From the NCBI GenBank assembly GCA_913056175.1, contig CAJXLM010000030.1:1-35752 (forward strand): a stretch of 35,752 nt of DNA, written 5' to 3'. Position 1 is the first letter of the stretch. Every line of letters begins with the position of its first letter. The notes under the pieces are model-generated. The model saw only the letters and a list, made by a program, of their open reading frames with translations, made no database searches and was not told where the DNA came from. The translations under genes were made by a program, and so were the position numbers. Positions 1-35,752 of the stretch are shown in pieces. This DNA is from an uncultured Opitutia bacterium (GTDB lineage Bacteria > Verrucomicrobiota > Verrucomicrobiia > Opitutales > Puniceicoccaceae).

Positions 1-96
1 GCCCGCTGGGCGGGCGCACCGCGGGCGGTCCCCGTCGAGGAGGTCGACATCCCCCTCTGGGGCGCCCAGCCCTGGCGAAGGACCATGCTGAAGTAA
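1..96 (+). CDS. C-terminal fragment of an unidentified protein
   Basis: Frame 1 is open from the first base to a TAA at 94-96 and gives 31 residues ending in ...WGAQPWRRTMLK. The gene starts outside the window, so its length and family cannot be judged. The frame has GC-rich third positions like the real genes here and contains no stop, which supports a genuine 3' end. I do not recognise the product. Directly after it begins the long tandem repeat region. Confidence 0.4.
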   Translation, partial: ARWAGAPRAVPVEEVDIPLWGAQPWRRTMLK

Positions 97-146
97 CAGC
101 TTCGGAGTACTGGGGCTTCCGGTGGTTCCGGGGTTCGGGGTGTCGT

Positions 147-430
147 GGGGGATCCGGGGCGTTGCTGGCTCGTGGGCAGGGGAGCGCCTGCGGCGCGGCA
201 TAGGAGTGGGCGGAGGCCCGCGGCAGGGGGTGGGTTCGAGTTCTTCCGGGGAATTCAACCGGGCTGCGGCTTGCGGCGCTTTTCTGCTGGGCCTGCGGCC
301 TATCTCTGCTGCGCTCTGTGGCGCACCCATGCTCTGTGCCTTCGGCACGTCTGGGCCGCGCCTTTCGGTGCCTCCCTGCTCTTCGCTCGTTGTGGTGGCG
401 GGGGGCTGGCGGAGGGTCCGGAGGGTTTTT
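147..430 (+). repeat. Long intergenic repeat, copy 1
   Basis: First of three tandem diverged units on the left edge. It begins GGGGATCCGGGGCG, then has a G-rich half with GGGCAGGGGAGCGCCTG and GGGGAATTCAAC, and then a C/T-rich half with CCTGCGGCCTATCTCTGCTGC followed by ~20-bp motifs of the type GCGCaTCCATGCtGTGCC. The same landmarks in the same order occur on the minus strand at 35376-35633. Several overlapping frames stay open here, but they look like low-complexity Gly/Arg/Pro protein and none is preferred, so I treat this as non-coding repeat DNA. Confidence 0.75.
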
Positions 431-691
431 GGGGATTCGGGGCGCTGCGGGCTCGCGGGCATGGGAACGCCGGCGGCGTGGCAGGGGAGTGGGCGGGGCC
501 GATGGCAGGGGAGCGGGCTGCGGCCCGCTTCATGGGATGGGTTCGGGTTGTTCCGGGAAACTGAGCCATGCAGCGCATTTGGGCGCTTGCCTGCTGGGCC
601 TGCGAGCTCTCCCTGCTCCGCTCTGCGGTGCTTCCGTGCCCTTAGCGGTCGGGGAGTTGGCGCGGGGCGACGGAGGGGGTTGGGGTGTCTT
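431..691 (+). repeat. Long intergenic repeat, copy 2
   Basis: Second tandem unit, beginning GGGGATTCGGGGCGCTGCGGGCTCG. It keeps the order of copy 1: G-rich half, then GGGTTCGGGTTGTTCCGGGAA, then GCTGGGCCTGCGAGCTCTCCCTGCT. It is more diverged and extends into a G-rich linker at 650-691. The offset from copy 1 is 284 bases. Confidence 0.65.
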
Positions 692-889
692 GGGGAGTTC
701 GGGGCGTCGTGGGCTCGCGAGCAGGGGGTGGGTTCGGGTTTTTCCTTTGAATGGATCCCATGCTATGCCTCTTGGCGCATCCATGCTGTGCCCCCGGGCC
801 CATCCATGCCGTGCCTTCGTCGCTTCCCTGCCGCGCCTTTGCCGCTTCCTTGTTCTGCGGCTCGAAGTGGTGGTGCGAGGGTGGGTGGT
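692..889 (+). repeat. Long intergenic repeat, copy 3 (internally deleted)
   Basis: Third unit, beginning GGGGAGTTCGGGGCGTCGTGGGCTCG. About 60 bases of the G-rich half are missing, so GCTCGCGAGCA runs straight into GGGGGTGGGTTCGGG. Its tail (about 768-870) has the clearest short motifs: GCGCATCCATGCTGTGCC, then GCCCATCCATGCCGTGCC, then decayed versions. The unit ends at the stop codon of the minus-strand membrane protein. Confidence 0.65.
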
Positions 890-1471
890 TTAGAGGAGGC
901 GTTCGGCGGCGAGGAAGCCGACGAGTACGATGCCGACGAAGGCGGCGGCGACCCATGGAAAGTAGCGCTCGATCCAAACGCGGGTGTGGTCCCCAAAGAA
1001 GTAGAAAAAGAGGGCGAACAGGTAGAACCGGGCGCCCCGGGCGAGGAGGGAGATGAGGAGAAAACCGAAAAGGGGCATCCCGGCCATGCCGGAGGCGAGG
1101 GTGACGACCTTATAGGGAACCGGGGTAAAGGCACCGACCGCAACAATCCACCATCCATTGCGTACATAATCCTCCTGGAGGGAGGCGGCCTCCGCCTGGA
1201 GATTGTAAACGGAGAGGATCCATTGTCCGAGGGAATCCATGAGCCCGTAACCGATGCCGTAGCCCACCAGGCCTCCCACCAGCGATCCGACAAGGGCGTA
1301 GGTGGCGATGGAAAAGGAGCGGCGGCGATCCGCGAGCATCATGGGGATCATGAGGATGTCGAGAGGGATCGGATAGATGAAGCTCTCGAGCAGGCAGACC
1401 AGAGTGAGCCACCACTTGGCATGGCGGTGCGCCGCGAGGGAAAGGGTCCATCGGTAGAGTCGGCGGAACAT
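890..1471 (-). CDS. YqaA/DedA-type inner-membrane protein
   Basis: A 193-residue hydrophobic protein starting MFRRLYRW. It has several membrane segments, a short PIPLDILMIPM stretch after the first one, Gly-rich GSLVGGLVGYGIGYG, and the family block GAFTPVPYKVVTLASG around the middle. That block is typical of YqaA-like members of the DedA/SNARE-associated (VTT) family, which act in envelope homeostasis or lipid transport. An upstream in-frame ATG at 1561 would add 30 residues rich in Ala/Pro that do not look like family sequence, so I chose 1471. No Shine-Dalgarno is visible. It stands alone, divergent from the TRAP operon, and its stop abuts the repeat array. The family is fairly sure; the role is known only in general terms. 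Confidence 0.82.
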   Translation of the reverse strand: MFRRLYRWTLSLAAHRHAKWWLTLVCLLESFIYPIPLDILMIPMMLADRRRSFSIATYALVGSLVGGLVGYGIGYGLMDSLGQWILSVYNLQAEAASLQEDYVRNGWWIVAVGAFTPVPYKVVTLASGMAGMPLFGFLLISLLARGARFYLFALFFYFFGDHTRVWIERYFPWVAAAFVGIVLVGFLAAERLL

Positions 1472-1657
1472 GAAACCGGGAGCGCTTATAGGGAGAGGAG
1501 GAGGAATGGACGCGCAAGCGGATTCGGTTCGAGGCAAAGCAGGCGCTGCGAGGGCTCCCAAAAAGAGCTTATCTCCCGTTTCCGGCCAGATCCCTCGGAG
1601 TGTTCCGAACTCCCGGACAAGCCGGGCCGTACCGCCGGAAGAGGCGTGGGGCTCCCC

Positions 1658-1686
1658 TTGACACGGGTTGCCGATTGAGGCTTTCT
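1658..1686 (+). promoter_or_regulatory. Possible sigma-70 promoter for the TRAP operon
   Basis: A perfect TTGACA (1658-1663) lies 17 bases before a poor -10 (CTTTCT, 1681-1686), or 18 before TTTCTG. It sits in the 351-base gap (1472-1822) between the divergent membrane-protein gene and dctP, about 140 bases upstream of the dctP start. The rest of that gap holds no gene. One frame from 1692 stays open to a TGA that overlaps the dctP ATG, but it has no usable start. Confidence 0.3.
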
Positions 1687-1822
1687 GTTAGTGTGCGGTC
1701 CATGACCAGCGCTACCCCACCACCCCGCCCTTCTCCGAGCCCCTGTCACTCTCGGACCGGGGTTATTTGTTTTCGGAGGACGCGCTCCTCCGGAACCATT
1801 CGGTGATCCTCAACCCGAACCC

Positions 1823-2899
1823 ATGATCCCCATGAAACGACTCCTCCCCTTCCTGCTCGCCCTTCTCGCGGTGGGCACCTTTTCCCTCGACGCCCAGGAA
1901 CGAGTCCGCTGGAAGCTCGCGATGACCTGGGGTCCCACCCTCTCCCCCTTTGTGGACGCCGTGGAAGAAATGGCCTCCATGGTCGAGGAAATGAGCGGGG
2001 GCAACTTCGTCATCCGCATCGACGCCTCCAACAAGCACAAGTCCCCCTTCGGCGTCTACGACATGGTGAAGGCCGGCCAGTACGAAATGGGACACTCCGC
2101 TTCCTATTACTACAAGGGCAAGAACATCGCCTTCCAGCCCCTCACCACCATGCCCTTCGGCATGACCGCCCCCGAGCAGTACGCCTGGTTCTACTACGGA
2201 GGCGGCATGGAGCTGATGGAAGAGGCTTTCCGTCCGGAGGGTCTTCTCGCCTATCCCGGGGGCAACACCGGGAACCAGATGGGCGGCTGGTTCCGCACGG
2301 AAATCAACGGGCTCGAGGATCTCGAGGGCCTAAAGATGCGGATCCCCGGTTTTGCCGGCGATGTGTTCTCCGAGCTCGGGGTCACCGTGACGAACATTCC
2401 CCCCGGTGAGCTCTACACCTCCCTTGAGCGAGGCACCATTGATGCCCTCGAGTGGGTCGGGCCCGGCATGGACATTAAAATGGGTTTCCACAAGATCGCC
2501 CCGTACTACTACACCGGCTGGCACGAGCCCGCCACCGAGCTCCTCTACCTCGTCAACGAGGACGAATTCAACGACCTGCCGGAGAACTACCAGGCGATGC
2601 TGGTAGCGGCGATGAAGTTGTCCTCCTACAACATGTACGCGGAGAACTACCACATGAGCGCGGTGGCCTGGCGCGAGATGGCAGAGGAATTCCCGAACAT
2701 CGAAGTGCGCACCTTCCCGGAAGAAGTGATCGCGGCCATGAAGGAGGCCAACGAAGAACTCATTGCGGAGGCGAAGCAGGAGAGCCCCCTCTTCGCGAAG
2801 ATCCTCGAGTCCCAGGAGGAGTACATGGAGGGCGTTCGCGCCTGGACGAAGATCTCGGACTACGACTACCTGACCGATAACCTTGAACCCGAGGACTGA
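1823..2899 (+). CDS. dctP: TRAP transporter periplasmic substrate-binding protein DctP
   Basis: A 358-residue protein with an N-terminal signal peptide (about residues 1-24, KR then LLPFLLALLAVG, ending near SLDAQ). The mature part is a DctP-type binding protein: WKLAMTWGP at its start, the family block GLKMRIPGFAGDVFSELG, PPGELYTSLERGTIDALEW with the following VGP, and YYYTGWHEPATEL. The EWVGP and GWHEP signatures resemble the TakP/mannitol-chloroaromatic branch, whose characterised members bind 2-keto or organic acids. The substrate is therefore likely a carboxylate, but it is not proven. It is the first gene of a dctP-dctQ-dctM set. ATG at 1823 or 1832 are both possible; neither has a Shine-Dalgarno. 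Confidence 0.93.
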   Translation: MIPMKRLLPFLLALLAVGTFSLDAQERVRWKLAMTWGPTLSPFVDAVEEMASMVEEMSGGNFVIRIDASNKHKSPFGVYDMVKAGQYEMGHSASYYYKGKNIAFQPLTTMPFGMTAPEQYAWFYYGGGMELMEEAFRPEGLLAYPGGNTGNQMGGWFRTEINGLEDLEGLKMRIPGFAGDVFSELGVTVTNIPPGELYTSLERGTIDALEWVGPGMDIKMGFHKIAPYYYTGWHEPATELLYLVNEDEFNDLPENYQAMLVAAMKLSSYNMYAENYHMSAVAWREMAEEFPNIEVRTFPEEVIAAMKEANEELIAEAKQESPLFAKILESQEEYMEGVRAWTKISDYDYLTDNLEPED

Positions 2900-3062
2900 G
2901 CCCACCTGACCGGACCCTTCGCGCCAACAGGCTGAGACTCCCCGAGCCCTCCGGAGGGGTCGCGATGGCTTCCTTCTTCCCGGAAGCGAGGCCTCGCGGC
3001 CCCTTTTGCTTGGCCGCCCAGCGGACCAAGCGGCAACTTCGGCCAGACGAGTTTACCGATCC

Positions 3063-3596
3063 ATGCTTGACCGCCTAGACCGCCTCTATTCACGGCTCTC
3101 CGACTGGCTCGGCTGGGTGACTGCAATCCTCCTGGTCCTGATGACCCTGAACGTGTTTCTGGATGTGGTCCTGCGCTACGTCTTCAACACCGGGAGCATC
3201 GCCCTGCAGGAGATGGAGTGGCACCTCTTCGCAGTAATGTTCCTGCTCGGAATCTCCTACGGCTTGAAAGAGGACAGCCATGTACGGGTCGACGTCATCT
3301 ACGACCAGCTCGCCCCCCGGAAGAAGGCGGTCATCAACCTCGTGGGCACCTTTTTCTTCCTGATCCCCTTCTCCCTTCTCATCGCGTTCGGCTCGATCAA
3401 CTTCGTGGCGGAGGCCTACGAGTCGGGTGAAGTGAGCGGGGATCCCGGCGGGCTTCCCTACCGCTGGATCATCAAGGCCGCCATCCCCGTCTCCTTTCTG
3501 ATCCTCGCGCTCTCCTCCCTTGGCTTCATCGTGCAGAATCTTCGCCGCTTCCGGGACAACCGGGACCGATCGGGCGAGCATGAGTTCCTCACCTGA
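3063..3596 (+). CDS. dctQ: TRAP transporter small permease DctQ
   Basis: A 177-residue protein with four predicted membrane segments. The first contains WVTAILLVLMTLNVFLDVVLRY, the family-typical block ending in RYVFN. The loop EMEWHLFAVMFLLG and the phrase KEDSHVRVDV are hallmarks of DctQ. It pairs with DctM to form the Na+-coupled transporter that accepts substrate from DctP. I chose the ATG at 3063 because the extra 19 residues from an upstream ATG at 3006 are hydrophilic and not family-like. A 163-base gap separates it from dctP. That gap has a short GC palindrome (GCGAGGCCTCGC) followed by CCCCTTTT, possibly a weak attenuator. Confidence 0.92.
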   Translation: MLDRLDRLYSRLSDWLGWVTAILLVLMTLNVFLDVVLRYVFNTGSIALQEMEWHLFAVMFLLGISYGLKEDSHVRVDVIYDQLAPRKKAVINLVGTFFFLIPFSLLIAFGSINFVAEAYESGEVSGDPGGLPYRWIIKAAIPVSFLILALSSLGFIVQNLRRFRDNRDRSGEHEFLT

Positions 3597-3653
3597 CGGA
3601 ACCGCCGACCCCTACCCCACCCCGCACTCCCCGGAACACGGACCCCTCCCGGC

Positions 3654-5003
3654 ATGATCGGCATCATCATGTTCTTCACAGCCCTTGTGCTGTTGCTCTT
3701 CGGCTTCCCGGTGGCCTTTACCTTCGGTGCCGTCTCCGTGATCTTCGGCATGATCTACGGGCTTGCGGAAGTCCTCCCCTTTGGCGGGACCGTCTGGGAG
3801 GGACTGCAGGAGGGCGTGGATCTCTTCGCCTTCATGCCCTTCCGCATCTTCGCGATCATGAAGAACAAGATTCTCATGGCGATCCCCCTGTTCATTTTCA
3901 TGGGGATTGTCCTGCAGAAGACCCGGCTGGCGGAGCGCCTCCTCGAGTCGATGGGCTTCCTCTTCGGGGAAATCCGGGGGGGTCTCGCCATCAGCACCGT
4001 GCTCGTGGGCGCCCTCCTCGCCGCCTCGACGGGAGTGGTCGGGGCAAGCGTGGTGGCCATGGGAGTCATCTCCTTGCCCGTCATGATCAAGCATGGCTAC
4101 CGGAACGAGCTCTCCACCGGTTCGATCTGCGCAGCCGGCACCCTCGGGCAAATCATCCCGCCCTCGATCGTGCTCATCATCCTCGGGGACGTCTTCCAGG
4201 TGCCCGTCGGCGATCTCTTCCGGGCGGCCTTCTGGCCCGGGATCTTCCTCGTCCTCCTCTACGTCGTCTACATCCTCGCCATCGCGTTCCTGCGCCCCTC
4301 GGTCGCCCCCCCCATCCGCGAGGAAAGCTCGCAGTCCGGCAAAGCCGTGCAAATCCTGCGGGCCCTCCGGGCGATTCTCCCCCCGCTCGTCCTCATTGTC
4401 CTCGTCCTCGGCTCGATCTTCGCCGGGATCGCCACCCCCACCGAGTCAGCGGCCGTCGGAGCCGTGGGCGCCGTGGTCCTCTCCCTCCTCTACCGACAGT
4501 TCTCCTTCCAGCTCGTCTTCAGCGCCGCCAAGGAAACCGTGAAGGTGACCGCGATGGTCTTCGCCATCCTTGTGGCCGCGACGGCATTCTCGATGGTGTT
4601 CACCTACACGGGCGGTGATGCGATCGTCGAGGAGTTCATGCTCAACCTGCCCGGAGAGAAGTGGGGCTTCCTCATCTTCTCGATGATCGCGATTCTCATT
4701 CTCGGCTTCTTCATCGATTTCATCGAAATCTCCTACATCATCGTCCCGATCCTCCTGCCGATCTCGGAGATTCTCGGTCTCAATCCCGTCTGGTTCGCGA
4801 TTCTCATCGCGATGAACCTGCAGACCTCGTTCCTGACCCCGCCCTTCGGCTTTTCGTTGTTCTACCTGAAGGGCTGCGCCCCGCCCGGAGTCTCGACCGG
4901 GCAAATCTACCGCGGGGTGGTCCCTTTCATCCTCCTCCAGGTTCTCGTCCTCCTCCTCCTCACCGTTGTCCCCGGTTTCTTCGGGCTGACGGCCAGTTTC
5001 TGA
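3654..5003 (+). CDS. dctM: TRAP transporter large permease DctM
   Basis: A 449-residue, very hydrophobic protein with about 12 membrane segments. The DctM signatures are all present: FGFPVAFTFGAVS near the N-terminus, MAIPLFIFMGIVLQ, the loop GVVGASVVAMGVISLPVM, AAGTLGQIIPPSIVLIILGD, GIATPTESAAVGAVGA, and LQTSFLTPPFGFSLFYLKG near the C-terminus. It forms the Na+/substrate channel with DctQ. The start at 3654 follows a C-rich stretch without Shine-Dalgarno. The stop codon lies inside a hairpin (5000-5028). Third and last gene of the operon. Confidence 0.95.
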   Translation: MIGIIMFFTALVLLLFGFPVAFTFGAVSVIFGMIYGLAEVLPFGGTVWEGLQEGVDLFAFMPFRIFAIMKNKILMAIPLFIFMGIVLQKTRLAERLLESMGFLFGEIRGGLAISTVLVGALLAASTGVVGASVVAMGVISLPVMIKHGYRNELSTGSICAAGTLGQIIPPSIVLIILGDVFQVPVGDLFRAAFWPGIFLVLLYVVYILAIAFLRPSVAPPIREESSQSGKAVQILRALRAILPPLVLIVLVLGSIFAGIATPTESAAVGAVGAVVLSLLYRQFSFQLVFSAAKETVKVTAMVFAILVAATAFSMVFTYTGGDAIVEEFMLNLPGEKWGFLIFSMIAILILGFFIDFIEISYIIVPILLPISEILGLNPVWFAILIAMNLQTSFLTPPFGFSLFYLKGCAPPGVSTGQIYRGVVPFILLQVLVLLLLTVVPGFFGLTASF

Positions 5004-5028
5004 GACGGCCCGGGACCAGCTGTCTCAG
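5000..5028 (+). terminator. Hairpin at the end of dctM, no U-tract
   Basis: CTGAGACGGC pairs with GCTGTCTCAG over 10 bp with one G-T wobble and a 9-base loop. The stem contains the dctM stop codon. No T-run follows, so it is a candidate terminator or mRNA 3'-end stabiliser between convergent genes rather than a classic intrinsic terminator. Confidence 0.4.
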
Positions 5029-5116
5029 CGAATTCTACAGAACACACCCAGCGGCGGCGAGGATCGGGGCCCCGCCGACCCACCACCGCGGACCGCTCAC
5101 CCCCCCAGGCTCCCGA

Positions 5117-5596
5117 TCAGATGGACGATTCGCCCGGCTGCGGGCTGGAAACGGCCGTGGTCATCCAGCAGCCATCGAGATCGCCACCCTCGACCCGCTC
5201 CACCCGCCAGGCATACTCCCAGGCATCCCCGTTCGGCCGGACCACTCGGACCATGAAATTCGCCATGCCGTCCGACGGTTCCCCCACGGGCCGCACCGTG
5301 TGGGAGCGGTGGTTGAGGAGCAGGCGGTAGGCCGGCGTCTCCATCATGCGGGCAAACCGCGGCAAAGGGCCCGTTACCCGCTTGTTGCCCGGATGAGCGA
5401 AGATCCAGGTCTGGGCGATGCCCGTGCCCGGCACCGGGCGGTCGTTGGCCTGCAGGGCGGCGAGTTGGATCTCGACCACCTCCGCCGGACCCAAGTCCGG
5501 GCTCGGCTGGGTGAAGCGCTCGTTCTGGAGATCCCATGCCTGCAGGGAGGTGGCGAGCACGAGGACCGGGAGGAGAGGGGCAAGAAGGGCTTTCAT
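5117..5596 (-). CDS. Small exported protein, possibly DUF4864-like
   Basis: A 159-residue protein with a signal peptide (MKALLAPLLPVLVLATSLQA, then WDLQN). The mature part reads EVVEIQLAALQANDRP, IAQTWIFAHPGNK, GPLPRFARMMETPAYRLLLNH, and then an alternating strand-rich half with VRVVRPNGDAWEYAWRVER and DGCWMTTAV. The pattern of helix, 'FA.P.NK', 'F..M...Y..LL', then 'W.Y.W.....G..GCW.T..V' resembles the DUF4864 family, whose function is unknown. I am recalling that family from its pattern, so the assignment is tentative. It lies between the TRAP operon and the tRNA, alone on its strand. The start at 5596 gives a clean signal peptide. Confidence 0.7.
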   Translation of the reverse strand: MKALLAPLLPVLVLATSLQAWDLQNERFTQPSPDLGPAEVVEIQLAALQANDRPVPGTGIAQTWIFAHPGNKRVTGPLPRFARMMETPAYRLLLNHRSHTVRPVGEPSDGMANFMVRVVRPNGDAWEYAWRVERVEGGDLDGCWMTTAVSSPQPGESSI

Positions 5597-5822
5597 CGTC
5601 TAGCAAGGGATGCCCCTTTGCCAAATCCGCAAACCCGGTCCCCCCTTCGCGCGTGCGGACGGGGGAGGGATCGCGTGGGCTTGCCACATGGAGGCAGGCC
5701 GTGCGCGCACCTGCGAGCGGAGGGAAGTGCACCGGAGCCGCGTGAGGGAAGAGCAAGGGTGATTCAGGGAACGGGCCAAGCTTGCCCATCCCTTTGGGAG
5801 CTGCTTCCGTTCTCTTCTGCAA

Positions 5823-5898
<76 letters not shown>

Positions 5899-5947
5899 GG
5901 CAGGGCTGGCCTTTCCACCGGCAAGGAGGGCCTGCGGACCGCTTGGA

Positions 5948-5977
5948 TCGCGCGGATCCATCTCGCGCGGATCCATC
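5948..5977. repeat. Perfect tandem 15-bp duplication beside the tRNA
   Basis: TCGCGCGGATCCATC occurs twice back to back (5948-5962 and 5963-5977), 50 bases after the tRNA-Thr gene. The 204-base gap 5899-6102 holds nothing else I can identify apart from the hairpin at 6060-6078. Confidence 0.85.
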
Positions 5978-6059
5978 GTTTCCTCGCAGAGAAGCCCCCA
6001 CCCTTCCCCGCCAAGTTCCTGAGAGCGCGGGCCGGGGGTCGAGGGGGCTGCGTGCAGAC

Positions 6060-6078
6060 CTCCGGGTGCCGGAGTTTT
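6060..6078 (+). terminator. Candidate intrinsic terminator after the tRNA
   Basis: CTCCGG-GTG-CCGGAG forms a 6-bp GC-rich stem with a triloop followed by TTTT (6075-6078) on the plus strand. It would end the tRNA transcript about 160 bases downstream of the tRNA. The stem is also at the 3' side of the minus-strand permease gene but lacks a T-run in that direction. Confidence 0.45.
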
Positions 6079-6102
6079 GCGCCCTCGCTGCTCAGGCCCC
6101 GG

Positions 6103-7047
6103 TCAGCCCCGGTCCTCACGCCGGTAAGGCTTGAGGAGGGCGGCCGGGACCTGGGCCCGGCGGGAGACGAGGACTAGTGCGATGATGGTCATCAAGTAGG
6201 GCACCATCAGGAAGAAGTCGAAAGGGATGGCGAGGTCGGAGCCCTGCAGGCGCAGTTGGAGCCCGTCGAGCAGTCCAAAGAGGAGGGCGCCGATCATGGC
6301 CTTGACCGGGTGCCAGTTGCCGAAAATCACCATGGCGAGGGCCACCCAGCCGCGCCCGCCGACCACGTCGATCAGGAACATGTTTTGGTGGGCGAGGGTG
6401 AGGAAGGCACCCCCGATCCCCATGAGGGCTCCGCCAGCCATCAGGCAGAGCGTGCGGGTGAGGCGCACGTCGACCCCCACCGTATCGGCGGCCAGCGGAT
6501 TTTCGCCTACCGTACGGACGACAAGGCCGGCTCGCGTCCGGTAGAGAAAGAAGGCGACCAGCGGGACGAGGAGGAAGGCGAGGTAGGTAAGGCCGTACTG
6601 CCGGAAGAGGGCGGGTCCGATCAGCGGGATGGAGGACAGGACGGGAATCTCGATCCGGGTGAAGGGGTCAATCGTCGGCGGGACAATGGGCGAGCCCACC
6701 GCCAGTCGGTAGAGAAACATGGCCAGGCCCGTGGCGAAGAGCGTGATCCCCAGGCCGGACACATGCTGGTTCAGTCCAAGGTAGACCGTGAGCACCGCCA
6801 TGAGCAGGGAAAGCAGCATGCCCGCCCCCGCGCCGGCGGCGACCCCGAGCAAGAGGGAGCCCGTCGTGAGCGTGGTGAGGAAGCCGACCATCGCGCCCAT
6901 GACCATCGTTCCCTCGATTCCCAGGTTGAGCACACCGGCGCGCTCGCTGATCAACTCTCCCAGCATGGCGAAGATGATGGGGGTCGCCATGCGGAGGGTA
7001 GCGGCGATGAGGCCCGTGAGGAAGGCGGAGGTGAAGAAGTCGTCCAT
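6103..7047 (-). CDS. Nucleoside/purine-type ABC transporter permease (BPL_transp_2, NupQ-like)
   Basis: A 314-residue integral membrane protein of the branched-chain/ribose-type permease superfamily. The opening block TPIIFAMLGELISERAGVLNLGIEGTMVMGA is the hallmark of NupQ/YufQ-type permeases. Later it has GLNQHVSGLGITLFATGLAMFLYR, the cytoplasmic coupling loop RTVGENPLAADTVGVDV, and GGRGWVALAMVIFGNWHP. It pairs with the next permease (7054-8112) and the double-domain ATPase; the stop of that permease is only 6 bases before this start, which implies translational coupling. It is the last gene of a BMP-type operon (order 10734 to 6103). The family imports nucleosides or purine bases. Confidence 0.92.
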   Translation of the reverse strand: MDDFFTSAFLTGLIAATLRMATPIIFAMLGELISERAGVLNLGIEGTMVMGAMVGFLTTLTTGSLLLGVAAGAGAGMLLSLLMAVLTVYLGLNQHVSGLGITLFATGLAMFLYRLAVGSPIVPPTIDPFTRIEIPVLSSIPLIGPALFRQYGLTYLAFLLVPLVAFFLYRTRAGLVVRTVGENPLAADTVGVDVRLTRTLCLMAGGALMGIGGAFLTLAHQNMFLIDVVGGRGWVALAMVIFGNWHPVKAMIGALLFGLLDGLQLRLQGSDLAIPFDFFLMVPYLMTIIALVLVSRRAQVPAALLKPYRREDRG

Positions 7048-7053
7048 GCCCGA

Positions 7054-8112
7054 TCAGCGCCGCTCGATGCGGAGGCGGAAGTCCTTGAGGAGGAGAAAGA
7101 CCATCATGACCAACAGGGCCGTTCCCTCCATGACCCCGGAGATGTAGCTCGGCACATCGACCATCCGGCTCATCGTCTGCGAGCCCACGTTGATGATCCC
7201 GAAGAAGAGCGCACTGAGGGCGACACCGACCGGATGGAGGTTGCCGAGCATGGCGATGACGATGCCCGTGTATCCGTAGTCGGGAGAGAATCCCGTGAGT
7301 AGCTTGTACTGAACCGCGGCGACCTCCCCCACCCCGGCAATCCCGGCGAGCCCACCGGACACCAGGGCGGTGAGCACGATGACCCGGTTGGTGGGAATGC
7401 CCGCGAAGTGGGCGGCCTGCAGGTTCGAGCCAACCGCCCTCGCCTGGTAGCCGAACTTCGTCTTCTGGTTGAGGAACCAGACCACCAGGACCGCCCCCAG
7501 CGCGAGGGGAATCCCCAGGTGCAGTCGCGTCCGCTCAATGAAGACCGGGTAGCGGGCGGCTTCGGCGATCTCCGCGGATACCGGCCAACCGGCGTCCGGC
7601 CGCTGCAACGGCCCAAAGAGCAGGGCGCTCAACAGGTAAATCATCACGAAATTCAGGAGCAGGCTGGAGACGACATCGTCGACTTGCAGGTGGGTGCGGA
7701 GGAGGGCGGGAATGCAGGCATAGAGCCCCCCGGCGAGGAAGCCGACCAGGAGCATCAGGGGAATCAGCAGGAAGGACGGCAGGGCTCCCCCATAGATCCC
7801 GACCACGCCCCCGGCGATCGCACCGGCGATCAGTTGTCCCTCCGCGCCGATGTTCCAGAACTTCGCCCGGAAGGCAAAGGCGACCGCCAACCCCGTAAAG
7901 ACCAACGGGCTCGTCTTGACCAGCGTCTCGATCAGGTTGAAACGCGAGCCGAGGGCCCCCTGGAAGAGCGCGACATAAGCCTCAAAAACATTGGCCCCGG
8001 CGAGGGCCACCGGAATGGCTGAGAGGACCAGCGTGGCGAGGATGGCCGCCACCGGCAGGAGCACCAGCACCCACGAGGGGAGCGGCTCGCGGCGTTCCAG
8101 GCGCATCCTCAT
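7054..8112 (-). CDS. Nucleoside/purine-type ABC transporter permease (NupP-like)
   Basis: A 352-residue membrane protein, partner of the downstream permease. Signatures: TSPLVFTGLAVAFAFRAKFWNIGAEGQ, which is diagnostic for the NupP/YufP branch; THLQVDDVVSSLLLNFV; the coupling loop YQARAVGSNLQAAHFAGI; and GYTGIVIAMLGNLHPVGV. The start ATG at 8112 overlaps the stop of the ATPase gene by 4 bases (ATGA), a strong sign of co-translation. A second in-frame ATG at 8106 is possible. Together the two permeases form the heterodimeric membrane channel. Confidence 0.93.
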   Translation of the reverse strand: MRMRLERREPLPSWVLVLLPVAAILATLVLSAIPVALAGANVFEAYVALFQGALGSRFNLIETLVKTSPLVFTGLAVAFAFRAKFWNIGAEGQLIAGAIAGGVVGIYGGALPSFLLIPLMLLVGFLAGGLYACIPALLRTHLQVDDVVSSLLLNFVMIYLLSALLFGPLQRPDAGWPVSAEIAEAARYPVFIERTRLHLGIPLALGAVLVVWFLNQKTKFGYQARAVGSNLQAAHFAGIPTNRVIVLTALVSGGLAGIAGVGEVAAVQYKLLTGFSPDYGYTGIVIAMLGNLHPVGVALSALFFGIINVGSQTMSRMVDVPSYISGVMEGTALLVMMVFLLLKDFRLRIERR

Positions 8113-9623
8113 GCGGCCACCCCGCTCATGAGCAGTCCCAGCTTCTCCCGGTCCGCCTCCGCGGCGGGCATCTCGCCGATCGGGCAGCCCTCGTAGAAGA
8201 CCACAATGCGATCGGCGAGCTGGAGAATCTCGTCGAGATCATCCGAGACGAGGACCACGGCGGCCCCGCGTCCCTTCTGGTCGAGGATCCGTTGGTGCAC
8301 ATATTCCATGGCTCCGACATCGAGCCCGCGGGTAGGCTGGGCGGCCACGACCACGCGCGGCTCGCCATCCAACTCCCGGGCGAGGATCAATTTCTGGAGA
8401 TTGCCCCCCGAAAGGAGCCGGGCGACCTGGTCGACCCCGCGCGTCTTCACGCCGTAGGCCTCCACCCGCTCCCGGGCGTATTCCTCGGCCCGGGCGTGGT
8501 GGTAGAGGATGCCGCTCCCGACCGGGGCCTGGTCGTAGCGGTTCAGCACCAGATTCTCGGCCACCGTGAGGTCGACAAGCAGCCCCGCACCCATGCGGTC
8601 CTCCGGGATGCGGGCCATCCCCGCTTCCTCGGCCGCACGAGGCCGTCCCAATGGGAAGGCCTCGTCCCCGATCCGCACCGTGCCGGCCGTCGGTACGCGC
8701 AGGCCGAAGAGCACCTCACAGAATTCCCGTTGGCCGTTTCCGGCCACCCCGGCCACCCCGACGATCTCGCGAGCCGCAACATGGAGATCGACTCCATCGA
8801 GCAGGGGGACCCCCTGGCGATCCGTGAGGCGGAGATTCTCCACGGCGAGCACCGTCGCCCCCGGCTCGACCGCCGGTCGCTCGATTCGCTCGAGGACCTC
8901 GCGGCCGACCATGAGCTGGGCGAGCTCGCGGGCGGAGGTGTCGGCCACCCGGCGCTCGTCGGCCACCTTGCCCCCGCGCAGGACAACCACCCGGTCGGCG
9001 ATTTCCATCACCTCGTTCAGCTTGTGGGAAATGAAGATGACGCTCCGTCCCTCCTCGGCGAGCAGCCGGAGGGTGTGGAAGAGACCCTCGACCTCCTGCG
9101 GACCGAGGACCGCAGTGGGCTCGTCCAGGATAAGAACGCTCGAGTCCCGGTAGAGAGCCTTGAGGATTTCCACCCGCTGGCGCTCCCCCACGGAGAGCTC
9201 AGCGACCGGTCGGTCCGGGTCCACCCGGAGACCGAAGCGTTCCTGCAGGGCGGCCAGCCGTTTGCGGGCGGCCGCGCGGTGGAGGAGAAAGCGGCCGCCC
9301 TCCCGCGTGCCGATGATGATGTTCTCGAGCACGGTGTGCGGAGGCACCAGAGTGAAGTGCTGGTGCACCATCCCGATGCCCGCCCGGATGGCGTCGCGAG
9401 GGGCCGCGAAGGAGTGCTCCCTCCCGTCCACCCGGATGGTTCCCTCGTCCGGGCGGTAGTACCCGAAGAGGATGTTCATGAGGGTGGTCTTGCCGGCCCC
9501 GTTCTCCCCGAGGAGGGCACAGATTTCGCCGGGGGCCACCCGGAAATCGACCGCGTCATTCGCGGTAACGCCGAGAAAGCGCTTCGAGATGCCAGAGAGT
9601 TCGCAGCGAGGCGGTGAAGCCAT
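8109..9623 (-). CDS. Nucleoside/purine-type ABC transporter ATPase, two nucleotide-binding domains (NupO-like)
   Basis: A 504-residue double ATPase. Domain 1 has Walker A GENGAGKTT, Q-loop MVHQHFTLVP, signature LSVGERQRVEI and Walker B VLILDEPTAVL. Domain 2 has the degenerate Walker A VAGVAGNGQRE, signature LLSGGNLQK and a degenerate Walker B ending VVVAAQPTRGLD. This is the standard arrangement for the RbsA/MglA/NupO class, and the length fits. I placed the start at 9623 (MASPPRCELSG); the 50 residues upstream from an ATG at 9773 are Arg/Pro-rich, overlap the previous gene and are not family-like. The leader before 9623 is C/T-rich without Shine-Dalgarno. Confidence 0.93.
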   Translation of the reverse strand: MASPPRCELSGISKRFLGVTANDAVDFRVAPGEICALLGENGAGKTTLMNILFGYYRPDEGTIRVDGREHSFAAPRDAIRAGIGMVHQHFTLVPPHTVLENIIIGTREGGRFLLHRAAARKRLAALQERFGLRVDPDRPVAELSVGERQRVEILKALYRDSSVLILDEPTAVLGPQEVEGLFHTLRLLAEEGRSVIFISHKLNEVMEIADRVVVLRGGKVADERRVADTSARELAQLMVGREVLERIERPAVEPGATVLAVENLRLTDRQGVPLLDGVDLHVAAREIVGVAGVAGNGQREFCEVLFGLRVPTAGTVRIGDEAFPLGRPRAAEEAGMARIPEDRMGAGLLVDLTVAENLVLNRYDQAPVGSGILYHHARAEEYARERVEAYGVKTRGVDQVARLLSGGNLQKLILARELDGEPRVVVAAQPTRGLDVGAMEYVHQRILDQKGRGAAVVLVSDDLDEILQLADRIVVFYEGCPIGEMPAAEADREKLGLLMSGVAA

Positions 9624-9654
9624 GGAAAGGGAGTGGGAAACGGGTCGGGAAATT

Positions 9655-9697
9655 CCCGGGCCGCCCCCGCCCCACGGGCGGGTGCGGCGGCCTCGGG
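9655..9697 (-). other. Large intercistronic hairpin between binding-protein and ATPase genes
   Basis: On the minus strand CCCG-A-GGCCGCC-GCA-CCCGCCC folds on GGGCGGG-GG-CGGCC-CGGG around a GTG loop, about 18 paired bases with small bulges. It lies in the 100-base gap after the binding-protein gene. Such structures often protect the 3' end of the upstream message and lower expression of the downstream ABC genes; that role is inferred. Confidence 0.55.
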
Positions 9698-9723
9698 AAA
9701 AAGGAAACGCGCGGCGGACCGAC

Positions 9724-10734
9724 TCAGTCGGTCTGCGGGTCGGTCTCGATGATCGGGACCCGGAAGGTCCCATCGAGGATCGACTCCTTGGTCTCCTCGA
9801 CCTTTGCGATCACCTCGGGCGGGAGGGTCTCCTCAAACTGGTAGAAGGGGGCGAGGTCCGCCCCACCCTTCGCCATCATCGACCAGTCCTTGAGGTCCTG
9901 AGAGACAAAAAGGTCGGCGTCCACGCTCCGCACGAGGTACTCGATGGTCGGGTACATGTTCCAGAGGGCACTGGTCACAACAATCTCCGGAGCAAGGGAA
10001 TGCTGGTCGGTCATGTTGCCGAAGGCGAGCACGTCATTCTGGGAGGCCACTTCAAAGACCCCGAAACGCTCGGCGAAGATGATGTCCGCCCCTGCCTCGA
10101 TCTGGGCCTCGGTGGCCTCGGCGGCGGCCGCCGGGTTGAACCAGCCACCGATGTAGGTCACTTCCATTTCCACCTCCGGATTCACGCTGAGCGCACCCTC
10201 GTAGTAGGCGTTGACCAGGCGGTTGACCTCGTTGATCGGAATGGCGGCCACCGCCCCGATCACGTCGGTCTCGGTGAGGCTGCCGGCGACAATGCCCATG
10301 AGGTAGGCCGGCTCGTGGATCCAGTTGTCAAAGACGCTGAAGTTTGGCTCGGCCGGCCCGAATTCCGAGCCGAAGGCAAAGGCGACCTCGGGGTAATCGG
10401 CCGCCACCCGGCGAGCCGGTTCCTCCCCGGCGAGGAAGGCATCCCCGATGATGAGGTCGAAGCCGCGGTTGGCGTACTCACGAACCACGCGCTCAAAATC
10501 CGCCGCGCTGACCTGCTCGACGAACTCGTACTCGATGCCAAGCTCCTCCTCCGCCTGGAGCGCCGCCTGGTGGATCGTGCCGACCCACGGTTCTTCGATC
10601 GCGGTCTGGTAGACCGCCGCTACGCGGACAGGGTCTTCCTCTTCGGCCAGCAGCGAACCGCTGCCGAGGAAGAAAGGAATTGCCAGGAAGGCAAGGGCCG
10701 GCCGAAGCCGGGAGGGTAGGTATTTTCTTTTCAT
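9724..10734 (-). CDS. BMP-family periplasmic nucleoside/purine-binding protein
   Basis: A 336-residue protein of the Bmp (PnrA-like) family. After a signal peptide (MKRKYLPSRLRPALAFLAIPFF, ending near SLLA-EEE) come VRVAAVYQTAIEEPWVGTIHQ, FDLIIGDAFLAGEEPARRVAADYP, the family block NWIHEPAYLMGIVAGSLTETDVIGAVAAI, and GADIIFAERFGVFEVA. No Cys lipobox is visible, so it looks soluble rather than lipid-anchored. I preferred 10734 over 10752 because it puts MKRK at the start of the signal peptide. First gene of a four-gene ABC operon, divergent from the codA-like gene. In this family, proteins next to cytosine or adenine deaminases usually bind purines or nucleosides; the ligand here is not proven. 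Confidence 0.9.
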   Translation of the reverse strand: MKRKYLPSRLRPALAFLAIPFFLGSGSLLAEEEDPVRVAAVYQTAIEEPWVGTIHQAALQAEEELGIEYEFVEQVSAADFERVVREYANRGFDLIIGDAFLAGEEPARRVAADYPEVAFAFGSEFGPAEPNFSVFDNWIHEPAYLMGIVAGSLTETDVIGAVAAIPINEVNRLVNAYYEGALSVNPEVEMEVTYIGGWFNPAAAAEATEAQIEAGADIIFAERFGVFEVASQNDVLAFGNMTDQHSLAPEIVVTSALWNMYPTIEYLVRSVDADLFVSQDLKDWSMMAKGGADLAPFYQFEETLPPEVIAKVEETKESILDGTFRVPIIETDPQTD

Positions 10735-10860
10735 GGGGAGTGCAGTTAGCAAATGTCATACCAAGCGATTGTTGAAAACAGAGCGAGACTTTTTTGTGGG
10801 TACATCCCATCCAGAGCCTACCCTCCCGGCGCCTTTCCCCCTCCCTACCACTTCTCACCC

Positions 10861-12096
10861 ATGTCTTCCCTTCGCCTTCACCACGTTTCCCTTCCCGATC
10901 ACTCCGGCGCTTACGACCTTACCGTGGTCGACGGCCACTGGCAGAGCGTTGAGCCCACCCCGCGGGTCGTCCCCGACGACGGCGTGCGCACTTTCGACCT
11001 CGGCGGGCGCCTCCTCTCCGCCCCGTTCGTGGACGCCCACTTCCATCTCGACTCGGTGCTGACCCGCCTCCCCAACCAGACCGGCACCCTTCGGGAGGGC
11101 ATCGAGAACTGGGGGAAGTACAAGCGGGAGCACCTCAGCGCGGAGGACGTGTACCGCCGGGCCACCACCTATTGCGAACGGGCCCTCGCCCACGGCATCC
11201 AGGCGATCCGCAGCCATGTCGACGTGTCCGATCCCCGCCTCCTCGGGGTGGAGGCACTCCTGCAAGTGCGGGAGGAGTGGCGGGACCGGATCCAGATCCA
11301 GCTCGTAGCCTTCCCGCAGGACGGCTTTTACGCGACGGACAAGGCCGAGGCCCTCCTCCTCCGGGCGCTCGACCGGGGACTCGACGTTGTCGGCGGGATC
11401 CCCCACCACGAGCGCACCGCGGAGCTCGGTCGCCGGAGCGTCGTCCGACTCTTCGACATCGCCGAGGAACGCGGACTGCCCCTCGACTTTCACTGCGACG
11501 AGTCGGACGATCCCCACTCCCGCCACGTGGAGACCGTCGCCGAGGAAACCCGGCGCCGACAGCTCGCCGGTCGCGTGGTCGTCTCCCACGTGACCTCCTC
11601 CGCGATGATGGATCCCTACTACCTGCACCGGAAACTCCTCCCCCTCGTTGCGGCCGCTGGCCTTCACCTCGTGGTCAATCCCCGCATCAATGTCCACCTC
11701 GGTGGCCACTTCCACCACCCGGCTCCCCGGGCCATGGCCCCGATCAAGGATTTTCTTGCCGCCGGCATCAACGTGGCCTGCGCCCAGGACTGCAACGAGG
11801 ATCCCTGGTATCCCCTCGGGGACGCCGATCTTCTCGATGTCGCCCGGATGGGGGCCCATCTCGGCCACATGATGGGACGGGAGGAACTGGCCACTCTGTT
11901 TGCCAGTGTGACCACCCGGGCGGCCCGGGCCATCGGACTCGACCCTGAACCCCTCCGGCCCGGCCAGCCCGCCGACGCACTCCTCTTCGCCGCCCCCGAT
12001 CCCCTCGAGGCCCTACGCACCGCCGAGCACCCCGTCGCGGTGCTGCGCCACGGCGAGTGGGTCATCCCTCCTCCGCCTCCCGCCTCCCCGTCCTGA
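10861..12096 (+). CDS. codA: CodA-like cytosine deaminase family amidohydrolase
   Basis: A 411-residue amidohydrolase closely matching E. coli CodA in layout. It has metal ligands HFH (H60, H62), substrate Gln in FPQDG (Q153), HCDE (H211, catalytic E214), SHVTS (H243), NPRINVHLGGHF, and D310 before DPWYPLG. CodA converts cytosine to uracil, which would feed the nearby uracil pathway. The residues flanking the metal Asp differ: CodA has HDD there, this protein has QDC (Q309, C311), so another aminated ring such as isoguanine or creatinine is possible. The start at 10861 follows a C/T-rich leader; an earlier ATG at 10753 would add 36 non-family residues. It lies between two ABC transporter operons and is divergent from the BMP operon. 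Confidence 0.85.
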   Translation: MSSLRLHHVSLPDHSGAYDLTVVDGHWQSVEPTPRVVPDDGVRTFDLGGRLLSAPFVDAHFHLDSVLTRLPNQTGTLREGIENWGKYKREHLSAEDVYRRATTYCERALAHGIQAIRSHVDVSDPRLLGVEALLQVREEWRDRIQIQLVAFPQDGFYATDKAEALLLRALDRGLDVVGGIPHHERTAELGRRSVVRLFDIAEERGLPLDFHCDESDDPHSRHVETVAEETRRRQLAGRVVVSHVTSSAMMDPYYLHRKLLPLVAAAGLHLVVNPRINVHLGGHFHHPAPRAMAPIKDFLAAGINVACAQDCNEDPWYPLGDADLLDVARMGAHLGHMMGREELATLFASVTTRAARAIGLDPEPLRPGQPADALLFAAPDPLEALRTAEHPVAVLRHGEWVIPPPPPASPS

Positions 12097-12150
12097 ACCA
12101 CCGAGCGCCACCCATCCGCATTCCCCCGCCGGAAAACCGACCGATCCACG

Positions 12151-12208
12151 ACAGGCCTGTACAAAGTTTGCTTTTTTCGGCCCCTCTCCCCAGTCTTGGC
12201 ATCGCCAA
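12151..12208 (+). promoter_or_regulatory. Candidate operator sites before the second ABC operon
   Basis: The 151-base gap between the deaminase gene and the ATPase gene holds a perfect 10-bp palindrome ACAGGCCTGT (12151-12160), followed by a TTTTTT run, and an inverted repeat TTGGC-ATC-GCCAA (12196-12208). Either may bind a regulator. The first has no loop and so cannot act as an intrinsic terminator despite the T-run. Confidence 0.25.
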
Positions 12209-12247
12209 TGCAGCGGCGAAGGCCCGAAAACAAAAAGCACCATCTGC

Positions 12248-13114
12248 ATGACTCCGACCCCACCAGAGGCCAAGAATTCCACCGCAGCCGAACCTGCATC
12301 CGCAACCACTCCCTCCCCTGCCCCCTCCTCCCGACCCGTCCCCGCGGTACGCGCGCGGAGCCTGGAACTCGTGTTCCCCAGCGCAGATGGGGAAGTGCGG
12401 GCACTCGACCGGGTCAATCTTGAGATCGGGCGCGGCGAATTCGTTAGCTTCATCGGCCCGTCCGGCTGCGGGAAGACCAGCTTCCTCCGGCTGGTCGCCG
12501 GGCTTGAACACCCTACCGGAGGGGAACTCGAGGTCAACGGGCTCTCCCCCGACGAGGCCCGCCAGTCCCGCGCGTACGGCTACGTCTTCCAGGCGGCGGG
12601 TCTGCTCCCCTGGCGGACCATCGCCCGCAACATCGCGCTCCCCCTCGAGATCATGGGCTACAGCCGGGCGGAGCAGAAGGACCGGATCGCCCGGGTGCTC
12701 TCCCTCGTGGAGCTGGACGGCTTCGGCCGCAAGTTTCCCTGGCAACTTTCCGGGGGAATGCAACAGCGAGCCTCCATCGCCCGGGCCCTCTCTTTCGATG
12801 CCGACCTCCTCCTCATGGACGAGCCCTTCGGCGCACTCGACGAAATCGTGCGGGACCGCCTGAACGGACAGCTGCGCGACCTCTGGAAGCGGACAGAAAA
12901 GACCATCGCCTTCGTCACCCACTCCATTCTCGAAGCCGTCTACCTCTCCACCCGGATCGTCGTGATGAGTCCCCGCCCCGGCCGCATCCACCGCGTCATC
13001 GAATCCACGCTGCCCGACGAGCGTCCCCTCGACATCCGGGACACCCCCGAATTCGCGACCCTCGCCCACGAAGTGCGGGAGGGACTGCGGGCTGGCCACA
13101 GCTATGATGCGTAG
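12248..13114 (+). CDS. ABC transporter ATPase of the NMT1/ThiZ-SsuB type
   Basis: A 288-residue single-domain ATPase. Residues 1-35 are a Thr/Ala/Pro-rich tail. Then come SLELVFPSADGEVRALDRV, Walker A GPSGCGKTS, Q-loop YVFQAAGLLPWRT, signature LSGGMQQRA, Walker B LLLMDEPFGALDE and H-loop FVTHSILEAVYLS. The LLPWRT Q-loop and the MDEPFGALDE block place it in the nitrate/taurine/pyrimidine-type family. It energises import by the next two permeases. Its last 11 bases overlap the first permease gene. The N-terminal tail is unusual, and a shorter true protein cannot be excluded because no Shine-Dalgarno marks the start. Confidence 0.92.
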   Translation: MTPTPPEAKNSTAAEPASATTPSPAPSSRPVPAVRARSLELVFPSADGEVRALDRVNLEIGRGEFVSFIGPSGCGKTSFLRLVAGLEHPTGGELEVNGLSPDEARQSRAYGYVFQAAGLLPWRTIARNIALPLEIMGYSRAEQKDRIARVLSLVELDGFGRKFPWQLSGGMQQRASIARALSFDADLLLMDEPFGALDEIVRDRLNGQLRDLWKRTEKTIAFVTHSILEAVYLSTRIVVMSPRPGRIHRVIESTLPDERPLDIRDTPEFATLAHEVREGLRAGHSYDA

Positions 13115-13985
13115 TCTCTCCCGCCACTTCCTACCCGTCCTCACGGTCGTCCTCCTCCTCGTGGCCGTCTGGTACGCGGCGGCCGTTGCCATGAACGCGA
13201 AGTGGACTCTCGATCAGGCCGCGCGGGCCGACCGCTCCGTGGCACCGGCCGAACTCGTCCGGGACACCCTTTCCCAGGACCGCCCGAAACTCCCCGCCCC
13301 CCACCAGATCGCCGGGGAACTCTGGGACACCACCGTCGGCAAGAAGATCACTTCGAAGCGCAGCCTTGTCTACCACGCCTGGATCACCCTGAGCGCCACC
13401 CTTTCCGGATTCGTGATTGGCACCGTCCTCGGCATCGTCCTCGCCATCGGCATTGTCCACAGCCGATCCATGGATCTCAGCGTCATGCCCTGGGCCATCG
13501 CCAGCCAGACCGTCCCCATTCTCGCCCTCGCCCCGATGATCATCGTGGTCCTCAACTCGGTGGGCGTGACCGGGCTCCTCCCCAAGGCCACCATCAGCGC
13601 CTACCTCAGCTTCTTTCCGGTCGTTGTCGGCATGGTCGCCGGCCTGCGCAGTCCCGACCGGCTCCAGCTCGACCTCCTGCGCACCTACCACGCCGATCGG
13701 TCCCAGGCGTTCCGGAAGCTCCGCTGGCCGGCCTCCGTCCCCTACCTGTTCACCTCGCTGAAGGTCGGGATCGCGGCCTCGCTGATCGGGGCGATCGTCG
13801 GGGAACTGCCCACCGGGGCGGTTGCCGGGCTCGGGGCCCGTCTCCTCGCTGGAAGTTACTACGGCCAGACGGTGCAAATCTGGTCCGCCCTCTTTGCCGC
13901 CGCCCTCCTCGCCGCCCTCCTCGTGGGCCTCCTCGGCCTGATCCAACGGATCACTCTCCACCGGATGGGAGCCATGGAGCGCTGA
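13104..13985 (+). CDS. ABC transporter permease, first of two (BPD_transp_1)
   Basis: A 293-residue membrane protein. An N-terminal membrane segment is followed by a ~60-residue extracytoplasmic stretch (DRSVAPAELVRDTLSQDRPKL) and then the TM core with HAWITLSATLSGFVIGTVLGI, ASQTVPILALAPMIIVVLNS and the coupling loop RSPDRLQLDLLRTYHADRSQAFRKLRWPAS. The last is the EAA-like loop that contacts the ATPase. It overlaps the ATPase gene by 11 bases. A second permease follows, so the channel is probably a heterodimer. ATG at 13104 or 13107 are both possible. Confidence 0.92.
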   Translation: MMRSLSRHFLPVLTVVLLLVAVWYAAAVAMNAKWTLDQAARADRSVAPAELVRDTLSQDRPKLPAPHQIAGELWDTTVGKKITSKRSLVYHAWITLSATLSGFVIGTVLGIVLAIGIVHSRSMDLSVMPWAIASQTVPILALAPMIIVVLNSVGVTGLLPKATISAYLSFFPVVVGMVAGLRSPDRLQLDLLRTYHADRSQAFRKLRWPASVPYLFTSLKVGIAASLIGAIVGELPTGAVAGLGARLLAGSYYGQTVQIWSALFAAALLAALLVGLLGLIQRITLHRMGAMER

Positions 13986-14024
13986 CACCATCGATCACTT
14001 CCTTCCCCCGACCGCCGCCCCCTC

Positions 14025-14867
14025 ATGGCCTGGATCCTCTTCGCCCTCCTCTTCGCCGCCGGTTGTCTCTGGGGCAACCATCGGCTGGCCCGGCGGTCAG
14101 AGGACCGCTTCGGCCGGATCGCCGCCCCCTTCCTCTTCGGGCTCGCCGTGGTAGTGCTCTGGGAAGGTCTCGTGCGCGGCCTGGAAGTGCCCGGCGTCAT
14201 CCTTCCGCCTCCCAGTGACATCCTCACGCGGTTCGGCTCGAGCCTCGACATCCTCTGGGTCGACTTCGTGCAGACCTTCGTGAAGGGCATGCTCTCCGGC
14301 TACTTTCTCGGCTGCGGAGCCGCCGTGCTGCTTGCCATCCTCATCGACCGCAGCCCCTTCCTCCAGCGCGGCCTGCTCCCCCTCGGCAATCTCGTCGCCG
14401 TACTGCCGATCGTCGGGACCGCCCCCATCCTCGTGATGTGGTTCGGCTTCGACTGGCAGTCGAAGGCCGCCGTGGTCGTCGCCGTGGTCTTTTTTCCCAT
14501 GCTCGTGAATACCCTCGAGGGACTCCGCTCCAGCGACCGCATCCAACGCGAGCTCCTCCAGACCTACGGAGCCTCCTACGCCCAGACCCTCTTCCGCGTG
14601 CGCCTCCCCGCGGCCCTCCCCATGATCTTCAACGGACTGAAGATCTGCACGACCATGGGCCTCGTCGCCGCGATCGTCGCCGAGTTCTTTGGCTCCCCCA
14701 TCAAGGGCATGGGCTTCCGCATCTCCACCGAGGTCGGCCGCCTCAACGTCGACATGGTCTGGGCGGAAATCCTCGTGGCCGCCCTCGCCGGCTCCGGCAG
14801 CTACGCCCTCGTTGCCCTCTGCGAGCGCCGCCTCACCTTCTGGCACCCCTCTCAACGACGAACCTGA
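14025..14867 (+). CDS. ABC transporter permease, second of two (BPD_transp_1)
   Basis: A 280-residue membrane protein of the same family as its neighbour. Motifs: GLEVPGVILPPPSDIL, VDFVQTFVKGMLSGYFLGCGAAVLLAI, LVAVLPIVGTAPILVMWFGFDWQSKAAVV, and the coupling loop RSSDRIQRELLQTYGASYAQTLFRVRLPAALP. The phrase EGLVRGLEVPGVILPPPS is common in permeases of pyrimidine/riboflavin-type ABC systems. It starts 39 bases after its partner in a C-rich leader, and is followed by the binding-protein gene 64 bases downstream. Confidence 0.92.
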   Translation: MAWILFALLFAAGCLWGNHRLARRSEDRFGRIAAPFLFGLAVVVLWEGLVRGLEVPGVILPPPSDILTRFGSSLDILWVDFVQTFVKGMLSGYFLGCGAAVLLAILIDRSPFLQRGLLPLGNLVAVLPIVGTAPILVMWFGFDWQSKAAVVVAVVFFPMLVNTLEGLRSSDRIQRELLQTYGASYAQTLFRVRLPAALPMIFNGLKICTTMGLVAAIVAEFFGSPIKGMGFRISTEVGRLNVDMVWAEILVAALAGSGSYALVALCERRLTFWHPSQRRT

Positions 14868-14931
14868 GGATCCCCGGCACCTCCCGGTCCGGCCCGATCG
14901 ACGCGTACAACCCAGCAACCCAAGAAATACC

Positions 14932-15924
14932 ATGAAGAAGACAACCGCACTGCTCCTCGGAGGCGGCTTGGTCCTCGGCTCCCTCCACGCGAGCGCCAAC
15001 GACGAGGTCACCCTGCAACTCAAGTGGGTCACCCAGGCCCAGTTCGCCGGCTACTATGTGGCCGAGGACAAGGGCTACTACGAGGAGGAAGGACTCGACG
15101 TGACCATCAAACCCGGCGGCCCCGACATCGCCCCCTCCCAGGTCATCGCCGGAGGCGGTGCCGACGTCATCGTCGACTGGATGCCGGCCGCCCTCGCCAG
15201 CCGGGAGAAGGGCCTACCCCTCGTGAACATCGCCCAACCCTTCAAGTCCTCCGGGATGATGCTGACCTGTCTCGAGGGCAACGACGTGGAGACACCGGCC
15301 GACTTCCCCGGGAAGACCCTCGGCGTCTGGTTCTTCGGCAACGAGTATCCCTTCCTCAGCTGGATGAGCACGCTCGACATCCCCACCGACGGCGGGCCGG
15401 ACGGGGTCACCGTGCTCAAGCAGGGATTCAATGTGGACCCGCTCCTCCAGGGCCAGGCCGCCTGCATCTCCACGATGACCTACAACGAGTACTGGCAAGT
15501 GATCGATGCGGGCATCTCCCCCGACGAGCTGATCACCTTCAAGTACGAGGACCAAGGCGTGGCCACTCTCGAGGACGGCCTCTATGTGATGGAGGACGAC
15601 CTCGAGGATCCGGAATTCGTCGACAAGATGACCCGCTTCGTGCGGGCCTCCATGAAGGGCTGGAAGTGGGCGGAGGACAATCCCGACGCCGCCGCCATGA
15701 TCGTCCTCGAGAATGACGCCACTGGTGCCCAGACCGAGAAGCACCAAACCCGCATGATGCGGGAGGTCGCCAAGCTTACGGCCGGCTCCAACGGAACCCT
15801 CGACCCCGCGGACTACGAGCGCACCGTGGAGGTTCTCCTCGGCGGTGGGTCCGATCCGGTCATCACCGAAAATCCGGGCCCCGACGCCTGGACCCACGAA
15901 ATCACCGACCGGGCCCTGAACTAA
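14932..15924 (+). CDS. NMT1/ThiY-family substrate-binding protein (probable pyrimidine binder)
   Basis: A 330-residue periplasmic protein with signal peptide MKKTTALLLGGGLVLGSLHASA. The mature part begins NDEVTLQLKWVTQAQFAGYYVAEDKGYY, the diagnostic opening of the NMT1/THI5-like family, with KPGGPDIAPSQVIAGGGADVIVDWMPAALA next. Family members bind thiamine pyrimidine (ThiY) or other small pyrimidines. Beside a uracil catabolism cluster, the best guess is uracil, cytosine, thymine or a dihydropyrimidine. The start at 14932 (MKKT) gives a clean signal peptide. It is the last gene of the ATPase-permease-permease-binding protein operon and is followed by a perfect terminator. Confidence 0.9.
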   Translation: MKKTTALLLGGGLVLGSLHASANDEVTLQLKWVTQAQFAGYYVAEDKGYYEEEGLDVTIKPGGPDIAPSQVIAGGGADVIVDWMPAALASREKGLPLVNIAQPFKSSGMMLTCLEGNDVETPADFPGKTLGVWFFGNEYPFLSWMSTLDIPTDGGPDGVTVLKQGFNVDPLLQGQAACISTMTYNEYWQVIDAGISPDELITFKYEDQGVATLEDGLYVMEDDLEDPEFVDKMTRFVRASMKGWKWAEDNPDAAAMIVLENDATGAQTEKHQTRMMREVAKLTAGSNGTLDPADYERTVEVLLGGGSDPVITENPGPDAWTHEITDRALN

Positions 15925-15953
15925 GGCCGCAGCCCGTCCGATCCCGTGTTTTC

Positions 15954-15987
15954 GGGGCGTGTCCGCAATGCGGGCACGCCCCTTTTT
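15954..15987 (+). terminator. Strong Rho-independent terminator of the NMT1-type ABC operon
   Basis: GGGGCGTGTCCGC-AAT-GCGGGCACGCCCC forms a 13-bp stem (one T-G wobble) with a 3-base loop, followed directly by TTTTT (15983-15987). It is 30 bases after the stop of the binding-protein gene and is the clearest intrinsic terminator in the window. Confidence 0.93.
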
Positions 15988-16061
15988 GGAGCCCCTCGCC
16001 CCGCGTACCCGAGCGACTCCCCTCTGCTAAACCACCCCCCGTAGCTAAGCGACCCGACCCC

Positions 16062-16155
16062 GTAGCTAAGCTCGTGAGAGCTTGGGCGAAGGCCGGGAAC
16101 CTCCCCTGCAAGCCCCCGGCCTCCCCCGTGGTTGGCCGCCCAAGGACTCACCTCC
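16062..16155. repeat. 94-bp structured intergenic repeat, copy 1
   Basis: Starts GTAGCTAAGCTC and runs to CTCACCTCC. A truncated start (GTAGCTAAGC) also lies at 16041-16050. It contains a perfect hairpin AAGCTC-GTGA-GAGCTT with a four-base GTGA loop (16068-16083) and a second stem GGCCGGG/CCCGGCC (16091-16097 with 16115-16121). Copy 2 lies 161 bases downstream. The 426-base gap between the convergent genes (15925-16350) contains only the terminator, these repeats and a palindrome CCGTAGCTACGG at 16315-16326. Confidence 0.85.
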
Positions 16156-16222
16156 TCGGCTACATTCCCCTTCGGTCTCTCGGGACTCCCGCACCTCGGC
16201 ACTCCCCCTCGTCAGCCATCCC

Positions 16223-16316
16223 GCAGCTAAACTCGTGAGAGCTTGGACGAAGGCCGGGAACCTACCGTGCAAGCCCCCGGCCACCCCACCGGTTGTCCGC
16301 CCGAGGACCCACCGCC
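16223..16316. repeat. 94-bp structured intergenic repeat, copy 2
   Basis: Same length as copy 1 with no gap; by hand count 13 of 94 bases differ (about 86% identical). The GGCCGGG/CCCGGCC stem is retained exactly, while the first hairpin has one A-C mismatch. Short frames through both copies are open but their products are Arg/Gly/Pro-rich and not conserved as protein, so I call it non-coding. Confidence 0.85.
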
Positions 16317-16350
16317 GTAGCTACGGTCCTGTCCGGCGCACTGCGTTCGT

Positions 16351-17745
16351 TCAATGCCCCGGCACGAAGTGGGTGGGCTCGCGACGGAGGAATTGACCGT
16401 GGCCGAGGGTGCCGGTGAACCGGCCGTCCTCGGCGACTTTCTCGCCACGGACCCAGGTCATGGCCGGGCGGCCCTGGATCTCCCAGCCCTCATAGGGGTT
16501 GTAGTCGACGGCCATGTACTGCCTCTCCGCGGAGATGGTACCGCGGTAATCGTCGTCCCAGAGAACCAGATCGGCATCCTTACCGACGGCCACCGCACCC
16601 TTCCCCTCGAGCCCGAAGATCTCGGCGGAGGCGGTCGAGGCGACCTCGACGAAACGGTGCAGGTCGAGCCGGCCTTCCTTGACTCCCTTCGTGTAGAGCA
16701 CGGTGACCCGGTCCTCCAGGGAGGGAATCCCATTGGGAATCTTCGTGAAGTCCTCCCGGCCCATGTCCTTCTGCCCGTGGAAATCGAAGGGGGCGTGGTC
16801 GGTGGCGAGGGTGTCGACGAGGCCCTGCTGGAGTGCATTCCAGAGGTAGTCCTGGTTCGCCTTGTCGCGAAGGGGTGGCGACATCACGTACTTGGCACCC
16901 TCGAAGTCGGGGCGCTCCGCATCCGTCTTGTCGTGGGTGAGGTACTGGATGAGCGTCTCGATCCAGATGCGGACCCCCCGCTCGCGGGCACGCAGGCCCG
17001 CCTCGACCGACTCCCGGCAGCTCGTGTGCACCGTATAGATATGGGTGCCAAGGATTCCCGCGTAGGTGGCCAGCCGATGGACCCCCTCCACCTCGACCTC
17101 GGGCGGACGGCTGACTTCGTGGTAGCCTGGCTCGGTGTGGCCGGCGGCGATGAGGGCCTGCTGGCGCAGGGCGACGAGGTCGGCATTCTCGCAGTGCGCG
17201 GTGACGATCAAGCCGTGCCGGCCGGCGTGCTTCATCACCGCGTAGAGGTCGGCCTCGGGCAGGGCAAAGACCCCCTTGTAGGCGAGAAAGAGCTTGAGGC
17301 TGGCAATCCCGGCCCGCTGGACCTCGGCGAGGTCGCTTTCCACACCCTCATCCCATCGGGGCACCCCCATGTGGAAAGTGTAGTCACAGGCGCTCTTGCC
17401 CTCGGCAAGACCCTTCCAGTGCTCGAAGGAGGCGAGGATGCCGTCGGTGGGACCGGGCACGCACATCTCGATCAGGGAGGTGGTTCCCCCGACGACCGCC
17501 GCCTTGCTGGCGGACTCGTAGGTATCCTTGGCGTAGGTTCCCATGAAGGGGAGGTGGATGTGCACGTGGGGATCGACGAAGCCCGGAAACACATAGCGGC
17601 CGGCGGCGTCCACCACTTCGGTGCCCTCGGGAGCGGTCAGTCCGGTACCGATCCGCGTGATCGTGCCGGACTCGACGAGGATGTCCGCGCGCTGGCGGCT
17701 GTCGGCGTTGATGATTTCGGCGTTGGTGAGGAGCAGGTTGGCCAT
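16351..17745 (-). CDS. hydA: Dihydropyrimidinase (D-hydantoinase family)
   Basis: A 464-residue amidohydrolase that opens the dihydrouracil or dihydrothymine ring to the N-carbamoyl-beta-amino acid. The di-metal site is complete: HVH (H60, H62) in FVDPHVHIHLPF, carboxylated Lys K151 in SLKLFLAYKG, H184 in AHCEN, H240 in VHTS, and D316 in ATDHAPF. The substrate loop MSPPLRDKANQ is present. The family and operon context favour dihydropyrimidinase over other hydantoinases. I used ATG 17745 (MANLLLTN); ATG 17757 adds only four residues. It is the last gene of the catabolic run and converges on the NMT1-type ABC operon. Confidence 0.94.
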   Translation of the reverse strand: MANLLLTNAEIINADSRQRADILVESGTITRIGTGLTAPEGTEVVDAAGRYVFPGFVDPHVHIHLPFMGTYAKDTYESASKAAVVGGTTSLIEMCVPGPTDGILASFEHWKGLAEGKSACDYTFHMGVPRWDEGVESDLAEVQRAGIASLKLFLAYKGVFALPEADLYAVMKHAGRHGLIVTAHCENADLVALRQQALIAAGHTEPGYHEVSRPPEVEVEGVHRLATYAGILGTHIYTVHTSCRESVEAGLRARERGVRIWIETLIQYLTHDKTDAERPDFEGAKYVMSPPLRDKANQDYLWNALQQGLVDTLATDHAPFDFHGQKDMGREDFTKIPNGIPSLEDRVTVLYTKGVKEGRLDLHRFVEVASTASAEIFGLEGKGAVAVGKDADLVLWDDDYRGTISAERQYMAVDYNPYEGWEIQGRPAMTWVRGEKVAEDGRFTGTLGHGQFLRREPTHFVPGH

Positions 17746-17779
17746 GGTCGGGAACAATTCTCGGTTGAAGATTGGGTAA

Positions 17780-17826
17780 GCGGAGAGGCGGCAGCGGGTT
17801 GCGGTCGGAGTCGGCGGAGAGGCGGC
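17780..17826. repeat. Short direct repeat in the hydA-mmsA gap
   Basis: GCGGAGAGGCGGC occurs at 17780-17792 and again at 17814-17826, in the 99-base gap between the two genes. Its origin is unclear; it may be simple G-rich drift or a duplicated site. Confidence 0.6.
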
Positions 17827-17844
17827 GCGGCTCCGGGCCCGCCC

Positions 17845-19344
<1,500 letters not shown>

Positions 19345-19455
19345 GATGGTTTTCCGGGACGTACGGGAGATGTGGGGAGTACGGGAAGTCGGGCTTCGGT
19401 TGGTTAGGGGGTCGGTCCGCGAGGGGAGGAAGGTGTTGCGGGTCGGCGAACGGTC

Positions 19456-20766
19456 TCAGGGATGCGCGGGGATCGGATCGATCTTCCCCTGCTCGAGGAG
19501 CTCGCCGTACTGCTTCCAGGTGAGCTCCTCCTTCCCGGTCTCGACATCCACCATCGTGATGCAGTCGTCCACCGGGCAGACGAGGGAGCAGAGGTTGCAG
19601 CCCACGCACTCCTCCTCAACGATTTCCGGGATGGGCTTCCCCTCGATGCGGCCGGGGCCGTTGCCGCGGTCCCCGGGCGCGACGAGATCAATCGCCTGGT
19701 GGGCGCCATCCTCGCAGGCGATGTAGCAGAGGTTGCAGCCGATGCACTTGTCGTAGTCGATCGCCGCAATCCGCTTGTAGTGGAGGTCGAGGTTTTCCCA
19801 GGAGTTGACGGTGGGGGCCGCCTTGCCGACGAGTTCGCCGACGGTGGCCATGCCCTTGGAGTCGAGGTAGTCGCTGAGACCCTCCTTCATCTCCTCCACG
19901 ATGCGGAAGCCGTAGTGCATGATCGCCGTGCAGACCTGCAGGGAGGAGGCCCCGAGAGCGAGGAACTCGGCGGCGTCGCGCCAGGTGCCGATCCCACCGA
20001 TCCCGGAGATGGGCAGGCGCACGTCCTCGTCGGCCGCGCAGGATTGCACCATGTTCAGGGCGATCGGCTTGACCGCCGGGCCACAGTATCCCCCGTGGGC
20101 CGACTGGCCGCCGACGTAGGGCTCGGGGACGAGGCGGTCGAGATCGACCTGGGTGATGCTGTTGATCGTGTTGATCAGGGAGATCGCGTCGGCCCCGCCG
20201 CGCCGGGCGGCCCGGGCCGCGGCGGTGACATCGGTGATGTTCGGGGTGAGTTTCACGATCACCGGGATCTCGGCGGCCTCCATCACCCAGCTGACGAGGG
20301 TCTCGGCAACGTCGGGATTCTGCCCGACGGCCGACCCCATGCCGCGCTCGCACATCCCGTGCGGGCAGCCGAAGTTCAGCTCGATCCCCTTGGCCCCGGC
20401 GTCCGCCGATCGCTTCACGAGATCGTGCCAGTTCTCCCGGGTGTCCGTCATGAGGGAGGCGATCACCGCGTGCTCCGGCCAACGGTCGGCGCACTCCTTG
20501 ATCTCCCGGAGGTTCGTCTCCGGGGACCGGTCACTGATCAGCTCGATGTTGTTGAAGCCGACCATGCGCTGCCCGTTCACGTTGTGGGCGGAGTACCGCG
20601 AAGAGACGTTCACGATCGGGTCGCCGATCGTCTTCCAGACCACGCCGCCCCAGCCGGCTTCGAAGGCCCGGTGGCACTGGTAGGCGGTGTTCGAGGGCGG
20701 ACCGGAGGCTACCCAGAAAGGGTTGGGGCTCTCGATGCCGGCGAAATGGGTGCTGAGATCTGCCAT
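19456..20766 (-). CDS. preA: NAD-dependent dihydropyrimidine dehydrogenase, subunit PreA
   Basis: A 436-residue iron-sulfur flavoprotein that reduces uracil or thymine at the 5,6 bond. Residues 1-330 are the FMN-binding dihydroorotate-dehydrogenase-like barrel with the active-site Cys in FGCPHGM (C134; the mammalian enzyme has SCPHGM). SGIGGIGTWRDAAEFLALGA is the FMN phosphate region. The C-terminus has two 4Fe-4S motifs, CIGCNLCYIAC and CVGCNLCSLVCP. It is slightly longer than E. coli PreA (411). A perfect Shine-Dalgarno AAGGAGG lies 8 bases before the ATG, one of the few in this window. preT is immediately upstream. Confidence 0.96.
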   Translation of the reverse strand: MADLSTHFAGIESPNPFWVASGPPSNTAYQCHRAFEAGWGGVVWKTIGDPIVNVSSRYSAHNVNGQRMVGFNNIELISDRSPETNLREIKECADRWPEHAVIASLMTDTRENWHDLVKRSADAGAKGIELNFGCPHGMCERGMGSAVGQNPDVAETLVSWVMEAAEIPVIVKLTPNITDVTAAARAARRGGADAISLINTINSITQVDLDRLVPEPYVGGQSAHGGYCGPAVKPIALNMVQSCAADEDVRLPISGIGGIGTWRDAAEFLALGASSLQVCTAIMHYGFRIVEEMKEGLSDYLDSKGMATVGELVGKAAPTVNSWENLDLHYKRIAAIDYDKCIGCNLCYIACEDGAHQAIDLVAPGDRGNGPGRIEGKPIPEIVEEECVGCNLCSLVCPVDDCITMVDVETGKEELTWKQYGELLEQGKIDPIPAHP

Positions 20767-20809
20767 GATGGATTCCTCCTTGGTTGGTGGGAGATGAATG
20801 GTGGAGAGC

Positions 20810-22264
20810 CTAGAGACCGGCCTTCGCGCGGGCCCGCTCGGGCACCCGCACGGGCTCCCAGTACCCGGAGCCGGAAGGCTCGCCCGCTACCCCGTGCCGG
20901 GAAGCCTGTACGGGGCCGCTGACCTGCTCGCCGGTGAAGGCACTGTGCATGCCGCGGGCTGCCTTGCGCCCGTCGGCGACGGCGTTGACGACTTCCTTGC
21001 CGCCGTTCACGGCGTCCCCGCCGCAGTAGACACCGGCGAGGGTGGTCTGGCCGCTGGCGGGATCGATGATCACCCGGCCGGCCCGATCGAGCTCGAGGCC
21101 GGGCAGGACGGACGCCAGCCACTCCTGCTGCTTTTCCTGGCCAAGGGCCTCGATGACCATGTCGCAGGGGAGTTCGAAGTCGGAGTCCGGCACGGTCTCG
21201 ACCCCACCGCCCTCGGCGGGGCGGGTCCGCCGGCAGCGGAGGGCACGGATGCCGCCCTTCCCGTCGCCGAGGATTTCCACGGGAGTGGCCTCGAAGGCGA
21301 AGTCGCAGCCGTCGCCCATGGCGAGCTCGTACTCGAAGTAGTAGGCGGACATCTCCCGGGGGGTGCGGCGGTAGACGATGGTGGCGCTCTCCGCGCCAAG
21401 CCGCTTCGCTTGGGTAACGGCGTCGATCGCGGTGTTGCCGCACCCGAGCACCACCACCTGGCGGCCGACCGGGGTCTCGTGGAGGGGGCCGGCATGAAAA
21501 CTCTGGATAAAGGAGAGCGCGTCCACCACGCCCTCGAGCTCCTCACCGGGAATCCCGAGGGCACGCGTCTGGCCCAGGCCGACCCCGAGAAAGACGGCGT
21601 CGAACTCCTCGCGGAGCTGGGCAAGGGTCGGATCATTCCCGACCTCCACGCCGCAGCGGAACTCCACGCCGAGGGAGCGAATGAGGTCGACTTCCTGCAG
21701 GCTGATCGCCGGCGGCATCTTGTAGTAGGCGATGCCGTAGGTGTTCAGGCCGCCGGGCTGCTCACTCTTCTCAAAGACCACCGCCTCGTGCCCGAGAAGG
21801 GCCAGCTCGGCGGCGCAGCCGAGGGAAGCGGGGCCGGATCCGACGAGGGCGACGCGCTTGCCGGACTTTTCGGTGGGCGCGGAGAAGGGCCGGATTCCGC
21901 GGTCGTAGAGGAAGTCGGTGGCGTGCCGCTGGAGACGGCCGATCTCAATGGGCTTCTCGTCCCGCGCGTTGAGCACGCAGGCTCCCTCGCACAGCACGTC
22001 GGTCGGGCAGACGCGGGCACAGCTGGCCCCGAGAATGTTCGCCTCGAGAATGGTGCGCCCGGCCGCTTCGTCCTTGGCATGCTCGATCTTCTTGATGAAT
22101 CCGGGGATGTCGATGCCGGTGGGACAGGCGGTGATACAGGGGGCGTCGAAGCAGTTGAGACAACGGCTGGCCTCCACCCGGGCCTGCTGCTGGGTGTAGG
22201 GAGGCTCCATCTCGGCCATGTTGGCGGCGGCGGTGAGGGGGTCGAGCTGTGGTTCGAGACTCAT
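20810..22264 (-). CDS. preT: NAD-dependent dihydropyrimidine dehydrogenase, subunit PreT
   Basis: A 484-residue flavoprotein that passes electrons from NAD(P)H to PreA. The N-terminus carries Cys motifs for two 4Fe-4S clusters (CLNCFDAPCITACPTGIDI and CARVCPTDVLCEGAC). The FAD site is VALVGSGPASLGCAAELA and the NAD(P) site VVVLGCGNTAIDAV. The C-terminal FAD contact is GVYCGGDAVNGGKEVVNAV. The architecture matches the small glutamate-synthase-type subunit, as in E. coli PreT (412), with a ~50-residue C-terminal tail of no clear function. I placed the start at 22264; the frame is open further upstream but overlaps the aminotransferase gene antisense to nothing conserved. Confidence 0.95.
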   Translation of the reverse strand: MSLEPQLDPLTAAANMAEMEPPYTQQQARVEASRCLNCFDAPCITACPTGIDIPGFIKKIEHAKDEAAGRTILEANILGASCARVCPTDVLCEGACVLNARDEKPIEIGRLQRHATDFLYDRGIRPFSAPTEKSGKRVALVGSGPASLGCAAELALLGHEAVVFEKSEQPGGLNTYGIAYYKMPPAISLQEVDLIRSLGVEFRCGVEVGNDPTLAQLREEFDAVFLGVGLGQTRALGIPGEELEGVVDALSFIQSFHAGPLHETPVGRQVVVLGCGNTAIDAVTQAKRLGAESATIVYRRTPREMSAYYFEYELAMGDGCDFAFEATPVEILGDGKGGIRALRCRRTRPAEGGGVETVPDSDFELPCDMVIEALGQEKQQEWLASVLPGLELDRAGRVIIDPASGQTTLAGVYCGGDAVNGGKEVVNAVADGRKAARGMHSAFTGEQVSGPVQASRHGVAGEPSGSGYWEPVRVPERARAKAGL

Positions 22265-22346
22265 AAGCGGAACAGGGAGGGGGAAGAATGCTTTGCGGGC
22301 GGGAACTTTCGTGGGACGGGCGACGGCCGGGTGCAGTGGCCCCGGC

Positions 22347-23711
22347 TCAGCCGGCCACCGAGTCCGCCTCGGCGAAGGCGAGGTCGAGCACTTCGAGGAG
22401 GAAGTCGATATCGCCCTCGTGGACGCACATGGGCGGGGTGATGCGCAGGATGTTGCCGTCGAGCCCGCCCTTACCGATGAGGACGCCGAGCTCCCGGCAT
22501 TTCTCGAAGACGGCGGTGCAACGGGCCTTGGAAGGAGCCTTGCTCCCGGAGTCGGCCACCATCTCCACCCCCACCATGAGACCCTTGCCCCGTACCTCGC
22601 CGACCGATTCGTAGCGGTCGACCATCGGGCGAAGCCCACCGAGGAGCCGCTCGCCGAGGACCGCGCAGCGTTCCTGGAGATTCTCCTTCTCGATCACCTC
22701 GAGGACGGCCTTCCCAATCGCGCAGGAGACGGGGTTGCCGCCAAAGGTGTTGAAGTGGATCCGCTGCTGGACGACCGAGGCGATCTCGGGGGTGGTCACC
22801 ACCGCGGCGAGGGGGGCCCCGTTGCCGATGCTCTTGGCCATAGTGACGATGTCCGGTACCACGCCCTGGGTCTCGAAGCCCCAGAAGGCCTCGCCGGTGC
22901 GCCCGAAGCCGGCCTGCACCTCATCGGCGATGGTCACCCCGCCGTGCTCCCGCACGATCCGGTAGGACTCGCGGAGGTAGCCATCCGGGAAGACGACCAC
23001 GCCACCGACGCCCTGGATCGATTCGGCAAAGAACGCCGCCACCTGGCCGGAAGTACCGTAGCGGATGGTTTCGCGAATGTCCTCGGCGTACTTCGGCCCG
23101 GCCTCGGGGTCGTCGTGACCGTAGCGCCCGCGGTAGGGATCGGGATGGAGGGCGTGGTGGACGCCGAAGGAATGCGGGAAGTTGAACTTCCAGGAGCTGT
23201 GTGCGGTCAGGCCCATGGTGCCGCCGGAGCCCCCGTGGTAGGCGTTGCGCAGGGCAACAATGTCGAAGTTGCCGGTGTAGACCCGGGCCATCATCATGGC
23301 GAGGTCGTTCGCCTCCGACCCGGAGTTCACGAAGTAGCAGACCTTGAGGTCCCCGGGCATCTTCGAGGCGAGATGCTCGGCATACTCGGCAATGACGGGG
23401 TTCAGGTAGATGGTGGTGGTGTGCGAGACCCGCTGCATCTGGCGGTGGGCCGCCTCCACCACATGCGGGTGGGCATGGCCGACACCAACGGTGACGATCC
23501 CCCCGAAGGCATCGAGGTAGCGGCGCCCGTTGTCCTCGTAGAGGTACTGCATGTGCCCGTCGACGATCTGGATGGGCTGGCCGTAGTAGAGGAAGAGACC
23601 GGGATTCAGGTACTGCTGGCGGAGGGCGAGGGTCTCCTCGCGGGAGGGCCCCTCGTAGGGAGGCGGGGTGTAGTCGCAGGGGGGAAGGGAGGGCTGGGTC
23701 TGGACCGTCAT
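22347..23711 (-). CDS. Class III aminotransferase, AGXT2-like (beta-alanine/3-aminoisobutyrate:pyruvate)
   Basis: A 454-residue PLP enzyme. It matches mitochondrial AGXT2 in several blocks: LPPCDYTP near the N-terminus, [91 protein letters not shown] Lys in TMAKSIGNG, and [26 protein letters not shown]2 transfers the amino group of 3-aminoisobutyrate or beta-alanine to pyruvate. In this operon that gives malonate or methylmalonate semialdehyde plus alanine. Specificity is inferred from similarity and context. The gap to preT is 82 bases. No Shine-Dalgarno. Confidence 0.93.
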
Positions 23712-23796
23712 GGCGGGGAAGTCGGAGGGATTGTGGTTGGAGGCGAAGGTGGTTCGGAAAGGAGAACCCGGGAAAAGGCGGATCGGGAAGGCCGGA

Positions 23797-25044
23797 TCAG
23801 GACCGGCGGGCCAGCCAGTGGAGGGCCTTCTCGACGAGGCGGTCGTAGGCTTGTACGGACTGGGCGAGGTGCTCCTCGCGGGTGTCCTCGATCTTGTTGT
23901 GACTGATGCCGTACAGGCTCTGCACGAACATCATGACGGTCGGGATGCCGACGCGGGCGGGCTCGGCCGCATCGTGAAGGGGTCCGGAGGGAAGGCGAAG
24001 GGACTCCCCGGCGACTTCCCGGATGGAGTCATCGCACATCCCGATGAGTTCGTCGTCGAAGAGGATGGGGTCGATGTGCCAGAGGCGCTTCCACTCCACG
24101 GTACACCCGGCCTCCCCGGCAAAGCGCTCGCTGGCCTCCTTCGCCTCGGCGAGCATCCGGGCGAGGGATTCCGCATCGAGGTGGCGCTGGTCGAGGGTGA
24201 TCGTGCACTCGGCGACCACGCTGGTCACGATGCCGGGCTGCGTCCGGCAGGACCCGATGGTGCAGACCCCGCCGTGCCGCTCGGTGATCGCGTAAATCTC
24301 CGGGCTCATCCGGGCAGCCGCCAGAAAGGCGTCCTTCCGCTTGTTCATGGGGGTACTCCCGGAGTGGGCGGCCTGCCCACGGAAGATGATCTCGTGCCGC
24401 TCCACGCCAAAGGTCCCGAGCACTGCCCCGAGGGGGAGGTCGCGGTCGAGGAGCACGGGGCCCTGCTCGATGTGCAGCTCAATGTAGCCGCCGGCCTCCG
24501 CGAGCTCCCGGCCGGACTCCCGGATCCTCTCGAAGTCAATGCCGTGCTCGGCGAGGGCATCGGGCAGGCGGACGCCGTCCCGGTCGACGAGGCGACGAGC
24601 CTCCTCCATATCGATGGTCCCGGAGCAGGCCGAGGACCCGAAGAGGCTCTTCCCGAAGCGGGCACCCTCCTCGTCCGCCCAGTCCACGAGCCGGACGGTC
24701 ACCGGGGGCTCGGTCCCGTAGGTCGCCACGATCCGGCGCAGGGTCTCGAGGGCGGCGAGGGTGTTCAGGCACCCGTCCAGCCAACCGCCGTTTGGCACGG
24801 AGTCGATGTGGCCGCCGAGGAGAAGGGCGCGCTCCGACGCGCCGGCGAGGGTCGCCCAGAGGTTGCCGGCCTCGTCCGTGTGGACCTCGACGGGCAATTC
24901 CTCGAGTTTCGCCTGCAGCCAGGCGCGGGCCTGCGCCCAGACGGGAGTGAAGGCAACGCGGTGCGCTCCGTCCTCGTCGCCGGTGAGGGCGCGCAGTTCC
25001 TTGAGTTCGTCAATCGTTCGTTGGGGATCGAGTGGGGTCGCCAT
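23797..25044 (-). CDS. M20-family N-carbamoyl amidohydrolase (beta-ureidopropionase-like)
   Basis: A 415-residue di-zinc hydrolase of the AmaB/HyuC/allantoate amidohydrolase group. Metal ligands: H79 in GGHIDSVP, D90 in GGWLDG, E125-E126 in DWADEEGARFG, the His in IELHIEQGP, and the C-terminal His in YGISHNKIEDT. HEIIFRGQAAHSGSTPMNKRKD is the dimerisation-domain substrate block. Family members split N-carbamoyl-L-amino acids, N-carbamoyl-beta-alanine or allantoate, releasing CO2 and ammonia. Because a nitrilase-type ureidopropionase is encoded two genes upstream, the pathway has two candidates for one step. The WLDGCLN metal loop is slightly unusual (DGALG or DGVLG is commoner). Start chosen at 25044. 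Confidence 0.9.
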   Translation of the reverse strand: MATPLDPQRTIDELKELRALTGDEDGAHRVAFTPVWAQARAWLQAKLEELPVEVHTDEAGNLWATLAGASERALLLGGHIDSVPNGGWLDGCLNTLAALETLRRIVATYGTEPPVTVRLVDWADEEGARFGKSLFGSSACSGTIDMEEARRLVDRDGVRLPDALAEHGIDFERIRESGRELAEAGGYIELHIEQGPVLLDRDLPLGAVLGTFGVERHEIIFRGQAAHSGSTPMNKRKDAFLAAARMSPEIYAITERHGGVCTIGSCRTQPGIVTSVVAECTITLDQRHLDAESLARMLAEAKEASERFAGEAGCTVEWKRLWHIDPILFDDELIGMCDDSIREVAGESLRLPSGPLHDAAEPARVGIPTVMMFVQSLYGISHNKIEDTREEHLAQSVQAYDRLVEKALHWLARRS

Positions 25045-25169
25045 GGAAGAAAACGGGCGGGGGAAGCAAGCACCGCGCCAAGAGCGCAGAAAGAATCCTC
25101 TGTTGTAGGGGTATTGTGGAAATATTAGCCCGACCTACCCGTCGACGCCAGCCGGAAAATTCGGGTCCT

Positions 25170-26267
25170 CTATCCGGAAGCAAGTTCCAGCCCGAGGGCC
25201 TCGGCAACCGGTCGACAGTAGAGGCGGCCCTCCGCCACGGAGAGCGCCGGACGGAGGGGAGACCCTTCGGAGTGGACCCCCTCCCGACCCTCGGCGGCCA
25301 GTCGGCGGAGATAAGGGAGGGTGACGTTGGTGAGGCCCTGGGTCGCCGTCCGGGAGTAGGCGCCGGGCATGTTCGCGACGCAGTAGTGGACAATCCCCTC
25401 CTCCACAAAGGTCGGTGCCTCGTGGGTAGTCGGCCGGGAGGTCTCGATGCAGCCGCCCTGGTCGATGGCGATGTCCACGACCACGGAACCTTCCCGCAGG
25501 AGGGAAAGCGCGGAGCGGCTCACGAGGTGCGGTGCCTTCGCGCCGGGCACGAGGACCGCCCCGACGACCAGGTCGGCGGTGGGGAGAAGCTCTTCGAGGG
25601 TGGCGGGGGAGGAGAAGGCGGTGCGGAGGTTGGGCGGGAGGGTCAGGTCGAGAAAGCGCATCCTCTCGGGATCGATCTCGAGGAGGACGACCTCGGCCCC
25701 GAGCCCGCCAGCCATGCGGGCGGCACTGACTCCGGCCGTTCCTCCCCCGAGCACGAGCACGCGGGCGGGCAGGACGCCGCTGATCCCGCCGAGGAGGACG
25801 CCGCGCCCTCCCTGCGGGCGGGCGAGGTGGTGGGCCCCGACGAGGGCCGACATCCGGCCGGCGATCTCGCTCATCGGCTCGAGGAGGGGCAGCTTGCCGT
25901 CCCTTTCCACCATCTCATACGCCATCGCGGTGCACCCGGAGGCGAGCAGGCCTTCGGTGAGGCTGCGGCTGGCGGCGAGATGAAGGAAGGTGAAGAGGAG
26001 ATGGTGGGGCCGGAGGCGGGCGACTTCCTCGGGGAGGGGCTCCTTCACCTTGACGAGCAGCTCGGCCCCGGCGAAGACCGCGTCGGCAGTGTCCACGAGC
26101 CTGGCCCCGGCCGCCCGGTAGTCGGCGTCGGCGAAACCGGCTCCCTCCCCCGCGCCGCTCTCCACGAGGACTTCATGTCCGTCCTCCACGAGTTGCCGGG
26201 CCCCGGCGGGCACGAGCGCCACGCGGTCCTCCTGGGCCTTGATTTCTCGGGGGATGCCGATGCGCAT
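25170..26267 (-). CDS. ald: Alanine dehydrogenase
   Basis: A 365-residue NAD-dependent enzyme that deaminates L-alanine to pyruvate and ammonium. It begins MRIGIPREIKAQEDRVALVPAG, typical of the family. The substrate Lys is in LLVKVKEPL, the catalytic His in LLFTFLHLAA, the nucleotide-binding motif is VLVLGGGTAGVSAARMA, and the catalytic Asp is in VVDIAIDQGGC. VHYCVANMPGAYSRTATQGLTN is the conserved C-terminal block (family usually PGAVPRTST). The length is close to the usual ~370. In this operon it would regenerate the pyruvate used by the AGXT2-like aminotransferase. The start at 26267 has no Shine-Dalgarno; an upstream ATG at 26318 adds 17 non-family residues. Confidence 0.94.
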   Translation of the reverse strand: MRIGIPREIKAQEDRVALVPAGARQLVEDGHEVLVESGAGEGAGFADADYRAAGARLVDTADAVFAGAELLVKVKEPLPEEVARLRPHHLLFTFLHLAASRSLTEGLLASGCTAMAYEMVERDGKLPLLEPMSEIAGRMSALVGAHHLARPQGGRGVLLGGISGVLPARVLVLGGGTAGVSAARMAGGLGAEVVLLEIDPERMRFLDLTLPPNLRTAFSSPATLEELLPTADLVVGAVLVPGAKAPHLVSRSALSLLREGSVVVDIAIDQGGCIETSRPTTHEAPTFVEEGIVHYCVANMPGAYSRTATQGLTNVTLPYLRRLAAEGREGVHSEGSPLRPALSVAEGRLYCRPVAEALGLELASG

Positions 26268-26339
26268 GGGGTCAGGAGGTTTGGGGTAGGAAGCGGCCGC
26301 GGAAAGGGAAGGTCCCACAACGGAGAGGGTGCAGGCGAC

Positions 26340-27203
26340 TCATACCTCGGTGAGCGGTCCGTAGGTTTCCGGCCGGCGGTCGCGGAAGAACTGCCAGGTG
26401 TTGCGGACCTCGCGGACGAGATCCATGTCCATGTCGTGCACGAGCAACTCGTCCTGGTCCCGGCTGGCCTCCGCCTCGATCTGGCCGCGCGGGTTCACGA
26501 AGTAGCTCTGCCCGTAGAACTCCCCGATGTTCCAGGGGGCTTCCCAACCGACGCGGTTGATGGCCCCGATGTAGCAGCCGTTGGCCACGGCGGAGGCCGG
26601 TTGCTCGAGCTTCCAGAGGTACTCGGACAGGCCCGCCACAGTCGCGGAGGGGTTGACGATGTACTCGGCCCCGTTCAGGGCGAGCGCCCGCCAGCCCTCG
26701 GGAAAATGACGGTCGTAGCAGATGTAGACGCCGATCTTCCCGTAGCGGGTGGAAAACACGGGCCAGTCGGTGGATCCGGGCTTGAAGAAGAACTTTTCCC
26801 AGAATCCGGCCACCTGCGGGATGTGGGTCTTGCGGTACTTGCCGAGATAAGTGCCGTCGGCGTCGAGGACCGCGGCGGTGTTGTAGTAGACCCCGGTCAT
26901 CGCTTCCTCGTAGATCGGCACGACGATCACCATCTGGTGCTTGCGGGCTTCCTCCTGGAGCCGCCGGGTGGTCGGCCCGTCCGGGATGGGCTCAGCCGCG
27001 GCGTACCACTTGCGATCCTGGCTGGGACAAAAATAGGGCTGGGTGAAAACCTCCTGGAAGCAGAGCACCTGCACGCCTTTCTTCGCCGCCTCCGCAATGT
27101 AGGGTAGGTGCGCCTCGAGCATGGCCTGCCGGATGGTTTCCGGCTCTTCCTCCGTGCTCGCCTTGAGGGCCATCTGGATGAGGCCGCCGCGTAGAAGGCT
27201 CAT
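26340..27203 (-). CDS. Beta-ureidopropionase (nitrilase superfamily)
   Basis: A 287-residue carbon-nitrogen hydrolase with the Glu-Lys-Cys triad: E51 in FQEVFTQPYF, K125 in YRKTHIPQ, and C162 in YICYDRHFPEG. The block LNGAEYIVNPSATVAGLSEYLW closely matches animal and plant beta-ureidopropionase, so I assign hydrolysis of N-carbamoyl-beta-alanine or N-carbamoyl-3-aminoisobutyrate to the beta-amino acid, CO2 and ammonia. It is the first gene of the eight-gene run. A Shine-Dalgarno GGAGG lies 8 bases before the ATG at 27203; a longer frame from 27326 has no support. Confidence 0.93.
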   Translation of the reverse strand: MSLLRGGLIQMALKASTEEEPETIRQAMLEAHLPYIAEAAKKGVQVLCFQEVFTQPYFCPSQDRKWYAAAEPIPDGPTTRRLQEEARKHQMVIVVPIYEEAMTGVYYNTAAVLDADGTYLGKYRKTHIPQVAGFWEKFFFKPGSTDWPVFSTRYGKIGVYICYDRHFPEGWRALALNGAEYIVNPSATVAGLSEYLWKLEQPASAVANGCYIGAINRVGWEAPWNIGEFYGQSYFVNPRGQIEAEASRDQDELLVHDMDMDLVREVRNTWQFFRDRRPETYGPLTEV

Positions 27204-27520
27204 GGTACTGTCCTCCGTTTCTTGGGTGGGTTGGGGAGATACTGCAGTGAGAGAGGCCGCCGAAGCATCCAAAGGTCGGCACGGATGGCAAATCCGAATT
27301 GCAGGGAGACGCACCGGATCGACCAACCCCGCAGCAACGGGTCGACCTGCCCGGCGGGCTTTGCGTTTGGCCGGGAAGCGTGGTATCCGATTCGGATGAA
27401 GGTCGGAAGGTCACCCTCCCCACGAACCACGAAGGCTTGTCGGCCCACGGAGACCAGCCCGCGAGCGGCCAAGGGGCCCGCCTCCTGCACCACCGCTGGA
27501 TCCTTCCCGGGAGAGGTCGC
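27204..27520. promoter_or_regulatory. Divergent promoter region, catabolic operon / MATE gene
   Basis: 317 bases without a gene. The plus-strand frame of the MATE gene stays open back to 27299, but the translation is not family-like. On the plus strand TTTGCG (about 27360) and TATCCG, 18 bases apart, are a weak promoter guess for the MATE gene. TCGACC and GGTCGA could pair around 27316-27343. I saw no recognisable riboswitch. Confidence 0.3.
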
Positions 27521-28936
27521 GTGAGCTCGCCGGCCAACCGCACTTACGACCTCACCTCCGGCTCCCTCTCCGCCCATTTCCGGAGGCTGGCGGTGCCCGC
27601 GGCGATCGGGATGGTCTTCAACACACTCTACAACGTGGTGGATACCTTCTACGCGGGCCGGATCTCCACGGAGGCCCAGGCAGCCATGGCCATCGCCTTC
27701 CAGGCTTTCTTCCTGCTCAACGCGGTGGGATTCGGGCTCGCTGCAGCCATGGGTGCCCTCGTTGGCAACGCGGCAGGCCAGCGGGACGGGGAAGGGGCGC
27801 GACGCTTCGCCGCCCAGGGGCTCGGCTACGCCGCCCTTGCCTGCGTGGTTCTCTGGGGAGTCGGCTCGGTGGTCGGCCCGGCCCTCATCCGCCTGATCTC
27901 CGCACCGGGAGGCTACCGGGAGGCCGCTTTCCTCTACTTCGGCGTGCAGATGCTGGCCCTGCCGGGATTCGTGGTGGGATTCGCCGCCAATGGAATCCTC
28001 CGTGCCCAGGGCGATACGGTTTCCCAGCAGCGCGCGCTCATCGTCGCCTTCTTCGCCAACATCGGTCTGAACCCGCTCTTCATCTACGGGGTGCCGGGCC
28101 TCGTCCCGGCGCTGGGACTGAACGGGATCGCGGTGGCCACGGCCGTCAGCCAGACGGGGGTGATGGCCTACCTGCTTTTCCGGGTGAACCGCACGGAGGT
28201 CGGTCGCGCCCTCCGGTTGCCGGAGCTGCGCCCGCGGATCAACCCCTACCGCCAGATCACCGCACAGGCCCTTCCCACGGCTTTCACCATGCTCGTCCTC
28301 TTCGTGACGGGGTTCGTGGTGCAGTACTACCTCAAGAACTTCGGGGACGCCGCCGTCGCCGCCTACGGGGTCGCCCTGCGGGTCGAGCAGCTCTTCCTGT
28401 TGCCGGTCTTTGGCCTGACCACGGCCTTGCTCCCGATCACCGCCCAGAATTTCGGCGCCGGGGAGCCGGACCGGGTGCGCTCCGCCCTGTTTACCTGCTG
28501 GAAGTACGGCTGGATCTTCATGGCGGTGGCCTGCCCGATTCTCTGGGTGGCCGGACGACCCATCCTTTCCCTCTTCACCAACGACCCGGAGGTTCTCCGG
28601 ATCGGCGCCTCCTACCTGCGGGTGGACGGGGTCATCCTGCCGGCCTACATGATGCTCTTCGCGATCAATGCCTTCCTCCAGGGTCTGAAAAAGCCGGTCT
28701 GGTCCCTCTGGATCGGGCTCTACCGCCAGGCCTTCGCGGTCGCCTTCTTCGCCTGGGTGTTCGTGCAGGGATTCGGGCTGGGAATCTGGGGGGTGTGGTT
28801 CGGGATCGCCACCGCAGTGGTCACCGGTCTCCTCCTCGCCCTCTTCGTCACCCACCGCGTCGCCACCCGGCTGCTCGGCGGATTCTGGCGTCCTCCCGCT
28901 CCCCCCCGGATGGCCGAGGCCGGTGGGCAAGGGTGA
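27521..28936 (+). CDS. MATE-family multidrug/metabolite exporter
   Basis: A 471-residue protein with about 12 membrane segments. It begins with a hydrophilic SSPANRTYDLTSGSLSAHFRRLAVPAAIG, then NTLYNVVDTFYAGRIS, the family motif around helix 1-2. Also present: NGILRAQGDTVSQQRALIVAFFANIGLNPLFIYG, GVALRVEQLFLLPVFGLTTALLPITAQNFGAG, and GVWFGIATAV near the end. It is probably an H+ or Na+ antiporter exporting cationic or organic compounds. I chose the GTG at 27521 because GGGAGAGG lies about 5-8 bases before it and family similarity begins right after it. It is divergent from the pyrimidine operon; a link to that pathway is possible but unproven. Confidence 0.9.
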   Translation: MSSPANRTYDLTSGSLSAHFRRLAVPAAIGMVFNTLYNVVDTFYAGRISTEAQAAMAIAFQAFFLLNAVGFGLAAAMGALVGNAAGQRDGEGARRFAAQGLGYAALACVVLWGVGSVVGPALIRLISAPGGYREAAFLYFGVQMLALPGFVVGFAANGILRAQGDTVSQQRALIVAFFANIGLNPLFIYGVPGLVPALGLNGIAVATAVSQTGVMAYLLFRVNRTEVGRALRLPELRPRINPYRQITAQALPTAFTMLVLFVTGFVVQYYLKNFGDAAVAAYGVALRVEQLFLLPVFGLTTALLPITAQNFGAGEPDRVRSALFTCWKYGWIFMAVACPILWVAGRPILSLFTNDPEVLRIGASYLRVDGVILPAYMMLFAINAFLQGLKKPVWSLWIGLYRQAFAVAFFAWVFVQGFGLGIWGVWFGIATAVVTGLLLALFVTHRVATRLLGGFWRPPAPPRMAEAGGQG

Positions 28937-28945
28937 GGGGCTTGC

Positions 28946-28980
28946 CCGCCGGCGGGTCGCCCTCCCCCACCCGCCGGCGG
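28946..28980. terminator. Perfect 12-bp GC hairpin between MATE and recQ
   Basis: CCGCCGGCGGGT (28946-28957) pairs exactly with ACCCGCCGGCGG (28969-28980) around an 11-base loop, in the 81-base gap between convergent genes. No T-run on either strand. Likely a bidirectional mRNA 3'-end structure. Confidence 0.5.
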
Positions 28981-29017
28981 CCCGCGAACGCTCTCCGGCG
29001 GCTTTCCGGAGACGACC

Positions 29018-31246
29018 TCAGGACCCAGCCGCCCTCTTTCCCCGCTCGAGAAAGGCCACGGCAAGGCGCAGCCTCCCGAAGCCGATCTGGCCCTCCAGCG
29101 CGTCGAAGAGGGGCCGCAGCGGATAGGAACCGTGCTCGCGGAGCGCCTCCCCCACCCGCTCGAGCTCCCCGGGGGAAACAAAGCCGTCCGGATCGGTGAG
29201 CTCCCCGCTCTCCACGCACTGGGCGAGGTGCGTCTCGATCGTGGTGGTCTGCAGCCCCCGCTCCCGGGCGATCGCGGCGACACTCCTCCCTTCCCGGAGC
29301 ATCTTCAGCGAGGCGAGGGCCGAGGGCGGACACCCGCCCGGGGAGCGACCCGGCGAAGCGGGTGAGGTGGATCCTCCCCGGCCTTCGGACTCCTCCAGCG
29401 GGGCGAATTCCTGCCGCTCGTGTTCGCGCAGCCAGTCGCGGACAAGCCCGAGGAGGGCCTCCCCGTACTCGTGCACCTTTTTCTCTCCCATCCCGGGAAT
29501 CCGCAACAGCTCGGCGGCGCTCTGCGGATAACACCGGGCGAGATGGCGCAGGCCGGCGTCCCCGAGAATGATGTAGGGAGGGACCCCCCGCTCCTCGGCG
29601 AGCTCCTTCCGCCAGGCCCGCAGCCGCTCGAAGAAAGCCTCGTCACACGGAATGGAGCCGGCCGCCGAGGGGCGGCGCTCCCGGCCCGCCTCCGCGGCGG
29701 AGTCCGCCACCCGGATCGGCCGGACCCGGATACTCGTCCTCTCCCGCAGCACCGAGCGGCCGCGCTCGCTGAGACGCACGGTCGAGTAACCGTCGTCCGA
29801 CTGGAGGAGATAGCCCTTCTGCAGGAGTTGCTTGCCGAGCGAGCGCCAGTAGGCCTCGGGCTGGCCCTCCCCCAGCCCGTAAGTCGGGAGCTGGTCGTGC
29901 CCGAGCGAGCGGATCCGCTCCTTCCTCGACCCGCGCAGGACCGCCACGGCGTGCGAGAGCCCCATGGGACAACGGGCCCGGTGGATCCGGTGCACGCAGC
30001 TCATCAACATCTGCGCCTCCCGGGTCGCGTCGACTTCCTCCCCTCCGCTCTCGCAGTTGTCGCAGCCCCCGCAGTTGTCCTCCGGGTAAGTCTCGCCGAA
30101 GTGGCGGAGGAGATCCGCCCGGCGGCACTCGACCGATTCCGCGAAGTCCACCATGCGCCGGAGCTGCTCCCGCGCGATCCGCCGGGCCTCCTCGTCCTCG
30201 ATCTCCCGCAGGAAGCGCTCGATCTTCGCGGCGTCCCCGGGGGCAAAGAGGAGGATGCACTCGGCGGGCAGCCCGTCCCGACCGGCCCGGCCGGTCTCCT
30301 GGTAGTAGCTCTCCAGGTTCTTCGGAAGGTCCGCATGGAACACGAAGCGCACGTCCGGCTTGTTGATCCCCATCCCGAAGGCAATGGTCGCACAGATCAC
30401 GGGGGCGTCGTCCCGGAGAAAGGCCTCCTGGTTGGCCGCCCGCTCCTCCGGGGACAGGCCGGCATGGTAGGGGCGCGCGCTGATCCCCGCCGCCCGCAGG
30501 TCGCCCGCGAGTTTTTCCGCACCCTTCCGCGATTGGCAGTACACGATGCCGGCCGCTCCGGGACGCGCCCGCACGAGATCCACGACCTGACGGCCCACCC
30601 GCCCCTTCGGAAGGACGCGGTAGTGGAGGTTGGGACGATTGAAACTGGCCACGTACACGGGCGGATCCTCGAGGCGCAACTGGTCGACGATATCCCGGCG
30701 CACCCGCTCGGTGGCCGTCGCTGTCAAGGCCAGCACCGGCAAGCCGGGAAAGAGGGAGCGCAGCTCGCCGAGCTGGCGGTACTCGGGCCGGAAGTCGTGC
30801 CCCCACTCGCTGATGCAGTGCGCCTCGTCGATGGCGATCGCCCGGAGGGAGAGCCGCTTCAACCAGTCCGCGAATCCGTCGAGGAAAAGCCGCTCGGGAG
30901 CGAGGTACAGCAAACGGTACCGCCCGGCCTCCAGACCGGCCGTCCGCTCCCGCACCTCCGTCGCCTCCAGCGAGGAATTCAGGAAAGTCGCCTCCACCCC
31001 CGCCGCTCGCAGCTGGTCCACCTGATCCTTCATCAAGGCGATCAACGGGGAGATGACGAGGGTGAGCCCTTCCTGCTGCACGGCCGGCAACTGGTAGCAC
31101 AGGCTCTTCCCTCCCCCGGTCGGCAGGATCGCCACCGCATCCCGCCCGCCCCCGAACGAATCAATGATCTCCTCCTGCAGCGGCCGGAACTCCCCGAAGC
31201 CGAACACCCGCCGCAATACCTCCCGCGCATCGTCCCTTTTGCTCAT
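29018..31246 (-). CDS. recQ: ATP-dependent DNA helicase RecQ
   Basis: A 742-residue DNA repair and recombination helicase. Motif 0 is FGFGEFRPLQEEII, Walker A LPTGGGKSLCYQLP, DEAH at 140-143 followed by CISEWGHDFRPEY, motif III LALTATATERV, and motif VI YYQETGRAGRDG. The RecQ-Ct zinc site is VECRR...CGGCDNC. The winged-helix domain follows (GLSHAVAVLRG), then HRDC (FFERLRAWRKELAEERGVPPYII). The last ~110 residues contain SLKMLREGRSVAAIARERGLQTTTIETHLAQ, which looks like an HTH_40-type domain found on many non-enteric RecQ proteins. E. coli RecQ is 609, so the length is explained by this tail. Start at 31246; upstream frame not family-like. Confidence 0.96.
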   Translation of the reverse strand: MSKRDDAREVLRRVFGFGEFRPLQEEIIDSFGGGRDAVAILPTGGGKSLCYQLPAVQQEGLTLVISPLIALMKDQVDQLRAAGVEATFLNSSLEATEVRERTAGLEAGRYRLLYLAPERLFLDGFADWLKRLSLRAIAIDEAHCISEWGHDFRPEYRQLGELRSLFPGLPVLALTATATERVRRDIVDQLRLEDPPVYVASFNRPNLHYRVLPKGRVGRQVVDLVRARPGAAGIVYCQSRKGAEKLAGDLRAAGISARPYHAGLSPEERAANQEAFLRDDAPVICATIAFGMGINKPDVRFVFHADLPKNLESYYQETGRAGRDGLPAECILLFAPGDAAKIERFLREIEDEEARRIAREQLRRMVDFAESVECRRADLLRHFGETYPEDNCGGCDNCESGGEEVDATREAQMLMSCVHRIHRARCPMGLSHAVAVLRGSRKERIRSLGHDQLPTYGLGEGQPEAYWRSLGKQLLQKGYLLQSDDGYSTVRLSERGRSVLRERTSIRVRPIRVADSAAEAGRERRPSAAGSIPCDEAFFERLRAWRKELAEERGVPPYIILGDAGLRHLARCYPQSAAELLRIPGMGEKKVHEYGEALLGLVRDWLREHERQEFAPLEESEGRGGSTSPASPGRSPGGCPPSALASLKMLREGRSVAAIARERGLQTTTIETHLAQCVESGELTDPDGFVSPGELERVGEALREHGSYPLRPLFDALEGQIGFGRLRLAVAFLERGKRAAGS

Positions 31247-31316
31247 GCCGGCATCCCATCGGGGAGGGAACAATTGTGCAATACTAATTTCCACCTCACC
31301 GGCCTCCGGGGAACGG

Positions 31317-31437
31317 TCGAGGGATCCGGGACGAGCCGGTGGCGCCTGCCCTCGCGCGGAATCCAAGGGATAGGACGCTCGATCCAACAGCCCTCTCCTC
31401 CCTGGTCCCTTTCCGGTCGGGGGATCGAGGGATCCGG
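31317..31437. repeat. Direct repeat TCGAGGGATCCGG in the recQ upstream gap
   Basis: The 13-mer occurs at 31317-31329 and 31425-31437 (108 bases apart) in the 435-base gap 31247-31681 between the divergent recQ and hydrolase-OsmC genes. Otherwise I see no gene there. An AT-richer patch near 31270-31290 is a possible recQ promoter location. Short open frames exist, but none is convincing. Confidence 0.5.
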
Positions 31438-31681
31438 CTTGGTCCCGGCGATTACCCTCCTCTTCCCCACGGTGATGGCTGGTTCATGTATTTCCGGAAT
31501 GAGAAATCCATTTCGTCCAGGGAAGCGTGTGCCTGCTGCCGGGCCGGAGAGCATGGGCCCACTCCACGCTCTCTCGGCTCCCGCGAACCGCCCGGGGGAG
31601 TGGGAGGACCGGGAAGGGCGAATCGATGCCGAGGAGAGTTTCGGCTTTTCCCGGCGTAGGTGGATGCGTTGAGGTGGCGGG

Positions 31682-32902
31682 ATGGTGGCGAAGGAGTTTC
31701 GGTTTCGAGGGCACGAGGGTTCGGAGTTGCGGGCGCGGTTGGACCGCCCGGCGGGAAGGGTGCGGGCAACGGCCCTTTTTGCGCACTGCTTCACCTGCAG
31801 CAAGGATCTTGCGGCCGCGCGTCGGATCGCCGGTCGGCTGGCGGCCCGGGGAATCGCGGTGCTGCGTTTCGACTTCACGGGACTCGGTCATTCCGGAGGG
31901 GAATTCGCGAACACGAACTTCAGCTCGAACGTGGAGGACCTCGTCCTCGCGGCGGGGGAGCTGGAGCGTCGGCTCGGGCCACCGCAGATCCTCATCGGGC
32001 ACAGCCTGGGCGGTGCAGCGGCCGTGGCGGCGGCGGTCCGCTTGTCCTCGGTGCGGGCGGTCGTCACCATCGGGGCGCCCGCCGATCCTTCCCACGTGGC
32101 CGGAGTGTTCGGGGGGAAGGTAGAGGAGATCCGGGCAAAAGGGGAGGCCGAGGTGGAGCTGGCTGGGCGTACCTTCACGATCCGGCACCAGTTCCTCGAG
32201 GACATCGCCGAGGCCCGGCTCGAGGAGGATCTGGGGAAGCTGGGTGCGGCACTCCTGGTTCTGCACGCACCCCGGGATGAGATCGTGGGCATCGACGAGG
32301 CGGCAAAGCTGTTCGGGGCGGCACGCCATCCGAAGAGTTTCGTAACCCTCGACGACGCGGACCACCTGCTCCGAAGGGAGGCGGACGCCGAATACGCGGC
32401 GGAGGTCATCGTGGCGTGGTCGGCCCGGTACCTCGATCTCGCTTCGGAGGAACGTCCCCCCACCGCTCCCGAGGGAGTGGTCCGGGTGACGGAGGCCGGG
32501 GGGCCGGGTTTCCTCCAGGACATCACGGTCGACGGTCGGCACAGCCTCCTCGCCGATGAGCCGGAGGAACTCGGGGGCACCGACCGCGGACCCAGCCCCT
32601 ACCAGTTGCTCGCCGCCGCACTCGGTGCCTGCACCACCATGACCCTCCGGATGTACGCCTCCCACAAGGGCCTTCCCCTCGAGGCGGTCACCTGTGACGT
32701 GACCCACGACAAGTGCCACCGGGAGGCGGCGGAGGATCCCGGCGGAGCGGCGGGTAGGGTCGATGTCTTCCACCGGATCCTCCACCTGCGGGGCGAGCTC
32801 GACGATCCGACCCGGGAGCGTCTTCTCGCGATCGCCGACCGGTGTCCGGTCCACCGCACCCTGCACTCGGAGGTCCGCATCGAGACGGAGCTCGGCCCGT
32901 AA
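31682..32902 (+). CDS. Alpha/beta hydrolase-OsmC fusion protein
   Basis: A 406-residue two-domain protein. Residues 1-255 are an alpha/beta hydrolase: HCFTCSKDLAAARRIAGRLA, RFDFTGLGHSGGEF, nucleophile S108 in IGHSLGG, LVLHAPRDEIVGID, and the catalytic His in DDADHLL. Residues about 260-406 are an OsmC domain with the peroxide-active Cys pair in LGACTTMTLRMYA and DRCPVHRTL. OsmC proteins reduce organic peroxides. This fusion is a known bacterial architecture whose hydrolase substrate is not established. A Shine-Dalgarno-like GAGGTGG (31671-31677) precedes the ATG. Confidence 0.93.
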   Translation: MVAKEFRFRGHEGSELRARLDRPAGRVRATALFAHCFTCSKDLAAARRIAGRLAARGIAVLRFDFTGLGHSGGEFANTNFSSNVEDLVLAAGELERRLGPPQILIGHSLGGAAAVAAAVRLSSVRAVVTIGAPADPSHVAGVFGGKVEEIRAKGEAEVELAGRTFTIRHQFLEDIAEARLEEDLGKLGAALLVLHAPRDEIVGIDEAAKLFGAARHPKSFVTLDDADHLLRREADAEYAAEVIVAWSARYLDLASEERPPTAPEGVVRVTEAGGPGFLQDITVDGRHSLLADEPEELGGTDRGPSPYQLLAAALGACTTMTLRMYASHKGLPLEAVTCDVTHDKCHREAAEDPGGAAGRVDVFHRILHLRGELDDPTRERLLAIADRCPVHRTLHSEVRIETELGP

Positions 32903-32931
32903 CGGGCAAAACGCGGGGGGCGGGAGAACGC

Positions 32932-32973
32932 GGCGGGCGGGAGCGCGTTCCGCATTCCGCGCTCCCGCCCGCC
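32932..32973. terminator. Perfect 16-bp GC hairpin between convergent genes
   Basis: GGCGGGCGGGAGCGCG (32932-32947) pairs exactly with CGCGCTCCCGCCCGCC (32958-32973) around a 10-base loop. It sits between the hydrolase-OsmC gene and the cysteine synthase gene. No T-run on either side, so termination would need Rho or only 3'-end protection is provided. Confidence 0.55.
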
Positions 32974-33023
32974 ACCCCCGTCAGCCCCACCCCACTCCCG
33001 CCCGGGGAGCTACCCCAACCGGG

Positions 33024-34055
33024 CTAGTCCAGCCGGGCCACCTCCTCGACGATTCGCTCGGCGGACCAACCCTCCGGGGTGAGGTTCTCGGCGGCGAGCC
33101 ACTCGGGGTTGCTGATCCGGGAGGCGTAGCGATCGGCGCGGTCACAGAGAATCGTGGCCACCTGCTGGCCCGGGCCCAGGTCGAGGGCCGCCCGGACCGC
33201 CCCGGCCACGTTGATGCCGCACGACGTGCCTAAGTAGAGGCCTTCCTCACGGAGGAGGTGGTAGACGATCTCAATGAGGATCCGGTCGGGCACGCGGACG
33301 GCCCCATCGACCGGAGTGCCCTCCACATTCACCGTCACCCGGCCCTGCCCAATCCCCTCGGCAATGGAATCACCGTCATCGAAGTCGGTGTGGCCGTGGG
33401 TGAACCAGGACCACATGGCCGCGCCCATCGGGTCGGCGCAGTACACCCGGACGTCCGGATTGCGTTCCTTCAACGCGAGGGAGACTCCCTTGAGGGTGCC
33501 GCCCGTGCCAATGGCCGTGGCGAAGGCGGTGATTCCGCCCCCCGTCTGTTCCCAGAGCTCCGGGCCCGTGGTCCGCTGGTGGAAGGCGGCGTTCGCCGGG
33601 TTGTCGAATTGGTTGGCGTAGTAGGCTCCGGGAATCTCGGAGGCGAGCCGGGCAGCGACCTTGTTGTAGTTGCCCGGCTCGCGGAAGGGGGCCGGCGGCA
33701 CCAGGCGTACCTCCGCCCCGAGATGGCGGAGCAGGGCAATCTTTTCCTCACTCTGGCTGTCCGGCACCACGACCACGGTGCGGTAACCGCGGGCCAGGGC
33801 CACAACGGTAAGCCCGATCCCCGTATTGCCGGCGCTCCCCTCGACGACCGTCCCACCCGGAGCGAGCAGCCCCCGCTCCTCCGCGTCGAGAATGATCCCG
33901 AGGGCTGCGCGATCCTTTACGGAGCCCCCCGGATTGAGGAACTCTGCCTTCCCGTAGAGGTCACTGCCGACAGCGGCCGAGAGTTTCGGGAGCCGAATCA
34001 ACGGGGTGTTGCCGATCGCCTCACAGAGTCCGTTCACGGGAGAGGGTGCGCTCAT
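33024..34055 (-). CDS. cysK: Cysteine synthase-family PLP enzyme
   Basis: A 343-residue fold-type II PLP enzyme. PLP Lys is K47 in NPGGSVKDRAA, the substrate loop is EGSAGNTGIGL, and the phosphate-binding loop is AIGTGGTLKG. YLGTSCGINVAGAVRAA near the end is typical of O-acetylserine sulfhydrylase, and the ~20-residue tail CDRADRYASRISNPEWLA with further residues resembles the longer CysK forms. It would make cysteine from O-acetylserine and sulfide; related cystathionine beta-synthase-like or other beta-replacement activity cannot be excluded. I chose ATG 34055 (MSAPSPVNGL); ATG 34091 adds 12 residues. No Shine-Dalgarno. Confidence 0.88.
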   Translation of the reverse strand: MSAPSPVNGLCEAIGNTPLIRLPKLSAAVGSDLYGKAEFLNPGGSVKDRAALGIILDAEERGLLAPGGTVVEGSAGNTGIGLTVVALARGYRTVVVVPDSQSEEKIALLRHLGAEVRLVPPAPFREPGNYNKVAARLASEIPGAYYANQFDNPANAAFHQRTTGPELWEQTGGGITAFATAIGTGGTLKGVSLALKERNPDVRVYCADPMGAAMWSWFTHGHTDFDDGDSIAEGIGQGRVTVNVEGTPVDGAVRVPDRILIEIVYHLLREEGLYLGTSCGINVAGAVRAALDLGPGQQVATILCDRADRYASRISNPEWLAAENLTPEGWSAERIVEEVARLD

Positions 34056-34248
34056 GCCGGCGAGGAAGGACACCCCGGACCGGGAAGACAAGAGCGCGCC
34101 CTGTCATAGGCGGACGGGGTCGGCGCGCCGCCCTCCGGCAAAGATTCGACCCGGGACCGGGAAGAGGACAGCCTTGCGGCAAAGCCAACGGGATTTTCCC
34201 AATCTTCTCCTCTCCCGAAGTTTGCCATCCTCCTCCCTTTGTCCCCCT

Positions 34249-34773
34249 GTGACCCCCTCCCTGGAAACCGTCAACCCGTCCACCCCCGCCCGTATCGCGA
34301 CCGTGGCCCGACTCGCCCGCCTCATCTGGCGGGAGCACTACTCCCCAATCATCGGGGCTGCCCAGGTAGAGTACATGCTCGCGAAATTCCAGAGCGAGGA
34401 GGCGATCGGATCGGCCCTCGCGGCCGGGCAGGAGTACTGGTTGCTGCGGGTCGACGGCGAACCGGCCGGCTATCTCGGACTGGCTCCCGATCCCAAGGAG
34501 GCCGAGGCCTGCCAGCTCTCGAAGATCTACGTGCGAGCGGAAAGGCGCGGCGGCGGATGGGGAAGGATGCTCCTGCAGAAGGCGGAGGAACGGGCGGCCG
34601 CCTGGGACCGACCGGTCCTCTGGCTGACCGTGAACCGGCACAACACCGAATCCCTCCGATGGTACCAGCGGCGCGGCTTCCGCGTCCGGGAGGAGGTGGT
34701 TGCCGAGATCGGCGGTGGGTTCGTGATGGACGACTACCGGTTGGAGAAATCGGTCGAGGGGCCGGACAGGTAA
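34249..34773 (+). CDS. GNAT-family N-acetyltransferase
   Basis: A 174-residue protein if started at the GTG of 34249. It begins RIATVARLARLIWREHYSPIIG and has a central EYWLLRVDGEPAGYLGLAP, the acetyl-CoA loop region LSKIYVRAERRGGGWGRMLLQKAEE, and LTVNRHNTESLRWYQRRGFRV near the end. This fits GNAT enzymes of RimI-like layout; the substrate is unknown. The frame is open back to 34006, but that part is Arg/Pro-rich and overlaps the cysteine synthase start antisense, so the short form is better. No Shine-Dalgarno supports the GTG, so the start is uncertain. Confidence 0.85.
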   Translation: MTPSLETVNPSTPARIATVARLARLIWREHYSPIIGAAQVEYMLAKFQSEEAIGSALAAGQEYWLLRVDGEPAGYLGLAPDPKEAEACQLSKIYVRAERRGGGWGRMLLQKAEERAAAWDRPVLWLTVNRHNTESLRWYQRRGFRVREEVVAEIGGGFVMDDYRLEKSVEGPDR

Positions 34774-35375
34774 AAGGCTCGGAAACGGGCAATTCTTCTC
34801 GGCGGAAGGTGTCGACCGGAAAGATTCCGGGGAGTTTTAATGACAGGAAATACAACTCTGTTTACTGTTGTCTTGCCCCGCAAAAGATGGGCCGAAGCTG
34901 ACAGGGACCGAGGTCCTGAAGGGAACAACCAATCGGCGGCCGACCGGGTAGCCCTCCGCCCGCAACGAGATGGACCCGATCGCTCCGGGCGTTCGTCCAA
35001 TCGAGGAGAACGGTGTGGCCGGAGCCGCCGCCCGCTGGCTCGCGCGCCCCTCCACCTCGCGGTAGTCTTTCGGGTGAATCCCCCGTAGACCGCCCCGAAG
35101 CTAGCCAGCGCGATCCCCACGATCCGTGTCACGCGGTCGGATCACGCAGGGTGGTTCGCGGTCTCCTTACCGAGCCCACCATCGGTGAAAGAAACTCCTT
35201 CGAGGAACCCGCCGCCGGGCCACTCCCCTGATGCCAGGCCAGCGAGCACGACCCTTCGCTCCCGACCCCGCCGCAAGCACCCCCCTCCTGCGCCCCCCGC
35301 CATAATCCACGGACCATCGTCCACACCAACACTGAAACCGAAAGCCACGGAAACACCGGCACCTCAACAGGGAGA
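34774..35375. other. Gene-poor stretch, possible degraded gene on the minus strand
   Basis: No intact gene is convincing. On the minus strand from 35132 an ATG frame reads MTRIVGIALASFGAVYGGFTRKTT and then turns Arg-rich, while another minus frame reads GHTVLLDWTNARSDRVHLV further on. This might be a frameshifted remnant, but I cannot name a family. From about 35160 the sequence grades into the C-rich inverted repeat copy. Confidence 0.3.
34816..34838 (+). terminator. Possible terminator after the GNAT gene
   Basis: CCGGAA-AGA-TTCCGG (34816-34830) is a 6-bp stem with a triloop, followed by GGAG and TTTT (34835-34838). It lies 43 bases after the GNAT stop. The short stem and the 4-base gap before the T-run make it modest. 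Confidence 0.4.
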
Positions 35376-35633
35376 CCCCGGCAACAGAGCACGGAAGCGC
35401 CGAAAGGCGCGGCACGGATGTGCCGCAGGCATAGAGCATGGGAGCGCTATGGAGTGCAGCAGAGATAGGCCGCAGGGCCGGCAGAAAAGGGCCGGAAGGC
35501 GCAGCCTCGTTGAATTCCCCGGTAAATCCCGAACCCACACCCTGCCGCGGCCGCCCCCGCCGTAGGCCCCGCCCGCTCCCATGCCACCCCACAGGCGCTC
35601 CCCTGCCCGCGAGCCCCCTACGCTCCGATCCCC
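35376..35633 (-). repeat. Long intergenic repeat, copy 4 (inverted relative to the left edge)
   Basis: Read on the minus strand it begins GGGGATCGGAGCGTAGGGGG and keeps all landmarks of copy 1 in order: GGGCAGGGGAGCGCCTG, GTGGGTTCGGG, CCGGGGAATTCAAC, CCCTGCGGCCTATCTCTGCTGC, then GCTCCCATGCTCTATGCC and GCACATCCGTGCCGCGCC. The match to copy 1 is strong enough to be seen by eye over about 250 bases. Confidence 0.85.
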
Positions 35634-35752
35634 AAAGCCACCCCGGACGCCCCGCCACCCCGCGCGACCACCCCAAGCCGAAGCGCAGGGAAGCGCCGAA
35701 AGGCACAGCATCGATGCGCCGGAAGGCGCGGCATGGATGTGCCGTGAGGCAC
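35634..35752 (-). repeat. Long intergenic repeat, partial copy 5 at the window edge
   Basis: On the minus strand the window's last bases read as the tail of another unit running into copy 4: GGCACATCCATGCCGCGCC, CGGCGCATCGATGCTGTGCC, CGGCGCTTCCCTGCGC, then G-rich linker GGGGTGGCGGGGCGTCCGGGG. So the array continues past the window, in tandem, as on the left edge. Confidence 0.75.

Follow-up and report, generated by a model that had tools for sequence, protein, structure and literature searches.

Tandem arrays of REP-like hairpins behind a multi-copy, HuH-less RAYT descendant in an uncultured Opitutia bacterium

The array locus and the architecture of its units

The window analysed here is a whole contig of 35,752 nucleotides (C30), one of the 84 contigs of a 2.61-Mb, 96%-complete genome of an uncultured Opitutia bacterium, whose best named relatives point to a probable place in Opitutales (Verrucomicrobiota). 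It opens with the 3' end of a gene that we call RAYT-A, and a tandem repeat array begins right after the stop codon of this gene (Table 1). The remainder of RAYT-A lies upstream, past the contig end, and this gene end had been overlooked in a preliminary description of this DNA, which treated the repeat in isolation. On its other side the array is bordered by a convergent gene for a membrane protein with a VTT domain, which is not part of the array element. The genes of a TRAP transporter, DctP and DctM, adjoin the array locus at 1823-5003.

Table 1. Features of the array locus and of the right end of the window.
Feature	Position	Strand	Evidence
RAYT-A 3' end (ARWAGAPRAVPVEEVDIPLWGAQPWRRTMLK, stop codon TAA at 94-96)	1..96	+	tail shared by 19 contig ends (protein identity 97-100%)
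Leader from stop codon to first unit, sharp divergence between copies	97..133	+	alignment of 18 copies
Unit 1, full length	134..405	+	nhmmer profile 1-271, E 2e-68
Two forward REP-like elements of unit 1, head GCAGGGGA/GCATAGGA with hairpins GCGCC-TGC-GGCGC and GTGGGC...	176..217	+	pattern scan, stem covariation
Pyrimidine-rich half of unit 1 with its reverse REP-like hairpins	290..370	+	unit consensus
Unit 2, one forward REP duplicated	417..640	+	two overlapping profile hits
Three forward REP-like elements of unit 2	459..524	+	pattern scan
Unit 3, most forward REPs deleted internally	679..884	+	profile 4-271 over 199 bp
Reverse-hairpin ladder, 22-23 bp, TCCCTGC-type heads at ends	758..849	+	TRF 758-816, 803-849
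VTT-domain (DedA-like) membrane protein gene, neighbouring, convergent	890..1561	-	PF09335, E 6e-11
Unit of a second RAYT-A array, right contig end	35386..35647	-	genome self-match and profile
Incomplete unit (reverse-hairpin half), truncated by the contig end	35656..35750	-	C30R profile 158-273

The array consists of three tandem units that start at about 134, 417 and 679 and end near 884. Copies of an 83-bp core (D1) lie at 131, 414 and 676 and are 81% and 63% identical; those of a 149-bp segment (D2), at 197 and 504, are 74% identical. Three diverged units had already been proposed for positions 147-889, with an internal deletion in the third, and both statements hold. The deletion in unit 3 and the duplication in unit 2 also agree with the proposal that the array is still changing, and what had been seen as a ladder of about 20-bp motifs is the terminal run of reverse hairpins with TCCCTGC at their ends. 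The open frames across the array had been taken as non-coding, and a coding reading was indeed rejected: among the units found genome-wide, the spacings modulo 3 are evenly distributed (20/22/21), the most-open reading frame is open in no more than 53 of 91 units, and a Pfam search of the long ORFs at 122-1678 and 318-893 matched no family.

The consensus unit of 265 bp, against about 290 bp for the unit itself, leads from a G-rich entry through forward elements, a centre (TTTTTTCGGGGAATTCAACC) and reverse hairpins to a short exit. There are two or three forward elements per unit, each composed of a head (GCAGGGGA) and a hairpin of 13-16 nt, and four to six reverse hairpins, each of which ends in TCCCTGC, the head reversed. 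In the consensus as well as in the copies, the forward heads are spaced by 22-25 bp, and the reverse heads then follow. The purine-rich and pyrimidine-rich halves of the preliminary description are therefore real, and they represent runs of forward and reverse REP-like hairpins that share one 8-bp head. In the array this head reads GCAGGGGA or GCATGGGA, not GT(A/G)G.

The covariation statistic was obtained for the first forward hairpin (F1) only, the set for the second (F2) being a mixture of 15- and 16-nt hairpins. In 23 copies the outer pair of F1 is G-C and in 20 it is A-T, as compared with 8 for A-C and 3 for G-T, and none of 2000 shuffles paired as well. The stem is kept by compensatory change, as is the case for REP stems. 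A search with a REP pattern of 24 bases, allowing up to 3 mismatches, found 68 matches in the whole genome, 67 of which lie inside RAYT-A arrays, and the reversed control found 0; in the window the pattern scan gave 8 matches, where 0.5 would be expected by chance. The unit is a BIME-like mosaic of forward and reverse REP-like hairpins.

Genomic distribution and linkage to RAYT-A

Compared with its own genome, the window unit returned 100 reported matches with E values down to 1e-70, the self-match excluded. A profile iterated over the contig ends, 168 in all, gave 146 hits that comprise 91 unit starts in 28 arrays, so that the expectation of many genomic copies proved correct. Together the arrays cover 23.4 kb; they contain up to six units with a median period of 294 bp (range 206-479), and the units diverge by 20-30% with many indels. 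Nothing similar to the unit was found in 34 relatives, and a shallow search of 371 other genomes of the order, in which two candidates were scored per genome, gave no match.

Every array is located within about 2 kb of a contig end, and 27 of the 28 have the same polarity, from the edge inward. Telomere-like ends of a linear chromosome, as this polarity might suggest, were considered and rejected. The arrays lie near contig ends because the assembly broke in the near-identical multi-copy gene that each of them follows. The 3' part of RAYT-A is present at 19 array-bearing contig ends, with the array beginning just after the stop codon, and the 5' part at 26 other contig ends. The stop codon thus stands just upstream in 19 of the 28 arrays, most of the others being cut inside the array by the contig end, and wherever the assembly reaches the gene, the array is directly 3' of it. 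RAYT-A occurs in about 27 near-identical copies in unrelated contexts; none of these is assembled whole, and no contig carries the two ends of a single copy.

At the 26 5' ends, a leader of about 80 bp (GGAATATAATGACAGGCTTT...GCTTGAC) is conserved in front of the ATG (for example in L036, the contig end C36L, at about 90-160). The DNA upstream of this leader is unrelated between copies, yet C-rich. Terminal inverted repeats were rejected for RAYT-A, as a search of the array side did not return the leader motif AAAGCCTGTCATTATA, which recurs in front of the gene.

The repeat had been regarded as free-standing and of unknown structure, a view that is not supported, as the array is attached to a RAYT-derived gene that is present in many copies. 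This linkage places the repeat in the world of REPs, BIMEs and REP-associated tyrosine transposases (RAYTs). The earlier statement that no named family has this structure stands insofar as an Rfam search of the window returned tRNA only and no known RNA family for the repeat, but it does not extend to the REP/BIME/RAYT world.

Some loci deviate from the usual layout. At the right end of C39 (L114), a RAYT-A copy and a convergent single-copy paralog (52% identity) flank a RAYT-A array. Two array-bearing contig ends, the left ends of C9 (L032) and C48 (L031), start with what appears to be another transposase instead of RAYT-A; these are probably other insertion sequences beside or inside the array. 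Tandem arrays with the motif GGTCTGTCCC occur on C10 at 40.3-42.5 kb (L239, 2800-5000) and on C54 (L126, 11230-12700), and in the surrounding DNA examined no RAYT-like gene was detected for either.

Two further families were encountered. Family B is a second multi-copy RAYT-like family in which AP replaces NP; its 3' ends are found at C14R, C17R, C3L, C62L and others, and its 5' ends at C26L, C22L, C13L and others. At some of its loci, tandem units of about 240-280 bp lie downstream of the gene, and the motif GGTYTGTCCCYC occurs upstream of the ATG and also within these units. Family C, the third, has the same layout, with the motif AAAGCTATGTCCCTTTTA in front of the gene and again at every unit behind it (3' ends C14L, C27L, C53L and C62R; 5' ends C15R, C34R, C3R and C41R).

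Ancestry of RAYT-A, lost catalytic residues and selection

The genome contains a single-copy paralog on C19 that shares 72% identity with the longest RAYT-A fragment and can be aligned with RAYTs from related genomes. Each of the 16 proteins in this alignment matches NF047646, the RAYT model of NCBI, at E <= 0.01 (best 5e-20), and the proteins of the present genome match it weakly, the paralog with 22 bits at a cut-off of 80. A PDB profile search gave TnpA_REP (4er8) as top hit. An AlphaFold model, which is that of the paralog and not of RAYT-A itself, has a pLDDT of 87.7 and superimposes on 4er8 with a Z score of 12.7 and an rmsd of 2.6 over 149 aligned residues, followed by IS200-type transposases with a Z score of 8.5. 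RAYT-A is a descendant of RAYTs with a predicted Y1 HUH-nuclease fold.

The best-covered RAYT-A copies and the close paralogs are devoid of the HuH histidines, the catalytic tyrosine and the asparagine of the Y---NP motif. At the HuH site, RAYT-A possesses P(T/R)GIQ and the paralogs of the same genome TGIQ, RGIQ or REIQ, where the relatives possess NHFH. At the Tyr/Asn site, AYIDLNPVRAG of the relatives corresponds to RASVQTAPVRAG in RAYT-A, and in the paralogs YIDLNP is changed to sequences of the type (A/S/L/F/H)xQxAP. Both motifs are kept in all relatives of the order that were examined and in nearly all of 39 named loci. In a tree, all RAYT-like proteins of the genome are on one side of a branch with a support of 85, or of 98 without the paralog on C6, which retains the HuH motif and the asparagine and has glutamine in place of the tyrosine. 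This one-sided position and the intermediate state of the C6 paralog suggest that the catalytic residues may have been lost stepwise within the lineage. A Pfam search of the whole genome for Y1_Tnp gave no match, and an intact helper transposase was rejected, as the nearest candidate is the C6 protein with glutamine for tyrosine. Arrays are absent from the C19 paralog and from further RAYT relatives with a single copy, a point against the binding role proposed below.

Selection was estimated from the codons near contig ends, which for the 3' ends of 18 copies gave a dS of 0.18, a dN of 0.0024 and a dN/dS of 0.014, and for the 5' ends of 19 copies a dN/dS of 0.13. The 3' changes that are specific to a single copy are synonymous in 12 cases and non-synonymous in 2, as compared with a random expectation of about 0.37:1. 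This excess indicates that selection, or purging by conversion, operates on individual copies in addition to an old master lineage, and gene conversion could be the process that homogenises them. Despite the lost HuH, Tyr and Asn residues, RAYT-A thus appears to be under strong purifying selection.

Interpretation and relation to known systems

We think that the array may serve a multi-copy, HuH-less descendant of RAYTs as its private REP/BIME and that this protein may bind without cutting, a reading for which we see about even prospects. As the best inference, RAYT-A is a putative binder of the array hairpins. It would still recognize the head-plus-hairpin, like TnpA_REP of E. coli, which recognizes and cleaves single-stranded REP hairpins (PMC3733652, PMC6006769). 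In RAYT-A the predicted fold is preserved, and the metal ligands and the nucleophile are gone. Its target would be single-stranded array DNA or the hairpin-rich 3' part of the RAYT-A transcript, and binding in a protecting, bridging or autoregulating manner would replace cleaving and joining. Array length would change by slippage and by unequal recombination between hairpins. The presence of nearly 30 copies at unrelated sites implies past mobility, for which a purely binding protein cannot account; the spread to about 27 places may have preceded the loss of the residues, or may have involved another active site or a helper outside the assembled part. The wider view that this lineage turned REP transposases into non-cutting hairpin binders, with about 27 selected copies, private array platforms and the parallel families B and C, is possible, and here our doubts slightly prevail.

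The same near-identical genes in unrelated contexts, together with the leader conserved before the ATG, would also be expected if RAYT-A and its array were still mobile by means of a non-canonical active site or a helper enzyme, the array being a by-product or the recognition end. Families B and C, with their multi-copy and array layout and GTCCCT-type motifs upstream and in the downstream units, fit this as well. However, HuH, Tyr and Asn are all lost, the absence of a Y1_Tnp match from a 96%-complete genome leaves no obvious helper, the dS between copies speaks against a recent burst, and the flanks are wholly different at both gene ends, so that we consider continuing mobility unlikely, albeit deserving attention.

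It is improbable that the arrays act only as RNA, in termination or in 3'-end protection of the mRNA of RAYT-A or of the convergent neighbor, with the protein not being a partner: the RNA fold of the consensus is more stable than shuffles (z -3.4) and the first array lies between convergent genes, but a single natural unit folded as DNA reached a z of only -1.7, one terminator would suffice where up to six units are present, and the strict tie to one gene family would be left unexplained. The covariation of the stems and the strong purifying selection on the gene make it very improbable that the arrays are neutral remains of REPs decaying after the death of the RAYT, as the divergence and the many indels of the units might indicate. 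An assembly artefact with chimeric contig ends, for which one could invoke the position of all copies near contig ends in an assembly of 84 contigs, is hardly credible, as the arrays differ in sequence and are followed by unique genes of their own, and a break within a near-identical gene is what short reads are expected to produce.

The putative binder with its private arrays resembles a REPtron (Nunvar 2010, PMC2817692; PMC6006769; PDB 4er8) in the predicted Y1 fold, the recognizable RAYT sequence, the position of the gene beside palindromes with a conserved 5' head, and the BIME-like alternating orientation of the REPs. It differs in that RAYT-A is without HuH, Tyr and Asn and in that the arrays are 3' of the gene. 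Class 2 RAYTs share the Y---NP motif and have a low copy number with low similarity between copies (PMC6006769), whereas RAYT-A has about 27 near-identical copies per genome. TIRYTs and TIRtrons (PMC3733652) likewise combine RAYT-like genes with repeats other than GTAG REPs, but they keep HUH and Tyr and have single inverted repeats instead of long arrays. HUH and Tyr are reported to be conserved in all RAYTs and TIRYTs that were aligned in PMC3733652, and the tree in PMC6006769 was restricted to sequences that carry the HuH and Y motifs, so proteins like RAYT-A would have been excluded; in the openly accessible literature, no report of HuH-less RAYTs was found.

With REPs and BIMEs, the array has in common the 20-25 bp of head and GC-rich imperfect palindrome, the clustering of both orientations, the covarying stems, and the regular spacing and alternating orientation of BIMEs. 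Unlike these, it has the head GCAGGGGA instead of GT(A/G)G, it is confined to the arrays of one gene family and not scattered between genes, and it possesses a fixed higher-order unit of about 290 bp. REPINs also have inverted REPs that flank a short centre, but they are single dispersed doublets, whereas two to three forward and four to six reverse REPs form a tandem unit here. The locus therefore lacks three features that define RAYTs (HuH, Y---NP and low copy number) and two that define REPs (the GT(A/G)G head and dispersal); by its ancestry it is a descendant of a REPtron that is HuH-less and multi-copy and has private arrays.

The host role of RAYTs has remained open, as it is difficult to disentangle cleavage, the spread of REPs and the benefit to the host. 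A nuclease-less RAYT descendant that is constant copy by copy beside a maintained hairpin array would separate binding from cutting, and makes the idea that RAYTs are kept for REP binding directly testable. REPs would then not need to be dispersed, RAYT-like genes could reach a high and selected copy number, and gene and array, if this is true, would form a self-contained device.

An H-x3-W motif near the C-terminus (RRHRARWAG; in alignment A1 at residues 263-270 of sequence 1), which is absent from the canonical relatives aligned, is common to the HuH-less proteins of this genome, to families B and C and to the C6 paralog.
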